From Algoriphagus lutimaris (GTDB taxonomy: Bacteria; Bacteroidota; Bacteroidia; Cytophagales; Cyclobacteriaceae), in the NCBI RefSeq assembly GCF_017051705.1, contig NZ_JAFIDJ010000002.1, positions 330,384-394,383 of the forward strand: a DNA stretch of 64,000 bases, written 5' to 3'. Numbering within the stretch: the first letter of the stretch is position 1; each line of letters starts with the position of its first letter. Of this stretch, positions 1-64,000 are shown piece after piece. The notes below the pieces were generated by a model. That model saw nothing but the letters and a program-made list of their open reading frames with translations. It ran no database searches and was not told where the DNA came from. Made by a program: the position numbers and the translations under genes.

Positions 1-2291
1 AAATTCACCCGGGTATTCATATTAAACTGAGTCTTGATCCCTTTTATTGGAGTTCCGTAAGTGAAGAAGAAGGTGGTTCTAAAGTTGCCGTCCAAGTTGA
101 TGGGCTGGGTAATTTGCCCTCCAGGTCTCAACAAAATCTCTCCATTGATCAAAGTGTCTTGCGCTGTCAAAAAGGTGCTTGAACCTATGTAATTCTTCGT
201 GCCTGAGTAATTAAAAAACATAAACATGGTGTGGTTCTTCTCCATATTTATTTTGCTCATGTTGAGGAATATATTGTGATTATAGCTTTGCCCCAGATTT
301 GGATTCCCAACACTCAAGTTCAATGGATTTTGATTATTTACTACATTTTGAAGCTGAGACACATTTGGTTCATCGGTATTGGTTCTATACCTCATCCGGT
401 AAGAAATTCCAGTCTCTCTATTTCTATAGCTCAAACTTGCCCCCGGCAAAATATTATTGAAGCTTCTATTGAACACTCCTGGCTCTGGAAAAAAAGCCTC
501 ATTATCTAATTTCGCATTTTGATAATCTAGGTTGAAGTTCAAGTTTAACCCATTGTTATTGTAGGCATAGCCTGAACGTACTCGTTGGGTTATAAACTTG
601 TTATCAAACTCATTACTCAAGGCAGTATCCAAGAGATAAATCCCTTGTTCTGCACCCAGCACATATGTCTTTTGATCTGAGTTAGATTTATTATTTCCAA
701 CTTGATAACCAATAGTACCTATTGACTTCTCTCCCAAAGGTTCGGTCAACGTCGCATTGACCCTATAGTTAAACCCTTTGGAAAGAGTATAAGTCTCCTG
801 TAATGTCGTATCTAAAACCTCTCTTTTATAATCTATGCTGGCAGCAAGCAAATCGGAAATTTGATCCCGATTGGACCAGGTTGTATTGATATCCGTGGAA
901 AAAGTTCTCCCTTTTTTATCAAATTTATATCGATAGGTAATGTTGTTAGAAATATTGTAAGTCTTATTCTCAGCATTGGTAATGGATCTTAAGGCACTTA
1001 AAGAATCTCCTGTACTCGCAGTGGTCAATGCATCCCGGTCACTGTAACTAGTACTGTTTTGAATGGATACATTGGGAGTCACAATAAAGGAATTCTTGTC
1101 ATTTAAATCGGCTTCCAATCTTCCGCTAAATCGATGATTGTAATTGTCTGTAGTACTGATCAGGTTTTCCTGATAATACTGGGTCAAACTTTCATTGACC
1201 ACTGTTTCTCGATTGGTGATTTCCTGTAAATTATTTGCTGAGTTATTGAAAAAATAGCTACCTGTAAAATTCACTTTTTGCCCCCATTTATCAGAGTAAT
1301 TAAGGCCTATAGAATTGGTAGTATTGATGCCACTATTATTTCCTGCATTGAAATTATTATTTCCTCCGCCAAAGCCTCCTCGGCCTCTACCTCTATCTCC
1401 TCCTGAACTATTGGCGTTCACTCCGGCCAAATCCTGACTAGAAAAGTTTTGTTGATTGATATTATTCGCCAATCCTAAAATTGAAATTCTTCTGTCCCCA
1501 CTAAACAAGTTCAAACTTCCTCCTGCAGAATATCGATCGTCCGTTCCATACCCTCCATATACACGTCCGAATTTCCCATTTTTTCGATCTTCTCTTAAAA
1601 TGATGTTTATCGTTTTGGTATAAGACCCATCATCGAAACCTGTCAATCTACTTTGATCAGATCTTTGGTCCAACACCTCTACTCGGTCAATTGCATCGGC
1701 AGGAAGGTTCCTTAAGGCAATATTTGGATCAGAACCGAAAAACTCTCTTCCATCAACCAAAATCTTTTGCACGGTTTCCCCTTGAGCCTGAACTTCGCCA
1801 TTTTGAATGGTGACCCCTGGTAGTTTTCTAATCAGATCCTCTGCTTGGGCATTTTGTTGTGTTTTAAAGGCTGAAGCATTGAAGGAAGTGGTATCCCCTC
1901 TCATTTCCCCAACAGGAGACTGCCCCTCAATCACTACTTCTCCCAACGTCTGGGTATCTTCATTTAACACCAAGATGCCCAAATCAGCTGGTTCACGAAA
2001 GCTGTGAGTTTTGGAAATCGTTTCATAACCTATAAATTTTATTTCAATTTTTACTTGAGGAATCATCGGCCTAATCAATTCGAATTTCCCTTGGGCATCT
2101 GTTACACCTCCTACTAATAAAGAATCAGTAACTGTCTTAATCAAAACATTGGCTCCATTCATTGGAGTCTTGGTGCTTCCGTCTATGACGGTGCCAGTAA
2201 GTTTAATTTGAGGTCTTTGACCCTGAGGCCGTTGCCCATACACATTAAAAACTAGTAGCAGGCAAAAAATCAGTAAAAGGTATTTATACAT
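1..2291 (-). CDS. Outer-membrane beta-barrel family protein with carboxypeptidase-like N-terminal domain (partial)
   Basis: The frame is open from the start near 2291 to the window edge, so the C-terminus is missing; about 763 codons are visible. The N-terminus MYKYLLLIFCLLLVFNVYGQ is a signal peptide. Next comes a carboxypeptidase regulatory-like domain (residues about 25-110, with LTGTVIDGSTKTPMNGANV), then a TonB-receptor plug-like region (AEDLIRKLPGVTIQNG, then VQKILVDGREFFGSDP), and then many alternating Asn/Tyr/Arg-rich strands typical of the barrel. A Gly-rich stretch with RGRGRGGFGGGNNNF lies around 1340-1420. This is the architecture of the Bacteroidota outer-membrane beta-barrel family; its substrate cannot be told. 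An in-frame ATG at 2300 would add three residues. No SusD partner is visible on this side. Confidence 0.85.
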   Translation of the reverse strand, partial: MYKYLLLIFCLLLVFNVYGQRPQGQRPQIKLTGTVIDGSTKTPMNGANVLIKTVTDSLLVGGVTDAQGKFELIRPMIPQVKIEIKFIGYETISKTHSFREPADLGILVLNEDTQTLGEVVIEGQSPVGEMRGDTTSFNASAFKTQQNAQAEDLIRKLPGVTIQNGEVQAQGETVQKILVDGREFFGSDPNIALRNLPADAIDRVEVLDQRSDQSRLTGFDDGSYTKTINIILREDRKNGKFGRVYGGYGTDDRYSAGGSLNLFSGDRRISILGLANNINQQNFSSQDLAGVNANSSGGDRGRGRGGFGGGNNNFNAGNNSGINTTNSIGLNYSDKWGQKVNFTGSYFFNNSANNLQEITNRETVVNESLTQYYQENLISTTDNYNHRFSGRLEADLNDKNSFIVTPNVSIQNSTSYSDRDALTTASTGDSLSALRSITNAENKTYNISNNITYRYKFDKKGRTFSTDINTTWSNRDQISDLLAASIDYKREVLDTTLQETYTLSKGFNYRVNATLTEPLGEKSIGTIGYQVGNNKSNSDQKTYVLGAEQGIYLLDTALSNEFDNKFITQRVRSGYAYNNNGLNLNFNLDYQNAKLDNEAFFPEPGVFNRSFNNILPGASLSYRNRETGISYRMRYRTNTDEPNVSQLQNVVNNQNPLNLSVGNPNLGQSYNHNIFLNMSKINMEKNHTMFMFFNYSGTKNYIGSSTFLTAQDTLINGEILLRPGGQITQPINLDGNFRTTFFFTYGTPIKGIKTQFNMNTRVN

Positions 2292-2422
2292 GTTTCCCAT
2301 AGTTGCGCAAATATCTGATTCTTTGACCCTAGAAAAATGTCAAAGGTTTAGTGCTCAACTAATGAAAAATTAGAATGGAAAATCGGAAGGATAAATGGCT
2401 AAAAAACGATTTAAAAGATGAA

Positions 2423-2764
2423 TTATTTTTTCACCACATCCATTATTTCCGGATAGGATATCCCAAAATGGCTATTATCATATACAGCCTCTCCGTTTTT
2501 AATTACAATTACCTGCGGAGATTGATGTGGAATACCAAATTCCTGACTTACTTGATTAGACAACTCTCTGTTTTCGATGATATCCAAATGGTAAGGCATA
2601 ACATTTTTATGGTCATCCTCTTTCCAATTACGTAGAAGTCGATCTAAAGACATGCTACTTAACGAGCAGCGAGTACTATGCTTAAATATCATTACGGGGA
2701 CATCCTCACTCAAAACCTTGATATCCTCTAATTGACCTAATTGTGTTAATTTATTCCAATTCAT
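2423..2764 (-). CDS. ytxJ: Bacillithiol system redox-active protein YtxJ
   Basis: A 113-residue thioredoxin-fold protein of the YtxJ (DUF2847) family, which acts as a bacilliredoxin-like or monothiol partner of bacillithiol in the cytoplasm. Visible signs are a strand followed by FKHSTRCSLSSMSL with a single cysteine, and the cis-Pro-type segment GIPHQSPQVIVIKNGE near the C-terminus. The open frame extends 20 residues upstream, but the ATG at 2764 is preceded by GGA at a suitable distance and matches the usual start MNWNKLT, so I use it. It is divergent from the DUF4403 lipoprotein gene with a 71-base gap. The rest of a bacillithiol pathway is not in the window. Confidence 0.8.
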   Translation of the reverse strand: MNWNKLTQLGQLEDIKVLSEDVPVMIFKHSTRCSLSSMSLDRLLRNWKEDDHKNVMPYHLDIIENRELSNQVSQEFGIPHQSPQVIVIKNGEAVYDNSHFGISYPEIMDVVKK

Positions 2765-2835
2765 TTTACATCCTTTAATAAAGGGCAATATTTTTGGGGA
2801 AGATAAAGTTCCCTGATTAACCAAGGAATTTACAA

Positions 2836-4233
2836 ATGAAATTAAAATCCAAGTTTGATTTAGTCAAATCGTCTATACTATTCGTTTTTGTAATCGCTAG
2901 CTTCGCTTCTTGCAAAACTTTTAATCCACATCTGAACCCTCAGCCAGAAATTGCTCCTCCTGCATTTTCCTCAGTCAATGTACCAGTCCAAATCCCTAAG
3001 GAAACACTGGATAAACTATTTAATCAGGCCATCCCTCAAGTATTGGTAAATGATGAAGCAATAGGATCCGGAAATTTCGAAGGAAACTTATTGTTGACAA
3101 GAAACGGAAAACCTTCCTATACTGCCTTGGACAGTCAGAGAATTCAATTAACGCTTCCCCTAAAACTTCAGGGTGAGATTGGATTAAAAAGGGGTGGTCT
3201 AGGTAGTTTTATTCAATCCAAAATCCCATTAGACGAAACCCTTACCCCGGTATTTATTCTGAATCCCTCGATCAACCCGGATTGGAGCATTTCTATAGCT
3301 GACTTTGAACTGGTCGACTTAGGAGGAAAATTAGCTTTATCAGTATTTGGAATGGAAGTGGATCTTTCAGGGCTTTTAGAGAGGGAGATCAATCGCTGGG
3401 GAGAACAAAACTTAGCCTCTTCCAAATCCCTAGTTAGCTTGAAGACCTTTATTGACCTTGCATGGAATCAAGTGGGAAGGCCTTTTACAATCAATTGGGA
3501 AGGAGAAGCATCCGCATTTTCCATTCAACCTGATTCTGTTAAACTTCAAGAATTCTTTGATCAAGAAGATCAACTGAATGTTTGGCTGGGCCTTAACGGA
3601 AAAGTAAATTCCCATCCGGTAAATGCAGCTCCAAGCCGTGCATTCCCTCTACCAAAACTAAGCCCAAATCTGGATCCTGAAAACCACCTGGAAATTACCC
3701 TGCCATGGGTTCTTGACTATGAAAAAATAAATCAACTTTTGGGAGAAAACCTGAATAATCGTCCAATTCGGGTAGATAAAAAGACCATCCTCACCCCAGA
3801 TAATATTCTAAGCCAATCCTATGGAGATCTGTTGAAAATAACTATGGATTTCATGGCAGAACAAACCAATGGGAAAAGTTTGGATGGAAAGCTTTACATC
3901 GTGGGTAAACCTGCATATGATCCCAAAAATCAGAACCTTTATTTCACGGATATCAATTTTAAAATAGAAAGTGGCAACCTAGGAGCTCAAACGAGTATTG
4001 GTCTCAAAAAGAAAAAGATCATCCGAAATATTGAAAAAAGAGCGGTTTTTCCAATTGGAGATTATCTAAATGAAGGCATGTTAAGTATACAGGACAGACT
4101 GGCTTTGAAAACAGGAATTGCTGATTTACGAATAGAAGATTTAGAAATAATACCCGAAGATTTTTTCCCTACCAAAAATGGGTTGACAGTGCACATGAAA
4201 GCTAGGGGCAAGGTGAATTTTGACTGGAAATAA
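2836..4233 (+). CDS. DUF4403 family lipoprotein
   Basis: A 465-residue protein with a lipoprotein signal: basic start, hydrophobic core and lipobox FASC, so Cys26 would be lipidated. The rest has no membrane segment and a regular beta-rich pattern: an early VNVPVQIPKETLDKLFNQ, a central repeat-like half, and a C-terminal half with LYIVGKPAYDP. Length and these motifs fit DUF4403, a Bacteroidota family of unknown function that may bind lipids or act in the envelope (inference). The stop codon lies inside a strong hairpin shared with the convergent neighbour. Confidence 0.75.
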   Translation: MKLKSKFDLVKSSILFVFVIASFASCKTFNPHLNPQPEIAPPAFSSVNVPVQIPKETLDKLFNQAIPQVLVNDEAIGSGNFEGNLLLTRNGKPSYTALDSQRIQLTLPLKLQGEIGLKRGGLGSFIQSKIPLDETLTPVFILNPSINPDWSISIADFELVDLGGKLALSVFGMEVDLSGLLEREINRWGEQNLASSKSLVSLKTFIDLAWNQVGRPFTINWEGEASAFSIQPDSVKLQEFFDQEDQLNVWLGLNGKVNSHPVNAAPSRAFPLPKLSPNLDPENHLEITLPWVLDYEKINQLLGENLNNRPIRVDKKTILTPDNILSQSYGDLLKITMDFMAEQTNGKSLDGKLYIVGKPAYDPKNQNLYFTDINFKIESGNLGAQTSIGLKKKKIIRNIEKRAVFPIGDYLNEGMLSIQDRLALKTGIADLRIEDLEIIPEDFFPTKNGLTVHMKARGKVNFDWK

Positions 4234-4270
4234 TAAATGGGAAGTACTCAATGCTTCCCATTTATTATTT
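4228..4270. terminator. Bidirectional terminator hairpin
   Basis: A perfect 17-base inverted repeat (arms 4228-4244 and 4254-4270) with a 9-base loop. The A/T-rich outer part gives a U-run on both strands. It lies between convergent genes and includes the stop codon of the DUF4403 gene. Confidence 0.85.
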
Positions 4271-4279
4271 CTATGATTG

Positions 4280-4768
4280 TCACTTGATTTTTTTCATCAT
4301 ATCTTTTGCTGACTTCTTAATGTCCTCATCCAAGAAATGTTTGGAAATATGATCGATTTTAGATTTCAGGTTTTTACCTAACTTCATTGATGAAACTGAT
4401 CGCATGGCGAATTTTACTACTGAGGGGTTATTATCCTCTAAAGATTTCGACAATATTGCCTCTGCCACTTCTGGAGGCCTTTTTTGAGCTCCAAAAGCCG
4501 CGGCAATTCGAATGGTAGAAGATCCTTTTTCAGCTGCATTTTTCAGGATATCTCCCACTCTATCATCATCAATATATCCTACCAAATAGGCTGCCTTCAT
4601 TGATAGATTCTCATCGGAGCCTTCTATCAAATCCGAAAGTAAGGGCAATGCATCTTTCCCAAACTTTTTTGCACCTGCAGGGTAATCCAACTCATCCTGT
4701 CTAAGGAAATTCAATAATTCTTCAGGATCGAAGCCTTTAGAGGCTGCTTTTTTTCTTGATTGTGCCAT
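4280..4768 (-). CDS. HEAT-repeat-like protein
   Basis: A soluble protein of 162 residues made almost wholly of helices. It has HEAT-like pairs such as DALPLLSDLIEGSDENLSMKAAYLVGYI, seen from about residue 37 of this start in successive units of about 35 residues. The C-terminus is Lys-rich (KDMMKKIK). The open frame could begin with GTG at 4810, inside the upstream metalloprotease gene, but the ATG at 4768 leaves a 19-base gap and is the likelier start. It lies directly downstream of the LGFP metalloprotease on the same strand, so the two may be co-transcribed. Such repeats usually bind proteins; no specific role can be assigned. Confidence 0.6.
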   Translation of the reverse strand: MAQSRKKAASKGFDPEELLNFLRQDELDYPAGAKKFGKDALPLLSDLIEGSDENLSMKAAYLVGYIDDDRVGDILKNAAEKGSSTIRIAAAFGAQKRPPEVAEAILSKSLEDNNPSVVKFAMRSVSSMKLGKNLKSKIDHISKHFLDEDIKKSAKDMMKKIK

Positions 4769-4787
4769 AAGTTCTAAAAATTTTGGG

Positions 4788-6029
4788 TTAAAGATTTGTA
4801 CTAAGTCCACTTGATCTCATGGTACTGGATTCCCCAGATGTCAAGTTTGGTGGTGGATTGGTAATATTGAAGGTTCCATTACCAGTCATCAACCGATCGT
4901 TATTGTTCACATGGCTAAGTCCTAAAACATGCCCAAATTCATGGCCCAAAGTCCACCTACTTGCGGTCCTTACTACCACACAGCCTGGCCTTCCTGATGG
5001 AAATGCTGCACATCCATTGTATCCAGGCACGGTACTATTTACAAAATATACGACAACGTCATTGACACCAACGAAATTCCTGTTCCCAAATAAGGTGGTC
5101 TGTTCTGCTGTAACCGATCCCATCGTACAACCGCCTACGTCAACATCATTAAGAGTAGGCAGATTAAGTGTTTCCGTGGTCGCGCAATCTACCCGAATTC
5201 CTGCTACCGCAAAAACTTCCTGCATGGCGGCAAACTGTTCATTAATTGTAAACCTTGTGGGGGTCGTCAAAATTTTCACATGAACTCTTATTCGCTCACG
5301 TAAAACTCTCACCCCTGCAGTTGATGACCAATAAATACTTCCATGCTGGAAATGCGAAATCCTTCCGGCACCTCCAAAAACCACCAATTCATCAGAGGTG
5401 GGATAGCCTAAAAAACTTCTTTCCCATCCCAAGGAAGCCCAATGTGCACGGATTGCACCATGAACCTCATGTGCTCCTGTACTTGGCGTCCAATATATGC
5501 TTCCGCCTTGAAAATGATTAAAGCGACCTACTCCATCTGGACAGGTAGTTTCATTGGTTAAGGGATATTTAAGGAAACTTCTTTCCCAACCCAAACTTGC
5601 GTATTTGCTCCGAATGGCTCCATGCACTTCCCATGCTCCTGAAGCTGGAGACCAATAAATACTGCCTCCTTGAAAATGATTAAACCGGCCGATTCCATCG
5701 GGAGTTTTTGTTTCATCCGTTTTTGGATATCCTAGAAAACTTCTTTCCCATCCCAATGACTTCCAACGGGCTCTGATTAATCCATGTACTTCATGAGCCC
5801 CTGTATTGGGATGATAATAAATGGATCCATTGACATAATGCTGGAATGAACCTACTCCATCAGGACATTTCAAAATCCCAGTGGTGGATGTTCCCAACCA
5901 TCCTCCCGATCCTCCCAATGACCAATATTTTGTGGTAATGGGATGCACTGGAATGGCCTGTAAATTTTTTAGCTTTTCTATGAGCTCGCTTTGTACCAGT
6001 AATTGAGGGTCTATTTTAAATTTTGACAT
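4788..6029 (-). CDS. LGFP-repeat protein with metzincin-type zinc metalloprotease domain
   Basis: A 413-residue protein in two parts. Residues about 43-244 hold four LGFP-like repeats of 54 residues, with the recurring elements SLGWERSFLGYP, DGxGRFNHFQGGSIYW and GAHEVHGAIR. Residues about 245-413 are a zinc metalloprotease: the consensus HExxHxxGxxH is complete as HEFGHVLGLSH (His363, Glu364, His367, His373), with a likely Met-turn at RLMTG (Met381). LGFP repeats are best known in cell-wall-associated actinobacterial proteins. No signal peptide or membrane segment is visible, so export, if any, is by an unknown route. A 133-base A/T-rich region upstream would hold the promoter. Confidence 0.8.
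   Translation of the reverse strand: MSKFKIDPQLLVQSELIEKLKNLQAIPVHPITTKYWSLGGSGGWLGTSTTGILKCPDGVGSFQHYVNGSIYYHPNTGAHEVHGLIRARWKSLGWERSFLGYPKTDETKTPDGIGRFNHFQGGSIYWSPASGAWEVHGAIRSKYASLGWERSFLKYPLTNETTCPDGVGRFNHFQGGSIYWTPSTGAHEVHGAIRAHWASLGWERSFLGYPTSDELVVFGGAGRISHFQHGSIYWSSTAGVRVLRERIRVHVKILTTPTRFTINEQFAAMQEVFAVAGIRVDCATTETLNLPTLNDVDVGGCTMGSVTAEQTTLFGNRNFVGVNDVVVYFVNSTVPGYNGCAAFPSGRPGCVVVRTASRWTLGHEFGHVLGLSHVNNNDRLMTGNGTFNITNPPPNLTSGESSTMRSSGLSTNL
5298..5903 (-). repeat. Tandem LGFP coding repeats, period 162 bases
   Basis: Four in-frame copies inside the metalloprotease gene. The first lacks the usual opening residues and the last is degenerate; the two middle copies (residues 97-150 and 151-204) are most alike. 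The exact 54-residue period indicates internal duplication. Confidence 0.8.
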
Positions 6030-6162
6030 TGGTATTTAGTTGAAAAATGAGACAAAAAAACCTTCTTTAATATAATTATATTAAATTGATTTGTAATAGG
6101 TTAAATGATATTTTTTATTCAATTACTGATAAAGAATAATCAAACTATAAATTAGGTTTCAA
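6030..6162. other. A/T-rich intergenic region
   Basis: A gap between the LGFP metalloprotease start and the exonuclease stop. It is very A/T-rich, with ATATAATTATATT near 6070. It probably holds the metalloprotease promoter; I see no gene or clear terminator. Confidence 0.4.
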
Positions 6163-6831
6163 TTATTTTTTCAACTGTCCCCAGTTATTTATGCCTTTTT
6201 TGCAGGCAAGTTTTAAGAGTTTTAAAAATAAATTAGCAGTTAAAAAAGCATCTCCACCAGCCGTATGTCGATCATCTGTTTCGATTTTGAACCGTTGGCA
6301 CAAGGAGTCTAGCGTGTAATCCTGAAAATTAATTCTACTCGGATCCACCATTAACCCATGGTCTAATCGAATTGCTAAATCTTTGGTATCAATACTTGGG
6401 TTAGGAAAATCAACCAATCCAAAAGGTCTAAGCGCTTTTTTCAACATCGCCAGATCAAAACCGATGGAATGCCCTATAATCACATGGTTCCCCAGATAAG
6501 GTAACATTTGAGTGGCGAATGATTCCAAGGATAACTCCTCTTCATTTTTTAGAAGTCCATGCACAGTTATAGCTTCTTTTCCTGTTTTGGATGAAGCCAA
6601 ATACCATTCTACTGCAGTGGAAATAAGGATTTTTTGCTCTTGTATTTTCACAGCCCCAAAGGATAAAATATGGTCTTTAAAAAGATCGAGGCCAGTGGTT
6701 TCCGTATCCAAAACCACAAATGTCAGTTCATCGAATTGCCGGATATCGGGAATATCACTTTTAAACTCCTTTAAAAAATCTTTAACAAAGGACTTTGGAG
6801 AAATCTTTTTCCTGAACAACGACCAACTCAT
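6163..6831 (-). CDS. DnaQ-like 3'-5' exonuclease (DEDDh)
   Basis: A 222-residue exonuclease of the DNA polymerase III epsilon type. Exo I is VVLDTETTGLD (about residues 39-49), Exo II is IGHSIGFDLAML, and Exo III is DRHTAGGDAFLTA, giving a DEDDh set with His in HTAGGDA. It lacks polymerase or helicase domains. Its start overlaps the stop of the upstream cNMP/CBS/DUF294 gene by four bases (ATGA), so the two are translationally coupled. This pairing with a DUF294 nucleotidyltransferase-like protein and acetate genes occurs elsewhere in bacteria. It is more likely a stand-alone nuclease in that module than the replicative proofreading subunit. Confidence 0.85.
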   Translation of the reverse strand: MSWSLFRKKISPKSFVKDFLKEFKSDIPDIRQFDELTFVVLDTETTGLDLFKDHILSFGAVKIQEQKILISTAVEWYLASSKTGKEAITVHGLLKNEEELSLESFATQMLPYLGNHVIIGHSIGFDLAMLKKALRPFGLVDFPNPSIDTKDLAIRLDHGLMVDPSRINFQDYTLDSLCQRFKIETDDRHTAGGDAFLTANLFLKLLKLACKKGINNWGQLKK

Positions 6832-8774
6832 TTCGAAAAGTAATCTAATTGAAACCTAACTTTCACTAATTCTTGAAGTTCCAAAAGTGGAGAAAAGGTA
6901 TTCTTCAATAGTTGCTTATAAAGTTTTCCAAGGCTCTCAGGGTCAATAAATCTTCCGCTATTCCCATGATGGAGTCCCTCTAATGCCCTCATACGCATGA
7001 GTATCTCATAGGCCTTTCCAGCTTGGGTATACAATTCTTCATTAACAGGCTCTAATTCAGCAAGCTTTTCAAATCGTTTAAAAGTATTGTTGATTCCTAC
7101 TACTCCATGACTTAAGATCAACAATCTCGCCAGATCAGCCAAAGGCATCATCGCTCTGGCTTTAATATCAAATTGATCTCTATGTTCTCCAGATCTCTCT
7201 ACCATAAACCCTCTGAAAAAACCTAATGGAGCGGGCTTCCTATATGCGTTATTGGCCAGAAAATTTAGAAAAAAATGCTTCTTTCTAACTTCTTCATAAA
7301 TATGATCAGTCAATTGATCTGCCAGAAAATTAGTCCCCCCAATGGCCCTGAAATCAAAAAATATGGTAGAATTTAACAATGCTTCTTCCGTAGGCCTCAG
7401 AATCCACTCAGAGAAGTATTCTTTCCAAGTACTAATCGGCTGAACCCATTTGGAATTACTTGCCATAATATTACCGGGACATGGGGATATTCCACAATGA
7501 ATTAATACTTCCACCATTTCAGTCCCTATTTTCAGGAAATATTCTGCTGCCTGGTCATAAAGTTCCTGAGGGACATCCTCATATATGATCGCATTATCCT
7601 GATCTGTCCGTAATAACTGCTCTTCTCTTCCTTCACTCCCCAGAGACAAAAAACAGAATTTGATCCCTTCCATTTCAGGGTATTCCCTTCTATATTTCGT
7701 AAGTGCAATAATTCTTGCCTGACTGATGATTACATCATTTATTTCAGTCATGACGGATGCCACGAAATCCATTGCCACTTCATTTTCTAAATAATATCGA
7801 AGCATTTGCTCGGCTCGAAGTCGAATACTTTTCATCTCTTCTAGATCCATGGTATTTAGAAGGGCATGAATCAGAATTGCTGGACTATTTCCCATGGACA
7901 ATAGCACATCATGATCTGAAATAATTCCAGTAACCGGACTTTGAGAGGTCCCATCTTTTGTTAACACCAAGTGATGAAGTCTATTCTTGATCATGCACAA
8001 ATAGAGGTCTGAAAAGGAAGCATCACTTTTGCGAACAATCAATTCTTTAGTCATAATCTCAGAAACGGATGCGCCCAATGGCAAACCTGCTGCAACCACT
8101 TTTTTTCTCAGGTCCTTGTCAGTAATGATTCCTAGGGGATGTTTTTGTTCATTCACCACCACGATACTGCTCACTTCTTCAAAACTCATTTGTTCGGCAG
8201 CCTCTTGAATGGAAAGATCTTTAAAACCTGTTAACACGTTTTCAGAAATCTTAATGACAGAAGGGTCTGAAAAAATCAACAAGGAATGGTCATTCGACTC
8301 ATTTTTAAAAACACCCCTTGCTTTTTGCCCTTGCGACAAATCCTGACGGACGACCACTTGACCACTCGCAAATCCTGCTGCAAAATAGAGTGCGACTTTA
8401 CTATTCTGCTCGAGAATTAACTCAAAGATGGATACCGGGACAAAGTAAACAATCGTTTCTTCGGCCACAATTGCATTCAACACATAAGGACGCTTACCCA
8501 AAAGAGCCAACACTCCAAACACATCACCTTGGTCACAATATTCTTTAACCAGTTCTCCAGAGGCCTGATTCTCTGTCAGTTTGACAGACCCTTCCCGAAC
8601 AATAAAAAAATGGGATTGAGCTGGTTCACCTTGGGAAAATAAACGCTCCCCCTCCTCAAAATACTTGATAGAAACCTGTTGCGCTACATTCTCTAAATCA
8701 TCTTTACTCAAAAAATTAAAAGGAGGATAAGTTTTTAAGAACTCTGCTACCCGATTGACAATTACATTAGACAT
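6828..8774 (-). CDS. cNMP-binding, CBS-pair and DUF294 nucleotidyltransferase-like protein
   Basis: A 648-residue cytoplasmic signalling protein with four parts in order: a cyclic-nucleotide-binding domain (about residues 20-135, with EGERLFSQGEPAQSHFFIVR), two CBS domains (about 170-295, with GIITDKDLRKK and GIISDHDVLL), a DUF294 nucleotidyltransferase-like domain (about 310-470, with SLGSEGREEQLLRTDQDNA, where GS and the two Asp are the expected metal-site residues), and the DUF294 C-terminal helical domain. This architecture often accompanies acetyl-CoA synthetase and acetate symporters and is thought to sense adenine nucleotides. Here it is coupled to the exonuclease. The acs gene lies immediately upstream on the same strand, but a terminator and a small plus-strand gene separate them. 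Confidence 0.88.
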   Translation of the reverse strand: MSNVIVNRVAEFLKTYPPFNFLSKDDLENVAQQVSIKYFEEGERLFSQGEPAQSHFFIVREGSVKLTENQASGELVKEYCDQGDVFGVLALLGKRPYVLNAIVAEETIVYFVPVSIFELILEQNSKVALYFAAGFASGQVVVRQDLSQGQKARGVFKNESNDHSLLIFSDPSVIKISENVLTGFKDLSIQEAAEQMSFEEVSSIVVVNEQKHPLGIITDKDLRKKVVAAGLPLGASVSEIMTKELIVRKSDASFSDLYLCMIKNRLHHLVLTKDGTSQSPVTGIISDHDVLLSMGNSPAILIHALLNTMDLEEMKSIRLRAEQMLRYYLENEVAMDFVASVMTEINDVIISQARIIALTKYRREYPEMEGIKFCFLSLGSEGREEQLLRTDQDNAIIYEDVPQELYDQAAEYFLKIGTEMVEVLIHCGISPCPGNIMASNSKWVQPISTWKEYFSEWILRPTEEALLNSTIFFDFRAIGGTNFLADQLTDHIYEEVRKKHFFLNFLANNAYRKPAPLGFFRGFMVERSGEHRDQFDIKARAMMPLADLARLLILSHGVVGINNTFKRFEKLAELEPVNEELYTQAGKAYEILMRMRALEGLHHGNSGRFIDPESLGKLYKQLLKNTFSPLLELQELVKVRFQLDYFSK

Positions 8775-8880
8775 GCTTTGAAAATTGAATTTCGAATAAA
8801 TTGGCCATGGACGAGTGTCAAACTGACAAACAATCGAATATGGAATAAAAATTGGTAAATAAAATTAAACCTTAACTAGG

Positions 8881-9054
8881 ATGAACCTGTTCAAGCAAAT
8901 TTTTAGACCCCTACGAAGTATTGTTTGGGCTTTGATCGTTGCCTTTATGGTCGGGGTTCATAATTTTTATAAACAAGAAATGGATTCTCCAAACTCCATT
9001 ATTTCTCAAATTGAAATATACGCTGAGGAAGGAGATTCTTCGCCAAAGGATTAA
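8881..9054 (+). CDS. Small single-pass membrane protein (57 residues)
   Basis: A short open frame between the convergent-facing ends of the DUF294 and acs genes. It reads from ATG at 8881 (after TAGG) to TAA at 9052. The protein has a basic N-terminus (MNLFKQIFRPLR), one hydrophobic segment (SIVWALIVAFMVGVHNF, residues 13-29) and an acidic, Ser-rich tail. It would be an N-in membrane anchor with about 28 residues exposed. I do not recognise the family. It is followed by a hairpin that ends with a U-run only for the opposite strand. Support is composition and position only. Confidence 0.45.
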   Translation: MNLFKQIFRPLRSIVWALIVAFMVGVHNFYKQEMDSPNSIISQIEIYAEEGDSSPKD

Positions 9055-9081
9055 AAAAAGAGCCATCGTTTCCCATGGCTC
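9053..9081 (-). terminator. Rho-independent terminator of acs
   Basis: Arms 9060-9066 (GAGCCAT) and 9075-9081 (ATGGCTC) form a hairpin. On the minus strand it is followed by a run of seven T (9053-9059). It lies eight bases after the acs stop. Confidence 0.8.
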
Positions 9082-9088
9082 AGTCTCA

Positions 9089-10981
9089 TTATTTCCTTCC
9101 TTCGATAATCTTAGTAACTACCTCCGGATCAAGAAGCGTACTGGTATCTCCCATATTGTCCAGACTATTTTCAGCTACCTTTCTTAAGATCCTTCTCATG
9201 ATTTTGCCTGATCTTGTTTTCGGTAATCCAGGGACTATTTGGATCTTATCTGGCTTGGCAATCGGTCCTATGATTTTGGATACCATTTCTTTGATTTCAT
9301 TTACCAAGTTATCCTCTGTACGATTCGTCATGTCACAAATGACATACGCATAAATCCCCTGCCCTTTGACATCGTGAGGATAGCCCACGACAGCAGACTC
9401 GATTACTTTTGGGTGTTCGTTGATCGCATTTTCTACTTCAGCAGTTCCCATTCTATGGCCAGAGACATTGATCACATCATCTACACGTCCCAGGATTCTA
9501 TAATACCCATCATGATCCCTCTTTACTCCATCTCCTGTAAAATACATGCCTTTATAGGTAGAGAAATACGTTTGCTTACACCGATCATGATCACCATAGG
9601 TAGTTCTAATCATAGATGGCCAAGGAAATTTGATACAAAGGTTACCTTCTACAGAATTTCCTTTTAATTCATTTCCTTCCGGATCCACGATACAAAGCTG
9701 CACTCCTGGCAAAGGCAATGTTGCATATGCAGGTTTAGTAGGTGTAATACCCGCTATTGGAGAAACCATAATTCCTCCTGTTTCGGTTTGCCACCAAGTA
9801 TCTACTATTGGGCATCTATTTTGCCCAATATGAGTATGGTACCAATGCCAAGCTTCTTCATTGATAGGTTCTCCCACAGAACCCAAAACTTTCAAGGAAC
9901 TTAGGTCATATCCTTGAATAACATCAGTCCCATAAGCTTGTAAAGCTCTAATTGCTGTAGGTGCCGTATAGAATTGATTTACTTTATATTTTTCAACGAT
10001 CGCCCAGAACCTTCCAGCATCTGGGTAAGTAGGAACTCCTTCAAACATCAAGGTAGTGGCCCCTGCCAATAAAGGCCCATAAACAATGTAAGAGTGACCA
10101 GTAATCCATCCCACATCCGCAGTACACCAATAAATATCTCCGGAGGAATATTGGAATACATTCTCAAAGGAATATTTAGTATACACCATGTACCCACCAG
10201 TAGTGTGCACCACACCTTTAGGCTTGCCTGTAGAACCAGAAGTATAGAGAATAAACAACATATCTTCGCTGTCCATTTCCTCGGCCACACATTCAGTTGA
10301 TTCATCCGCGATCACATCATGCCACCAGAAGTCTCTTCCTTCTTTCATCGTCACCTCCTGCTTAGTGCGTTGGTATACGATGACTGTTTCTACCGAACTT
10401 TTCTCCAAAGCTTGGTCTACTATTGCTTTCACAGCAATTTTTTTACTACCTCTGAAGTTTCCATCTGAAGTCAAAATTGCTTTTGCTTCACAATCGTTTA
10501 CACGGTCTGCCAAAGCAGTGCTTGAAAATCCTGCAAATACAACTGAGTGGATCGCCCCGATTCTGGCACAAGCAAGCATGGCTACGGCCGCTTCTGGAAC
10601 CATAGGCATATAAATAATCACCTTATCGCCTTTCCCAATCCCCTTGCTCTTTAAGGCATTTGCAAAACGGCAAACTTCCTGATATAGCTCTTTATAAGTA
10701 AGGGTTCTACCTTGCTCATTTGGATCACTTGGCTCCCAAATAATCGCCGGTCGATCACCAATTGTAAATAAATACCGTTCAAAAATATTTTCTGTAATAT
10801 TCAGCTTACCATTGATAAACCACTTTACATCTGGTTCATCAAAATTCCACTTCAACACTCGGTCCCACCTCTTTCTCCAATAAAAAGAATCAGCAATCCT
10901 TGCCCAAAATTCTTCAGGTTGGGTGACACTTTTTTGGTACTCGTGTAAATATCCACTTAGGGTATGTATTCTATCACTCAT
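9089..10981 (-). CDS. acs: Acetyl-CoA synthetase (AMP-forming)
   Basis: A 630-residue cytoplasmic enzyme that activates acetate to acetyl-CoA with ATP and CoA. Visible features are the AMP-binding motif [19 protein letters not shown] (about residues 247-265), [10 protein letters not shown], the hinge region [24 protein letters not shown], and the C-terminal [11 protein letters not shown] with the lysine that is acetylated in this family. Length is normal (about 630-650). Together with the symporter and small subunit upstream on the same strand (51-base gap) it forms an acetate uptake and activation unit. Confidence 0.96.
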   Translation of the reverse strand: [630 protein letters not shown]

Positions 10982-11032
10982 GATATTATTGGGTTATCGA
11001 AATCTTTATTAATTGATTCTTCTAAGTTACGA

Positions 11033-12718
11033 TTAATGATCAACAGCCTTGCCTGCACCTCTAGGAATTCTTATTTCCTGGATCATATCCTGGACTGATT
11101 GAGGTGGAGCCGGCGTAAATTGGGACACAACGATGCAAACCAAAAAGTTGATAAACATTCCGATGGATCCTATCCCTTCAGGAGAGACTCCAAACCACCA
11201 ATGATCTGCTGTGTTTAATTCAGGCGAAATGAATTTAAAGTAAATGATATAGGCCAGCGTAAATACTAAGCCAGAAACCATTCCGGCAATTGCACCCTCT
11301 TTATTGATCCTTGAGGAAAATATCCCCATGATAATCACTGGGAAGAAAGAAGCTGCAGCCAAGCCAAATGCAAAAGCAACCACTTGTGCTACGAAACCTG
11401 GAGGATTCACCCCAAAATAACCTGCCAACAGGACCGCACCTGCTGCTGCAATCCTTGCAATTCTCAATTCCTTTTTCTCTGAAATCTCCGGCTTAAAGGT
11501 TTTGAACAGATCCCTCGATACTGAGGTAGATATTACTAGTAGCAACCCTGCTGCCGTCGACAAAGCAGCGGCCATGGCTCCAGCAGCCACGAGGCCTACT
11601 ACCCAATTGGGAAGCTCAGCGATCTCAGGACTAGCCAATACCATTATATCTCTATCAATACTTAATTCATTGGTTTCTGGGTCTGCAACGTATTGAATTT
11701 TCCCATCTCCATTTTTATCATCTACAGCAATTAAATTCGTTTTTTGCCAATTCGACACCCATACAGGGAGACTGGAAATCTCTTTCTCTGAAGTACTGTT
11801 GATGGCATTATAGATTCCAAAGGCGGCAATTGCGGGAGCTGTTGTATATAATATGGCAATGAATACCAATGCATAGCCTGCAGAAAGCCTTGCATCTTTT
11901 ACTTTAGGTACGGTAAAGAAACGAACAATGACATGTGGCAATCCAGCTGTACCTACCATCAGGGCCAAGGTAATCATAAAAATATCCGTCATCCCTTTTC
12001 TACCTGCCGTATACTCTGCAAAGCCAAGCTCTCCCAACACGCCATCAAGTTTATCCAAAAGTGGCGTCCCATCCGCCAACTCTCCACCTAACCCCAACTG
12101 AGGAACGGGGTTACCAGTCAATTGCATGGAAACAAAAATCGCTGGAACCATGTAAGCAAATATTAATACACAGTACTGGGCCACTTGGGTGTAAGTAATT
12201 CCTTTCATTCCCCCCAACACCGCATAGAAAAACACGATGCACATTCCAATCACCACTCCCCACTCAATAGGTACTTCCAAGTACCTTGAAAACACGATTC
12301 CTACCCCTCGCATTTGACCAGCTACGTATGTAAAAGAGATGAAAAGTGCACATATGACCGCTACTACTTTGGCAGTATTCGAATAGTAACGATCCCCAAC
12401 AAAATCGGGAACAGTAAATTTCCCGAATTTCCTAAGGTAAGGAGCTAACAACAAGGCCAGTAATACATAGCCTCCTGTCCATCCCATCAGATAAACGGAA
12501 CCATCATAACCCGCAAAAGAGATAATCCCTGCCATGGAAATAAATGAGGCGGCAGACATCCAATCTGCTGCAGTGGCCATCCCATTCGCCAAAGGTGAAA
12601 CTCCACCTCCAGCTACATAAAATTCTTTGGTAGAACCTGCTCTTGACCAAATCGCTATGCCAATGTATAATGAGAATGAAAGTCCAACAAGTATATATGT
12701 CCAGGTTAAAATATCCAT
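11033..12718 (-). CDS. actP: Sodium:solute symporter, cation/acetate type
   Basis: A 561-residue inner-membrane transporter of the SSS family, with about 13 hydrophobic segments and the ActP-like N-terminus (EFYVAGGGVSPLANGMATAA, DWMSAASFISMAG). It is longer than a minimal symporter because of a hydrophilic loop at about residues 305-370 with an EF-hand-like DDKNGDGKI (residues 333-341). The gene lies 27 bases after the DUF4212 small-subunit gene and 51 bases before acs, so acetate or another short carboxylate is the likely substrate. The substrate is inferred from context. Confidence 0.9.
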   Translation of the reverse strand: MDILTWTYILVGLSFSLYIGIAIWSRAGSTKEFYVAGGGVSPLANGMATAADWMSAASFISMAGIISFAGYDGSVYLMGWTGGYVLLALLLAPYLRKFGKFTVPDFVGDRYYSNTAKVVAVICALFISFTYVAGQMRGVGIVFSRYLEVPIEWGVVIGMCIVFFYAVLGGMKGITYTQVAQYCVLIFAYMVPAIFVSMQLTGNPVPQLGLGGELADGTPLLDKLDGVLGELGFAEYTAGRKGMTDIFMITLALMVGTAGLPHVIVRFFTVPKVKDARLSAGYALVFIAILYTTAPAIAAFGIYNAINSTSEKEISSLPVWVSNWQKTNLIAVDDKNGDGKIQYVADPETNELSIDRDIMVLASPEIAELPNWVVGLVAAGAMAAALSTAAGLLLVISTSVSRDLFKTFKPEISEKKELRIARIAAAGAVLLAGYFGVNPPGFVAQVVAFAFGLAAASFFPVIIMGIFSSRINKEGAIAGMVSGLVFTLAYIIYFKFISPELNTADHWWFGVSPEGIGSIGMFINFLVCIVVSQFTPAPPQSVQDMIQEIRIPRGAGKAVDH

Positions 12719-12745
12719 GTAATGAAAAGGTTTTGGTGATTGGGT

Positions 12746-13009
12746 TTATTCCTCGTTGACGTCAAATTCTTTGTCCAGCTTATTCATTCGATAAACATAG
12801 ACGAAAATCAATACAACAAATGCATAAATAGAACCCTGTTGGGCAAACCAAAATCCTAATTTATACCCTCCTAAACGAATCGCATTCAATTCCTCTACCC
12901 AAAGAATCCCAAAACCAAAGGAGACTAAAAACCAGATGAGCAATAAAAAAAATAATGTTTTCAGGTTCTTTCTCCAGTAGGCTTTCATTTTGCCAGAATC
13001 CTTGGCCAT
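12746..13009 (-). CDS. DUF4212 sodium:solute symporter small subunit
   Basis: An 87-residue protein with two membrane segments (about residues 17-38 and 50-70) joined by a short loop with ELNAIRLGGYKLGFWFAQQGS. Basic N-terminus KAYWRKNLKT and tail YRMNKLDKEFDVNEE. This is the TIGR03647/DUF4212 type (YjcH-like), always found beside a symporter, as here. It is the first gene of the symporter-acs unit. It probably stabilises or regulates the transporter. Confidence 0.88.
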   Translation of the reverse strand: MAKDSGKMKAYWRKNLKTLFFLLLIWFLVSFGFGILWVEELNAIRLGGYKLGFWFAQQGSIYAFVVLIFVYVYRMNKLDKEFDVNEE

Positions 13010-13195
13010 AATCGTGCGGGTTTATTATTGGGAATCAGTTTTAAAAGTAAGCGTAGATTCTCACGAAATGCAACCCATTCATCATTAATTAATGAAAAAT
13101 TAAGGTTTAAAACTCCCTTCACCTCCTATTATTCTGAATAAAAGCGAAAACTCCAATAATCTTATGGGGCCTTGATAGGTCTAAAATTTATGGCA

Positions 13196-13948
13196 TCAAA
13201 ACATATACTCTGATAGGATCGCCAATCCAGCTGCCAAGAAACTAACCAAAAGCTTATTCCAATTAAATTTATGATGTGGGCTACTTTCAAAGAATATGGT
13301 AGTAGAAATGTGCAAAAAGCCTCCTGCTACAAGCCCGAATAACATACCTACTCCTTCTCTTTCCAAAAGACCACTTTGAAATAAGTATGCGCTGGAAAAC
13401 ATGCCCAAAGGTGAAGCCAGTGCAAACAAAGTCAATAAGATCAAGGTCCATTTTTTGCTCATTGAACTGGACAATACCGCAGCCAAGGCGAAAGCTGCAG
13501 GCCCCTTATGTAAAATCACTCCTGCCAAAACGGTTTTACTGTTGTGCACATGCCCGAAAGCTGCGGAGTCTGCTCCGATCAAACTCCCATGGGAAAGCAG
13601 TGTCCCTTCTAAAAATGCATGTACAAACAACCCTATCATCACTGTAAAGATTCCAGCTTTGGTTTCTCCGTGATGGTGGTGAATATGACCATGCTCGATG
13701 CCGCTGGACAAAAACTCTAATAATTGCTGAAGTAAAAACCCAATCAATATGTACAGCCCCATTTTCCCACCTTCATAACCACTATGAAATAACTCTGGAA
13801 GAATATGTAAAATAGTGATGGAAAAAAGGTATGAGCCAGCAAATACCAATACCAACTTAAAGTATTTATCCCTGAAGTTTGGAGCGATAAAAACCAAAGA
13901 ACCAGCAATCAATGCAGTTAAAAAAAGAAGAAGAAAATTTAAAACCAT
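13196..13948 (-). CDS. ZIP family metal transporter
   Basis: A 250-residue membrane protein with seven to eight hydrophobic segments. A cytoplasmic His-rich loop (EHGHIHHHHGE, about residue 84) precedes the two signature helices: HAFLEG (metal-site His and Glu) and ILHKGPAAFALA, the counterpart of the usual HKxPE motif. The family imports zinc, iron or other divalent metals down a gradient. There is no clear operon partner: the gap to the DUF4212 gene is 186 bases and to apbE 114 bases. Metal specificity cannot be read from the sequence. Confidence 0.88.
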   Translation of the reverse strand: MVLNFLLLFLTALIAGSLVFIAPNFRDKYFKLVLVFAGSYLFSITILHILPELFHSGYEGGKMGLYILIGFLLQQLLEFLSSGIEHGHIHHHHGETKAGIFTVMIGLFVHAFLEGTLLSHGSLIGADSAAFGHVHNSKTVLAGVILHKGPAAFALAAVLSSSMSKKWTLILLTLFALASPLGMFSSAYLFQSGLLEREGVGMLFGLVAGGFLHISTTIFFESSPHHKFNWNKLLVSFLAAGLAILSEYMF

Positions 13949-14062
13949 AACCTAGTTTGCCCTGTCCTTTGTGGAATTTGGAGGTATAACCGCGGCAAAG
14001 GTAATAAAATTCAATAATGTTGCATTTAAATAATGGGAGTCTTCATTAATCACATCCAAGTT

Positions 14063-15127
14063 TTAATTTTGAATGAAGGATAAATAAGGCTTGATTTCTG
14101 GGCTTGCAAACGTCTGATAATCGCCATTGGAATCACTATAAATCAGGAATATTTGGATTTCTTCAAGTTCCTCATCCAATGCGATAGCTTTCTCCGTTCC
14201 CATCACCATCAATGCAGTAGCATAGGCATCCGCTGTCATGCAGTCATCTGCTAGCACTGTGGCGCTTAGTAAATTATGTTCTACTGGATAACCCGTTTCT
14301 GGATTGATGGTATGAGAAATTTTGATAGAATCTCTCACGTAAAAATTTCTATAGTTACCTGAAGTAGCCATGGCTTTATCCTGCAGGGCAATAATGCTAA
14401 AGAGATCAGACGCATTGGCAGATTCCTCCGGTCTATTAACCCCTACTTTCCAAAGTTCTCCACTTTCGTTTACTCCTCGGGCGACTAACTCCCCTCCAAT
14501 TTCAACCAAATAATTATTAATCCCTTTTTCCCTTAAAAGGTCAGCTACCACATCTACTCCATACCCTTTAGCAATCGAACTAAAGTCTAAATAAATATCA
14601 TGTAGCGATTTTCTAACCTCTTTGGAATCAAAATCCACTTTTTCAAATCCTACTAACTTGAGGAGGTTTTGGATATCCACACTATCCTTTAACTCTGGAC
14701 CACTTGGACCGAATCCCCAAATATTCACCAATGGTCCAACTGTTGGATCAAAAGCACCATCGGTTTTTTGGTTAATTTCTTTACTCGCTTGAAGGACTGG
14801 CAATAAATAGGGAAGTTCAAATTCCAGTGTGTCTCCTATATTAAATCTACTTAACTCAGATTCTGGGATATAAGTAGACAGACTTTGATTGAAAACGACC
14901 AAGATAGAATCTATAGAAGTTTGAAAATCTCTACCCTTTTCATCCAAGTATGTAATGTTATAGGTAGTCCCCATAGTTTTACCAGAAAGCGTTATCTTTC
15001 CATTCACGACTACTTCCTCTTTTTCAATTGTATTGGAAGGGTTTTGATTTCTCCAAATGTAAACGAGGATCACCATTGCCAACAGCACCAGTGAATAGAT
15101 GATATTTTTTCGAGTATTGGGACGCAT
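14063..15127 (-). CDS. apbE: FAD:protein FMN transferase (ApbE)
   Basis: A 354-residue enzyme that transfers FMN from FAD to a threonine of flavoproteins such as NqrB, NqrC or RnfG. The N-terminus has a basic segment and one hydrophobic helix (IIYSLVLLAMVILVYIW), so it is probably membrane-anchored with the enzyme outside. Motifs are TMGTTYNITY, FDPTVGPLVNIWGFG, FSSIAKGYGVD, VEIGGELVARG, SHTINPETGYP and the Mg-binding DDCMTADAYATALMVMG. Length is usual. No flavin-acceptor protein is encoded nearby. Confidence 0.94.
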   Translation of the reverse strand: MRPNTRKNIIYSLVLLAMVILVYIWRNQNPSNTIEKEEVVVNGKITLSGKTMGTTYNITYLDEKGRDFQTSIDSILVVFNQSLSTYIPESELSRFNIGDTLEFELPYLLPVLQASKEINQKTDGAFDPTVGPLVNIWGFGPSGPELKDSVDIQNLLKLVGFEKVDFDSKEVRKSLHDIYLDFSSIAKGYGVDVVADLLREKGINNYLVEIGGELVARGVNESGELWKVGVNRPEESANASDLFSIIALQDKAMATSGNYRNFYVRDSIKISHTINPETGYPVEHNLLSATVLADDCMTADAYATALMVMGTEKAIALDEELEEIQIFLIYSDSNGDYQTFASPEIKPYLSFIQN

Positions 15128-15223
15128 AGCATTCTTAATTTCGCTGCGAAGTTAAGAGATATTTTTAAGTTTAATTGATTCAGAACCCTTTCAAAAAGCT
15201 CCTCGCCAAGACAGGTATTTTTC

Positions 15224-15231
15224 TATCTTTG
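15224..15231 (+). promoter_or_regulatory. Bacteroidota-type -7 box upstream of ruvB
   Basis: TATCTTTG matches the TAnnTTTG -7 consensus of the phylum, 18 bases before the ruvB ATG. I see no good -33 TTG at the usual distance. Confidence 0.5.
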
Positions 15232-15249
15232 TAGGAGTACGGTACAACT

Positions 15250-16284
15250 ATGAGAGAAGATTATCTAACAGGTGACGACGAACATCTAAGTTCTAAAGAT
15301 AAGGAATATGAAAAAGCATTACGTCCGTTAAGCTTTGAAGATTTCACTGGACAGTTCAAAATCGTTGAAAACTTACGGGTTTTCGTTTTGGCCGCAAAAC
15401 GTCGAAACGAACCATTGGATCATGTCTTACTTCATGGCCCTCCAGGGTTAGGCAAAACCACCCTGAGTCATATCATTGCCAATGAGCTTCAAGCTGGAAT
15501 CAAAATCACTTCTGGCCCCGTTTTGGATAAACCTTCCGATTTAGCTGGTTTATTGACGAACCTAGAGGAAGGAGATGTGCTATTCATAGATGAGATACAC
15601 AGATTAAACCCTATCGTTGAAGAATATTTGTATTCAGCCATGGAGGATTTTAGGATTGATATCATGTTGGACTCTGGGCCCAATGCTAGATCCGTACAAA
15701 TTTCTCTCAGTCCATTCACTTTGATTGGCGCTACCACTCGGTCAGGACTGTTGACGTCACCTCTTAGAGCCCGATTCGGTATCAATTCCCGTTTGGAATA
15801 TTATGATGCTAAATTACTTACTGACATTGTCAGTAGGTCCGCAGGCATTTTGCAAACTCCAATAGATGAAATAGCGGCCTATGAAATTGCTAGAAGGAGC
15901 CGAGGCACGCCTCGTATTGCAAATATGCTATTGAGAAGAACACGCGATTTTGCAGAAGTAAAAGGAAATGGCACCATTACCTTAGAAATTTCCAAAGTTG
16001 CCTTAGATGCTTTGGATGTAGATATGAATGGTCTGGACGAAATGGATAATCGAATCCTGATGACCATCATTGATAAATTCAAAGGTGGGCCAGTAGGACT
16101 AAGCACCATCGCCACAGCCTGTGGGGAAGAAGCAGAAACTATCGAGGAAGTATATGAACCCTTCCTGATTCAAGAAGGATATTTAAAAAGAACTTCAAGA
16201 GGTAGAATGGCTACCGAAATGGCTTATAAACACCTCAATATAAAGCCTTCCCAGGGACTGGGAGGTTTGTTTGACGGAATTTAA
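15250..16284 (+). CDS. ruvB: Holliday junction branch migration helicase RuvB
   Basis: A 344-residue AAA+ ATPase that drives branch migration with RuvA. Walker A is GPPGLGKTT, Walker B is [10 protein letters not shown], sensor 1 is [11 protein letters not shown], and the arginine finger region is PLRARFGI. The C-terminal winged helix includes [10 protein letters not shown] and RTSRGR. Length is standard. The gene stands alone here, with ruvA and ruvC elsewhere. It ends in a strong terminator shared with the convergent dehydrogenase gene. Confidence 0.98.
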
Positions 16285-16318
16285 AAAACCGACCGAGAAT
16301 TTAATTTCGGTCGGTTTT
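16285..16318. terminator. Bidirectional terminator hairpin
   Basis: Arms AAAACCGACCGA (16285-16296) and TCGGTCGGTTTT (16307-16318) around a 10-base A/T loop, just after the ruvB stop and 22 bases before the convergent dehydrogenase stop. Confidence 0.9.
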
Positions 16319-16339
16319 CCTATTTTTTCAAGGGAAGTA

Positions 16340-17389
16340 TTACCTTTTCAAAGAAGCCATGTCAATTACAAATCGATATCTTACATCTCCTGCAATCGTA
16401 CGCTCATATGCTTCGTTGATCTCATCCATGGCGATCACTTCCACATCAGAAACAATTCCATGCTCAGCACAAAAATCAAGCATTTCTTGGGTTTCCTTGA
16501 TACCTCCTATTAATGATCCAGCTAGACTTTTTCTACCAAAAATCAATGATGAGGCATGGATAGTTTCTGGAGTAGGTGGTACACCCACTAAAACCATCAC
16601 ACCATTAGTCTTTAATAAATTCAAATAGGTAGCATAATCATGAGAGGCAGACACCGTATCGATGATCAAATCGTAGGTACCCTTTAATTTATTAAGATTC
16701 TCGGGATTTGTTGTAAGTTCAAAATGGTGAGCTCCTAACGAGTCTGCATCTTTTGCTTTTTGAGGAGAACGGCTAAGCATTGTTACTTCCGCACCCATTG
16801 CTGCAGCAAGCTTTACCGCCATATGACCCAATCCGCCTAAACCAACTACAGCTACCTTATCTCCCTTTTTCACATTCCAGTATCTTAAGGGAGAATAAGT
16901 AGTAATCCCTGCGCAAAGTAAAGGCGCAACTCCTTCAATAGGCAACTTATCCGAAACGGAAAGGACAAATTTTTCCGTCACCACAATATGAGTAGAATAG
17001 CCTCCATAGGTAATTGTCTTTTTATCCTGGAGGTAAGAGCTATAGGTGCCTGACATTCCATTTTCACAGAACTGCTCTAAATCCTCCTCACAGCTTCCAC
17101 ATTTACCACAGGAATCTACCATACAGCCCACACCCACAGTGTCACCTACTTTGTGTTTGCTGACTTCAGACCCTACTGAAATTACTTTTCCAACAATCTC
17201 ATGACCTGGAACAATCGGGAATATAGTTCCTCCCCATTCGTTTCTGGCCATGTGAATATCCGAGTGGCAAACACCACAATATAAAATCTCTATTTCTACA
17301 TCTTTTGGTCCTGGAGTTCTTCTGACAAGGTCAAATGGTGCAAGAGGTTGATCAGCTCTCTTAGCTGCAAATGCTTTTACTTGTTTCAT
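16340..17389 (-). CDS. Zinc-dependent NAD(P)-dependent alcohol dehydrogenase
   Basis: A 349-residue medium-chain dehydrogenase/reductase of the cinnamyl-alcohol/YahK type. Catalytic zinc ligands are in CGVCHSDIH and PGHEIVG. The structural zinc site is formed by four cysteines in DSCGKCGSCEEDLEQFC. The dinucleotide fold is VAVVGLGGLGHMAVK. It probably reduces aldehydes with NADPH in the cytoplasm; the physiological substrate is unknown. It lies 108 bases downstream of no gene on its strand and is likely monocistronic. Confidence 0.92.
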   Translation of the reverse strand: MKQVKAFAAKRADQPLAPFDLVRRTPGPKDVEIEILYCGVCHSDIHMARNEWGGTIFPIVPGHEIVGKVISVGSEVSKHKVGDTVGVGCMVDSCGKCGSCEEDLEQFCENGMSGTYSSYLQDKKTITYGGYSTHIVVTEKFVLSVSDKLPIEGVAPLLCAGITTYSPLRYWNVKKGDKVAVVGLGGLGHMAVKLAAAMGAEVTMLSRSPQKAKDADSLGAHHFELTTNPENLNKLKGTYDLIIDTVSASHDYATYLNLLKTNGVMVLVGVPPTPETIHASSLIFGRKSLAGSLIGGIKETQEMLDFCAEHGIVSDVEVIAMDEINEAYERTIAGDVRYRFVIDMASLKR

Positions 17390-17497
17390 AAAAATTTGGT
17401 TAGAGGTTCTAATTTATTTTGATAACAAAAGAATTCTATAGCGAACAATAAAAAAACTTCCTTTTAGACCAAGTTGGCGGATGCTCTTCCAATATAA

Positions 17498-18220
17498 CTA
17501 TTCGGAAAAATCTAAATCTTTAGCAGCTTCTCTATCTAAATACCAAGTTAAGTCCTCACTTTCAGGTTTTACCAAAGAAGCAGGATATTTTTCATAATCA
17601 CCTTCCAACATCACTATTTCTTTTACTTTTTGGGCTTTATTAGCCCCTGTTACTAAAAAGGCAACCGCTTTGGCATTGTTTACTACCCTTCCGGTGATAG
17701 TTACTCGCTTTTGTCCAGAATCAGGATGAACCGCAACTACACAAGTTTCTTTTGCATCCCACAATTCAATATTGTAAGGAAAAATAGAAATAGTATGTCC
17801 ATCATCTCCCATACCCAACATGACCAAATCAAACTGAGGAGTTCCATTGACGATCGGCAACTCACTTTCCAACACCTTGCTATACCTAATAGCCTCCTCT
17901 TCCGGATCATTTTCTCCTAAAACTCGGAAAATATTCTCCTCTGGCATATCCACTTTTGACAAAAGGTGGTCTACCGTCATTTTATAGTTGCTTTCCGAAT
18001 CTGTCGGAGGAACGCATCGTTCATCTCCCCAATAAAAATTGATATTATCCCACAAGATGTCTTCTCCTAGCTCTTCTGCGATGTAATCAAATATGACTTT
18101 AGGAGTACTACCCCCAGAAAGTGCCACATGGATTTTCTCTCCTGTATCTGACATTTCCTTCAAAACATAGGCAAATTCTTCTGCTAGGCTATCTTTTGAA
18201 CTTGAAACAATAATATTCAT
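17498..18220 (-). CDS. pgl: 6-phosphogluconolactonase
   Basis: A 240-residue DevB/Pgl-type enzyme that hydrolyses 6-phosphogluconolactone, the second step of the oxidative pentose phosphate pathway. Motifs are VALSGGSTPKVIFDYI near residue 33, FYWGDERCVPPTDSESNY, LGMGDDGHTISIFP and the C-terminal VTITGRVVNNAK. It lies 42 bases after zwf on the same strand, so the two are co-transcribed, and the pathway is completed by gnd on the other strand. Confidence 0.95.
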   Translation of the reverse strand: MNIIVSSSKDSLAEEFAYVLKEMSDTGEKIHVALSGGSTPKVIFDYIAEELGEDILWDNINFYWGDERCVPPTDSESNYKMTVDHLLSKVDMPEENIFRVLGENDPEEEAIRYSKVLESELPIVNGTPQFDLVMLGMGDDGHTISIFPYNIELWDAKETCVVAVHPDSGQKRVTITGRVVNNAKAVAFLVTGANKAQKVKEIVMLEGDYEKYPASLVKPESEDLTWYLDREAAKDLDFSE

Positions 18221-18262
18221 TGATTTTAACTTTTTGTTGAAAAAGGATAGGATAAAATGGTT

Positions 18263-19789
18263 TTAAAGAATGCAGAAGCCGGTTTCATCTGTTAGGCGCT
18301 TTCCTGGATTTCTCCATCCAAAATGCCCCTCAAACATTTCATCTGAATTTCTTGGCCCCCAAGTACCTGCAGCATAGCCATACGTTGGAACATCCTCATT
18401 TTCCCAATACTTCAAAATAGGGTCTACAAATCTCCATGCCGCCTCCACTTCATCCGCTCTAGCGTACAAGGTAGCATCTCCTTGCATGGCATCCAGCAAT
18501 AATCGCTCATAAGCATCCATCACCTGTGCAGAATCCAAGTCAGAATAATAGAAATCTAAATTAGCTTGCTCCACATTGAAACCAAGCCCTGGGATTTTCA
18601 CTCCAAATTTGATCAAAATACCTTCATCAGGTTGAATTCGAATGATCAATTTATTGTCTTTTTGATAGGCATCATGGCTTTTAAACACCTCATGTGCAGG
18701 AGATTTGAAATGAATGACTACCTCCGTCACTTTTGTAGGCATGTATTTGGCAGTTCGCACATAAAAGGGAACATCCTTCCATCTCCAATTATCCACAAAG
18801 AATTTGATCGCTGCAAAGGTCTCAGTTTTAGAGTCTGGATCTACACCTTCTTCCTCTCTGTAACCTTTTACCTTCTTTCCATTGATCGTAGAGGCTACAT
18901 ATTGGCCTTTCATGGTATGCGTAGCCAACACCTTCTCATCCGTCATGATCCGAAGAGATTTCAAAGCTTTCACTTTCTCATCACGAATCTCTTCAGCACT
19001 TGCATTAATAGGGGGCTCCATGACGATCAAAGACAAGATTTGAAGCAAATGACTTTGGAACATGTCTCTCAATGCCCCGGATTTATCATAGTATCCACCT
19101 CTTTTCTCCACCCCAACGGTCTCTGCATTGGTAATCTCTACGTGATGAATGTACCTTCTATTCCAAGTAGGTTCGAAAATTGAATTGGAAAAACGAGTCA
19201 CTAACAAGTTTTGAACCGTCTCTTTACCCAAATAATGGTCAATTCGGTAAACCTGTTGCTCATTAAAATATTTATGCAAGCCTAAATTTAATTCTTTGGC
19301 AGTCTCTAAGCTGTAGCCAAAAGGCTTTTCCACAATAATTCTCTTCCAGCCATTATCTTCTTTTGTCAAGCCTGCTTCACAAAGGTTCTTGGCAATTACT
19401 TCATATAAACTTGGAGGGGTAGACAAGTAAAAAATATAATTTCCTTCACATCCTTTTTCCTCATTTAAATGAGCAATCCTATTGGCAAGCATCGAGTAAT
19501 CTGTATCGTATTCCTTACCCAAATCTTGATAGAATAACTTATCAGCAAACTCTTCAATATAGGAGGCTTCCTCTTTACTAATTTTCTCTTTCAAAAATTT
19601 GCTTTCCTGAACTACTTTCTTGCGGAACACTTCATCACTCATGTCACTTCTACTCGCCCCTAACACCACAAAGTTTTCAGGAAGATGCTTGCCCTTGTAT
19701 AAGTTAAATAAAGCCGGTACTAGCTTTCGAGCTGTTAAATCTCCTGATGCTCCAAAAATAATGAGCATCTGGTTTAATGTTTTTTTCAT
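18263..19789 (-). CDS. zwf: Glucose-6-phosphate 1-dehydrogenase
   Basis: A 508-residue enzyme catalysing the first, NADP-reducing step of the pentose phosphate pathway. Seen are the dinucleotide site IIFGASGDLTARKLVPALF, the substrate motif VEKPFGYSLETAKELN, and the active-site RIDHYLGKETVQN with the catalytic His. Length is typical. It is first in a zwf-pgl unit and is divergent from gnd across a 315-base region with a conspicuous inverted repeat. Confidence 0.97.
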   Translation of the reverse strand: MKKTLNQMLIIFGASGDLTARKLVPALFNLYKGKHLPENFVVLGASRSDMSDEVFRKKVVQESKFLKEKISKEEASYIEEFADKLFYQDLGKEYDTDYSMLANRIAHLNEEKGCEGNYIFYLSTPPSLYEVIAKNLCEAGLTKEDNGWKRIIVEKPFGYSLETAKELNLGLHKYFNEQQVYRIDHYLGKETVQNLLVTRFSNSIFEPTWNRRYIHHVEITNAETVGVEKRGGYYDKSGALRDMFQSHLLQILSLIVMEPPINASAEEIRDEKVKALKSLRIMTDEKVLATHTMKGQYVASTINGKKVKGYREEEGVDPDSKTETFAAIKFFVDNWRWKDVPFYVRTAKYMPTKVTEVVIHFKSPAHEVFKSHDAYQKDNKLIIRIQPDEGILIKFGVKIPGLGFNVEQANLDFYYSDLDSAQVMDAYERLLLDAMQGDATLYARADEVEAAWRFVDPILKYWENEDVPTYGYAAGTWGPRNSDEMFEGHFGWRNPGKRLTDETGFCIL

Positions 19790-20104
19790 GCGTAGGTCTG
19801 TATTTTCAGCTCTTCAATCCAATTGAAATGCTTTGAATCTTCCAATGTATTTTTTGGTAAACAGGTTCCTCTCTAGGGATAATTCACCAAAAATAATTCC
19901 CTTCAGAAGGTTCATGCTTCATTTTTTATAGTTGAATAGGCCAAATTTGAGAAACAGGGTTAATTGATTAAGATAAAAAAGTGAACAATTGCCACTTTAA
20001 TTTAATTTTGCTCTGCAGTCGCAAAATTAAGGCTTATTTATTTTAATTAACATAACATCTAAAAATGAATGCCTTGATAATTTTAAGTACAATAGAACTA
20101 AAAA
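19790..20104. promoter_or_regulatory. Divergent zwf/gnd regulatory region with inverted repeat
   Basis: A 315-base non-coding region. At 20002-20030 a perfect 10-base inverted repeat (TTAATTTTGC and GCAAAATTAA) is separated by nine bases. Each arm contains TAATTTTG, which matches the phylum -7 consensus TAnnTTTG, pointing to gnd on the plus strand and to zwf on the minus strand. No convincing -33 TTG stands at the usual distance, so the repeat may instead be an operator. Confidence 0.45.
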
Positions 20105-21517
20105 ATGGATTATAAAGACTACGATTTTGGCCTGGTTGGTCTAGGAGTAATGGGTCGAAATTTTATTTTGAATGTTGCTGACAATAATTTCAAAGCATTT
20201 GGATATGACTTAGATGGGGAAAAAGTAGAGGCATTAAAAACGGAAGGTGGAGACCTTTCAAAAGTAAGTGCTTCCACGGATATCAATACGTTTGTACAGG
20301 CATTAAGCAGCCCAAGAAAAATCATGTTGTTGGTACCTGCCGGTAAAATAGTAGATCAAGCCATTGAAAGTTTACTTCCTTATTTAGATAAAGACGATAT
20401 CATAATAGATGGAGGAAACTCCTTCTTTACTGATACTGACAGAAGAGAAGCTTATTTGAAGGAAAAAGGAATTCACTTTTTCGGATCTGGGGTTTCTGGA
20501 GGTGCTGAAGGTGCCAGAAAAGGACCTAGCATTATGCCTGGCGGAGATAAAGAAGCCTACCAGCATGTCAAACCAATTTTTGAAGCAGTATCTGCAAAAT
20601 ACAAAGGAGAGCCTTGTGTTGCCTACTTAGGCCCTAAATCTGCCGGAAACTATGTGAAAATGGTGCACAATGGGATTGAATACGCCATGATGCAATTGAC
20701 TTCTGAAATTTATGACCTGTTGAAGAAGTCCAGTGAATTGTCCAATGAGGAACTACATCAAGTTTACTCCAAATGGAATGAAGGCAGACTTCAATCCTTC
20801 TTAGTAGAAATTACAGCCGAAATCTTTACTCAAAAAGATGATCTAACCGATGGTGATTTGGTGGATATGATCCTGGATAAAGCCAAGCAAAAAGGAACCG
20901 GTAAGTGGACTTCTCAAAATGCGATGGATTTAGGAATACCAGTTCCTACCATAGATATGGCAGTTAGTATGCGCGAAATTTCCGCATTGAAAGATGAAAG
21001 AATTGTGGCGGACAATCTGTATAATCGACCAGAAATACCCTCTATTTCTAAAGAGGAATTGATTGAAAAGGCTGAACAAGCGTTGTATTTTGCTTTCATC
21101 ATCGCTTATGCACAAGGATTACATCAGCTTTCCTATGCATCGAAAGAATATGGTTATGAGTTGGATATGGCTACTATTGCTAGAATCTGGAGAGCGGGAT
21201 GTATTATACGGGCAGGTTTATTAGCCGACATCGCTGAAGCTTATACTGCTGATAAAGAGGTCCCAAACCTTTTGCTTTCACCTTCTTTTGTTCCAAAAGT
21301 ACAAGAGACCTTACCTGCAGTGAGAGACATGGTGGCCTTTGCGGCAAAGTCAGGAATACCAGTCCCCGGCCTATCAAGCGCACTTAGCTATTTTGACGCC
21401 TATACTTCCAGCAAACTCCCACTTAATTTAATTCAGGCACAAAGAGACCATTTTGGTTCTCATACTTACGAAAGAATTGATAGAGAAGGGATTTTCCACA
21501 CAGAATGGGGATCTTGA
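20105..21517 (+). CDS. gnd: NADP-dependent 6-phosphogluconate dehydrogenase (decarboxylating)
   Basis: A 470-residue enzyme that oxidises and decarboxylates 6-phosphogluconate to ribulose 5-phosphate. Features are the dinucleotide site FGLVGLGVMGRNFILNVAD, GSGVSGGAEGARKGPSIMPG, the catalytic-lysine motif KMVHNGIEYAMMQL and the C-terminal QRDHFGSHTYERID. Length is that of the long (dimeric) class. It completes the oxidative pentose phosphate set with the divergent zwf-pgl pair. Confidence 0.97.
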   Translation: MDYKDYDFGLVGLGVMGRNFILNVADNNFKAFGYDLDGEKVEALKTEGGDLSKVSASTDINTFVQALSSPRKIMLLVPAGKIVDQAIESLLPYLDKDDIIIDGGNSFFTDTDRREAYLKEKGIHFFGSGVSGGAEGARKGPSIMPGGDKEAYQHVKPIFEAVSAKYKGEPCVAYLGPKSAGNYVKMVHNGIEYAMMQLTSEIYDLLKKSSELSNEELHQVYSKWNEGRLQSFLVEITAEIFTQKDDLTDGDLVDMILDKAKQKGTGKWTSQNAMDLGIPVPTIDMAVSMREISALKDERIVADNLYNRPEIPSISKEELIEKAEQALYFAFIIAYAQGLHQLSYASKEYGYELDMATIARIWRAGCIIRAGLLADIAEAYTADKEVPNLLLSPSFVPKVQETLPAVRDMVAFAAKSGIPVPGLSSALSYFDAYTSSKLPLNLIQAQRDHFGSHTYERIDREGIFHTEWGS

Positions 21518-21554
21518 ATAGTAGACTATGATCAGTAGTCAGTGATCAGAAGAT

Positions 21555-21590
21555 AAAAAAAGGAAGTAAAAATTTTTACTTCCTTTTTTT
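21555..21590. terminator. Bidirectional terminator hairpin (perfect 36-base palindrome)
   Basis: A7-GGAAGT-A5 followed by its exact reverse complement. It sits 38 bases after the gnd stop and touches the stop of the convergent gene at 21589. Confidence 0.9.
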
Positions 21591-22092
21591 ATCCGATTTT
21601 AAGTTTCAGTTCACCCTGCCGTTTTACTACCTTGAGTTCAAAATGCTGGTTAATAAATCCTTTGCAATGATTTTCCGCCCACTCTGCTCTTGACTCGGTA
21701 TCAAACAGTAAAGTCATTCGAAGCATAGTTTTTACATATTGCTCATAAATTCCCAGTTCTTGCACATATCCAATTAATGCTGCAGACCAATCTTCTTTAA
21801 ATTTGTCCAGGTGGGTTCTACCATCGAACAACATTTCCAATTGATTATCCCCATGCTTAAATCGATAGATTCCACTAAGTTGTCTGTAGATTAACCTTAC
21901 TCGATCTCTTGGGAATTCAAAAGTATCCAAGATCTGCGCATAGGTCTGATCCATCAACCTCAGAGGGTTGTACAAAAGAGTATAGGATCTCTTTAATTCA
22001 AATACCATTCGATCGATTAAATCCTCCTCCAACTCTGATTGAGCTTGGCGTAGGATGTAGTTTTTATCTAATGGGAAAAGCTTTTGAATCAT
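21589..22092 (-). CDS. Hypothetical cytoplasmic protein
   Basis: A 167-residue, mostly helical protein without signal peptide or membrane segment. It is rich in charged and aromatic residues, for example YILRQAQSELEEDLIDRM near the start and WAENHCKGFINQHFELKVV near the end. I do not recognise a family. The open frame begins at a TTG (22113), but that codon lies in the promoter-like box TATTTTTG (22111-22118, minus strand), so translation should start at the ATG at 22092. It is a single gene between a terminator and an A/T-rich gap. Confidence 0.6.
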   Translation of the reverse strand: MIQKLFPLDKNYILRQAQSELEEDLIDRMVFELKRSYTLLYNPLRLMDQTYAQILDTFEFPRDRVRLIYRQLSGIYRFKHGDNQLEMLFDGRTHLDKFKEDWSAALIGYVQELGIYEQYVKTMLRMTLLFDTESRAEWAENHCKGFINQHFELKVVKRQGELKLKIG

Positions 22093-22110
22093 TTTGATAC
22101 TGTTGATCCG

Positions 22111-22118
22111 CAAAAATA
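22111..22118 (-). promoter_or_regulatory. -7 box upstream of the hypothetical gene
   Basis: On the minus strand TATTTTTG fits TAnnTTTG, 18 bases before the ATG at 22092. It helps decide that start. Confidence 0.5.
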
Positions 22119-22315
22119 AGAAATATTATTTTTAGTATGGTTTTAAATTATCAAAAGGAATATTGGAAGTTTATGGAGATAAGAAAAAAGATTAGAGATT
22201 GGGAGAAAAAGAGATTAAGCGTTTGGGGAAATACAAGATTGTGGATTCCAATAAAAAGACATTATAAGACAAGGAGAGTAAATTGTATGAGCTTTACGTA
22301 GTAGAGATTGAAAGA
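22119..22315. other. Non-coding purine-rich stretch
   Basis: From about 22160 to 22310 the plus strand is dominated by A and G, with recurring GAGATT and GGGAGAAAAAGAG words. A pyrimidine-rich tract at 22790-22850 has the complementary flavour, so similar sequence in opposite orientation flanks the broken four-helix-bundle gene. No gene is seen. Confidence 0.4.
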
Positions 22316-22705
22316 TTAAGATGATTTATTTTTTAGATTCTCCCTTTTTAAATAGTATATAAAACCATTCAAAACCTTTATTGATTCTAAAATTAAACTT
22401 CTTATTTACGAATAGACTTCCTCTTCAATAAAGCCATTATCTTTTATCTCAATCAAATGATCTAATAATTCTGATAATGATCCTCTTGAATAATAGTAAA
22501 ACTTGTTGGACTCCAAAAAATGAAATCGTCCCCAACCTTCTGCTATGTTAGCTGTAGTAGACCTAGAAGCTCTTAAAAGTTGAGAGCGAAGTTCATATTT
22601 TTCAGAATCTGGTAAGCAAGGAATGACCTTAGTTTTTATTTCTCCTTTCAATTTGTAAGCTAATTGCCAACATCTAAGATCCTCAAAAGTATCTGCTCGA
22701 GTCAT
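22316..22705 (-). pseudogene. Four-helix-bundle protein (23S rRNA intervening-sequence type), internal stop
   Basis: The first 99 residues match the four-helix-bundle family: FEDLRCWQLAYKL at the start, then LLRASRSTTANIAEGWGR, then SRGSLSELLDHLIEIKDNGF. A TAA at 22406-22408 interrupts helix 4. The same frame continues for 29 codons with LILESIKVLNGFIYYLKREN, which is the expected end of the family, to a TAA at 22316. A single base change would restore one 129-codon gene. The truncated product may still be made. Family function is unknown; such proteins often occur as repeated, mobile-looking genes. Confidence 0.75.
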
Positions 22706-22849
22706 ATAGAAAATATTTTAAACCGAAAATACTAATTTATTCGTTGATCCAAATCACTTAATAAATGTTTAGTATCCAAAATGGGGCTTAATCTTCCTTT
22801 TAAGTTACTCTCCCATTCTCTATTTTCCATTCTCCTTTCTCTACACCAT

Positions 22850-23413
22850 CTACCAATCCGCCTGTCCCTTGGCTTTGTAAGCACTCATTTTATCCAAAAT
22901 CTCTACAGGATCGTCAGAAACAATCAACAATTCTTCCTGTTCGGGATACAGAAATCCTTCTTGCATGGCATGTTTTAAAAAATCCAACAACTTGTCATAA
23001 TACCCATTTACATTATAGAGCGCTAATGGCTTTTGAATGTAATGCAGCTGGTTCAAGGTCATGATTTCAAACAATTCCTCCAGTGTCCCAATTCCTCCGG
23101 GAAGTGCAATAAACCCATCTCCTTTCTCAGCCATTAGCCATTTTCTATCTCGCATGGTTTCTACAATGACCAAATCTGTACAGCCGCGATGAGCCACTTC
23201 TCGATCAACCAGTTTTTGGGGAATTATTCCAATTACTTCTTTCCCTGCTTGTAGCATTTCATCAGCAATCACTCCCATCAATCCTACTCTTCCTGCACCA
23301 TAGACCAATGAATGATCTCTTTTGATCATTTCTAAAGCCAATGACCTCACTCCAGCCTCATAGAAGGGCCCTTCCCCTTTTCTAGAACCGCAATAAACGG
23401 TGATCTTTTTCAT
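22850..23413 (-). CDS. LOG family (TIGR00730) Rossmann-fold protein
   Basis: A 187-residue lysine-decarboxylase-like protein. The core motifs are GAGRVGLMGVIADEML and the catalytic PGGIGTLEELFEIMT, with an MRDRKWLM segment before it. Members cleave the ribosyl bond of nucleoside 5'-monophosphates (cytokinin riboside phosphoribohydrolase activity). Length is normal. The bacterial physiological role is unclear, probably nucleotide salvage or detoxification. It is on its own strand between the four-helix gene and divergent rdgB. Confidence 0.9.
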   Translation of the reverse strand: MKKITVYCGSRKGEGPFYEAGVRSLALEMIKRDHSLVYGAGRVGLMGVIADEMLQAGKEVIGIIPQKLVDREVAHRGCTDLVIVETMRDRKWLMAEKGDGFIALPGGIGTLEELFEIMTLNQLHYIQKPLALYNVNGYYDKLLDFLKHAMQEGFLYPEQEELLIVSDDPVEILDKMSAYKAKGQADW

Positions 23414-23551
23414 AGTATTCTAATAAAAAGTTGAATTCGAAATTACGATTTTCAAGTTCAAAGTAGTAAAGCTGGGTTTTTTAATCCCGTCTCTAAGCCA
23501 TTCCAAACCAATCTTAACAAAAGTTTCACAAGGATATCTTAATTTTATACT

Positions 23552-24133
23552 ATGAAAATCTGTTTTGCTACCAACAACCAAAAGAAAATTGAAGAGGTCA
23601 AAGCGGCCTTAGGAAAAGGAATAGAAATCGTTTCCCTTCAGGAAATCGGTTGCCAAGAAGAACTCCCGGAAACAGGAGACACCTTAGAACATAATGCATT
23701 TCAAAAAGCGCAATATGTGAAGGACCATTATGGAGTTGATTGCTTCGCAGATGATACTGGACTGGAAGTGGATGCTTTGGAGGGAGAGCCTGGGGTATAT
23801 TCTGGCAGGTATGCAGGAGAACCCAGAAGTGATGAGCGAAATATCGATTTGTTGTTGAAAAATTTAGGAAATTCCAGCACCAGAACGGCACGGTTTAAAA
23901 CTGTAATTGCACTGCTCATCGGAGAAGAAAAATATAAATTTGAAGGGATAGCTGAGGGTGAAATACTAAAGGAACGAATTGGGTCAGGAGGTTTTGGTTA
24001 TGACCCTATTTTTAAACCCGTTGGATTTTCTAAAACATTCGCTGAATTGAGTATGGAAGAAAAAAATGCCATCAGCCATCGTGGAAAGGCCGTGAGGGGG
24101 CTTATCAACTTTTTGAACCAAACAAAATCCTGA
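23552..24133 (+). CDS. rdgB: XTP/dITP diphosphatase (RdgB/HAM1)
   Basis: A 193-residue pyrophosphatase that removes non-canonical purine nucleoside triphosphates. It shows the start motif FATNNQKKIEEVKAAL, the substrate region FADDTGLEVDALEGEPGVYS, GGFGYDPIF and the closing ISHRGKAVRGL. Length is standard. It lies 30 bases before udk on the same strand, which however has its own promoter-like box. Confidence 0.96.
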   Translation: MKICFATNNQKKIEEVKAALGKGIEIVSLQEIGCQEELPETGDTLEHNAFQKAQYVKDHYGVDCFADDTGLEVDALEGEPGVYSGRYAGEPRSDERNIDLLLKNLGNSSTRTARFKTVIALLIGEEKYKFEGIAEGEILKERIGSGGFGYDPIFKPVGFSKTFAELSMEEKNAISHRGKAVRGLINFLNQTKS

Positions 24134-24151
24134 GAAAGGCCTGAAAAACTT

Positions 24152-24159
24152 TAACTTTG
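24152..24159 (+). promoter_or_regulatory. -7 box four bases before the udk start
   Basis: TAACTTTG followed by CCCC and ATG. Initiation at the usual distance would place the transcript start at or next to the start codon. Confidence 0.45.
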
Positions 24160-24163
24160 CCCC

Positions 24164-24784
24164 ATGAAAAAACCATTTATCGTCGGGATTACCGGAGGCT
24201 CAGCTTCTGGCAAAACTCTTTTTTTAGAAAAGCTACTTAGCTCATTTGAACCTGACGAAATATGTTTGATTTCACAGGATAATTATTATAAACCTCGACA
24301 TCAACAACCCATCGATGCTCAGGGAATTCATAATTTTGACACCCCGCATAGCATTGATTTTGAGGAATACGCATCTGATATTCGAAAAATTCAGGCTGGA
24401 GAATCTGTTCAGCGGGAAGAATACACTTTCAATAATGCCTCAAAAACACCAAAAATTCTGACCTTCTATGCCGCACCTGTGGTGGTGGTGGAAGGAATTT
24501 TTGTACTTTATTACCCAGAGCTCGCGGATTTGCTTGACCTCAAAATTTTTATAGATGCGAAAGATCATATAAAGCTTAAAAGAAGGATTATCCGTGATAA
24601 AGTAGAGCGAGGATATGACTTGGATGATGTGTTATATAGGTATGAAATGCATGTGATGCCTACTTATGAGAAGTATATCAAGCCCTTTAAAAATGAAGCT
24701 GATTTGATTGTTCCTAACAATCATAATTTTGATAAAGCACTGGAAGTCATTAGAATATATCTCAGAGCAAGGTCTGGGAAGTAG
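24164..24784 (+). CDS. udk: Uridine kinase
   Basis: A 206-residue P-loop kinase that phosphorylates uridine and cytidine. Walker A is GITGGSASGKT at residues about 8-18. The substrate loop is ISQDNYYKPRHQQ, followed by FDTPHSIDFEEY and later VVVVEGIFVLYYPEL, with the lid in KLKRRIIRDKVERGYD. Length is standard. It is probably expressed both from its own promoter and by read-through from rdgB. Confidence 0.95.
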   Translation: MKKPFIVGITGGSASGKTLFLEKLLSSFEPDEICLISQDNYYKPRHQQPIDAQGIHNFDTPHSIDFEEYASDIRKIQAGESVQREEYTFNNASKTPKILTFYAAPVVVVEGIFVLYYPELADLLDLKIFIDAKDHIKLKRRIIRDKVERGYDLDDVLYRYEMHVMPTYEKYIKPFKNEADLIVPNNHNFDKALEVIRIYLRARSGK

Positions 24785-24832
24785 TTATGGTGAAAAAAGT
24801 TCCTCGAATTCGTGTGATTTTCAAATAATACC

Positions 24833-24840
24833 TATATTTG
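24833..24840 (+). promoter_or_regulatory. -7 box six bases before a start codon
   Basis: TATATTTG followed by CGCCGC and ATG at 24847. The box excludes the upstream TTG (24838) as a start. Confidence 0.5.
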
Positions 24841-24846
24841 CGCCGC

Positions 24847-25206
24847 ATGAAAGGTAATAATCCAAATAGCAAGATTTTTCAACAGCGCATCACGATGATG
24901 CTGGCTTTGCTATTGTGTTTGTTTATCTCAAGTGTAGAATACCTTCCTGAAACGTCCCAAGCTATTTCGCAAGAACAGCAACAGGATAATCCATCAGATC
25001 AGGATCAACACCAAACTTTTTTAAATGTTGCAGTAGATGCGGTAGTACCATTTGTGGTACATGTTTCCCACACTGTAATGTACCTTATTTACCAAATAGA
25101 GCAAGAAAATACACCTGGTTATCATGTTGAAACCAATGTATTCTCGCATCCCAATCAACTGGTAGAAATTCTCTTTGAGCGGATTATCTCTACCAAAGGA
25201 CCCTGA
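24847..25206 (+). CDS. Hypothetical membrane-associated protein
   Basis: A 119-residue protein with a hydrophobic N-terminal segment (MMLALLLCLFISSVEYL, after a basic lead), then a Gln/Asp-rich linker (SQEQQQDNPSDQDQHQ), then a second hydrophobic stretch (VDAVVPFVVHVSHTVMYLIY). I do not recognise the family. It could be a secreted protein with a signal peptide or a two-helix membrane protein. A further in-frame ATG at 24895 would begin directly at the hydrophobic part and gives a 50-base leader, so the start is uncertain. It lies 94 bases before secDF on the same strand. Confidence 0.55.
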   Translation: MKGNNPNSKIFQQRITMMLALLLCLFISSVEYLPETSQAISQEQQQDNPSDQDQHQTFLNVAVDAVVPFVVHVSHTVMYLIYQIEQENTPGYHVETNVFSHPNQLVEILFERIISTKGP

Positions 25207-25300
25207 ATCTTCTTCTGAGTTCACTATTACCCATGCTTCCTATCGAATAGGAAAGCAATTCATCTGTATTTACAATTCAATTAATTAATATCTAATCCTT

Positions 25301-28267
25301 ATGCAAAATAAAGGTGTCATTGTGTTTTTGACAGCGATTATTACAGCACTTTGTCTGTATTATCTGTCATTCACATTTGTATCAAATGGCGTACAGCAAA
25401 AAGCAGAAGCTTATGCTACCGACGCATCCGGCAATGTTGATTTTGCCTTGAGAAGAGCTTATCTCGATTCAGTTTGGAGAGAGCCTGTTTATAATTTCCT
25501 AGGTGCTGACTATACCTATCAGGAAGTAAAAGAAACCGAACTTGGATTAGGTCTAGACCTTCAAGGCGGTATGCATGTTACGTTGGCGGTTTCTCCAGTT
25601 GAGATCGTGAAGGGAATTGCTGGAAATCCAAAAGATGTGGCATTCAACAAATCAGTAGATGATGCCAAGGAAATTGCAAAAACCTCTGATGACAAATTTG
25701 TAGACTTGTTTTATGCTGAATGGCAAAAAAACAGTCCAGACAAAAACCTTAGCTCCATTTTCGCAACTGCTGCCAACAGAGGAAAAATCTCTTTGGAGAC
25801 TTCAGATTCTGAAATTCTGGATATCATCGATACTGAAATTGAAAATGCAATTGAACGTTCTTTTAACATCCTAAGAACTCGTATTGACAGATTCGGTACT
25901 TCTCAGCCAAATATTCAAAGAATTCAAGGTTCTGGAAGAATCCAGATTGAACTTCCTGGTGTAGACAACCAAGAGCGCGTAAGAAACTTACTACAAGGAG
26001 TTGCTAAACTTCAATTCTGGGAAGTTGCAGAAGTAAACGAATTTGGTTCTTCTTTAGAAGCAATCAACACAGCTTATGTTGCTGATCAAAAATCTACTTC
26101 TTCAACAGAAACTGAAGTAGAGTCTACTGAACCTCTTTCTGAGGAAGACTCTTTGAGAAAGGCATTGGAAGAGCAATTGAGTCAAATTGATCCAATGAAT
26201 CCAGAGGCAGGTACCTCTCCTATTTTTAGCTTATTGAAAGCTAATTACGGACTAGTATACGACGTAAAGGACACTGTTACCATCAACAGAATCCTGAAAA
26301 GAGATGAGTACAAAGCAATGCTTCCAAGAGACATCAAGTTACTTTGGGCTGTGAAGCCTCAAGTATTGGAAGATGGGACGGAAGCATTGGAACTTTATGG
26401 AATCAAAATACCAAAAGGATCTGACCAAGCTCCTTTGGAAGGTGATGTAGTTACCGACGCAAGACAAGTTTTGGATCAAACCTCCAGACCAGCGGTATCC
26501 ATGCAAATGAATGCGGAAGGTGCTAGAAAGTGGAGAAAATTAACTGCTGAGAATATCGGTAAAAGAATCGCTGTAGTATTGGATGACTATGTATACACTG
26601 CTCCAGTTGTAAATGGTGAGATCCCAACAGGGCAATCCGAAATCTCTGGTAACTTCACGATTTTGGAAGCACAGGATTTAGCGAACATTCTCAAATCAGG
26701 TTCTCTACCTGCTCCAACACAAATTGTTGAAGAAAGCATTATCGGCCCAACTTTGGGTAAAGAAGCATTGAATCAAGGATTAATTTCCATGGTTGCCGGT
26801 TTGGCGATCGTAGTACTATTTATGGTTGCTTACTATGCTAAAGGTGGTTTGATCGCTATCTCTGCATTGGTATTCAACATCTTCTTCATTTTAGGAATCT
26901 TGGCTCAGCTTCAAACTTCATTGACCTTACCAGGTATCGCAGGTATTGTATTGACGATCGGTATGTCCATTGATGCCAACGTACTGATATTTGAACGTAT
27001 CAAAGAAGAACTTCGAAATGGCATTGGCCTGATAGCGGCAATTAATGCCGGTTACAACAAAGCATTCTCTGCAATTCTTGACTCCAACGTTACCACTTTC
27101 TTGACTGGTGCGATTTTATATGCATTGGGACAAGGTCCAGTAAAAGGCTTTGCGATTGTATTGATGATCGGTATTGCTTGTTCCTTCTTCTCTGCTGTAT
27201 TCATCACCCGAGTGATTGTCTCTTGGATGAGCAAAAAAGGAGATAAGAGTAGTATCAGTTTTGCTACTCCATTTGCAAAGAACGCATTAAGCACCTTGAG
27301 TATCGATTTCCTAGGAAAGAGAAAAGTTGCATACTTGATCTCTACCGGAATCATCATAGTGGGTCTTGCGATTGCTGGAATCAATGGATTGAAATTTGGT
27401 GTGGATTTCACTGGTGGTAGATCTTATATCGTAGCATTTGCCGAACCAGTGGCAGCCTCGGATTTGAAAACTGGTCTTGACCGTGAGTTTGATGGCTCGG
27501 TAGAAGTAAAAACTTATGGTGCTACCAACGTATTGAAAGTAACTACTTCTTACCTGATCAATGAGGATGATGATGCATCCAATGCAGAGGTAGAATCAAA
27601 GGTGAAAGAAGGAATCGCTACCGTAACTGGATTACAGTTTACAGATGATGCAGAAGACCTTACTACTGAAGAATTTGCGATTACTGGTTCCTCTAAAGTA
27701 GGAGCTACAGTAGCGGATGACATCAAAGCATCTTCTGCTGAAGCAATGGTTGTTGCTTTAATTGCCATCTTCTTATACATCTTATTGAGATTCCGTAAGT
27801 GGCAATTCTCCTTGGCCTCTATCATTGCCTTGATCCACGATACTTTGTTTGTAATTGCTGCCTTTGCGATTGCGAGTGCCTTGGGTGCAACTTTCGAAAT
27901 CGACCAAGTATTTATTGCGGCGGTCCTTACTGTAATCGGTTACTCTATTAACGATACCGTGATTGTATTTGACCGAATTAGAGAAAATATTGAAAATAGA
28001 GGTACCCATAGATTGGTGAAAGTGTTTAATGATGCGATTAACCAAACCCTAGGAAGAACTTTGATTACTTCATTTACTACTTTAATCGTGGTTCTTGTTC
28101 TATTGATCTTCGGTGGGGAAGTATTGAGAGGATTCTCATTCGCACTTCTTGTAGGTATTTTGGTGGGTACTTATTCATCTGTATTTATCGCTACTCCTAT
28201 CGTTGTGGATTTGATGAAAAGAGAAATCGATCAAGAAGAACCAAAAGAATCCAAGAAATTGGCTTAA
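25301..28267 (+). CDS. secDF: Protein translocase subunit SecDF (fused)
   Basis: A 988-residue inner-membrane protein joining SecD and SecF, the proton-driven partner of SecYEG. It has twelve expected membrane segments in two sets of six and two large periplasmic domains. The SecD signature LGLGLDLQGGMHV is near residue 80. Helix-4 motifs are IGMSIDANVLIFERIKEEL in SecD and GYSINDTVIVFDRIREN in SecF, each with the key Asp. Within the first domain is a Ser/Glu-rich insert (about residues 265-285). The fused form and large size are usual in Bacteroidota. It ends in a strong terminator. Confidence 0.97.
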   Translation: MQNKGVIVFLTAIITALCLYYLSFTFVSNGVQQKAEAYATDASGNVDFALRRAYLDSVWREPVYNFLGADYTYQEVKETELGLGLDLQGGMHVTLAVSPVEIVKGIAGNPKDVAFNKSVDDAKEIAKTSDDKFVDLFYAEWQKNSPDKNLSSIFATAANRGKISLETSDSEILDIIDTEIENAIERSFNILRTRIDRFGTSQPNIQRIQGSGRIQIELPGVDNQERVRNLLQGVAKLQFWEVAEVNEFGSSLEAINTAYVADQKSTSSTETEVESTEPLSEEDSLRKALEEQLSQIDPMNPEAGTSPIFSLLKANYGLVYDVKDTVTINRILKRDEYKAMLPRDIKLLWAVKPQVLEDGTEALELYGIKIPKGSDQAPLEGDVVTDARQVLDQTSRPAVSMQMNAEGARKWRKLTAENIGKRIAVVLDDYVYTAPVVNGEIPTGQSEISGNFTILEAQDLANILKSGSLPAPTQIVEESIIGPTLGKEALNQGLISMVAGLAIVVLFMVAYYAKGGLIAISALVFNIFFILGILAQLQTSLTLPGIAGIVLTIGMSIDANVLIFERIKEELRNGIGLIAAINAGYNKAFSAILDSNVTTFLTGAILYALGQGPVKGFAIVLMIGIACSFFSAVFITRVIVSWMSKKGDKSSISFATPFAKNALSTLSIDFLGKRKVAYLISTGIIIVGLAIAGINGLKFGVDFTGGRSYIVAFAEPVAASDLKTGLDREFDGSVEVKTYGATNVLKVTTSYLINEDDDASNAEVESKVKEGIATVTGLQFTDDAEDLTTEEFAITGSSKVGATVADDIKASSAEAMVVALIAIFLYILLRFRKWQFSLASIIALIHDTLFVIAAFAIASALGATFEIDQVFIAAVLTVIGYSINDTVIVFDRIRENIENRGTHRLVKVFNDAINQTLGRTLITSFTTLIVVLVLLIFGGEVLRGFSFALLVGILVGTYSSVFIATPIVVDLMKREIDQEEPKESKKLA

Positions 28268-28291
28268 GAGAATATAGAATTCGAGTATTGT

Positions 28292-28318
28292 AAAAGAGCG
28301 GGTTTTTCCCGCTCTTTT
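28292..28318 (+). terminator. Rho-independent terminator of secDF
   Basis: AAAAGAGCGGG (28292-28302), loop TTTTT, CCCGCTCTTTT (28308-28318), followed by more T. It lies 24 bases after the stop. Confidence 0.92.
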
Positions 28319-28439
28319 TTATACCCAAAATAAAAATTTGTTTTATAGTTAGGCAAAATCCAATTTTGGATAAAATAAAAAATATAACGCTAGAATATAT
28401 CAATACATACACATGTATTCTTGACCTTATTGGACATAT

Positions 28440-29189
28440 ATGGGAAATAGGTTTTTGGAAAATTTCATGGATTGGTATGTAATTGCCAATTACATATGCT
28501 TAATCATAGGTCTATATTTTTTCCTACAATTACCCAAAGCTCAACGGAAAAATAAAAAATTCTGGCTCCCCTTTTTGATTCTTAATTTTACCGTTTTCTA
28601 TGAGTCCATGGGTTTATTTACCCTTACTTATACTCCATTTACCAGATACATTAATGAGCTTTTGGGAAATATAGAATTTCCACGATACAACCTTTGGGTT
28701 TTTAATATAGCGAATACATTAATCGCAACAGCCCTTTACCTTTTTTTGATTAGGTCTTGGATTAGCCCAACCAAAAAGCAATATCTAACTTTGATGATTT
28801 ATGGCTTTATTATTATAGGCATAGTCTTTCAATTAACTGGAATTGAACCTCTATACTTAGATCAACCTATGCTCTTTGCCATAGCAGCTAATCTAATTTT
28901 AGTTGCTTGTGGGATCTATTATTTACAAATGATGACTGACCCATTCTATTTGGAAGTCAACCCCAAACGACTTCTCTCGTTTTGGCAGGTCACCATTCTT
29001 TTGTTTACTTATTCCTTGACCTATATTTATTCTGTATCACTTATATATCTATATAATCTAAACCCAGAATTGGCAAATCATTTGGGTAACCTCAATAGGA
29101 TCTTGGGAATCCTAAAACTTTTTATCTTAATCCTGATTATTGCATCTCCAAGACTAACACATCTATTTGATCAAGAACCTTATTCGTAA
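28440..29189 (+). CDS. Seven-helix membrane protein, paralogue A
   Basis: A 249-residue protein with seven hydrophobic segments (about residues 12-29, 41-62, 83-104, 112-134, 143-164, 179-206 and 223-240) and no signal peptide. It shares a fixed set of motifs with three neighbours (30275, 31095 and 31966): FWLPFLIL, TVFYE, NLWVFNIA, GIEPLYLDQP, LLSFWQ, TYSLTYI and a C-terminal EP. It is the most divergent of the four: TRYINELLGN replaces FKKSVNALLGN. I do not recognise a named family. It resembles a stand-alone version of the seven-helix sensor part of some histidine kinases (inference). First gene of the system described in the findings. Confidence 0.8.
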   Translation: MGNRFLENFMDWYVIANYICLIIGLYFFLQLPKAQRKNKKFWLPFLILNFTVFYESMGLFTLTYTPFTRYINELLGNIEFPRYNLWVFNIANTLIATALYLFLIRSWISPTKKQYLTLMIYGFIIIGIVFQLTGIEPLYLDQPMLFAIAANLILVACGIYYLQMMTDPFYLEVNPKRLLSFWQVTILLFTYSLTYIYSVSLIYLYNLNPELANHLGNLNRILGILKLFILILIIASPRLTHLFDQEPYS

Positions 29190-29379
29190 CCTTAGAAGAC
29201 CCAAATAGAAAAACAAAGCACTGATTCATCATTACAAATTCATTCAAAAGCATATTTTATTTAGTAAAAGGATTCAGTTCCATATAGTTATCATTGCCCT
29301 GAAGGAAAAAAAAATAGTATATTTTGAATCTTATTCTTATTACGAAATTGATTTATCACTTAACGAAAAACATTTTTCT

Positions 29380-29766
29380 ATGAAAATTTCAAAAGCGGAC
29401 TTTGAGTCCATGAAGGCAAAGTATGACAAAGAAGTAAAGAAAGGAAAACCCGCCAAAGACAAAAAAGGCAAAGACAAGACCAACCAAACTGATTGGATAT
29501 TTTTTGATAGAGAAACTTTAGAAAAATTATTGGCAAAAGCAGATCAAAACCCAAAAGTGGGAGGTATTCAATTTTATTTTACCGAATACACGGAAGAAAC
29601 AGCAAAAAAATTCTATCCGAATGAGGCTGATGAATATACCGGTCAAATGACACTGGTGATGAGAGCGGCGAATCTCAATGAAAATCAAATCACCACGATT
29701 GAGGTAGAAGCAGATGGGGAAGAGTATCAAAACAGAGGAACTCAATGCCCTTATGTTTGTCAATAA
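29380..29766 (+). CDS. Small soluble protein with C-terminal CPYxC, paralogue 1
   Basis: A 128-residue protein without signal peptide. It starts with a Lys-rich helix (ISKADFESMKAKYDKEVKKG), followed by a very basic linker, a segment DWIFFDRETLEKLLAKAD, a central strand-rich part (GGIQFYFTEYTEETAKKFYP, then YTGQMTLVMRAANL) and the tail TQCPYVCQ. The next gene encodes a homologue lacking about 25 residues of the middle. Family unknown to me. The only two cysteines sit in the CPYxC tail, which suggests metal, redox or covalent modification (inference). It lies 190 bases after the first seven-helix gene. Confidence 0.75.
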   Translation: MKISKADFESMKAKYDKEVKKGKPAKDKKGKDKTNQTDWIFFDRETLEKLLAKADQNPKVGGIQFYFTEYTEETAKKFYPNEADEYTGQMTLVMRAANLNENQITTIEVEADGEEYQNRGTQCPYVCQ

Positions 29767-29945
29767 TTTTTATTTCTTAAAAAAATGAGCGGCATTGGAT
29801 GCATCTAACCATATCTAATTGACCATAAAAACGAGAAAAGCCAAAATTAGTGTTTTTGGTATTGCCTTTACAGGGTAATATATGGCATCTTTTATCCATC
29901 AAGAACCCACTTGAAATTAAAAACACAAAAGCAATCAATTTTTCA

Positions 29946-30272
29946 ATGAACATCTCAAAAGAGGACTTCAAATCAATGAAAGCTAAGTATGAAAAAGAAG
30001 TGAAAAAAGGAAATGCCAAAGACAAAACAGATCAAGAGCCAAAGGTGGGAGGAATCCAGTTTTATTTTACAGAATACACAGAGAAAACTGCCAAGGAAAT
30101 CTATCCTGGTAATCATGCAGAATATACAGGTCAGATGACCTTAGTAATGCGGCCTGCTAATCTCAAAGATAATCAGGTAGTTTATTTAGAGCTGGTAGGG
30201 AACGATGGAGATTATGTTAATGGAACTTCCCAATGCCCTTACCGTTGCGAACCCGATCCAACTAATTCCTAA
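29946..30272 (+). CDS. Small soluble protein with C-terminal CPYxC, paralogue 2
   Basis: A 108-residue homologue of the preceding small protein: ISKEDFKSMKAKYEKEVKKG, GGIQFYFTEYTEKTAKEIYP, YTGQMTLVMRPANL, and the tail SQCPYRCEPDPTNS. It lacks the DWIFFDRETLEKLLAKAD segment and part of the basic linker. The open frame extends 32 codons upstream, but similarity to paralogue 1 begins exactly at the ATG at 29946. Its stop is two bases before the start of the second seven-helix gene, so the two are coupled. Function unknown. Confidence 0.75.
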   Translation: MNISKEDFKSMKAKYEKEVKKGNAKDKTDQEPKVGGIQFYFTEYTEKTAKEIYPGNHAEYTGQMTLVMRPANLKDNQVVYLELVGNDGDYVNGTSQCPYRCEPDPTNS

Positions 30273-30274
30273 TT

Positions 30275-31033
30275 ATGTCTAGCCCGTTTTGGACAGCTTT
30301 TGGAGACTGGTATTTATTTAATATTGATGCCTTGTTGTTGATAGGCACTTACTATTTTCTTAAACTAAAGAAAGAGGAAAAAGCCAATAGTTATTATTGG
30401 CTTCCTTTTTTAATTATTGCTTTTACTGTTTTTTATGAAAATTTAGGAGCATACACGAATTATAATTTTGAGTTCAAAAAATCCGTCAATGCACTTTTAG
30501 GGAACACAGAATTCCCGAAATACAATCTCTGGTTATATAATATTGCCAATAAGCAACTTTCAACAGTCTTATATCTTTTTTTAATTAAAACATGGCTGGA
30601 GCCTTCCCAAAAAAAATATATCAATTGGATGGTGATTGTCTTTGTGATCGTCTCTATCTTTTTACAAATCGCAGGAATTGAGCCTCTCTATCTGAATCAA
30701 CCGATCATTTTTTCCATGGGTGCCAATATGATTTTAGTTGGAAGTGGGCTTTATTTTATAGGCTTGATTACTAATCAATATTACCTGAATACCAACCCCT
30801 TAAAACTTCTTTCCTTTTGGCAAATGACTTTTCTTTTATTTACCTACTCTCTGACCTACATTAATTCGATGACGGTTATTTATCTTTATGAAATAAACCC
30901 CCAACTCGGAATTAGTATTGTTCAAATTGATCGGGTTTTGGGTATTTTAAATAAAGTGACTTTGGTATTGATTATCACTTCACCTCTTTTAAAAAAGGTT
31001 TTTGTGAAAGAACCTATTTTTGGGGTCGCTTAA
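30275..31033 (+). CDS. Seven-helix membrane protein, paralogue B
   Basis: A 252-residue, seven-helix protein like its neighbours, with YWLPFLIIAFTVFYENLG, EFKKSVNALLGNTEFP, YNLWLYNIANKQ, WLEPSQKKYINWM, GIEPLYLNQP, LLSFWQMTFLLFTYSLTYI and a final EP. It begins two bases after the small protein gene, which ties the two gene types in one transcript. It is closer to paralogues C and D than to A. Function unknown; likely sensor or membrane adaptor. Confidence 0.8.
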   Translation: MSSPFWTAFGDWYLFNIDALLLIGTYYFLKLKKEEKANSYYWLPFLIIAFTVFYENLGAYTNYNFEFKKSVNALLGNTEFPKYNLWLYNIANKQLSTVLYLFLIKTWLEPSQKKYINWMVIVFVIVSIFLQIAGIEPLYLNQPIIFSMGANMILVGSGLYFIGLITNQYYLNTNPLKLLSFWQMTFLLFTYSLTYINSMTVIYLYEINPQLGISIVQIDRVLGILNKVTLVLIITSPLLKKVFVKEPIFGVA

Positions 31034-31094
31034 AGGCCTTTAGAAAATTAATTACCCCCTCTTCTGTTAAAAAAATCAACCCCAATCTACTTTA

Positions 31095-31874
31095 ATGGAC
31101 AATAAACTGATTGAAGCCTTTTTTACAGCGTATCCATTGGATTCTATTCCAATGGATGTATTGATGATTATTGGCTTGATCTATTTTTTAAAATTGCCTA
31201 AGGAAAAAAAAACAAATATTCATTTTTGGCTTCCATTCCTGATCTTAATCTTTACTTTTTTTTATGAAAACTTCGGGAAATACACTAATTACAATTATGA
31301 ATTCAAAAAGTCAGTCAATGAATATTTTGGAAATTTCAAGTATCCCAAATTTAACCTTTGGCTGTTTAATGTAGCAAAAAGGCAAGTCGGCACCATCCTT
31401 TACTTATTATTGATCAAATCTTGGTTGGAGCCCTCTAAAAAGAAATACATCAATTGGATGATCTATCTTTTTATTATAGTTGCCAGTTTCCTTCAATTCA
31501 CAGGAATTGAACCTATTTATTTAAACCAGCCTATCATTTTTGCCATTGGTGCCAATATGATATTGATTGGAAGTGCTTTGTATTTCACTGGCATGATTAC
31601 TCATCCACAATACCTAGACAAGAATCCTTTGAAGCTGCTTTCGTTTTGGCAAATGACATTCGTCATGTTTACTTTTACCTTAACTTACATTAGTTCTGTC
31701 TCCTTAATTTATCTCTATGAAGCAGATCCAGTTTTGGGGGCTGCCTTACAACAAATTGATATCGTTATGAAGAACATCAATCTAGGGATCCTTACTTTGA
31801 CGATTGCCTCTCCCTTTCTTCCAGGGTTTTTTGAGGAAGAACCATTTTATGTATCTCACAAAACACCAGCTTAA
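31095..31874 (+). CDS. Seven-helix membrane protein, paralogue C
   Basis: A 259-residue seven-helix protein with the same motif set: FWLPFLILIFTFFYENFG, EFKKSVNEYFGN, FNLWLFNVAK, WLEPSKKKYINWM, GIEPIYLNQP, LLSFWQMTFVMFTFTLTYI. Its tail is slightly longer (EEEPFYVSHKTPA). The first loop is longer too (FTAYPLDSIPMDVLM). It follows paralogue B after 61 bases. Function unknown. Confidence 0.8.
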   Translation: MDNKLIEAFFTAYPLDSIPMDVLMIIGLIYFLKLPKEKKTNIHFWLPFLILIFTFFYENFGKYTNYNYEFKKSVNEYFGNFKYPKFNLWLFNVAKRQVGTILYLLLIKSWLEPSKKKYINWMIYLFIIVASFLQFTGIEPIYLNQPIIFAIGANMILIGSALYFTGMITHPQYLDKNPLKLLSFWQMTFVMFTFTLTYISSVSLIYLYEADPVLGAALQQIDIVMKNINLGILTLTIASPFLPGFFEEEPFYVSHKTPA

Positions 31875-31965
31875 CTTTGCTATTCTTCATTTCTTATTTA
31901 AAATTACCTTTTAACCAGTTTTATAACATAAAATGTATATGAGAAGGGAGCCTATTTTTTAAAAC

Positions 31966-32724
31966 ATGGATAGAAGTATTATTGAGCAATTTGGGAGTTG
32001 GTATCTAATCATAATTGATAGCTTTTTGATTATAGGAAGCCTCATTTTCTTCCGTCTATCCAAAGATCGTAAAACCAAGATTTTCTATTGGCTACCTTAT
32101 GTAATCTTGGCTTTCACTGTTTTTTATGAAAACTTAGGTGCTTATACAAATTATAATTTAGAATTTAAAAAGTCTGTAAATGCCCTATTGGGAAATACAG
32201 AAAATCCCAATTATAACCTTTGGGTTTTTAATATTTGTTTTCAGCAAATTACAACGATTCTTTATCTACTATTAATCCGTAATTGGCTTGAGCCTTCAAA
32301 GAAAAAATTCATTAACTGGATGCTATTGATTTTTGTATTTATCTCTTTCGCTTTACAAATCACTGGAATAGAACCTCTGTATTTGGATCAACCTATCATT
32401 TCTGCTATGGGTGCAAATATGATATTAATCGGAAGTGGATTATATTTTATGGGATTGATTACGAACCAACACTATTTAGAAACCGAACCTCTTCGATTAA
32501 TTTCTTTCTGGCAAATGACCTTTTTGCTATTTACTTACTCTTTGACATATATTAGCTCTGTTTCTTACCTGTATCTTTATGAATTCAACCCAGACTTGGG
32601 TCAAAGTATTTCACAAATTGATATGTATATGGGAATCATCAACATTGGCATATTGATCTTAATTATCGCATCCCCTTTATTACCAAAAGTTTTTTTAAGA
32701 GAACCATTTTATGAACCCATCTGA
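31966..32724 (+). CDS. Seven-helix membrane protein, paralogue D
   Basis: A 252-residue seven-helix protein: YWLPYVILAFTVFYENLG, EFKKSVNALLGNTENP, YNLWVFNICFQQ, WLEPSKKKFINWM, GIEPLYLDQP, LISFWQMTFLLFTYSLTYI and an EPF ending. Its last 14 bases overlap the start of the histidine kinase gene, so kinase translation depends on it. This is the strongest sign that these membrane proteins feed signals to the kinase (inference). Confidence 0.82.
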   Translation: MDRSIIEQFGSWYLIIIDSFLIIGSLIFFRLSKDRKTKIFYWLPYVILAFTVFYENLGAYTNYNLEFKKSVNALLGNTENPNYNLWVFNICFQQITTILYLLLIRNWLEPSKKKFINWMLLIFVFISFALQITGIEPLYLDQPIISAMGANMILIGSGLYFMGLITNQHYLETEPLRLISFWQMTFLLFTYSLTYISSVSYLYLYEFNPDLGQSISQIDMYMGIINIGILILIIASPLLPKVFLREPFYEPI

Positions 32725-33466
32725 AGATCAAATTTACGTCATCATTTTTAGCACCCTTTTTCTAGGAGGCCTGATGTCCACCTTCGTGGTTGCGATGGTC
32801 TTTATACATAGGCAAAGACAGGCGCAAAACAAACAAAAGCTTGATCAGATCAAATCTGAACATGAAAAAACCTTGCTAAACATAGAGAATGAAATTCAGC
32901 AAGACACCCTCACCCATGTGGGAAGAGAACTTCATGACAATATTGGCCAGTTGCTTTCATTGGCTAAGCTATACTTGGGTTCTTCCAAGCCAGAAAAACA
33001 ACAAGAAGGGAAAGAAACCATTAACCAAGTAATATCGGAAGTAAGAGCCTTGTCCAAAAACTTAAATTTGGACTGGGTGGAATCCCTGACAATTGAAGAA
33101 TTTATAGAACAACAATTACAAAAAATCGAATCTACAGGCTTTTGTAAAACTACATTTGAACATTCCATTGAACTTGGCGAATTACCTAAAGACCAAAAAT
33201 TGGTATTGATCCGGGTAATCCAAGAAATATTAAACAATGCGATGAAGCATGCATCACCCGAGGAAATCAAGGTAAAGATTTGGAAAGATGGTGCAACTCG
33301 AACCATCCAAATAAAAGACAATGGCAAAGGATTCGATACTTCCATCGAGTCTTCAGGTAGTGGTATGTATAATTTAAAAAAGAGAATGGAGACCATTGGG
33401 GGAGATGTTTCTATTACCTCCAGTATAGGAAATGGAACACTTATCCATTTATTGTTGCCTAATTAA
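32711..33466 (+). CDS. Sensor histidine kinase, NarL-partner type, without sensor domain
   Basis: A 251-residue kinase: one membrane helix (about residues 8-31), a coiled-coil (about 35-68), a HisKA_3-type helix with the phospho-acceptor His75 in GRELHDNIGQ, and a HATPase domain (N box IQEILNNAMKHAS, DNGKGFD, GSGMYNLKKRM). There is no PAS, GAF or periplasmic domain, so sensing must come from elsewhere, most simply from the seven-helix proteins. It overlaps the fourth of these by 14 bases and precedes its likely cognate regulator by 65 bases. Confidence 0.92.
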   Translation: MNPSEDQIYVIIFSTLFLGGLMSTFVVAMVFIHRQRQAQNKQKLDQIKSEHEKTLLNIENEIQQDTLTHVGRELHDNIGQLLSLAKLYLGSSKPEKQQEGKETINQVISEVRALSKNLNLDWVESLTIEEFIEQQLQKIESTGFCKTTFEHSIELGELPKDQKLVLIRVIQEILNNAMKHASPEEIKVKIWKDGATRTIQIKDNGKGFDTSIESSGSGMYNLKKRMETIGGDVSITSSIGNGTLIHLLLPN

Positions 33467-33480
33467 TATCCATGCAGTAA

Positions 33481-33504
33481 TTTGTACTAATCTTTTTGTA
33501 CAAA
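33481..33504 (+). promoter_or_regulatory. Inverted repeat between kinase and regulator genes
   Basis: TTTGTAC (33481-33487) and GTACAAA (33498-33504) around a 10-base A/T loop, in the 65-base gap. It may be an operator for autoregulation or a weak hairpin. There is no T-run directly after it. Confidence 0.35.
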
Positions 33505-33531
33505 GCTTACATTTTACTCTGAATACCCCAC

Positions 33532-34158
33532 ATGATCAGAATTGCTTTAGCTGATGACCATAAACTATTCGCTAAAGGCTTAGAAGGACTTTTAGAGGAA
33601 TATGACGATTTATTGATTACCGGTCTTTATCCTAATGGAAAAGAGTTGGTAGACGAAATCGCTACAGATCTTCCGGATGTGATCCTTACTGACCTGAATA
33701 TGCCCGTGCTCGATGGATTTGGAGTCCTAGAGTACGCAAAAAAAAATCACCCCGAGATTAAAGTTGTCGTATTATCCATGTATGACGAAGAAAAAATCTA
33801 TAAAAAGTGCATGCAAGACGGAGCAGATGCCTTTGTATTGAAAGATGCTGACCCCGATGAATTGGTCTATACCATCCATGAAGTATATGAAGGAAGACAC
33901 TTGCCTAATTTTCAACGGGTGATCCAGCAAGCCAACCAAAGCTCATTTTTTGATGCTTTCCGGGAAAAATTCAAATTATCCAGAAGGGAAGTACAGATCA
34001 TCAAATTGATCAAAGAAGGACGTCAGAATAAAGAAATTGCTGATGACCTCAGCTTGAGTGTGCAGACTATTGAAACCCATCGAAAAAACATACACAGCAA
34101 ATTACAAGTCTCTTCCAGGATCGAACTGGTCAACAAGGTCCAGGATATGCACCTATAA
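33532..34158 (+). CDS. LuxR/NarL-type response regulator
   Basis: A 208-residue DNA-binding regulator. The receiver has the acidic pair Asp8-Asp9, phospho-acceptor Asp54 (VILTDLNMP), and the conserved Lys in FVLKDADPDELV. The C-terminal GerE-type helix-turn-helix is LSRREVQIIKLIKEGRQNKE followed by SVQTIETHRKNIHSKL. It follows the kinase gene and would be phosphorylated by it. Its targets probably include this locus (inference). Only three bases separate its stop from the next gene. Confidence 0.94.
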   Translation: MIRIALADDHKLFAKGLEGLLEEYDDLLITGLYPNGKELVDEIATDLPDVILTDLNMPVLDGFGVLEYAKKNHPEIKVVVLSMYDEEKIYKKCMQDGADAFVLKDADPDELVYTIHEVYEGRHLPNFQRVIQQANQSSFFDAFREKFKLSRREVQIIKLIKEGRQNKEIADDLSLSVQTIETHRKNIHSKLQVSSRIELVNKVQDMHL

Positions 34159-34161
34159 ATC

Positions 34162-35208
34162 ATGAACACTCCTCTCAAAACTGCCATCGTGGGCTATGGC
34201 TCAGTTGCAGAAAAAATGCACGCTCCTTTGATTACCGTATGCCCAGACTTAGAGCTAGTGGCTGTGGTAGAACGTAATTCCAATAAAAGCAAGGAGAAAT
34301 ACCCTACTGTCACTATATACCGGAGCTTGGAGGAGTTATTGGAAAAAAGCGAGGTAGACTTAGTAGTCATCACCACCCCAAACACATTCCACTTCCCTAT
34401 GGCCAAACAATGTCTAGAAGCAGGAAAACATGTGGTGGTAGACAAACCGGTTACTATCTATTCCCATGAGGCAGAAGAACTTCAGGTATTAGCGAAGAAA
34501 ACTGGAAAAGTATGCTCGGTATTTCACAATAGGAGGTTTGATGGAGATATCATGACCATTCAAAAATTGATTCAAGAAGGAATATTAGGGGATCTGGTCT
34601 ATTTAGAATCTCATTTTGACCGATTTAGACCAGAACTTTCCGGTAATTGGAGGGAAGAAGCAGGCCCAGGGAATGGAATTACCTATGATTTAGGTTCCCA
34701 TTTGATCGATCAAGTGGTGATGATATTTGGTGCCCCTGATGCGATTCAAGCAGATATCCAAAAACAAAGAAAAGGGGCGATGGCTGATGATCATTTCGAC
34801 ATTGTCATGCATTATGAGAACTTCAAGGCCAGGGTAACAGCTGGAGTCTTGGTCAATGCTCCTACTCCAAAGTATCTACTGTTGGGGCAGAATGGTTCTT
34901 ATTTGAAGTTTGGTATGGACGTTCAAGAGCAAGCTTTCAAAGAAGGTATCAAGCCAGAGGGTACCGATTGGGGAGTAGAACCTGAGGAAAATTGGGGAAA
35001 AATATTCCTCAAGTCTGAAACTAAATCCTACCCTAGTGTCCCGGGCGATTATAGGATTTATTACTCTAATGTAGCCGATGCCATTTTGAATGACAGCCCA
35101 CTAAACGTCACCATCCCACAGACAATCAGTGTTTTAAAAATGATAGAAGCTTCTTTCCAAAGTTCTAAAGAACAACGAACCATCTCCAAAGCTGAAGGAA
35201 AATGGTAA
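34162..35208 (+). CDS. Gfo/Idh/MocA family oxidoreductase
   Basis: A 348-residue NAD(P)-dependent oxidoreductase. The N-terminal Rossmann motif is AIVGYGSVAEKMHAPLI, with EKPV-like VVDKPVTIYSHEAEEL and the catalytic-region YDLGSHLIDQVVMIFG. The C-terminal domain is the usual beta sheet. It probably acts on a sugar or inositol derivative in the cytoplasm; the substrate cannot be told. It starts three bases after the response regulator, so it shares its transcript, but a functional link to the signalling genes is not shown. Confidence 0.92.
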   Translation: MNTPLKTAIVGYGSVAEKMHAPLITVCPDLELVAVVERNSNKSKEKYPTVTIYRSLEELLEKSEVDLVVITTPNTFHFPMAKQCLEAGKHVVVDKPVTIYSHEAEELQVLAKKTGKVCSVFHNRRFDGDIMTIQKLIQEGILGDLVYLESHFDRFRPELSGNWREEAGPGNGITYDLGSHLIDQVVMIFGAPDAIQADIQKQRKGAMADDHFDIVMHYENFKARVTAGVLVNAPTPKYLLLGQNGSYLKFGMDVQEQAFKEGIKPEGTDWGVEPEENWGKIFLKSETKSYPSVPGDYRIYYSNVADAILNDSPLNVTIPQTISVLKMIEASFQSSKEQRTISKAEGKW

Positions 35209-35259
35209 TCTTTTAGGTTTGGCTTCTTCTTGGTGTATTAGGTTAAAAACTAAGCCACC

Positions 35260-35352
35260 ATGAAATCGAGCATTACTAAGATCGCGCTTGGTGAAAATTA
35301 TTTAAAATGCGAGATTCCATGTGACCAAAAGATCCAAGCTAAAATCACATGA
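35260..35352 (+). CDS. Possible 30-residue leader ORF
   Basis: ATG at 35260 to TGA at 35350. The product MKSSITKIALGENYLKCEIP continues for ten more residues with no recognisable features. Its stop overlaps the start of the secreted peptide gene (ATGA), which would allow coupled translation. Support is only this overlap; it could be chance. Confidence 0.2.
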   Translation: MKSSITKIALGENYLKCEIPCDQKIQAKIT

Positions 35353-35453
35353 AAAAAGTTTTCTTATTAGCATTTGCACTAGTAGGCTTTATATCAATCT
35401 CCCAAGCTCAGGTTGCAGTAGGAGGAGTTGGTGTCAAGTATACATTTAGATAA
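35349..35453 (+). CDS. Very small secreted peptide (34 residues)
   Basis: ATG at 35349 (after AAAATCAC) to TAA at 35451. The product has a clear signal peptide, MKKVFLLAFALVGFISISQA, followed by only 14 residues (QVAVGGVGVKYTFR). The ending VGVKYTFR resembles the final strand of an outer-membrane barrel, so the gene may be the remnant of a larger outer-membrane protein after internal deletion, or a genuine small peptide. A good terminator 17 bases downstream supports a real transcript. No family recognised. Confidence 0.5.
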   Translation: MKKVFLLAFALVGFISISQAQVAVGGVGVKYTFR

Positions 35454-35469
35454 ACAAACCAACTAAATT

Positions 35470-35504
35470 AAAGGCCATCATACCCAAGTTATGATGACCT
35501 TTTT
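35470..35504 (+). terminator. Rho-independent terminator after the small peptide gene
   Basis: Arms AAAGG-C-CATCATA (35470-35482) and TATGATG-A-CCTTT (35490-35502) with one mismatch and a 7-base loop, followed by T. Confidence 0.8.
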
Positions 35505-35579
35505 CAATTTGGGACAAGAGAATACTAGTTTTTAGAGATTTAGAACTTTTTTAGCTTCATAGATATCAATATGTTTCTT

Positions 35580-35587
35580 TATTTTTG
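35580..35587 (+). promoter_or_regulatory. -7 box five bases before the glyS start
   Basis: TATTTTTG followed by CGCCC and ATG at 35593. A transcript from this box would have almost no leader. Confidence 0.5.
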
Positions 35588-35592
35588 CGCCC

Positions 35593-37059
35593 ATGGCAAA
35601 AACAGCAACTCCGGCGGAAAACGCCCAATTGAAAGATATTATTTCCCATGCCAAAGAGTATGGTTTTGTTTACCCAAGTTCTGAGATCTATGACGGGCTT
35701 CAAGCTGTCTATGATTATGGAGCATATGGGGTAGAATTAAAGAATAACTTGAAAAGACTTTGGTGGGAAACCATGACCAGAGTCCAAGATAATATTGTAG
35801 GGATCGATGCAGCCATCTTTATGCATCCTACTACCTGGAAAGCTTCGGGGCATGTGGATTCCTTTAATGATCCAATGATCGATAACAAAGATTCTAAAAA
35901 ACGATATAGAGCTGATGTGTTGATCGAGGAACATGCTGCTACCTTTGAAAGAGCCGGCGAACTAGAAAAAGCCAACTCTTTAACTGGTGCCTTGGCTAGA
36001 ATGCTGGAGGCAGAAGACTTAGCTGGCGTGAGAGACCTAATCATCAATGAGGAAATCAAATGTCCTATTTCCGGTACTTCCAACTGGACAGATGTACGTC
36101 AATTTAATTTGATGTTCTCGACGCAGGTTGGTTCTTTGGCGGAGGATGCATCCACCATTTACCTAAGGCCTGAAACTGCCCAAGGTATTTTTGTAAACTT
36201 CCTGAATGTGCAGAAAACAGCCAGAATGAAAGTTCCTTTTGGAATAGCTCAAATCGGAAAAGCATTCAGAAATGAGATTGTGGCCCGCCAGTTCATCTTC
36301 CGTATGCGTGAATTCGAACAAATGGAAATGCAATTTTTCGTGCGACCTGGTACTGAATTGGATTGGTACAAGCAATGGGCGGAGATGAGAATGAAATGGC
36401 ATTTGGCTCTTGGAACTCCTGAAGATAAGTTGAGAAAGCATGACCATGAAAAATTGGCTCACTACGCCAACGCCGCCATGGATATTGAATATGAATTCCC
36501 ATTTGGATTCAAAGAAGTAGAAGGAATTCACTCCAGAACTGATTTTGATTTGAAATCCCATCAGGAATTCTCTAAAAAGAAACAGCAATACTTTGATCCA
36601 GAGGTCAATCAGAATTACATTCCTTATGTAATTGAGACTTCAATCGGAGCTGATAGATTGTTCTTACTGACGCTTTGCAACGCATACACTGAAGAAAAGA
36701 CAGAAGAGAAAAGCAGAACGTATTTGAAACTACATCCTGCCATTGCACCAGTAAAAGCTGCCATACTTCCAATCACTAAAAAGGATGGCCTTCCTGAAAA
36801 AGGAAAAGAGATCGTAGAGTTACTAAAGTATGATTTCAATATCATTTATGAAGATGCTGCTTCTATTGGAAAGCGCTATACAAGACAGGATTTAATCGGA
36901 ACGCCTTTCTGTATCGCTGTAGACCACCAAACTTTAGAAGACAATACGGTAACAATTCGTCATAGAGATACTACGGAACAGGAGCGAGTGCCAATCTCAG
37001 AACTTCATGGAAGAATCGCTGAAGCTACCAGTTTTAGAAGGGTATTTGAAAAGCTGTAA
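35593..37059 (+). CDS. glyS: Glycine--tRNA ligase (dimeric type)
   Basis: A 488-residue class II synthetase of the alpha-2 type, as in Bacteroidota, archaea and eukaryotes, rather than the GlyQ/GlyS tetramer. Motif 1 region is YGAYGVELKNNLKRLWW, motif 2 is FRNEIVARQFIFRMREFEQM, motif 3 is ETSIGADRLFL, and the C-terminal anticodon-binding domain includes AIAPVKAAILPI and IGTPFCIAVDHQTLEDN. Length is typical. It is a single gene with its own promoter-like box and terminator. Confidence 0.97.
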   Translation: MAKTATPAENAQLKDIISHAKEYGFVYPSSEIYDGLQAVYDYGAYGVELKNNLKRLWWETMTRVQDNIVGIDAAIFMHPTTWKASGHVDSFNDPMIDNKDSKKRYRADVLIEEHAATFERAGELEKANSLTGALARMLEAEDLAGVRDLIINEEIKCPISGTSNWTDVRQFNLMFSTQVGSLAEDASTIYLRPETAQGIFVNFLNVQKTARMKVPFGIAQIGKAFRNEIVARQFIFRMREFEQMEMQFFVRPGTELDWYKQWAEMRMKWHLALGTPEDKLRKHDHEKLAHYANAAMDIEYEFPFGFKEVEGIHSRTDFDLKSHQEFSKKKQQYFDPEVNQNYIPYVIETSIGADRLFLLTLCNAYTEEKTEEKSRTYLKLHPAIAPVKAAILPITKKDGLPEKGKEIVELLKYDFNIIYEDAASIGKRYTRQDLIGTPFCIAVDHQTLEDNTVTIRHRDTTEQERVPISELHGRIAEATSFRRVFEKL

Positions 37060-37083
37060 CTAGAAATAAGGTCAACAAAAAAC

Positions 37084-37111
37084 CTCTGAGATAACACTCA
37101 GAGTTTTTTTT
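37084..37111 (+). terminator. Rho-independent terminator of glyS
   Basis: CTCTGAG (37084-37090), a 6-base loop, CTCAGAG (37097-37103), then eight T. Confidence 0.9.
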
Positions 37112-37167
37112 ATTTAACCATTCGATAGGAACTAAGCTTTTGAATCGTTATTTCACATTATTCTAAA

Positions 37168-37201
37168 GCAAAAAATCCCCTGAGATTAAATTCAGGGGAT
37201 T
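37168..37201 (-). terminator. Terminator of the lipoprotein gene
   Basis: Arms AATCCCCTGA (37174-37183) and TCAGGGGATT (37192-37201). On the minus strand the hairpin is followed by a T-run. It lies 24 bases after the stop at 37225. Confidence 0.85.
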
Positions 37202-37224
37202 CTAGATTATTTTAGAATTAATAT

Positions 37225-38142
37225 TTAGTCTTTAGTAGGACAACCAGAATAAACAATCGATTCAAGGTCTCCTTTTAAAGAGTATGGTCCTTCGTCGATA
37301 TCCAAAGTTTCAGGATCATCTACTAAATCCTCACCGTTAATAGCAACTATTTTAGCATTTGTCCAAATGTTTGCAAGACCGTCTTTAGCCGAGGAAGGTC
37401 CACAATCAGGCATTAAACCTTCAAAAGCAAAGGTCGTAGGTTCCCCTGAAGAACAGCTTACTGGTCCAGTCCAATGAAATACTGTTCCATTTCCAGTTAC
37501 AGTATAGCTTTTACCATCTGCACCAACATAAGAGCCTTGATTAGGTATATCAATATTTATTTGTGGGAATGTAAAATCAATTGAGACCTCAGCTTCTTCA
37601 CTGTAACTATAAGAAAATACTACATCCACTTCTGTTTCTCCGATTGTTGCCTCATAAGTAAATGATTCTTCATCACAATTTGAGCAATCCTCTACCTCAA
37701 CAGTAAACTCAACATTTTGAACTCCTCCTTGACCAGACACTTTCCATCTAAACAAATAAGTGCCTACCTCATACCCTGATAAATTTCCAGAAACACCTGA
37801 AGAAGCCTGAGATTGTTGAAATACCTGAACCCATTCCCCATTTACAAATTCTTGAACTTGAACAGTGCGATTTCCTGTAAAACCTGTACCTCCAAAAGTG
37901 AATAAAATAGCATCTCCAAGGCAAACTTTTTCAGTATATGTCAAATTAAAGTTTCCACTTTCAGAAACCATAGCATTTTCAAATCTTGAAATTTCAAAAG
38001 GACTTAAAGTAAATCCCGACTGATCTGATTTAGCCAAGGTATTGGTCAGATCATCATTTTCATAGGTAGCCATTTGGCTACAGGCTCCAAAGAGCAATGC
38101 TGAGATCACTAACCCCAGCAGTTTTATTGTAAAAATTTTCAT
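37225..38142 (-). CDS. Hypothetical lipoprotein with Ig/PKD-like segments
   Basis: A 305-residue exported protein with a lipoprotein signal ending LLFGAC (Cys21). The mature part is acidic, rich in Gly, Thr and aromatic residues, and beta-like. Residues about 65-150 resemble an Ig or PKD-type fold (LTYTEKVCLGDAILFTFGG, then GTYLFRWKV). A CSNC pair precedes a second beta-rich part (about 155-300) with more cysteines. I do not recognise the family. The 138 bases upstream, up to the divergent desaturase gene, are extremely A/T-rich. It is probably surface-exposed. Confidence 0.75.
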   Translation of the reverse strand: MKIFTIKLLGLVISALLFGACSQMATYENDDLTNTLAKSDQSGFTLSPFEISRFENAMVSESGNFNLTYTEKVCLGDAILFTFGGTGFTGNRTVQVQEFVNGEWVQVFQQSQASSGVSGNLSGYEVGTYLFRWKVSGQGGVQNVEFTVEVEDCSNCDEESFTYEATIGETEVDVVFSYSYSEEAEVSIDFTFPQINIDIPNQGSYVGADGKSYTVTGNGTVFHWTGPVSCSSGEPTTFAFEGLMPDCGPSSAKDGLANIWTNAKIVAINGEDLVDDPETLDIDEGPYSLKGDLESIVYSGCPTKD

Positions 38143-38298
38143 AGAATGATATAGGGTTATAAATATTTGACTTAAATTTAATTGTATTTCAAATACAAAA
38201 AAAAGCTATTTGTAATATTTTTTGAAAAATATTTATATACAAATTCAAAATTATTTAAAAAAGCTTCATCTAATGAATAATTGTATCTTGCCAGTCAT

Positions 38299-39774
38299 AT
38301 GAACAGGAAAGCTATTGTCATAGGATCAGGAATCGCGGGCATCGCCTCATCCATTCGATTAGCATTAAAAGGGTACGATGTAGCCGTATTCGAGTCCAAT
38401 TCGTACCCTGGAGGTAAACTTTCAAAGATTGATTTAGGAGACTACCGATTTGATGCAGGCCCTTCTCTTTTTACCTTACCCGAACAAGTAGAAGAATTAT
38501 TTCTCATGGCCGGGAAAAACCCAAAAGAACACTTTGACTATCTCAAACTACCCGTCACTTGCCATTACTTTTGGGAAGACGGGAAAAAGTTGAAAGCATA
38601 CGCTGACCTAGACTTATTTGCAGAAGAGATAAATCAGCAATTGGGTGAGCCAAAGTCCCATATCAAAGAAGCATTAATCAATTCTTCTTATATCTACGAT
38701 CACTTGGCTCCTCTTTTTATGCATAAGTCTCTTCATGATTGGAAAACTTGGACCAATCAGCATGCAATGAAGGCCTATCTAAAAATGGGTAAACTGGGTA
38801 TCTTCTCTACCATGAATGAAGCCAACGAAAAGCAATTTGACAATCCTAAACTTATCCAACTATTCAATAGGTACGCCACCTACAATGGCTCCAACCCTTA
38901 TGAAACTCCCGCTACGCTAAATATTATCCCTCATTTAGAATTTAATATCGGGGCCTTTTTTCCCAAAAAAGGCATGCATGATATTACTAACAGCTTATTT
39001 CAGTTATCCTTAGATCTTGGAGTCACTTACACTTTCAATCAAAAAGTGGATGAAATCATAGTGGAACAAGGAAAGGCTAAGGGAGTTGTTCTAGCTGAAA
39101 ATAAAAAAATAGAGGCAGAGATCATAATCAATAACATGGATATGGTCAATGCCTATAGGACGATCTTAAAAAAACAAAAGCAACCAAAACTCCTGTTAAA
39201 TCAGCCCAAATCCAGTTCAGCATTAATTTTTTATTGGGGCATCAAGCGTAAATTTGAAGATCTGGATCTTCATAATATTTTCTTCTCTGATAATTACCTG
39301 GAGGAATTTGACCATATTTTTAAGAAGGGGAAGATTTACCATGACCCAACTGTCTACATCAATATTACCTCCCTATACAAACCTGATGATGCCCCTGAAG
39401 ACTGTATGAATTGGTTTACTATGATTAATGTCCCTAATAATCAAGGTCAGGATTGGGACCAATTAATTTTGGAATCCAAAAAGAATATTATCCATAAACT
39501 CAATAGAATTTTAAAAACGGATATAGAGCCTTTAATTGAGGTAGAGGAAATTCTGGATCCAAGAACGATTGAGTCAAAGACCTCTTCTGCTCAGGGAGCA
39601 CTCTATGGAAACTCTTCCAACAATAAGTTCTCCGCATTTTTAAGACATGCAAACTATTCCTCCAAAATCCGTAATCTCTATTTTTGTGGAGGATCCGTAC
39701 ACCCTGGAGGAGGCATCCCTCTTTGTTTGCTTTCTGCCAAAATCATGTCTGAAATGATACCGGATGCTAGTTAA
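38299..39774 (+). CDS. Phytoene desaturase/CrtD-like FAD-dependent oxidoreductase
   Basis: A 491-residue flavoenzyme of the carotenoid desaturase/isomerase family. The N-terminus has the dinucleotide fold IVIGSGIAGIASSIRLALKG followed by the family PGGKLSKI and YRFDAGPSLFTLP; the C-terminal FAD motif is LYFCGGSVHPGGGIPLCL. Bacteroidota use such enzymes in carotenoid (for example flexixanthin-type) synthesis, either as CrtI or CrtD; I cannot separate the two. The open frame begins at a TTG (38281), but the ATG at 38299 begins the family-typical MNRKAIVIGSG. No other carotenoid genes adjoin it. Its 3' end overlaps the convergent recX gene by four bases. Confidence 0.85.
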   Translation: MNRKAIVIGSGIAGIASSIRLALKGYDVAVFESNSYPGGKLSKIDLGDYRFDAGPSLFTLPEQVEELFLMAGKNPKEHFDYLKLPVTCHYFWEDGKKLKAYADLDLFAEEINQQLGEPKSHIKEALINSSYIYDHLAPLFMHKSLHDWKTWTNQHAMKAYLKMGKLGIFSTMNEANEKQFDNPKLIQLFNRYATYNGSNPYETPATLNIIPHLEFNIGAFFPKKGMHDITNSLFQLSLDLGVTYTFNQKVDEIIVEQGKAKGVVLAENKKIEAEIIINNMDMVNAYRTILKKQKQPKLLLNQPKSSSALIFYWGIKRKFEDLDLHNIFFSDNYLEEFDHIFKKGKIYHDPTVYINITSLYKPDDAPEDCMNWFTMINVPNNQGQDWDQLILESKKNIIHKLNRILKTDIEPLIEVEEILDPRTIESKTSSAQGALYGNSSNNKFSAFLRHANYSSKIRNLYFCGGSVHPGGGIPLCLLSAKIMSEMIPDAS

Positions 39775-40280
39775 CCCTCAATATTAAATTCCTCTATCGC
39801 TTCCTTGATCAAATCCATTTCAAAGCCTTTGGAAAATAAGTACTGGATGACTTTAAATTTCTTTTTATAAGGGTCCGACTCTTTGATTCTTCCCCAATGT
39901 TTCTCCACTTGAGATAATAAGGTATCGTAATATTCATAGGGATCAATTTCAGAAAGTCCCTTTTTGATCAAGTTTTCCGGAATCTGGCGCATCTTCAATT
40001 CTTGCCTGATCCTTCCCTTACCCCATTTTTTCAGTCTGAATTTACCTCGCGAGAAAGACCTTGCATAGCGCTCCTCATCTATAAATTTCTCCTCTATCAA
40101 ATAGGTAATTAATTCATCAGAATCCTCTTCTTTGATCCCCTTTTCGTAAAGTTTCCGCTTGGTTTCCCAAATACAACGTTCCTGATAGGCACAAAAAGTG
40201 GATAGCTTTTCTTTCGCTTCCTCCAGAGACCAAGACTTTTTTATGGACTGTTCTGAGTTATTTTTTCGCCAGACGGACAT
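39771..40280 (-). CDS. recX: RecX regulator of RecA
   Basis: A 169-residue helical protein, the size of RecX proteins. It has the characteristic tandem three-helix units: LSTFCAYQERCIWETKRKLY, then LITYLIEEKFIDEERYARSF, then GKGRIRQELKMRQIPENLIK. RecX binds RecA filaments and limits their activity. It is convergent with and overlaps the desaturase gene by four bases, and is divergent from tpiA. On the minus strand TAATTTGG upstream resembles a -7 box. Confidence 0.9.
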   Translation of the reverse strand: MSVWRKNNSEQSIKKSWSLEEAKEKLSTFCAYQERCIWETKRKLYEKGIKEEDSDELITYLIEEKFIDEERYARSFSRGKFRLKKWGKGRIRQELKMRQIPENLIKKGLSEIDPYEYYDTLLSQVEKHWGRIKESDPYKKKFKVIQYLFSKGFEMDLIKEAIEEFNIEG

Positions 40281-40354
40281 TTTCTTTAATTTTAAGCCAA
40301 ATTACCCTTGAATTAGATTCTTTCAAATCTTAATTAGATAAACAACCCACAACC

Positions 40355-41116
40355 ATGCGTAAGAAAATTGTAGCTGGCAACTGGAAAATGAATATGACTT
40401 TTGAAGAAGGTCAAATTCTGACTTCTGAGATTGTCAACATGTATAAAGACGAAAACATCAAGGATGTTGTAGCGATCTTGAATCCTCCTTTTCCACATAT
40501 TTTCCCAGTTAAGAAATTAGTAGGTGATGTAGCGGGAGTTAAAATAGGAGCTCAAAACTGTTCTGACAAGGAATCTGGAGCATTTACCGGTGAGGTATCT
40601 GCAAAAATCCTAGCTTCCTTCGGAGTAGAATATGTCATCATTGGTCATAGTGAAAGAAGAGAATACTTCCATGAAGGAAATGAGCTACTAGCTGTCAAAG
40701 TCAAAGAAGCTTTGGCCCATGGGTTGAAACCTATTTTCTGTTGCGGTGAGTCTTTGGACATCAGAACTGCCGGCACACATGAGCCGAATGTCAAATTTCA
40801 GCTAACTGAAAGCCTTTTTGACCTGAGCCCTGAAGATTTTAGCAAAGTAGTCATTGCCTATGAACCTATCTGGGCAATTGGAACTGGTAAAACCGCTACT
40901 GCAGAACAGGCACAGGAAATGCATGCTGCGCTTAGAAGACATATTGCTAGCAAATATGGTAAAGATATCGCTTCTGAAACCTCTATTCTGTATGGTGGAA
41001 GTTGCAATCCTAAGAATGCTCAAGAAATATTCTCCAAGGAAGATGTGGATGGTGGATTGATCGGTGGAGCCTCCCTGAAATCAAGAGATTTTATAGAAAT
41101 CATCAAATCATTCTAA
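40355..41116 (+). CDS. tpiA: Triosephosphate isomerase
   Basis: A 253-residue glycolytic enzyme interconverting dihydroxyacetone phosphate and glyceraldehyde 3-phosphate. Visible are the start motif VAGNWKMN with the catalytic Lys, the catalytic His in YVIIGHSERREYF, the Glu/loop-6 motif VIAYEPIWAIGTGKTAT and the phosphate-binding ILYGGSC and GLIGGASL. Length is standard. It is the first gene of a five- or six-gene plus-strand run (tpiA to GH3). Confidence 0.98.
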   Translation: MRKKIVAGNWKMNMTFEEGQILTSEIVNMYKDENIKDVVAILNPPFPHIFPVKKLVGDVAGVKIGAQNCSDKESGAFTGEVSAKILASFGVEYVIIGHSERREYFHEGNELLAVKVKEALAHGLKPIFCCGESLDIRTAGTHEPNVKFQLTESLFDLSPEDFSKVVIAYEPIWAIGTGKTATAEQAQEMHAALRRHIASKYGKDIASETSILYGGSCNPKNAQEIFSKEDVDGGLIGGASLKSRDFIEIIKSF

Positions 41117-41123
41117 ATTAGAA

Positions 41124-41951
41124 ATGGATTACCTGGAATTAAAAATCACTTGCCTGGAAGATTTCCGGGAAATCCTAATTGCAGAATTAGCGGAGATAGG
41201 TTTTGATTCCTTCTTGGAAACAGAAGAAGGAGTAGATGCCTATGCTCCTGAACAAGAATTTGACCGGGAGGCTTTTTTGGAGTTGGTCGAAAAATATAAG
41301 CTTCCCGCTCAAATTTCCTGGCATGAAAGTAAAATGCCAAAAGTAAACTGGAATGAAGAATGGGAAAAAAATTACGATCCCATTGAGGTAGACGATCTTG
41401 TTTTTGTAAGAGCTTCGTTTCACGAACCAGTTCCAGGATTTCAATATGAAATTGTCATCAACCCCAAAATGTCATTTGGTACAGGACACCATGCTACCAC
41501 TTTCCAAATGTTAAAACATCAAGCCGAGATTGACCACAAAGGAAAACGCGTTTTGGACGTGGGTTCTGGTACGGGAATTTTGGCAATTATGGCTCATTTG
41601 CTGGAAGCACGAGAAATAGAAGCCTTTGATATCGATGAATGGTGCGTGGACAATGGTAATGAGAATTTCGATTTAAATGGGCTCTCCACCAGAATGGATA
41701 TTGGTACCATTCGAGAAGTAAATCCTCAAGGAAAATTTGATATAATTTTAGCCAACATCAATAAAAACATCCTCCTGGACGAAATGGAGATCTATGCTGA
41801 TTTATTGGTTTCAAAAGGATTTCTTTTGTTGAGCGGATTCTATACGGAAGACATCGAAGATTTACTGGAATGTGCCGCTCCTTTAGGTCTCAGCCTCTAC
41901 AAGAAAAACAGCAAAGACAATTGGGCTGCATTAATATTGCAAAAAGACTAA
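41124..41951 (+). CDS. prmA: Ribosomal protein L11 methyltransferase
   Basis: A 275-residue SAM-dependent methyltransferase. The catalytic domain has KRVLDVGSGTGILAIMA (motif I) and the substrate motif ILANINKNILL, with FGTGHHATTFQM between, and a smaller N-terminal substrate-recognition domain. It methylates L11 in the cytoplasm. It starts seven bases after tpiA. Length is slightly shorter than the proteobacterial form, as is usual in this phylum. Confidence 0.93.
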   Translation: MDYLELKITCLEDFREILIAELAEIGFDSFLETEEGVDAYAPEQEFDREAFLELVEKYKLPAQISWHESKMPKVNWNEEWEKNYDPIEVDDLVFVRASFHEPVPGFQYEIVINPKMSFGTGHHATTFQMLKHQAEIDHKGKRVLDVGSGTGILAIMAHLLEAREIEAFDIDEWCVDNGNENFDLNGLSTRMDIGTIREVNPQGKFDIILANINKNILLDEMEIYADLLVSKGFLLLSGFYTEDIEDLLECAAPLGLSLYKKNSKDNWAALILQKD

Positions 41952-41952
41952 T

Positions 41953-42141
41953 ATGAATGAACTGATTATTTATGCAGTAGTTTTCGCCGCATTAATAGGC
42001 CACTGTCTATTAGCAGGCAAAATGTATCGTACTATACATCAGGATTCAGACTTAACATTGAGAGAGAAAAATGACTGGAAATTAAAAGCACTCATATTTC
42101 CGGGTTATTTTTGGTTTCAATACAAAAAGAGTAAAGCTTAA
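41953..42141 (+). CDS. Small membrane protein (62 residues)
   Basis: Starts one base after the prmA stop. One hydrophobic N-terminal helix (LIIYAVVFAALIGHCLLAG, residues 3-21) is followed by a charged middle (RTIHQDSDLTLREKNDWKLK) and an aromatic segment ALIFPGYFWFQYKKSKA that may be a second membrane-touching stretch. I do not recognise the family. Position suggests co-transcription with tpiA-prmA. Confidence 0.65.
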   Translation: MNELIIYAVVFAALIGHCLLAGKMYRTIHQDSDLTLREKNDWKLKALIFPGYFWFQYKKSKA

Positions 42142-42230
42142 CGTAATTTCTCTTTTTTAGAACTTTTTTATCGAATTAAAGGATTAAGGTAGATACACTT
42201 TTACCTTTTATTAAACCCAAGTATCAAACC

Positions 42231-43955
42231 ATGGAGTACGTTTGGAAGCAGAAACCACGAGCAACGCCAGAGCTAGTTGAGCAGCTAGGAAGGGATATCA
42301 ACGTAAATCCAATCCTGGCAAACATGTTGATTAATCGCGGCGTGGAGACCTATGAGCAGGCCAAAAACTATTTCAGGCCAAGTTTAAGCCATCTGCATGA
42401 TCCTTTTTTGATGAAAGATATGCCAGAGGCAATAGATCGGATTGAACAAGCAATTGAGCAAAATGAAAAAATCTTGGTGTATGGAGATTATGATGTAGAT
42501 GGCACCACTGCGGTTGCCTTGGTTTACAGTTTTCTTCAGACTTTTTATAGTAGAGTGGATTTCTATATCCCTGACCGATACAAGGAAGGCTATGGTATTT
42601 CCGATAAGGGGGTAAGGTTTGCCGCAGATAATGATTACAAGTTGGTCATTGCCCTAGATTGCGGAATCAAAGCCATCGATAAGGTGAGGCTTGCCAAAGA
42701 GCTAGGAGTAGATTTCATCATTTGTGACCACCACACTCCCGGCAAAGAGTTACCCCAGGCTATTGCCGTCCTAGATGCTAAAAGAACCGATTGTGAATAC
42801 CCTTATAAGGAGCTTAGTGGTGCTGGAGTAGGTTTCAAATTAATTCAGGCACATGCTAAAAGACGCGGAATAGATGAAGCAGGCCTGTATCCATATTTGG
42901 ATTTGTTGGTCGTCAGTATTGCTGCAGATATTGTCCCCATAACTGGAGAAAATAGAATTCTGGCTTATTATGGACTAGACCGAATCAATAATACCCCGAG
43001 ACCAGGATTAAAGGCCTTGATGCTGAGTGCCAAAATTGAAAAAGAAATCGGCATCTCGGATATCGTTTTTAAAATTGGCCCAAGAATCAATGCATCCGGA
43101 AGACTGGAACATGCCAAGGCTTCGGTAGAGTTGTTAATTTCTACCGATCTCAATTTAGCCATCGAACGAGCCAAGTTGGTGGATGAGGTGAATACTACAC
43201 GTAGGAATTTTGATGAGAACATCACCAAAGAGGCGTTTGAGATGATCGCGGATCAAGAAATGGATTCAGAATGGAATTCTACGGTATTGTTTAAAGAGGA
43301 TTGGCACAAAGGAGTCATTGGAATTGTCGCCAGTCGATGTATAGAAAAATATTATAGACCTACGATCATTTTAACCGAATCCAATGGAAAAGCTACTGGA
43401 AGCGCACGGTCTGTAGTAGACTTCGATATTTACGAAGCAATCGCTGAATGTTCTGGTCTTTTAGATCAATTTGGAGGACATAAATATGCGGCTGGTTTAA
43501 CCCTTTCGGTAGACAAGGTACCCGACTTTCAAAGGATGTTTGAGTCGGTAGTCAAAAGAAGAATTGAAGAAGTACATAGGAAGCCAGTAATAGAAATTGA
43601 CGATGAATTACTGCTGGATCAAATAAATTATAAGTTTTATAATATATTGAAGCAAATGGCACCTTTTGGCCCAGGAAATACGGAGCCTATTTTCAGAATT
43701 TCTCAAGCCTATGCCGAAAATGTGATCATTCTAAAAGATAAACACCTTCGATTTAATATCGTACAAGATGGTCAAGTGACGAAACCTGTTTGCTTAGGGT
43801 TTGGGTTAGCCGACCGAGTAAAGGATCCAGATCACACGATTGTTAAAATGTTACAAGGAAAAATGCGTTTTGATCTAGTGGCTGAAATGCGGGAAAATTT
43901 CTTCCGTGACAAATCCAGCTTGCAGCTTTACGTAAAAGACATCAAATTTGATTAA
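42231..43955 (+). CDS. recJ: Single-stranded-DNA-specific exonuclease RecJ
   Basis: A 574-residue 5'-3' exonuclease used in recombination and mismatch repair. DHH family motifs: [19 protein letters not shown] (motif I), [22 protein letters not shown] (DHH), [10 protein letters not shown], and in DHHA1 [10 protein letters not shown] and [12 protein letters not shown]. The C-terminal OB fold follows. Length is typical. It is followed directly by lptB. Confidence 0.96.
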
Positions 43956-43956
43956 T

Positions 43957-44694
43957 ATGATTCTAAAAGCCGACAACCTCGTCAAAATTTACAAAGGTCG
44001 CCGTGTGGTGAATGATATTTCAGTACAAGTAGAGCAAGGAGAAATTGTAGGTTTACTAGGTCCAAATGGGGCAGGTAAAACCACTTCTTTTTACATGATC
44101 GTGGGATTAGTCCAACCCAATGAAGGTAAAATATTTTTGGAAAGTGAAGATATCACAAGCCTTCCCATGTACAAAAGGGCTAAGTTAGGAATAGGGTATT
44201 TAGCCCAAGAAGCCTCTGTATTTCGAAAGCTCTCTGTGGAGGAGAATATTATGGCTGTGTTGGAGATGACCAAAATGCCCAAGCAAGAGCGGAAAGAAAA
44301 AGTAGAAAGTTTGTTGGAAGAGTTCAGCTTGACCCATGTAAGAAAAAACTTAGGGATGGTGCTTTCTGGAGGGGAAAGAAGAAGAACGGAAATTGCCCGG
44401 GCTTTGGCAGTGGATCCTAAATTTGTATTATTAGATGAGCCATTTGCAGGGGTTGACCCCATCGCAGTTGAAGAAATTCAGACCATTGTAGCAAAACTAA
44501 AGACAAAAAATATAGGAATTCTGATCACAGACCACAATGTAAATGAAACACTTTCTATCACAGATCGAGCCTATTTGATGTTTGAAGGAAGATTATTAAA
44601 AGCCGGAACCGCCGAAGAGCTTGCTGCTGATGAACAGGTCCGAAAAGTTTATTTGGGCAGTCAGTTTGAGCTAAAACGCAAAATTTTTAATTAA
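43957..44694 (+). CDS. lptB: LPS export ABC transporter ATP-binding protein LptB
   Basis: A 245-residue ABC ATPase that powers lipopolysaccharide transport with LptF/G. Walker A is [19 protein letters not shown], the Q loop is [19 protein letters not shown], the signature is [16 protein letters not shown], and Walker B is [20 protein letters not shown]-type sequence is typical of LptB. The open frame begins at a TTG inside recJ, but the ATG at 43957, one base after the recJ stop, is the likely start. Its stop overlaps the GH3 start (TAATG). Confidence 0.95.
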
Positions 44695-46235
44695 TGGAGG
44701 TATTAAATTCCTTTATGACCTGGATTTTTAAAAATCGAATTGGTCAAATAGAAAACTTTAAAAAAAATCCAATACAGGTCCAGGACACTACTTTTTTTGA
44801 ATTAATAGAGGCTGGAAAAAACACTGAATTTGGAAAGGAGTTTGGTTTTGCTAAAATCAAACACTATGATGATTTTGCCAGACAAGTTCCCATCCTTGAT
44901 TATGAGGGGATCAAACCATACATCGATAAGACGATGAGAGGCACTCAAAATGTGCTCTGGAACACCACTATTGAGTGGTTTGCAAAATCCTCCGGAACCA
45001 CTTCTTCCCGAAGTAAATACATCCCTGTTACTACCGAAAGTTTAGAAGAATGCCATTATAGCGGGGGAAAAGACATGGTTTCCTTATACATCGCCAATCA
45101 TCCTGACTCCAGACTATTTGCTGGAAAGAGCTTGACCATTGGAGGAACTCTAGAGAAGAACCCGCTAAACCCTCAAGGTTCTGCCAGAGCAGGAGATATT
45201 TCTGCGGTTATCATGCAAAACCTCCCCATTTGGGCACAGTTTGTCAGAACTCCATCTTTGGAAACAGCCTTGATGAGTGAATGGGAAACAAAAATTGAGA
45301 AAATGGCTAGGGAAACCATGAACGAGGACGTTACTTGTATTGCAGGTGTTCCTACTTGGACGGTGGTTTTAATGCAGCGAATTCTTGAAATAAAAAAGGC
45401 GAAAAACATCTTGGAAGTCTGGCCCAATTTGGAAGTTTTCTTCCATGGAGCTGTAGCTTTTGGACCCTATAGAAGTCTTTTCAAAGAACTGATTCCTTCA
45501 GAAAAAATGCGATATGTAGAAACCTATAATGCTTCTGAAGGATTTTTCGGTATCCAAGATCAACCTGACTCAGATGAATTACTGTTATTGTTGGATTACG
45601 GAATTTTCTATGAATTTATCCCAATGGAAGATTGGGAAAAGGAAGATCCCAAAGTAGTCCCATTAGCGGGGGTGGAAATAGGTAAAAATTATGCCTTGGT
45701 AATTTCCACTAATGGAGGGCTTTGGAGGTACAAAATCGGAGACACAGTCAAATTCACATCCATAAAGCCCTATCGATTTAAAATCTCAGGTAGGACCAAA
45801 CACTTTATTAACGCTTTCGGAGAAGAAGTCATTGTAGAAAATGCAGAGAAAGCAATCCAATATGCAGCAGAACATACTGGAGCTACCATTTCAAATTTCA
45901 CAGCCGCCCCTGTTTATTTTGATGCCTCAGGATCAAAAGGCGCACATGAATGGCTCATTGAATTCCATAAGGAACCCTTAGACCAGGATCAATTCAATTT
46001 GCTTCTGGATCAACACTTACGAGAGGTCAATTCAGATTATGATGCCAAAAGGCACAAGGATCTTGCTTTGGTAGCTCCTATCATTCATACCGCACCTCAC
46101 GGGATCTTTGAATTGTGGCTAGGCAAAAAAGGAAAGTTGGGTGGTCAACACAAAATACCAAGGTTGTCCAATACCAGGGAATATTTAGATGAAATTTTAA
46201 AACTGAAGGAGGAAGTCAAAATTCCAAAGCAATAA
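44694..46235 (+). CDS. GH3 auxin-responsive-promoter-family acyl-adenylating protein
   Basis: A 513-residue member of the GH3 fold, related to ANL adenylating enzymes. Motif 1 is SSGTTSSRSKYIPVT (ATP binding), followed by the long Rossmann-like body, YNASEGFFGIQ as motif 2, and GLWRYKIGDTVKF as motif 3; the C-terminal cap is complete. Plant GH3 proteins join amino acids to hormones; in Bacteroidota the role is not known. It is coupled to lptB by one-base overlap, so a role in envelope lipid or acyl chemistry is a possibility (inference). Confidence 0.88.
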   Translation: MEVLNSFMTWIFKNRIGQIENFKKNPIQVQDTTFFELIEAGKNTEFGKEFGFAKIKHYDDFARQVPILDYEGIKPYIDKTMRGTQNVLWNTTIEWFAKSSGTTSSRSKYIPVTTESLEECHYSGGKDMVSLYIANHPDSRLFAGKSLTIGGTLEKNPLNPQGSARAGDISAVIMQNLPIWAQFVRTPSLETALMSEWETKIEKMARETMNEDVTCIAGVPTWTVVLMQRILEIKKAKNILEVWPNLEVFFHGAVAFGPYRSLFKELIPSEKMRYVETYNASEGFFGIQDQPDSDELLLLLDYGIFYEFIPMEDWEKEDPKVVPLAGVEIGKNYALVISTNGGLWRYKIGDTVKFTSIKPYRFKISGRTKHFINAFGEEVIVENAEKAIQYAAEHTGATISNFTAAPVYFDASGSKGAHEWLIEFHKEPLDQDQFNLLLDQHLREVNSDYDAKRHKDLALVAPIIHTAPHGIFELWLGKKGKLGGQHKIPRLSNTREYLDEILKLKEEVKIPKQ

Positions 46236-46325
46236 TCACTGAGTCCAATTCCTTCAGACAAAGATTGGATTTCTCCGACCAGTAAATTTCTGAAGAAGAA
46301 CTGGCACATCAAGGAATTCAATAAA

Positions 46326-46351
46326 AAAAGCGGTCTATTTAGACCGCTTTT
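46326..46351. terminator. Bidirectional terminator hairpin
   Basis: AAAAGCGGTCTA (46326-46337) and TAGACCGCTTTT (46340-46351) with a very short loop (two bases, or four if the last pair opens). It includes the stop codon of the kynurenine monooxygenase gene and lies downstream of the GH3 gene. Confidence 0.88.
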
Positions 46352-47691
46352 GCTGTTTCCATCTGGAAAATAATATCCTCATAATCGAGCTTATTCCAAT
46401 TTTCAGTAATTAAAGGATCAGCCATTACTTTATCCATGATTTCTTCTTGCAATTTACCCTGTGCATAAGCTTCAGAATAACTGATGTCTGAAAATGTAAC
46501 CAATGTATAGAGGGGAATCCAGTCATTTGGATATAATTCATGAAGCTTGGCTTCAATTTTCTTTCTCAACAAAAATTTCGGGTCCGCTACTGAATCTCTC
46601 ATTTCAATGAAATTTTCCATTGCCAGTTGACAAACTGCATCCGTATCTCTTTTTCTGTTTTTCTGGAATTTTTCAAAGACCAAATCCCAAGTGTTCGTCC
46701 CTAATTTATCTATCAGCCCATTCAGAATAAAGCAATCCTCAAAACCGCAATTCATTCCCTGACCATAAAATGGCACCATGGCATGAGAAGCATCGCCAAT
46801 CAACAAACTCTTTCCTTGCACCCAAGGATAACAATCCACATTTACTAAAGCAGAGGTAGGGTTTCTGAAAAACTCCTCCACTAAATCAGGCATGAGCTGA
46901 TAAGCGTCGTCAAAATAATTGCTGAACAAGCTTATCAGATCTTTTTCATCAGTGATTTTCTCAAAACAGATTTTTGTGCCTTCAAATGGCAAAAATAAAG
47001 TACAGGTAAAAGACTTATCGGGATTAGGCAAGGCGATTAACATAAACTTGCCTCTTGGCCATATATGCAATGCATTTGGATCCATGGCAAACTCACCGTC
47101 AGCGGTGGCAGGTATGGTCAACTCCTTATATCCATGTGAAATATATTCCTGCTTATAGTTGAAGCGAATTTGTTTTTGCATGCTTAGTCGAAGTGCAGAA
47201 TACGCTCCATCAGCCCCGATAATCACCGGTGCATCTAAAGTTTCTTCTCCTTCGGCGGTTTCAAAGGTAATTTTCTGAGAAGGGAAATCTACCTCTAAGC
47301 ATTTATGTTCAAATTTGAATTTAGCCCCAAGCCGTTCCGCTTCCTCTGCCAGCAATTGATTAAATTTGCCTCTTGAAATGGAATAAATTGCTTGATCTTT
47401 TTTTCCGTATGGGATAAAGGAAGTTCCACCATGTTCATCATGGATTTTTCTACCATACATTGGAATAGACAAAGGCAGCACCTGATCTTTCAATCCCACC
47501 TCTTCCAAGCTTTTCCAACCCCTATGGCTCAATGCCATATTAATGGATCGACCACCTTCGTAATAGGGAGTTTTCCGCTTGTCCGGTCTCTTATCATAAA
47601 CGGTAACATCAAGACCTTGACGCTTGAGATATATGGCCATCAAGGAGCCAATCAGACCGGCTCCAAGAATAGTTATTTCATTTTTTTTCAT
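46339..47691 (-). CDS. kmo: Kynurenine 3-monooxygenase
   Basis: A 450-residue FAD monooxygenase that hydroxylates L-kynurenine with NADPH. Motifs are the dinucleotide fold ILGAGLIGSLMAIYLKRQGL, then GRSINMALSHRGWKSL, VIIGADGAYSALR, and the FAD-ribityl motif GDASHAMVPFYGQGMNCGFE. The C-terminus is less hydrophobic than in mitochondrial forms. It is last in the operon haaO-kynU-kmo, 24 bases after kynU. Confidence 0.95.
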   Translation of the reverse strand: MKKNEITILGAGLIGSLMAIYLKRQGLDVTVYDKRPDKRKTPYYEGGRSINMALSHRGWKSLEEVGLKDQVLPLSIPMYGRKIHDEHGGTSFIPYGKKDQAIYSISRGKFNQLLAEEAERLGAKFKFEHKCLEVDFPSQKITFETAEGEETLDAPVIIGADGAYSALRLSMQKQIRFNYKQEYISHGYKELTIPATADGEFAMDPNALHIWPRGKFMLIALPNPDKSFTCTLFLPFEGTKICFEKITDEKDLISLFSNYFDDAYQLMPDLVEEFFRNPTSALVNVDCYPWVQGKSLLIGDASHAMVPFYGQGMNCGFEDCFILNGLIDKLGTNTWDLVFEKFQKNRKRDTDAVCQLAMENFIEMRDSVADPKFLLRKKIEAKLHELYPNDWIPLYTLVTFSDISYSEAYAQGKLQEEIMDKVMADPLITENWNKLDYEDIIFQMETAKAV

Positions 47692-47715
47692 TCGGATAAG
47701 TTTTATCCCAGTTTC

Positions 47716-49002
47716 TTAAGCGAATTTTTTCAAGCTTTGTTCCAAAATCTGTGCAAATCTGAAAACATCCAAAAAACTATTATACAGCGGAGTAGGTGCT
47801 AATCGGATCACATTTGGATTTCTCCAATCACCTACCACTCCATGACTATACCAAACATCGAATACAGCTTTGCCCCCACGATGAATGTGCAAAGATAATT
47901 GACAACCTCTCTCATCAGGTTTTTTCGGAGTAATAATTTCCAAAATGCCTGATTTTCCACTGATTTGCTCAATTAAGTAGGCTAAATATCCCGTTAATTT
48001 TTCACTCTTTGCCCGTAAATTGCTCATTCCAGCTTCCATGAATATATCTAGAGAAGCTTGATGCGCTGCCAAAGCCAAGATATTAGTGTTGGAAACTTGC
48101 CAACCATCGGCCCCATGCATCGGAACAAACCCTTTTTCCATAAGAAATCTCTGCCCCTCATCATGTCCCCACCATCCAGCAAACCTTGGCAAATCAGGTC
48201 TATCGGCAAATCGCTCATGAACAAACACTCCTGAAATATTTCCTGGTCCAGAATTCATATACTTATAACTGCACCAAGTAGCAAAATCTACATCCCATTC
48301 ATGTAGCTTCAGTACGGCATTTCCAGCTGCATGAGCCAGGTCATACCCCGCATACGCACCTACTGAATGCGCTGCTGCTGTGATTGCCTGTATGTCAAAT
48401 AATTGACCGGTATAGTACTGTAAACCCGCCATATTCACCATAGCCAAGGAATCTCCATGCTTTTCTATCTCTGAAATAATGTCTTCCGTCCTAAGGGTAT
48501 GCTCCCCTTCTCTCGGAATCAACTCAATGATAGTTTCATCTGGATCCAAACCATGGAATTTAACCTGCGTCTCCAACATGTACATATCTGATGGGAATGC
48601 CCCTCCATCAACGATGATTTTGAACCGTTCCGGAGTAGGTCTATAAAATGACACCATCAAAAAGTGAAGATTGGAACTGAGATTGTTCATGGCCACCACC
48701 TCATGGGTATGCGCTCCCATGATCTCCGCCAAGGCAGGTTTTGATTTTTGCCTTGCATGATACCAGGCATCTTCTCCATGAAAATGTCCATCTACTCCTA
48801 AATTTGCCCAATTTTCCAGTTCTTTCTCCAAATAGGATTTGACGGACTTTGGCTGCAAGCCTAAAGAATTCCCACAGAAATAAATCGCTTCTTCCCCATT
48901 GACTTTAGGGAATAAAAAGCGTTCTCTGAAGGATTTCAAGGGATCCTCAGCATCCATTTTTCTTGCAAACTCTTCGGTAAACTGATAATCTATTTGGGTC
49001 AT
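47716..49002 (-). CDS. kynU: Kynureninase
   Basis: A 428-residue PLP enzyme that cleaves 3-hydroxykynurenine to 3-hydroxyanthranilate and alanine. Seen are YFCGNSLGLQPKSV near the N-terminus, the PLP region AGYDLAHAAGNA, the Schiff-base lysine in TWCSYKYMNSGPG, and GWWGHDEGQRFLM. The open frame extends 11 codons upstream (ATG at 49035), but the ATG at 49002 gives the family-typical start MTQIDYQFTEEF. Middle gene of the kynurenine operon. Confidence 0.95.
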   Translation of the reverse strand: MTQIDYQFTEEFARKMDAEDPLKSFRERFLFPKVNGEEAIYFCGNSLGLQPKSVKSYLEKELENWANLGVDGHFHGEDAWYHARQKSKPALAEIMGAHTHEVVAMNNLSSNLHFLMVSFYRPTPERFKIIVDGGAFPSDMYMLETQVKFHGLDPDETIIELIPREGEHTLRTEDIISEIEKHGDSLAMVNMAGLQYYTGQLFDIQAITAAAHSVGAYAGYDLAHAAGNAVLKLHEWDVDFATWCSYKYMNSGPGNISGVFVHERFADRPDLPRFAGWWGHDEGQRFLMEKGFVPMHGADGWQVSNTNILALAAHQASLDIFMEAGMSNLRAKSEKLTGYLAYLIEQISGKSGILEIITPKKPDERGCQLSLHIHRGGKAVFDVWYSHGVVGDWRNPNVIRLAPTPLYNSFLDVFRFAQILEQSLKKFA

Positions 49003-49066
49003 ATATTTAATGGTTGAAGGTGCTGTAGCAAGCATCCGCTATTAGTTTCAATAGTTCGTTTAGCTA

Positions 49067-49579
49067 CTATTTTTGCATTACCGTTCCACAGTTCTTACAG
49101 GTTGTGTGCTCCGGATTGGACCAAAATCTCTCCATGATCGGAGGCAACTGGTTGACGATGTCTGTTACATCTGCATATTCCTCGTATAGTTTTTCGCCAC
49201 AATTTTCGCAGTGCCAGATAAACCCATCTCGTTCCCCTTCATTTCTATATCTTTCAATGACCAAACCGATGGTATTAGCTGGTCTTCTCGGAGAATGGGG
49301 GACTTTAGGAGGGAGTAGGAAAATCTCACCTTCTTTAATCGGAACATCCACTAGCTTACCATCTTCAATAATTTTCAATACAATATCCCCTTCTATCTGA
49401 TAAAAAAACTCCTCTCCCTCATTGTAGTGATAGTCTTTTCTTGAATTAGGGCCTCCTACGACCATGATGATAAAATCTTCATTATCAAGATAAACTTGCT
49501 TATTCCCAACCGGTGGTTTAAGCAGGTGTCTATTATCATCAATCCATTTTTTAAAATTGAAGGGTTTTGTAATTGCCAT
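49067..49579 (-). CDS. 3-hydroxyanthranilate 3,4-dioxygenase
   Basis: A 170-residue cupin that opens the ring of 3-hydroxyanthranilate; the product cyclises to quinolinate, the precursor of NAD. The catalytic iron ligands are in DYHYNEGEEFFYQ (His and Glu) and LPPKVPHSPRR (His). The C-terminal rubredoxin-like iron site has two CxxC pairs (HCENCGEKLY and TCKNCGTVMQ), as in bacterial NbaC/HaaO. First gene of the operon; promoter in the 119 bases shared with the divergent dipeptidase gene. Confidence 0.95.
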   Translation of the reverse strand: MAITKPFNFKKWIDDNRHLLKPPVGNKQVYLDNEDFIIMVVGGPNSRKDYHYNEGEEFFYQIEGDIVLKIIEDGKLVDVPIKEGEIFLLPPKVPHSPRRPANTIGLVIERYRNEGERDGFIWHCENCGEKLYEEYADVTDIVNQLPPIMERFWSNPEHTTCKNCGTVMQK

Positions 49580-49698
49580 TAGCTTATTGTTTCGGTTAAA
49601 AATGAAATTTGCCTTTCAAAGTAGGTAACACAAATCAGGCTTAAAAGTATTAAAAATCATCCTCTTTTTTGGTTTACTTTGTTCCAAAGCCCAAAAAC

Positions 49699-50688
49699 AT
49701 GCGTCTTCCTATTGCTGATTTACACTGTGACATGCTTTCTTACCTCGCGAAAGTCCCCGCAGCCAACCCATATTCCAAAGATGATATAGCTTGTGCTATT
49801 CCATTAATGAAATCAGGCGGGGTCCGCCTGCAGGTCATGGCAATTTATACCGATGTGAATCCTGACTCGATGAAGTTAGCTAGCAAACAAGCCGATATCT
49901 TTTTGGAACTGCTAGAAAAGAATCCACTAGATTTGAGTTTTGCAGATGAAGATTTTCTTACCAATTGGAAAAACCAGAAAAATATAGGCATCCTTGCTTC
50001 CCTAGAAAATGCAGCTGGAATCGGTCATGAAACAGCCTCACTTACAGAAATAAAATCCCAGTTTGATAGCATCTTAGAACGTACTCAAAAATTAGCTTAT
50101 ATCAGTTTGACCCATCATACTGAAAATAGATTCGGAGGAGGAAATTATACGGATGGAATTGGACTGAAAGATGATGGGAAATTTATCCTGGATTATATGG
50201 CAGGGAAACGGATTCCAATCGATTTGTCACATACTTCAGATTTATTGGCTGAGGGTATTTTAAACTATATTGATCAGGTAAAGCTTGACATTCCTATTAT
50301 AGCCAGCCATTCAAATTTTAGACAAATTTGGAATCATAGAAGAAATCTGACTGACGAATTTGCCAAAGAAGTAATCCATCGAGGCGGGATTATTGGTGTG
50401 AACTTTTTACGCGCATTTCTCGACAATGATGTCCCCGAAAGATTATTTGATCACTTACTTCACGGCTTTGATATTGGAGGGAAAAAGTCCATGTGTTTTG
50501 GTTCGGACTTCTTCTACACCAAGAATTTTGGAGATCCTTCCAGAATCCCTTTTTACTTTCCTTTAGCTGAAAACTCTAGTAAATACCCTAGCTTGTTAGA
50601 CCATTTAGAAACAGATTTAAGTGAGCAAAATTTGGTACGTTTAGCGTACGAAAACGCTATCAATTTTTACAAAAAACTCTGGAGCTAA
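49699..50688 (+). CDS. Membrane dipeptidase (renal dipeptidase, M19)
   Basis: A 329-residue metalloenzyme with the M19 motifs IADLHCDML (HxD), SLENAAGIG (bridging Glu), LTHHTENRFGGGNY, IDLSHTSDLL and IIASHSNFR (zinc-binding His). It cleaves dipeptides or related amides. No signal peptide is visible, so the enzyme is probably cytoplasmic. The open frame begins at a TTG at 49669, but TACTTTG at 49675 looks like a promoter box, and the ATG at 49699 starts the conserved part. It lies five bases before the next gene. Confidence 0.88.
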   Translation: MRLPIADLHCDMLSYLAKVPAANPYSKDDIACAIPLMKSGGVRLQVMAIYTDVNPDSMKLASKQADIFLELLEKNPLDLSFADEDFLTNWKNQKNIGILASLENAAGIGHETASLTEIKSQFDSILERTQKLAYISLTHHTENRFGGGNYTDGIGLKDDGKFILDYMAGKRIPIDLSHTSDLLAEGILNYIDQVKLDIPIIASHSNFRQIWNHRRNLTDEFAKEVIHRGGIIGVNFLRAFLDNDVPERLFDHLLHGFDIGGKKSMCFGSDFFYTKNFGDPSRIPFYFPLAENSSKYPSLLDHLETDLSEQNLVRLAYENAINFYKKLWS

Positions 50689-50693
50689 TCCCT

Positions 50694-51308
50694 ATGTCTT
50701 CCCATCATTTCGTCAAAGAACAACAAGAACCTGCCGTAATTATCATAAATGCGGATGAAATTCATTTTGACCAGGTATCCCCTTTATTGGAATGGGTTCC
50801 AACAGTATTGGTTGCGGAACAGGCTTTGGATCAAGTCCTGAGTTGGGGAATCAAGATTGATGTAATATTAGCCTCCGAATCCTTTCAAAAAAGCCATATT
50901 CAGCTGCTGGAAGAACAATACCCTGTGCGTTTTTTGAATTCAACACCTGAAAATGCCTTGGAAGAGGGCTTACAGTATTTATTAGCGAGCAAACATTACG
51001 CAGCCCATTTGATAGGAATCCCCCATCTGCAAGCTTTAGACCTGCAAGAAAAAATTAAGCTGATGGACCTTACCATACTAGATGGAGATTGGAAGTACTA
51101 TCCGGTAAAAGACGGGAACTTTAAAAAGTGGTTTGCACAGTCCACCATTCATATTCATGCAAAAGAAGGCCTACCTGTAGAAGTAATCAATGAAAATGGG
51201 CAGCTGATACTGCCCATTACCTATGCTACATTTTTGGAAGTTCCAGAAGGAATTACTGAAATAAAAGCTCCAGGAATATTTTGGATTGGAGAACAAATCT
51301 CCTCCTGA
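50694..51308 (+). CDS. Thiamine-pyrophosphokinase-like protein, probably degenerate
   Basis: A 204-residue protein with N-terminal strands and helices like the thiamine pyrophosphokinase fold: IIINADEIHF, then VAEQALDQVLSWGIKIDVILAS. In active kinases this is a Gly- and Asp-rich site ending GDxDS; here ASESFQKS stands in its place. Later parts (TPENALEEGLQYLL) also correspond. The C-terminal beta domain fits (GLPVEVINENGQLILPI). I am fairly unsure. It starts five bases after the dipeptidase gene and abuts convergent prmC. Confidence 0.5.
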   Translation: MSSHHFVKEQQEPAVIIINADEIHFDQVSPLLEWVPTVLVAEQALDQVLSWGIKIDVILASESFQKSHIQLLEEQYPVRFLNSTPENALEEGLQYLLASKHYAAHLIGIPHLQALDLQEKIKLMDLTILDGDWKYYPVKDGNFKKWFAQSTIHIHAKEGLPVEVINENGQLILPITYATFLEVPEGITEIKAPGIFWIGEQISS

Positions 51309-52148
51309 TCATCCTGGGAAAATTGCCGAAACCATTCGGTTCTTATCATTTAGATCCCGAACCAAATTTATCTCTTTATAGCCCAATCCTTCCAACAACT
51401 CCACTGTTTCTGGGCCAAAATTATTATGAATCTCATAATACAATTTACCCCCCGGCTTTAATAATATCTTCGCTTTTTCAGCAATCACTCGATAAAATAA
51501 CAAGGGATCATGATCTGGAACAAATAGGGCTAACCCAGGTTCAAAATCACGCACATTGCTATGTAAATCCACCCATTCAGCTTCAGGTACATAAGGAGGG
51601 TTACTTACCAAAATATCCAAATCAGATAGGTCTGGAATATCTTTTAAAATGTCCAAGTGCAAAAAAGTCACTTCTGCCTGAAGATGCTCTGCATTTTCCA
51701 TGGCCACATCAATAGCATCTTCTGATACATCGGCTGTATAAACTTCCGAGTCTTTCATTTCCAAAGCCAAGCTGATTGGAATACAACCGGAACCTGTACC
51801 AATGTCCAAAATTTTCATTCCTGGAGTTGGATTTTCTTTGATGATCATATGTACCAATTCCTCCGTCTCATTTCTAGGAATGAGCACAGATTCATCTACA
51901 AAAAATTCTCTCCCATAAAAAGGAGCCTTCCCGATGATGTATTGAACAGGTTCTCCAGACTTCAATCGCTCGAAGTCCTGATAGAGGGATTCTGACAAAC
52001 TATTCTCCTCAAAAGCATCCAACATATCTACTTTTCGAATTCCCAAATGATATTCTAAAAGCCAGTTTATCAAGTTGTTTGCTTCTTCTGGAGAATACTG
52101 AGTGAGCTCACTCGCCCATTGTTTTACTAGTTCGTTGTAGTTGCTCAT
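51309..52148 (-). CDS. prmC: Peptide chain release factor N5-glutamine methyltransferase
   Basis: A 279-residue SAM-dependent enzyme that methylates the GGQ glutamine of RF1 and RF2. It has a helical N-terminal domain, motif I MKILDIGTGSGCIPISLAL, and the catalytic motif ILVSNPPYVPEAEW, with RNETEELV before. Length is standard. It is convergent with, and directly abuts, the thiamine-pyrophosphokinase-like gene. Confidence 0.96.
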   Translation of the reverse strand: MSNYNELVKQWASELTQYSPEEANNLINWLLEYHLGIRKVDMLDAFEENSLSESLYQDFERLKSGEPVQYIIGKAPFYGREFFVDESVLIPRNETEELVHMIIKENPTPGMKILDIGTGSGCIPISLALEMKDSEVYTADVSEDAIDVAMENAEHLQAEVTFLHLDILKDIPDLSDLDILVSNPPYVPEAEWVDLHSNVRDFEPGLALFVPDHDPLLFYRVIAEKAKILLKPGGKLYYEIHNNFGPETVELLEGLGYKEINLVRDLNDKNRMVSAIFPG

Positions 52149-52205
52149 AGCTATAGCGAATGACCTTATTTTACTGCAAAGGTAGCAATCCCTATTCTTT
52201 CTAAG

Positions 52206-53048
52206 ATGAAAAAAAAAATCAACTCATGGTATTTGTCCTATTTTTCTCCTTGAGCAGCATGGTTCAAACTACAGAATCCAAATTTTACTTTGGTTTTGAT
52301 GCCAGCTACTGGCAACATTGCTTATACCAATATAGCCTTTTGGCTGTTCAGCGAAATATGCTGGGAAGTATCCGCCCTATGGTTGGATTTAATCTACAAA
52401 ACGATTGGTCAATCGGAGTCTTATTCAACTTTTGATCCAATCAAAATCAGGTTTCACTTTTCGAGTTACTCTATCCAATTTATGGGGACCCAGATAAAAA
52501 TAAATATTATCCAATCATTAGCGCTAGAAATGTATATCAGGAAGCTTCCATGAAAAACAATATTCGTTGTTATGGTCTATTTTTAAAGAAATCCATCAGT
52601 CTGGGAAAAAGACTTCCTTCAACCCCAGCCTGTTTAGAATGAAAGAATCTGAAAATAGGGGAATATAGTGTTGGCCCCTGAATTCGGGTTTTATTTTCCT
52701 TACCCTTCTTGCAACTACGAAAACCCATTGAATGATTAAGTTGGTACTTGCCTGAGTATCGCCTATTATCGGATGGAAATGCCATTGAAGGAAACCAATT
52801 GGCGAGCTGGGTTGGATCTTGCCTTTGCATATCAAAGAAAACCTGAGGTTAATATGGAAACTTGAGCTAATGTTCTGGAATACAGAAGACAAATCTTAAA
52901 AGATCAAAGTGAAATGAACACCACCGTAGATTTTTTGTACGATTCTTTTTACGGTGCATCCACCCAATATTTTGGAAATCATACCGATTTTGGCTCGGCT
53001 GTAGAAAGAGATGGTGTACGTTTTGGCCTGATCTTTAGCCCATTTTAA
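52206..53048 (+). pseudogene. Decayed outer-membrane beta-barrel protein
   Basis: ATG at 52206 followed by a run of ten A. Adding one A would join it to a signal peptide in the next frame (LMVFVLFFSLSSMVQ) and then FYFGFDASYW, MVGFNLQNDWSIGVLFNF and IGEYSVGP. At least four stop codons (for example 52433-52435) and a frameshift after GP (about 52680) interrupt it. The last part, in another frame, reads EFGFYFPYPSC, WRAGLDLAFAYQRKP and ends FGLIFSPF at a TAA (53046). The pieces line up in order as one barrel protein of about 280 residues. No intact copy is in the window. Confidence 0.7.
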
Positions 53049-53079
53049 AAACTCATTCCCAGAGAACAGAAAGAAAAAC

Positions 53080-53087
53080 TACCTTTG
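53080..53087 (+). promoter_or_regulatory. -7 box upstream of the RNA methyltransferase
   Basis: TACCTTTG fits TAnnTTTG, 17 bases before the ATG at 53105. It contains the GTG (53087) that would start the longer frame, so the ATG is preferred. Confidence 0.5.
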
Positions 53088-53104
53088 TGGAGAATTTCTT
53101 TCCA

Positions 53105-54292
53105 ATGAAGCTACATAACAATACCATACGCGGGGTGCATTCTGCACTGGCAGCGATTTTCGAAGAAGGGCAATACGCCGACAAAGTGATCGAGAGAACA
53201 CTCAAATCCAATCCTAAATGGGGAGCTCGTGACCGTTCATTTATCGCCGAAACGACTTATGAAATGGTTCGTTGGTGGAGACTCATCAATTACCTAAGCC
53301 CTTCCAATAATCCATATGACCTTTTCGGAACATATTGGCTCATGCAAGGACACAGTCTTCCTCCCTGGGAAGAATTTCAAAAAATCCAGCCTGAGAAACT
53401 CAAAGGAAAGTATGACAAACTGGAAGACCCAGCTTTGATTGAATCCATCCCTGATTGGTTGGAGGAACTAGGACAGAAGGAATTGGGAGATAAATGGGAA
53501 GCAGAAATCCACAGCTTAAATCAAGAAGCAGATGTGGTTTTGCGGGTAAACACTCTAAAAACTACTCGTGAAAAACTAAAGAACATACTTGCGGAATCCA
53601 ACATCCAAACTCATATCATCAAAGGATATAAAGATGCTCTGATCTTGGATGAGCGACAAAATGTTTTCAGACACCCTGCCTTCAAAGAAGGTTTATTTGA
53701 AGTACAGGATGGTTCCTCTCAATTGGTAGCGGACTCGCTTGCGGTTGAACCAGGAATGAGAGTAATTGATGCTTGTGCAGGTGCAGGTGGCAAATCCTTG
53801 CATTTGGCAGCTTTGATGGAAAACAAAGGCAAAATCCTATCTATGGATGTGGAAGAATGGAAATTGCAGCAAACTAAACTAAGAGCAAGAAGAGATGGGG
53901 TATCCATCATTGAAAGAAAAGTCATTGAAGGTTCCAAAACCATCAAAAGACTAAAAGAGTCTGCCGACCGATTATTGCTTGATGTTCCATGCTCTGGTTT
54001 AGGAGTTTTAAAAAGAAATCCAGACACAAAATGGAAACTGAGTCCAGAATCCATAGAAAAAGTAAAGCAAACACAGCAGGAGATTCTTCAATCCTATCCA
54101 TCAATGCTTAAACCAGGAGGGCAAATGGTCTATGCTACTTGTAGTATTTTACCTTCTGAGAACCAAGAACAGGTACAAAAATTCCTAAATAGCGAAGCGG
54201 GAAAGAATTTTGAATTGATTGAAGATCACAAAGTGCTTTCACATGAAAGTGGTTTCGATGGATTCTACATCGCCAGACTTCTTAAAAAATAG
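53105..54292 (+). CDS. RsmB/NOP family RNA cytosine methyltransferase
   Basis: A 395-residue SAM-dependent m5C methyltransferase. N-terminal NusB-like part (HSALAAIFEEGQYADKVIER), then the catalytic domain with VIDACAGAGGKSLHLAALME (motif I), RLLLDVPCSGLGVLKRNPD (Cys of motif IV) and MVYATCSILPSENQEQV (catalytic Cys of motif VI). Substrate is probably rRNA or tRNA. It starts at the ATG at 53105, after a -7 box. Length is in range. Confidence 0.9.
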   Translation: MKLHNNTIRGVHSALAAIFEEGQYADKVIERTLKSNPKWGARDRSFIAETTYEMVRWWRLINYLSPSNNPYDLFGTYWLMQGHSLPPWEEFQKIQPEKLKGKYDKLEDPALIESIPDWLEELGQKELGDKWEAEIHSLNQEADVVLRVNTLKTTREKLKNILAESNIQTHIIKGYKDALILDERQNVFRHPAFKEGLFEVQDGSSQLVADSLAVEPGMRVIDACAGAGGKSLHLAALMENKGKILSMDVEEWKLQQTKLRARRDGVSIIERKVIEGSKTIKRLKESADRLLLDVPCSGLGVLKRNPDTKWKLSPESIEKVKQTQQEILQSYPSMLKPGGQMVYATCSILPSENQEQVQKFLNSEAGKNFELIEDHKVLSHESGFDGFYIARLLKK

Positions 54293-54359
54293 TTTTAAAA
54301 TACATATACCTCAAAATCAAAAAGTTATTTCTAACTTCATAGCTTAAATTTTTAAAGCA

Positions 54360-54812
54360 ATGAAGTTAGAATTGATTTTTACCATCGCAAACTCCGTCGC
54401 ATTCCTGTGTTGGATTTTTCTGTTTGTCTTGTACCAAAAACGATGGGTTTACAAATTTTTGTTCAGCATCATTTTTGTTTTACTGGGTGGACTTTACCTG
54501 TTTTATATCATCCGTGGGATGGGAGCCGACACAGGAGGAGGATTCGATACATTGGCAAATGTGAAATTGCTTTTCAGTAGTGATGATGCACTTTTGGCAG
54601 GTTGGATCCATTACTTAACTTTTGATTTGTTTGTAGGAATGTGGATTTGTCATAATGCCGACAAGTGTGGAATTAATCGATGGATTTTACTTCCCTGTCT
54701 AGTTCTAACATTTATGGCCGGACCAACCGGGCTTCTACTTTACATTATTATCCGCGTAATCCATTCCAAAAAACTGGTTCAAGAGCCATTCCCACAGCAA
54801 TTCGTATCCTGA
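54360..54812 (+). CDS. ABA4-like (DUF4281) membrane protein
   Basis: A 150-residue protein with four hydrophobic segments (residues about 5-27, 32-52, 83-98 and 106-135). Between them is the ABA4-like signature GGGFDTLANVKLLFSSDDAL followed by GWIHYLTFDLFVG and a final GPTGLLLY. Plant ABA4 is needed for neoxanthin synthesis; bacterial homologues are uncharacterised. It lies 67 bases after the RNA methyltransferase gene. A link to carotenoids would be inference only. Confidence 0.85.
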   Translation: MKLELIFTIANSVAFLCWIFLFVLYQKRWVYKFLFSIIFVLLGGLYLFYIIRGMGADTGGGFDTLANVKLLFSSDDALLAGWIHYLTFDLFVGMWICHNADKCGINRWILLPCLVLTFMAGPTGLLLYIIIRVIHSKKLVQEPFPQQFVS

Positions 54813-54883
54813 TTTTTAAAAGGAAATTTCCTTTTCTTAAAATTTTCTGCTGAGTTTCGATATTAATTTTGTAAAAGATTAGT

Positions 54884-54911
54884 TTGATAAAGAATTTTGT
54901 TTGTAATTTTG
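54884..54911 (+). promoter_or_regulatory. Likely promoter of guaB
   Basis: TTG at 54884 and TAATTTTG at 54904-54911 with a 17-base spacer, close to the phylum's TTG/TAnnTTTG pattern. This gives a leader of about 30 bases before the ATG at 54948. Confidence 0.6.
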
Positions 54912-54923
54912 ACGGGCAAATAG

Positions 54924-56426
<1,503 letters not shown>

Positions 56427-56445
56427 TTTGACATCAGATATAAAT

Positions 56446-56479
56446 AAAAAAATCCGGCCACTGTGCCGGATTTTTTTTT
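56446..56479 (+). terminator. Rho-independent terminator of guaB
   Basis: A7-TCCGGC (56446-56458), a 6-base loop, GCCGGA with nine T (56465-56479). The A-run gives a U-run also for the minus strand; the convergent gene ends at 56498. Confidence 0.92.
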
Positions 56480-56497
56480 GAGATGTTTCAATGATCC

Positions 56498-56974
56498 TTA
56501 GGACAATATTTCTTTAATCTCATAATCTTGTATGTGCACGTTGTACCATCCCCCTTCAATACTCGCTCCATATTTTTTATAGAAATTGATTGCCGGTTCG
56601 TTCCAATCCAACACTTGCCACATCATTCCCGTACAGCCATCTTCCAAAGATTTGGCCATTACCCGCTCTAAAAGCAATTTCCCTGCTCCTTTTCCTCTTT
56701 CCGATTGCGTCACAATCAAATCTTCCAAATAAAGTCTCTTCCCTTTCCAGGTACTGTATCTGTAGTAATAAATGGCAATCCCAATGATTTCCTTGGTTTC
56801 ATCTTTTTCGCAAACAAAAATCCCATACACAGGATTACGGCCGAAGCCATCCTCTTTCATCATTTCTACCGTATTAGTCACCTGTTCCGGTGCTTTTTCA
56901 TACAGCGCTAATTCTTGTACTAATTCTAAAACCCTAGGGAGGTCTTCAACTTGACCTTCTCGTAATGAATACAT
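56498..56974 (-). CDS. GNAT family N-acetyltransferase
   Basis: A 158-residue acetyltransferase of the spermidine/diamine acetyltransferase-like group. It has REGQVEDLPRVLELVQELA at the N-terminus, YRYSTWKGKRLYLEDLIV, the acetyl-CoA motif SERGKGAGKLLLERV and NEPAINFYKKYGA near the end. Substrate may be a polyamine or related amine. It is on its own strand, divergent from coaX with a 75-base gap. Confidence 0.9.
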   Translation of the reverse strand: MYSLREGQVEDLPRVLELVQELALYEKAPEQVTNTVEMMKEDGFGRNPVYGIFVCEKDETKEIIGIAIYYYRYSTWKGKRLYLEDLIVTQSERGKGAGKLLLERVMAKSLEDGCTGMMWQVLDWNEPAINFYKKYGASIEGGWYNVHIQDYEIKEILS

Positions 56975-57049
56975 TTCTATTTTAATTAGGAGGTTATTAT
57001 TTGGAATTTCCTTTTTTGAAAAGCTAAATTTAATGAAATCAAAGAAACA

Positions 57050-57820
57050 ATGTTTTTAGCAATAGATGCAGGTAATTCCAATGTAGTGTTTGCCCTTTAC
57101 CACGAACAGGATAAAAAATGGACCAATCACTTTAGGATAGAAACGAAAGGACCTAAACTACATTCACAACTTAGCAAAAAAGTACCTCTCTATTTCTTGG
57201 AACATGGAATATCCCCTAACAGCATTTCAGAAATTGGCTATAGCTCCGTGGTTCCCGAAATCAACAGTGCCATTATTGAGTTTTGTCAAAATTATTTTGG
57301 AACCAACCCTTATCTGATTTCTCCCAAAAGCTACACAAAACTTCCGGTCAAATCATTGCGTCCCTCAGAAATTGGATCTGATTTGATGTGCAATGTGATG
57401 GCCGCCTATTCTAAATACCAAAAGCCCGTCATCATTGTAGATTTCGGAACAGCATTGACGTTTACAGTAGTAGACCAGACAGGTAAGATCAAAGGAGTAA
57501 ATATAGTCCCTGGACTCAGAACCGCCATTAACTCATTGTTTAACAATACAGCTAAACTTCCTGCTGTAGAACTGAAAATGCCTGAATCTGCATTGGGACA
57601 AAACACTATTCATGCGATTCAGGCGGGCATATTATATGGCTATACAGGCTTGGTCAAAGGGATGATAGAGACCTTGGAAAAAGAAACCCAACAAAGCTAC
57701 CAAGTGGTAGCAACCGGAGGATTATCTTCTGTTTTGACTCCATTGACTGAAGTATTCAATGAAATTGACAGAAACTTAACTCTGGAAGGATTACGATTGA
57801 TAACCAAAGCTAATACTTAA
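57050..57820 (+). CDS. coaX: Type III pantothenate kinase
   Basis: A 256-residue kinase for the first step of CoA synthesis. It shows the P-loop-like start LAIDAGNSNVVFALY, the GSDLMCNVMAAY segment, the catalytic DFGTALTFTVVD and the C-terminal VVATGGLSSVL. This CoaX form is usual in Bacteroidota and is not inhibited by CoA. Its last four bases overlap the stop of the convergent M23 peptidase gene. Confidence 0.95.
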   Translation: MFLAIDAGNSNVVFALYHEQDKKWTNHFRIETKGPKLHSQLSKKVPLYFLEHGISPNSISEIGYSSVVPEINSAIIEFCQNYFGTNPYLISPKSYTKLPVKSLRPSEIGSDLMCNVMAAYSKYQKPVIIVDFGTALTFTVVDQTGKIKGVNIVPGLRTAINSLFNNTAKLPAVELKMPESALGQNTIHAIQAGILYGYTGLVKGMIETLEKETQQSYQVVATGGLSSVLTPLTEVFNEIDRNLTLEGLRLITKANT

Positions 57821-58485
57821 ATCATGGGGCACCTTATCATTAAGTTAGGGTCAGGACAAATGGCCCGAAACTTTTCCATTTCACGTTGAGAACATACTCC
57901 GGGAAAATCGCCATAATTCCCCAACATATCCAGCATCAATTGAAAATGTAAATGTGGAGGCCAATCCCCATTTTCGGGGAAAGGTCCTATATGACATAAC
58001 AAATCTCCAAACTTTACCTGATCTCCCACTTTCCATAAAGTGAGATCACTTCGCTTCAAATGACCATAAAGAGAATACAGGGATTCTCCGCCAATTTCAT
58101 GCTGAAGGATGATGGTACCACCATAATTCCCAAACCCTTGATTATCCTGTAAACTATACACTTCCCCTTCAAAAGGTGCAAAAACCGGAGTCCCTGCCTC
58201 GGCCCATATATCTACTCCCAAATGAATATTCCGGAAATCTAATTCTTGGGTGACAAAAACTTCCGAACGCTGGTAAATTGCTCGATGCTCAAAGTAACCA
58301 CCTATTCCAAACTTTTTATTTTGATTAGAAAGCTGATCAAAAACAAAATCATTAAACTTTTGGGTATTCCCCAAATTAACAGAGGTCAACTCACTATTGG
58401 CTGGACTAAAATCCATTTTCAGCGTATTACCTTCCGTAAGGGCTTCACCCATCACTGGGTAAAAATCCAATTTCTTCCAATTCAT
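57817..58485 (-). CDS. M23 family metallopeptidase
   Basis: A 222-residue protein with a complete LytM domain in its C-terminal two thirds: RNIHLGVDIWAEAGTPVFAP (His and Asp zinc ligands), YSLYGHLKRS, and WPPHLHFQLM (HxH). These give a zinc endopeptidase that cuts peptidoglycan cross-links. The N-terminal 80 residues are unusual (FYPVMGEALTEGNTLKMDFS). No signal peptide is visible at this or any nearby start, which is odd for a wall enzyme. It overlaps coaX at the 3' ends. Confidence 0.85.
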   Translation of the reverse strand: MNWKKLDFYPVMGEALTEGNTLKMDFSPANSELTSVNLGNTQKFNDFVFDQLSNQNKKFGIGGYFEHRAIYQRSEVFVTQELDFRNIHLGVDIWAEAGTPVFAPFEGEVYSLQDNQGFGNYGGTIILQHEIGGESLYSLYGHLKRSDLTLWKVGDQVKFGDLLCHIGPFPENGDWPPHLHFQLMLDMLGNYGDFPGVCSQREMEKFRAICPDPNLMIRCPMI

Positions 58486-58965
58486 GCTTGAAGATAAAAA
58501 CTCCGTGGTATTGTTTGAATACTATATAGAAACAAAGTTGAGCCTAATAGCTATTCAGTTCCGATAGACATCGAGACCCGAATAGCTAAATTCGTATTGA
58601 GGAACCTTTGACTTTGCTCAGGGTGACTCCCTATTAATAGTGTTATTCCAACAAAATAATACTTTCTCCCTTTCAAACTGTTTAGGTCACCATAACTATC
58701 GATGATGTAATACTGAACCTGAATCATTGGATTTCGAATCCGCTAACCTTTTCAAATATCAGATAAACAATCTTTGATTAATTGCGAGAATATTCTTTTG
58801 AATTAACCTGATATAAAAAGATTATAAATCTTCAGAACAAACTTTGGGATTGCAAATCCCAAAGAGCAAAAGCTGAATCAGTACAAGTTCGGCAGTTGAC
58901 TATCGGCTATAGACTTTTGAAAAACTTTAATTCAAAAATTCTCTCCAATTCCCTATTTTCGAATC
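58486..58965. other. Intergenic region with a hairpin and no gene
   Basis: A 480-base gap. At 58842-58864 CTTTGGGATT and AATCCCAAAG form a 10-base stem with a 3-base loop, without a T-run. The stretch CCTTTGACTTTGCTCAGGGT around 58605-58624 resembles a repeat found between genes in many bacterial genomes. Just before the dehydratase, TATTTTCG (58954-58961) resembles a -7 box four bases from the ATG. Confidence 0.45.
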
Positions 58966-59916
58966 ATGAGCCAACCATACCCTTCGCTAGCTGATATCAA
59001 AGCTGCCCATGAACGCATTCAGCCGTTTATCCATCGCACTCCAATTTTAAGTTCCTCTGCCATCAATAAGATTGCTGGCTGTAAGATTTTTTTCAAATGC
59101 GAGAATTTTCAGAAAGTGGGAGCCTTTAAAGCAAGAGGGGCTGCCAATGCGGTGATGAAACTGACTGAAGAGCAGAAAAAAAAGGGAGTAGCCACCCATA
59201 GCAGTGGTAATCATGCCGCGGCATTGGCCCGAGCGGCCAGAGTAGCAGGAATCCCATCTTTCATTGTAATGCCTTCCAATGCTCCAGAGATCAAAAAGAA
59301 AGCTGTCAAAGGCTATGGTGGAGAAATCATCGAATGCGAACCAAATCTCAAAGCAAGGGAAACTACCTTGGAAGAAGTAGTGGCCAGAACCGGAGCAACC
59401 TTCATTCCTCCTTACGATTTTATGGATGTGATTGAGGGACAAGCAACTTGTGCTTTGGAATTATTAGAGGATCAACCGGATTTGGACATCATCATGGCCC
59501 CTGTAGGAGGCGGAGGGCTATTGGGAGGAACAGCATTGACTACCCATTATCTAAACCCTGAAATTGAAGTAATTGCAGGAGAACCAGCAGGAGCAGACGA
59601 TGCTTTCCAATCCTTCCATGCAGGTAAAATCATTCCACAATCAGGTCCAAACACCATCGCTGATGGACTATTGACCTCGCTAGGGGTTCTAAATTTTCAA
59701 TTGATTCAACAATACGTTTCGGATATTCTATTAGCCACAGATCCTCAGATAATCGAAGCCATGCGGCTGATCTATGAGCGCATGAAAATTGTGATTGAGC
59801 CTTCCTGTGCGGTACCTTTGGCTGCTTTATTAGCCAATCAAGATCGATTCCAAGGAAAGAAAGTAGGAATTATTTTATCTGGAGGAAATGTGGATTTAGG
59901 GAAGTTACCTTTCTAA
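58966..59916 (+). CDS. Threonine/serine dehydratase (PLP, fold type II)
   Basis: A 316-residue enzyme that deaminates threonine or serine, or acts as a serine racemase. PLP-binding lysine is in KCENFQKVGAFKARGAANA, the substrate loop is SSGNHAAALARAARV, and the phosphate-binding Gly-rich loop is APVGGGGLLGGTAL. It lacks the ACT-like C-terminal regulatory domain, so it is the catabolic short form. Length matches that class. Convergent with the lipoprotein gene seven bases away. Confidence 0.92.
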   Translation: MSQPYPSLADIKAAHERIQPFIHRTPILSSSAINKIAGCKIFFKCENFQKVGAFKARGAANAVMKLTEEQKKKGVATHSSGNHAAALARAARVAGIPSFIVMPSNAPEIKKKAVKGYGGEIIECEPNLKARETTLEEVVARTGATFIPPYDFMDVIEGQATCALELLEDQPDLDIIMAPVGGGGLLGGTALTTHYLNPEIEVIAGEPAGADDAFQSFHAGKIIPQSGPNTIADGLLTSLGVLNFQLIQQYVSDILLATDPQIIEAMRLIYERMKIVIEPSCAVPLAALLANQDRFQGKKVGIILSGGNVDLGKLPF

Positions 59917-59923
59917 CTAATGA

Positions 59924-60577
59924 TTAATCATCGCATGCCTTACAATCCATTTTGATTTCTCCTTCGGTAGTCAGGAATAGACCTTCTGAAAAGAAATCTA
60001 AGGAATAGCCATTCGAGCAATGATATAAGGCGGTAGCTTCAGGAACACCATATCTTAAATCGGTGGTCTGATCTAATTCATCTCCATTGTCCACCACTGT
60101 CCATATCGCATATTTCCCAATATAAAATGGATCAGAACTTTCAGTAATAATGCCTGTGATTCTTACTGTTTTACAATCTTTTTGAAACACAACGCAAGTC
60201 ACATTACCTTTTGCATCTTTTTTCAAGACACCATTTTTATCATAATTAAAAGCTTCAAAAGACCCGCCTACAACGCCATTGGTCACAGTAGCTTTATAAG
60301 AATGTACTTCTGAACTTTCACCAAAAATAGTTTCTGGTCCAAAAGACAAAGGGATATCTTTTGCGATCACCCAACCATCTCCAACTAAGGCATTATCTTC
60401 ATCCGAAGAAGGATCCTGTTCATTTTCTCCAGGCACAGGTAAATCAGGCTTAGAGAATCCGGTTTCATCAGTAGGCTTTAAACTGGTGTTTTCATCATCC
60501 AAATGACAAGCGGAAACTAGGATCAATTGGAAAAAAATCAGGATAAAAGCCACATTGTTTTTCTTGAAATTTTTCAT
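59924..60577 (-). CDS. Hypothetical lipoprotein
   Basis: A 217-residue exported protein with a lipoprotein signal ending LVSAC (Cys24), followed by an acidic, Pro/Ser-rich linker (PVPGENEQDPSSDEDNALVG). The remaining part is beta-like, with CVVFQKDCKTVRI, YHCSNGYSLDFF, and the cysteine-rich end MDCKACDD. The cysteine spacing suggests disulphides after export. Family not recognised. It is preceded by a long A/T-rich gap. Confidence 0.75.
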   Translation of the reverse strand: MKNFKKNNVAFILIFFQLILVSACHLDDENTSLKPTDETGFSKPDLPVPGENEQDPSSDEDNALVGDGWVIAKDIPLSFGPETIFGESSEVHSYKATVTNGVVGGSFEAFNYDKNGVLKKDAKGNVTCVVFQKDCKTVRITGIITESSDPFYIGKYAIWTVVDNGDELDQTTDLRYGVPEATALYHCSNGYSLDFFSEGLFLTTEGEIKMDCKACDD

Positions 60578-61030
60578 GATTAAAAAATTTATAAAAATAT
60601 CTTAGGGTAAATTAAATGATTTTAATATGAAACTAACAAGAAAATGAAATTCATTTTTATTTATATGAAATGCATTATATCTAGTATTTACTATATTTTT
60701 TATTGAAATATTCATATTTAAACCTAGATCTTGATCAATATCAATACTAAAAAAGTCAATTTATTTTTTAAGTACAGCTAAAAATATTCTGATTTTTTTT
60801 GACGATTTTAAGTAGCAAGTAGTTCAAAGACCTCAAAATATTCATAATAAGAAGTTTTTAATATTTACAGATTCTTATCCAATTGCTCCAATTTGGTTTA
60901 ACATTTCTACTTTTTTAAAGTCACCAATGATTGACTAAGTGCAGTTCCATTGTAAGAATTTATCCAAAAGGATAAATAAGAACTAATCATTGAATAATCA
61001 TAGCTATCCAACAGGCTATCTAATGATAGA
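60578..61030. other. A/T-rich intergenic region
   Basis: A 453-base region with very high A+T, long T-runs and no open frame beyond 20 codons that looks real. It should hold the promoter of the lipoprotein gene (minus strand). An imperfect inverted repeat (GAATAATC at 60991 and GATTATTC at 61028) near the ACP stop may act as terminator of the dehydrogenase operon. No other gene seen. Confidence 0.4.
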
Positions 61031-61279
61031 TTATTCTTTCAATTTCTTGGTCAAATAAGCTAATAGTGATTTTAGATTACTGGTCTTTCCATAGTCCTCT
61101 TCAGGAATATCTACATTCAATTTTTCATTGATTGCCACAATAAACTGAAGTGCGTCAAAAGAATCGATATTGAGTGCTTCTCGGATATTCTCCTCAGGCA
61201 TCAATCTAGATGGATCTGTCTCAGGTGCTATCCTTTGAAGTAATTGAAAAATTGTTGTCTTAATTTCTTCTTCTGTCAT
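61031..61279 (-). CDS. Acyl carrier protein
   Basis: An 82-residue, acidic, helical protein with the carrier motif LNIDSFDALQFI; Ser40 is the phosphopantetheine attachment site, with DSF instead of the more usual DSL. It has the expected helix 1 (EEEIKTTIFQLLQRI) and final helix (LKSLLAYLTKKLKE). Its start overlaps the E2 stop by four bases, so it is translated with the dehydrogenase genes. It is probably a specialised carrier, not the general fatty-acid one. Confidence 0.85.
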   Translation of the reverse strand: MTEEEIKTTIFQLLQRIAPETDPSRLMPEENIREALNIDSFDALQFIVAINEKLNVDIPEEDYGKTSNLKSLLAYLTKKLKE

Positions 61280-62484
61280 AGTTCTTCTGGATTTTGTAAA
61301 TGTCTATTGAGTGCTGCTAAAAACCTACTTCCTATTAATCCATCAGTAGCCCGATGGTCTGCCGCTAAGGTCACGTCTACAACTGGACGAATTCCCAACA
61401 TGCCTTCCTCAGCGAATGGCTGCTCACTAATCTCACCAAAACCGACGATTCCTACTTGAGGAGGATAGATCAAACCAAAGACTTTATCCGCTCCTCCTTC
61501 TCCGATGTTTGTGATGGTAAAAGTGGACTGGCTGAGTTCCGAACTTCTTAATTTGAATGCTCGTGCTCTAGGAATAATATCATTGATGGTTTCCATGATT
61601 TCATCCACTGTTTTTGAATCAGACTGTAAAATTGCAGGTACGACAATTCCTCCTGATCTCAAGGAAATCACAAACCCTATGTTGATTTCATTTTTCCGAT
61701 GAAGCCCATTCTCCCATGTTGCGTTAAGATCTGGAACCTCATCCAATGCCTTGGCTACGGCTTTAATCAAAACCGCTACGGGCAATAGACGATTTTGCAC
61801 TGGACGATCTTTGTTTGCCTCCTTCACCCAATCCATCGCTTTGGACATATCCATCCTTTTTTCCAGATAGTAATGAGGAATTTCCCGGTTGGACTTACTC
61901 ATGGCAGCAGCCACAGCCATACGCATAGCATCCGAAGTTGGGCCACTTGGTTTTACTGATATTTCTTTAGTTTTATCCGCTTCTTTTTCGGCGTCTTTGA
62001 TTGGTTTTTTCACTTCTGAAATGGCCTTTTCAATGTCTTTTTTCACGATTGATCCTTCTGGGCCAGTTCCTTTCAGCAAGGAAATATCAATCCGGTTTTC
62101 TTCAGCAATTTTCCTGGCCAAAGGAGAAATCTTAATTCTTTCTCCTAATTCAGTATTCTCATGAACTATTTCCTTCCTATCCTCAATTGGATGTATTTCA
62201 GGTTTTTGAATTTCCTCACCAGAAACAGTAGATTCCGTCACCTCAGATTTCCCATCATTAATCAAGGCCAAAACAGTTCCCACTGGAACCTTCTCCCCCT
62301 CTTTCACCAAAAATTTCTCCAACGTTCCTTCCTCAAAAACCTCGATTTCAATCAATCCTTTTTGAGTTTCCACATCAGCAATAATATCTCCTCGATGGAG
62401 GAATTCGCCTAGTTGCTTTCTCCATTCAACCAATGTACCGGCTTCCATATCTGCTCCCAAATTGGGCATTTGAAACTTGATCAT
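61276..62484 (-). CDS. 2-oxo acid dehydrogenase E2 (dihydrolipoamide acyltransferase)
   Basis: A 402-residue protein in three parts: a lipoyl domain (residues 1-76) with the lipoylated Lys42 in [13 protein letters not shown]; a peripheral-subunit-binding domain (about 117-155, [20 protein letters not shown]); and the catalytic core with the active-site HRATDG in [13 protein letters not shown]. It transfers the acyl group from E1 to CoA. A flexible Glu/Lys-rich linker lies on each side of the binding domain. Overlaps E1 beta and ACP genes by four bases each. No E3 gene lies in the window. Confidence 0.93.
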
Positions 62485-63467
62485 GGCTTTAGCATTTTAT
62501 TAACTTTTTCTAAAATATCCGAAACTTGAGGTATCGAAGCATCTTCCAAGTGTTTGGGGTAGGGAATCGGAACCTCCACACCACATAGCCTTTCCACCGG
62601 AGCATCCAAGTCAAAAAAGGCTTTTTCCATAATTCTGGAAACCACTTCAGATGAAATACTGACAGATTTCCATGCCTCTTCAACAACTAACGCCCGATGT
62701 GTCTTCTTCACGGAAGTAAGGAAAGTCTCCTCATCCATCGGTCTCAGTACTCTCAAATCTATCACTTCAACCTCTATTCCCTCTTGTCCAAGGACTTCGG
62801 CAGCTTCCAAACATTTGTAAACACCCGCTCCATACGTGATCAAAGAAATATCATTGCCTTCCCTTAGAACTTTGGCTTTTTTAATCTCAACAGTTCCTGA
62901 ATCTGCAGGGATTTCTTTCTCAAGATTTAGCATAAAGGTGTATTCAAATAGGATTACCGGATCGAGACTTTGCATCGCAGAAATCAACATCCCTCTTGCA
63001 TCTTCATGGGTTCCTACGGAAAGAACAATCAATCCCGGTACATGGGCAAAAAATGGCTCCCAACTATGGGAATGCTGTGCTGCCAATTGCCGGCCAATGC
63101 CACATCCCATTCGGATCACCAATGGAACATTCAACTGTCCACCGGACATATGCAGAAGTGTTGAAGCATTGTTGACAATTTGATCCATCGCCAAAAGACT
63201 GAAATTGACAGTCATCACCTCCACTATCGGCCTCATTCCAGCAAGTGCTGCTCCGATTCCTGCTCCGGTAAATCCTGATTCTGAGAGCGGAACATCCATA
63301 ATCCGATCCGAACCAAATTCCTTCAAGAGACCTTTACTCACTGCGAAAGCTCCTCCGTAATTCCCTACATCTTCTCCCATCAGGAAAACTCGTTCATCAT
63401 TTTGCATGACATCCCGGATGGCTTGTTTGATAGCCTCTCTATAAGTTATTTTGATCATCTCGCTCAT
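62481..63467 (-). CDS. 2-oxo acid dehydrogenase E1, beta subunit
   Basis: A 328-residue protein with the transketolase-like pyrimidine-binding domain ([19 protein letters not shown], then [19 protein letters not shown]) and the C-terminal transketolase domain ([20 protein letters not shown]). It forms the ThDP site with E1 alpha. The substrate (pyruvate, acetoin or branched-chain acids) cannot be told with certainty; motifs [14 protein letters not shown] and [12 protein letters not shown] favour a pyruvate/acetoin-like enzyme. Overlaps its neighbours by four bases. Confidence 0.93.
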
Positions 63468-64000
63468 ATCGATTCCGTGTCAGAGTATACAAATCGTATC
63501 AGGTTCTCATTATCTTCCCAAGTTCCGTTTTCCGCAAATTCAATAGCCTCTTGGATCTGTGCATCCACTGCTTTTTCGATTTCGGTAATTTTCTTGGCTG
63601 TAATGAGTTTTCCCTTCAGTAAAAATTCCTGAAACTTTGGAATTGGATCTTTCTTTTTCCACTCCTCCACTTCTGATTTTTCTCTATATAATTCAGCATC
63701 AAACATCGAATGCGCTCGAAATCGATAAGTGTTGCAAACCAGAAAATAAGGCTTCCCTTTTTCCTTGATCATCTTTACCGCTTTATCAGCTGCTTCCATC
63801 ACCGCCAAAAGATCCATCCCATCTACTGCTGCAGATTCAATTCCATATGCGGGGCCTTTCTTCTCCAACTGCTGTACGGAATGTGTTAATTTGATTGCAG
63901 TACCCATTGCGTACTGGTTGTTTTCACAAACAAAGAGTGTTGGAACCTGCCATAATGCGGCTAGATTCATCGATTCATGAAACTCCCCTTCTGCTGCTGC
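63464..64000 (-). CDS. 2-oxo acid dehydrogenase E1, alpha subunit (partial)
   Basis: The C-terminal 178 residues are visible; the frame runs off the window end. It begins inside the ThDP motif with [20 protein letters not shown], which is the usual middle of E1 alpha, so the ATG at 63970 is internal. Further on are [24 protein letters not shown] and the phosphorylation-loop counterpart [16 protein letters not shown]. First gene seen of the operon; its promoter lies beyond the window. Confidence 0.93.

Follow-up and report, generated by a model that had tools for sequence, protein, structure and literature searches.

Organization of the locus

The window, a 64,000-nucleotide stretch of Algoriphagus lutimaris DNA, carries at 28440-34158 on the forward strand a cassette of four seven-helix membrane protein (7TM) paralogues, two small CPYxC proteins, a histidine kinase and a response regulator. 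The features of the region are:

28295..28320, +, terminator-like hairpin and T run after secDF, read in the sequence and absent from the scan's list
28440..29189, +, 7TM protein A, 249 aa, first after secDF (ORF, paralogue alignment)
29318..29326, +, TATATTTTG, promoter-like box of the Bacteroidota -7 type before small 1, kept upstream of small genes in the named loci described below
29380..29766, +, small protein 1, 128 aa, C-terminal CPYVC (ORF, alignment)
29946..30272, +, small protein 2, 108 aa, C-terminal CPYRC, without the middle segment of small 1 (ORF, alignment)
30275..31033, +, 7TM protein B, 252 aa, 2 bases after small 2 (ORF, paralogue alignment)
31095..31874, +, 7TM protein C, 259 aa (ORF, paralogue alignment)
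31966..32724, +, 7TM protein D, 252 aa, overlapping the kinase gene by 14 bases (alignment, model pLDDT 90.9)
32711..33466, +, histidine kinase, 251 aa, one N-terminal membrane helix, no sensor domain, H75 in HDNIGQ (profiles)
33532..34158, +, response regulator, 208 aa, receiver D54, GerE output (profiles)
34162..35208, +, Gfo/Idh/MocA-type oxidoreductase, 3 bases after the regulator (ORF)

The open reading frames and alignments bear out the gene set, order, residue counts and couplings given in a preliminary description of this DNA, with small protein 2 counted from the ATG at 29946 (its ORF listing begins further upstream, at a GTG). The gap between small 2 and B is 2 bases and D and the kinase gene overlap by 14; the wider gaps are those between A and small 1 (190 bases), small 1 and small 2 (179), B and C (61) and C and D (91). 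These sizes make the single transcript proposed earlier for the whole set likely from small 2 through the regulator and possible for A and small 1. The oxidoreductase gene is a possible member of the operon. The box before small 1 is one of 12 matches within the window, against 8.1 expected; the consensus is given as TAnnTTTG in PMC9723704. For sigma-70 type promoters, 20 were found against 27.4 expected. No RNA family matched in 28000-35700.

Kinase and regulator

The last two genes of the cassette encode a two-component system in which a HisKA_3-type kinase is paired with a NarL-type regulator. In the kinase, HATPase_c scores 52.7 bits and HisKA_3 23.6 bits, just below the cut-off of 24, and the phospho-acceptor is H75; the regulator has Response_reg (80.8 bits) with D54 and a GerE output (62.9 bits). 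Only about 8 residues precede the membrane helix of the kinase, and sequence and profiles agree with the earlier view of a kinase with one membrane helix and no sensor domain. Its best NCBIfam model is UhpB, at 89.3 bits against a cut-off of 408. Both proteins have weak matches in the defence library.

The 7TM family

Proteins A-D align end to end, the other three being 49-50% identical to A, and have in common the motifs GIEP(L/I)YL, SFWQ, LTYI, NLW and FYE. The model of protein D is confident, and the predicted topology places the N-terminus outside and the C-terminus inside. With membrane sides assigned by the positive-inside rule, the best kept positions are E55 and N84 in the outer half and F181-W182 where helix 6 starts on the inner side; conserved polar residues are few among them, and a conserved His is absent. 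In the Algoriphagus proteins the best kept regions are on the outer half.

When 56 members were compared with Pfam and NCBIfam, there was no family match beyond single-member matches, which we take as chance: nine Pfam families, including Cation_efflux, MnhB, SDF and HlyIII, match one member each (best E 0.00049), and one NCBIfam family matches one member. Identity with a known enzyme or transporter family, named in the preliminary description as what would speak against a receptor, was rejected on this ground. In a fold search with the protein D model, GPCRs made up 45 of 50 among the matches listed; the likeness is weak, with a best E of 0.27, TM-scores by query length of 0.20-0.50 and no significant match to a solved receptor. 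The best PDB sequence match is cyanorhodopsin (E 0.15 over 59 positions), and a microbial rhodopsin identity for protein D was rejected since residues 209-238, in helix 7, contain no retinal lysine. Among the matches listed (n = 150), the open frames are of 187-290 aa and none is fused to a kinase. Neither the 7TM nor the small proteins matched the defence and phage libraries (the latter queried with A, small 1, small 2 and D only), and a search for plasmid copies of two phylum members gave none.

The small protein family

Aligned with gaps over their full length, small proteins 1 and 2 share 53% identity (E 9e-43). The extreme C-terminus of the family is conserved, as is a domain besides this tail, which reads N-x-G-x-x-C-P-P-x-C or takes a Cys-less form that keeps N-x-G and P-P. 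The broad tail pattern occurs in 40 of 48 ORFs versus 22% of 486 others, and the strict CPxxC tail in 14 of 48 versus 3%, so that the Cys pair is not universal; it is missing in many members outside Cyclobacteriaceae. By a simple hydropathy rule, 58 of 60 Cyclobacteriaceae small proteins lack a hydrophobic N-terminus and those of the window have no export signal, while a hydrophobic N-terminus or lipobox is present in 24 of 45 distinct ORFs from outside Cyclobacteriaceae. As with the 7TM proteins, 37 members gave no match in Pfam and NCBIfam beyond single-member ones, again taken as chance (one Pfam and two NCBIfam families, one member each, best E 6.4e-05). The structural model is poor (pLDDT 61.9), and its fold matches were discarded as meaningless.

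Distribution and co-inheritance

The 18 named loci all belong to Algoriphagus or Cyclobacteriaceae, and secDF and the oxidoreductase gene border the cassette in all 15 of them that include both flanks. In all 19 cases from the named loci the end of the small gene lies no more than 40 bases from the start of a 7TM gene, and in 11 of the 19 it precedes that gene by 2 bases. Over the phylum as a whole the place beside secDF is not conserved, and the usual order is small, 7TM, kinase, regulator. The region is richer in A/T than its surroundings, as had been remarked (G+C about 0.33 vs about 0.39). The GC3 of A-D, at 0.31-0.38, is near that of the neighbours (0.335 in secDF, 0.38-0.41 in the oxidoreductase and glyS), so that codon positions 1 and 2, that is, hydrophobic residues, account for most of the difference. 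With native GC3 and a conserved place, the suggested acquisition of the region is not supported.

In a phylum sample of 392 genomes, the 7TM family is present in 92 and the small family in 71, and 70 of the 71 small-positive genomes are also 7TM-positive (92/392 overall), a co-occurrence that is partly circular because most small-profile rows were picked upstream of 7TM genes. Some rows of both profiles also come from the very genomes searched, and because only seven to nine candidates were scored per genome (fourteen at most in the small-profile search built on Cyclobacteriaceae only), copies per genome may be undercounted. A cleaner, reverse test used a small-protein profile built from Cyclobacteriaceae members alone: all 14 of its matches outside Cyclobacteriaceae have a 7TM gene directly downstream, and in 13 a kinase follows, the 14th locus breaking off about 55 bases later. 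The 48 7TM ORFs at 40 loci of the phylum have a kinase in the next 3 kb downstream in 40 cases and a downstream regulator in 35; two of the eight that lack a kinase by profile adjoin a PAS hybrid kinase. The neighbourhood analysis and the reverse test both show the small proteins and kinases accompanying 7TM genes in other genomes, so that the lack of co-occurrence named in the preliminary description as refuting did not arise. The kinases that follow 7TM genes are of the HisKA_3 class, of the His_kinase type with a LytTR regulator (L179), or PAS hybrids (L193, L200), which fits a portable sensory half.

Over 21 loci outside Cyclobacteriaceae, distance correlations are 0.74 for kinase and regulator, 0.70 for 7TM and kinase, and, with the small protein, 0.45 for 7TM, 0.34 for kinase and 0.19 for regulator, the last a value attained in 112 of 999 shuffles; common ancestry and linkage could by themselves yield such correlations. 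A small hit is missing upstream in 54 of 150 7TM proteins among the matches listed, and at L097, L100 and L110 a 7TM gene follows secDF without small gene or kinase.

Comparison with known systems

UhpC-UhpB-UhpA resembles the cassette in combining a separate membrane sensor with a membrane kinase, and UhpB is the best NCBIfam model of the kinase; unlike the cassette it has no small partner, UhpB brings a large membrane part of its own, and UhpC is an MFS protein, a class that the 7TM family does not match. UhpC senses outside and stimulates UhpB (PMC7607045). 7TMR-DISM (PF07695), found in this genome in open frames of 493-1017 codons, is likewise a seven-helix sensory module. It is fused to a signalling domain and carries an outer domain, whereas the cassette's 7TM is a free protein; none of the 56 members matches PF07695 at E 0.01, and hhalign gave a probability of 8.7% (E 0.0039 for the pair), with helices 1-4 in register. 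HisKA_7TM (PF16927) and the LytS-type BtsS also drive a kinase through a membrane sensor of several helices, but as one chain, and PF16927 matched neither the cassette proteins nor the 56 members by profile (hhalign probability 0.4%). Sensory rhodopsin is a seven-helix receptor complexed with a separate membrane transducer, from which protein D differs in having no helix-7 lysine for retinal. LiaS is a kinase with a short outer part. Its control by the accessory protein LiaF is described in PMC3543457; that accessory protein is a different one and a negative regulator, and the system has no 7TM receptor. A search of one open literature library found no published description of the cassette, in keeping with the earlier claim of novelty. 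The small-7TM-kinase-regulator cassette looks like an undescribed signal-sensing unit.

A probable split receptor kinase

We suggest that the cassette probably encodes a split receptor kinase. Gene order, phylum-wide linkage, co-inheritance, the kinase and receiver residues and the 7TM model form its basis, and the proposed link of 7TM and kinase is drawn from their order, their inheritance together and the use of 7TM genes with different kinase classes. The 7TM protein would be the sensory half, sensing for a kinase that has no sensor domain; the one-helix kinase, the catalytic half, would pair with it in the membrane; and the signal would pass from 7TM protein to kinase to the NarL-type regulator as output. 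The small protein may be a dedicated partner or ligand of the 7TM protein, a folded domain presenting its conserved tail, which would dock on the 7TM protein as ligand or co-sensor. Against this stand the 7TM matches without small genes, the 7TM ORFs without kinases, the three loci without either (L097, L100 and L110) and the poor model of the small protein. The mixed N-termini (58/60 vs 24/45) also suggest that the small proteins are not all on one side of the membrane, a poor fit with a single docking site.

A hydrophobic N-terminus or lipobox in 24 of 45 ORFs outside Cyclobacteriaceae would suit a rather different role, in which the small protein, whole or as a fragment cleaved from its C-terminus, is exported as a pheromone read by the 7TM protein. 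A ligand-like gene directly ahead of receptor genes and duplicated with them, the conserved extreme C-terminus and the well-kept outer half of the Algoriphagus 7TM proteins all point the same way, yet the window's small proteins have no signal, the genes at 28440 to 35208 include no exporter or processing gene, a conserved domain accompanies the tail, and lipobox forms would stay anchored; we regard this role as unlikely. SecDF is a general export factor. The signal-less Cyclobacteriaceae small proteins are in line with a layout like that of LiaF-LiaS, with the 7TM protein as a sensor of lipid, redox or envelope stress and the small protein as the kinase's inhibitor or adaptor. The near absence of an outer part in the kinase, the position beside secDF in named loci with both flanks, and a CPxxC tail that could be sensitive to redox or metal would agree with such a layout; it is made doubtful, at perhaps one chance in a few, by the Cys pair missing from many members outside Cyclobacteriaceae, a secDF neighbourhood not conserved phylum-wide, and a small protein that tracks the 7TM protein better than the kinase. 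That the 7TM protein is an enzyme or transporter whose flux or state the kinase senses seems highly improbable: transport-coupled kinases exist, UhpC being the sensor of UhpB (PMC7607045), and E55 and N84 are conserved polar residues, but such residues are few, no His is conserved at the best kept positions, the Pfam and NCBIfam matches are single-member ones and the fold matches are not significant.

If the split receptor kinase is right, a receptor family carried by roughly one in four of the genomes sampled from a large phylum offers the seven-helix half of a receptor as a free protein, used with several kinase classes and a dedicated small partner, and a route to study how a signal passes from a receptor to a separate kinase within the membrane; it might also be a signalling language of Bacteroidota. 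More speculatively, and with little probability in our estimate, the cassette may serve communication throughout Bacteroidota, with the small proteins and their conserved tail as signal and, as readers, a new family of 7TM receptors separate from histidine kinases and portable between them, which would parallel in bacteria the set of a ligand, its seven-helix receptor and a separate effector.

Multiplication of paralogues

Several 7TM paralogues ahead of a single kinase are common in the named Algoriphagus loci, and small genes have been duplicated with receptor genes in the window (small 1 and 2) and at L005, L008, L072 and L074. The many-paralogue form is an elaboration near Algoriphagus of a phylum core of small, 7TM, kinase and regulator; the undescribed signalling unit proposed earlier is supported. 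In Algoriphagus, duplication of the receptor, at times with the small gene, would let several receptors feed one kinase, and the paralogues may differ in ligand, as suggested earlier. Receptor subtypes by position were rejected, as the kinase-adjacent 7TM proteins are scattered on the tree and form no separate line (12 changes vs a shuffled mean of 12.1). Those that follow a small gene are weakly clustered, with 7 changes vs 10.9, a value as low being reached by 7 of 500 shuffles.

Genes and transcription of the cassette

The eight genes lie where the preliminary description had placed them, as a check of the ORFs confirmed, and its four seven-helix membrane proteins (7TM) are paralogues by full-length alignment (49–50% identity to A); a search of the whole genome recovered these four family members and no others. 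Small 1 and small 2 are related to each other, the middle segment of small 1 being missing from small 2.

Spacing in and around the cassette
28295-28320: hairpin and T run, 3' of secDF; read from the sequence, absent from the list of the computed scan
A to small 1: gap of 190 bases
small 1 to small 2: gap of 179 bases
small 2 to B: gap of 2 bases
B to C: gap of 61 bases
C to D: gap of 91 bases
D to kinase: -14 bases, an overlap
kinase to regulator: gap of 65 bases
34162-35208: Gfo/Idh/MocA-type oxidoreductase, starting 3 bases past the regulator
37225-38142, minus strand: lipoprotein-like ORF beyond glyS; no Pfam match

A TATCTTTT(G) box is kept 5' of the small genes in the named loci, the 18 found in a collection of named genomes (eight columns at least 75% identical, 22 aligned rows), and resembles in sequence the sigma-A -7 consensus TAnnTTTG (PMC9723704). 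In the same alignment the box stands at 29318 before small 1, is incomplete before small 2 and is absent before A; single matches are commonplace (12 in the window vs 8.1 expected). Because the box is conserved 5' of small genes and present at small 1, this gene probably has a promoter of its own; the single transcript proposed earlier most likely runs from small 2 to the regulator. The oxidoreductase may be a target or a part of the operon. A similar gene starts less than 80 bases from the regulator in 16/17 named loci and at 13/34 regulators of loci from the family Cyclobacteriaceae, frequently with an overlap of 4 bases. ORFs with a start similar to that of the lipoprotein-like ORF also lie beyond glyS in L007, L008, L016 and L018.

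Two protein families and their features

The kinase and regulator are of ordinary types. Pfam and NCBIfam searches with the window proteins gave no family for the 7TM or small proteins, and those with 56 7TM and 37 small members drawn from Bacteroidota (profiles A7 and A8) gave matches of single members only; PDB profile searches with both gave no significant match. Neither family, nor the split layout of a 7TM protein with a small partner, was found in Pfam, NCBIfam, PDB or literature searches of one open library, in agreement with the earlier remark that no described system with this arrangement is known. We regard the cassette as two-component signalling with a separate sensor, in which both families other than kinase and regulator, and the split layout, appear to be new.

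The AlphaFold2 model of the 7TM protein (30 aligned proteins) is a seven-helix bundle (mean pLDDT 90.9, pTM 0.88; helices 12-30, 39-63, 85-107, 110-133, 143-166, 179-207 and 209-238). Lys and Arg are concentrated in the tail and in the loops that follow helices 1 and 3, which by the positive-inside rule would put the N-terminus outside. Foldseek gave no match to this model at E ≤0.001; 45 of the 50 rows shown were GPCRs (E 0.27–1.1, TM-score 0.20–0.50 by query length), a likeness of the predicted fold that suggests at most a shared layout. By hhalign the family scored 0.4% against HisKA_7TM and 8.7%, in register across four helices, against 7TMR-DISM_7TM. The genome of the window also encodes one HisKA_7TM and two 7TMR-DISM proteins (C1:1780510, C1:29779, C8:583892); considered as relatives, these were not joined to the 7TM family by profile comparison.

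The most conserved 7TM positions among the 56 members are F181 (51/56), W182 (49/56), N84 (46/56) and E55 (40/56), and the most conserved regions in the named loci are outer loop 2 (GIEPLYLNQP), helices 5, 6 and 2, and outer loop 1. Among the 37 small proteins, whose model was of poor quality, P124 (34/37), Y66 (33) and G62 (32) lead, followed by the P125 column (28), C123 (26) and C127 (24); the extreme C-terminal tail reads N-x-G-x-x-C-P-P-x-C or has a Cys-free form (e.g. MNYGNIGRPPSLIY in locus L180).

Distribution and linkage

The named loci came from one scan by two peptide patterns, beyond whose reach distant relatives lie; 17 are titled Algoriphagus and one is from an uncultured Cyclobacteriaceae bacterium. 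Their layout is a small gene followed by one to three intact 7TM genes and then the kinase and regulator genes, lying between secDF and the oxidoreductase in 15/15 loci that include both flanks; L010 has the order 7TM, kinase, divergent 7TM, kinase, regulator, and L017 7TM, kinase, 7TM, regulator. Among 148 genomes drawn from the family, 15 had a 7TM match (A4) and 39 a small match (A3), with 13 weak 7TM matches in other genera, 8 of them ≤1.5 kb from a small match. In phylum samples, profiles built from the family only found 7TM proteins in 46 (A6) and small proteins in 19 (A5) of 296 genomes, and A7 and A8 in 92 and 71 of 392. Among the family loci listed, L097, L100 and L110 have a 7TM relative after secDF with no small gene or kinase, followed by an ORF that, from its N-terminus, we take to be SAM-synthetase-like; among the matches listed, L092 has a 7TM match and no small match.

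The association seen in the window recurs: by neighbourhood analysis over Bacteroidota, kinases and small proteins do co-occur with 7TM genes in other genomes. Forty stretches each were fetched from the family, where loci were read among those listed, and from the phylum. The 40 phylum stretches hold 48 7TM ORFs, with a kinase ≤3 kb downstream of 40 and a regulator downstream of 35; among the eight without a kinase match, L193 and L200 carry a PAS hybrid kinase. At L179 the kinase is of the His_kinase type and the regulator is a LytTR protein. The upstream ORF bears a proline-type tail (broad pattern) at 40/48 7TM ORFs vs 22% of 486 other ORFs, and a strict CPxxC at 14/48 vs 3%. The cleaner test takes the small proteins as its starting point: all 14 matches of the family-only profile A5 outside the family have a 7TM gene directly downstream, 12 detected by A6 and the remaining two by A7, and a kinase comes next in 13, the fourteenth locus being too short to hold one. 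The wider profiles, whose linkage figures are partly circular, place a 7TM match ≤1.2 kb downstream of 95/106 small matches (median gap 63 bases) and a small match upstream of 96 of the 150 7TM matches listed. Of small-positive genomes, 70/71 are also 7TM-positive (Fisher p 1.5e-56, a value that ignores relatedness).

Proposed mechanism and co-inheritance

As first described, the kinase has one membrane helix and no sensor domain (Pfam), with about 8 residues ahead of the helix, and so would require a partner for input; its catalytic His and the Asp of the regulator are present. Of the candidates, the 7TM protein is found most constantly; it precedes several kinase classes, and in the window its gene overlaps that of the kinase. 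We therefore take it as the sensory half that would supply this input, much as UhpC is described as the sensor for UhpB (PMC7607045). The small protein may be a partner or ligand of this receptor through its tail, and in the window one kinase would be common to four receptors. Kinase-adjacent receptors form no distinct line on the receptor tree; positions have therefore been exchanged, and the kinase seems to take several receptors.

Tree distances were compared over 66 loci with a 7TM gene and kinase, 49 of which have all four parts, 21 of these outside the family. Correlations were 0.77–0.85 over the 49; over the 21 they were 0.74 for kinase-regulator, 0.70 for 7TM-kinase, 0.54 for 7TM-regulator, 0.45 for 7TM-small, 0.34 for kinase-small and 0.19 for regulator-small, the last matched or exceeded in 112/999 shuffles. 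The small protein's best-correlated partner there is thus the 7TM protein, and the values fit a chain of small protein, 7TM protein, kinase and regulator; gene order alone could give the same pattern. Median identities between named loci are 0.55 for 7TM (paralogues included), 0.65 for small, 0.70 for kinase and 0.69 for regulator, and for the neighbours 0.69 (oxidoreductase), 0.86 (secDF) and 0.95 (glyS).

Placement of the small proteins

A simple hydropathy rule, not a signal-peptide program, was applied to 105 distinct small ORFs: 58/60 in the family are without a hydrophobic N-terminus, and 24 of the 45 from elsewhere in the phylum show a hydrophobic N-terminus or a lipobox, which would place small proteins on both sides of the membrane. 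At L154:773-1965 two tandem small lipoprotein-like proteins precede one 7TM gene, and in a divergent cassette (L109:6726-7310) a lipobox-type ORF ending in CRPNCPSSL lies upstream of the 7TM gene. Adjoining another cassette (L077:8190-9140) are three tandem ORFs of 91–93 aa with the N-terminus MN(L/I)INPAL(P/K)CGGEEKCNI, the first without a Pfam match; their sequences suggest a tandem set of small proteins that contain Cys.
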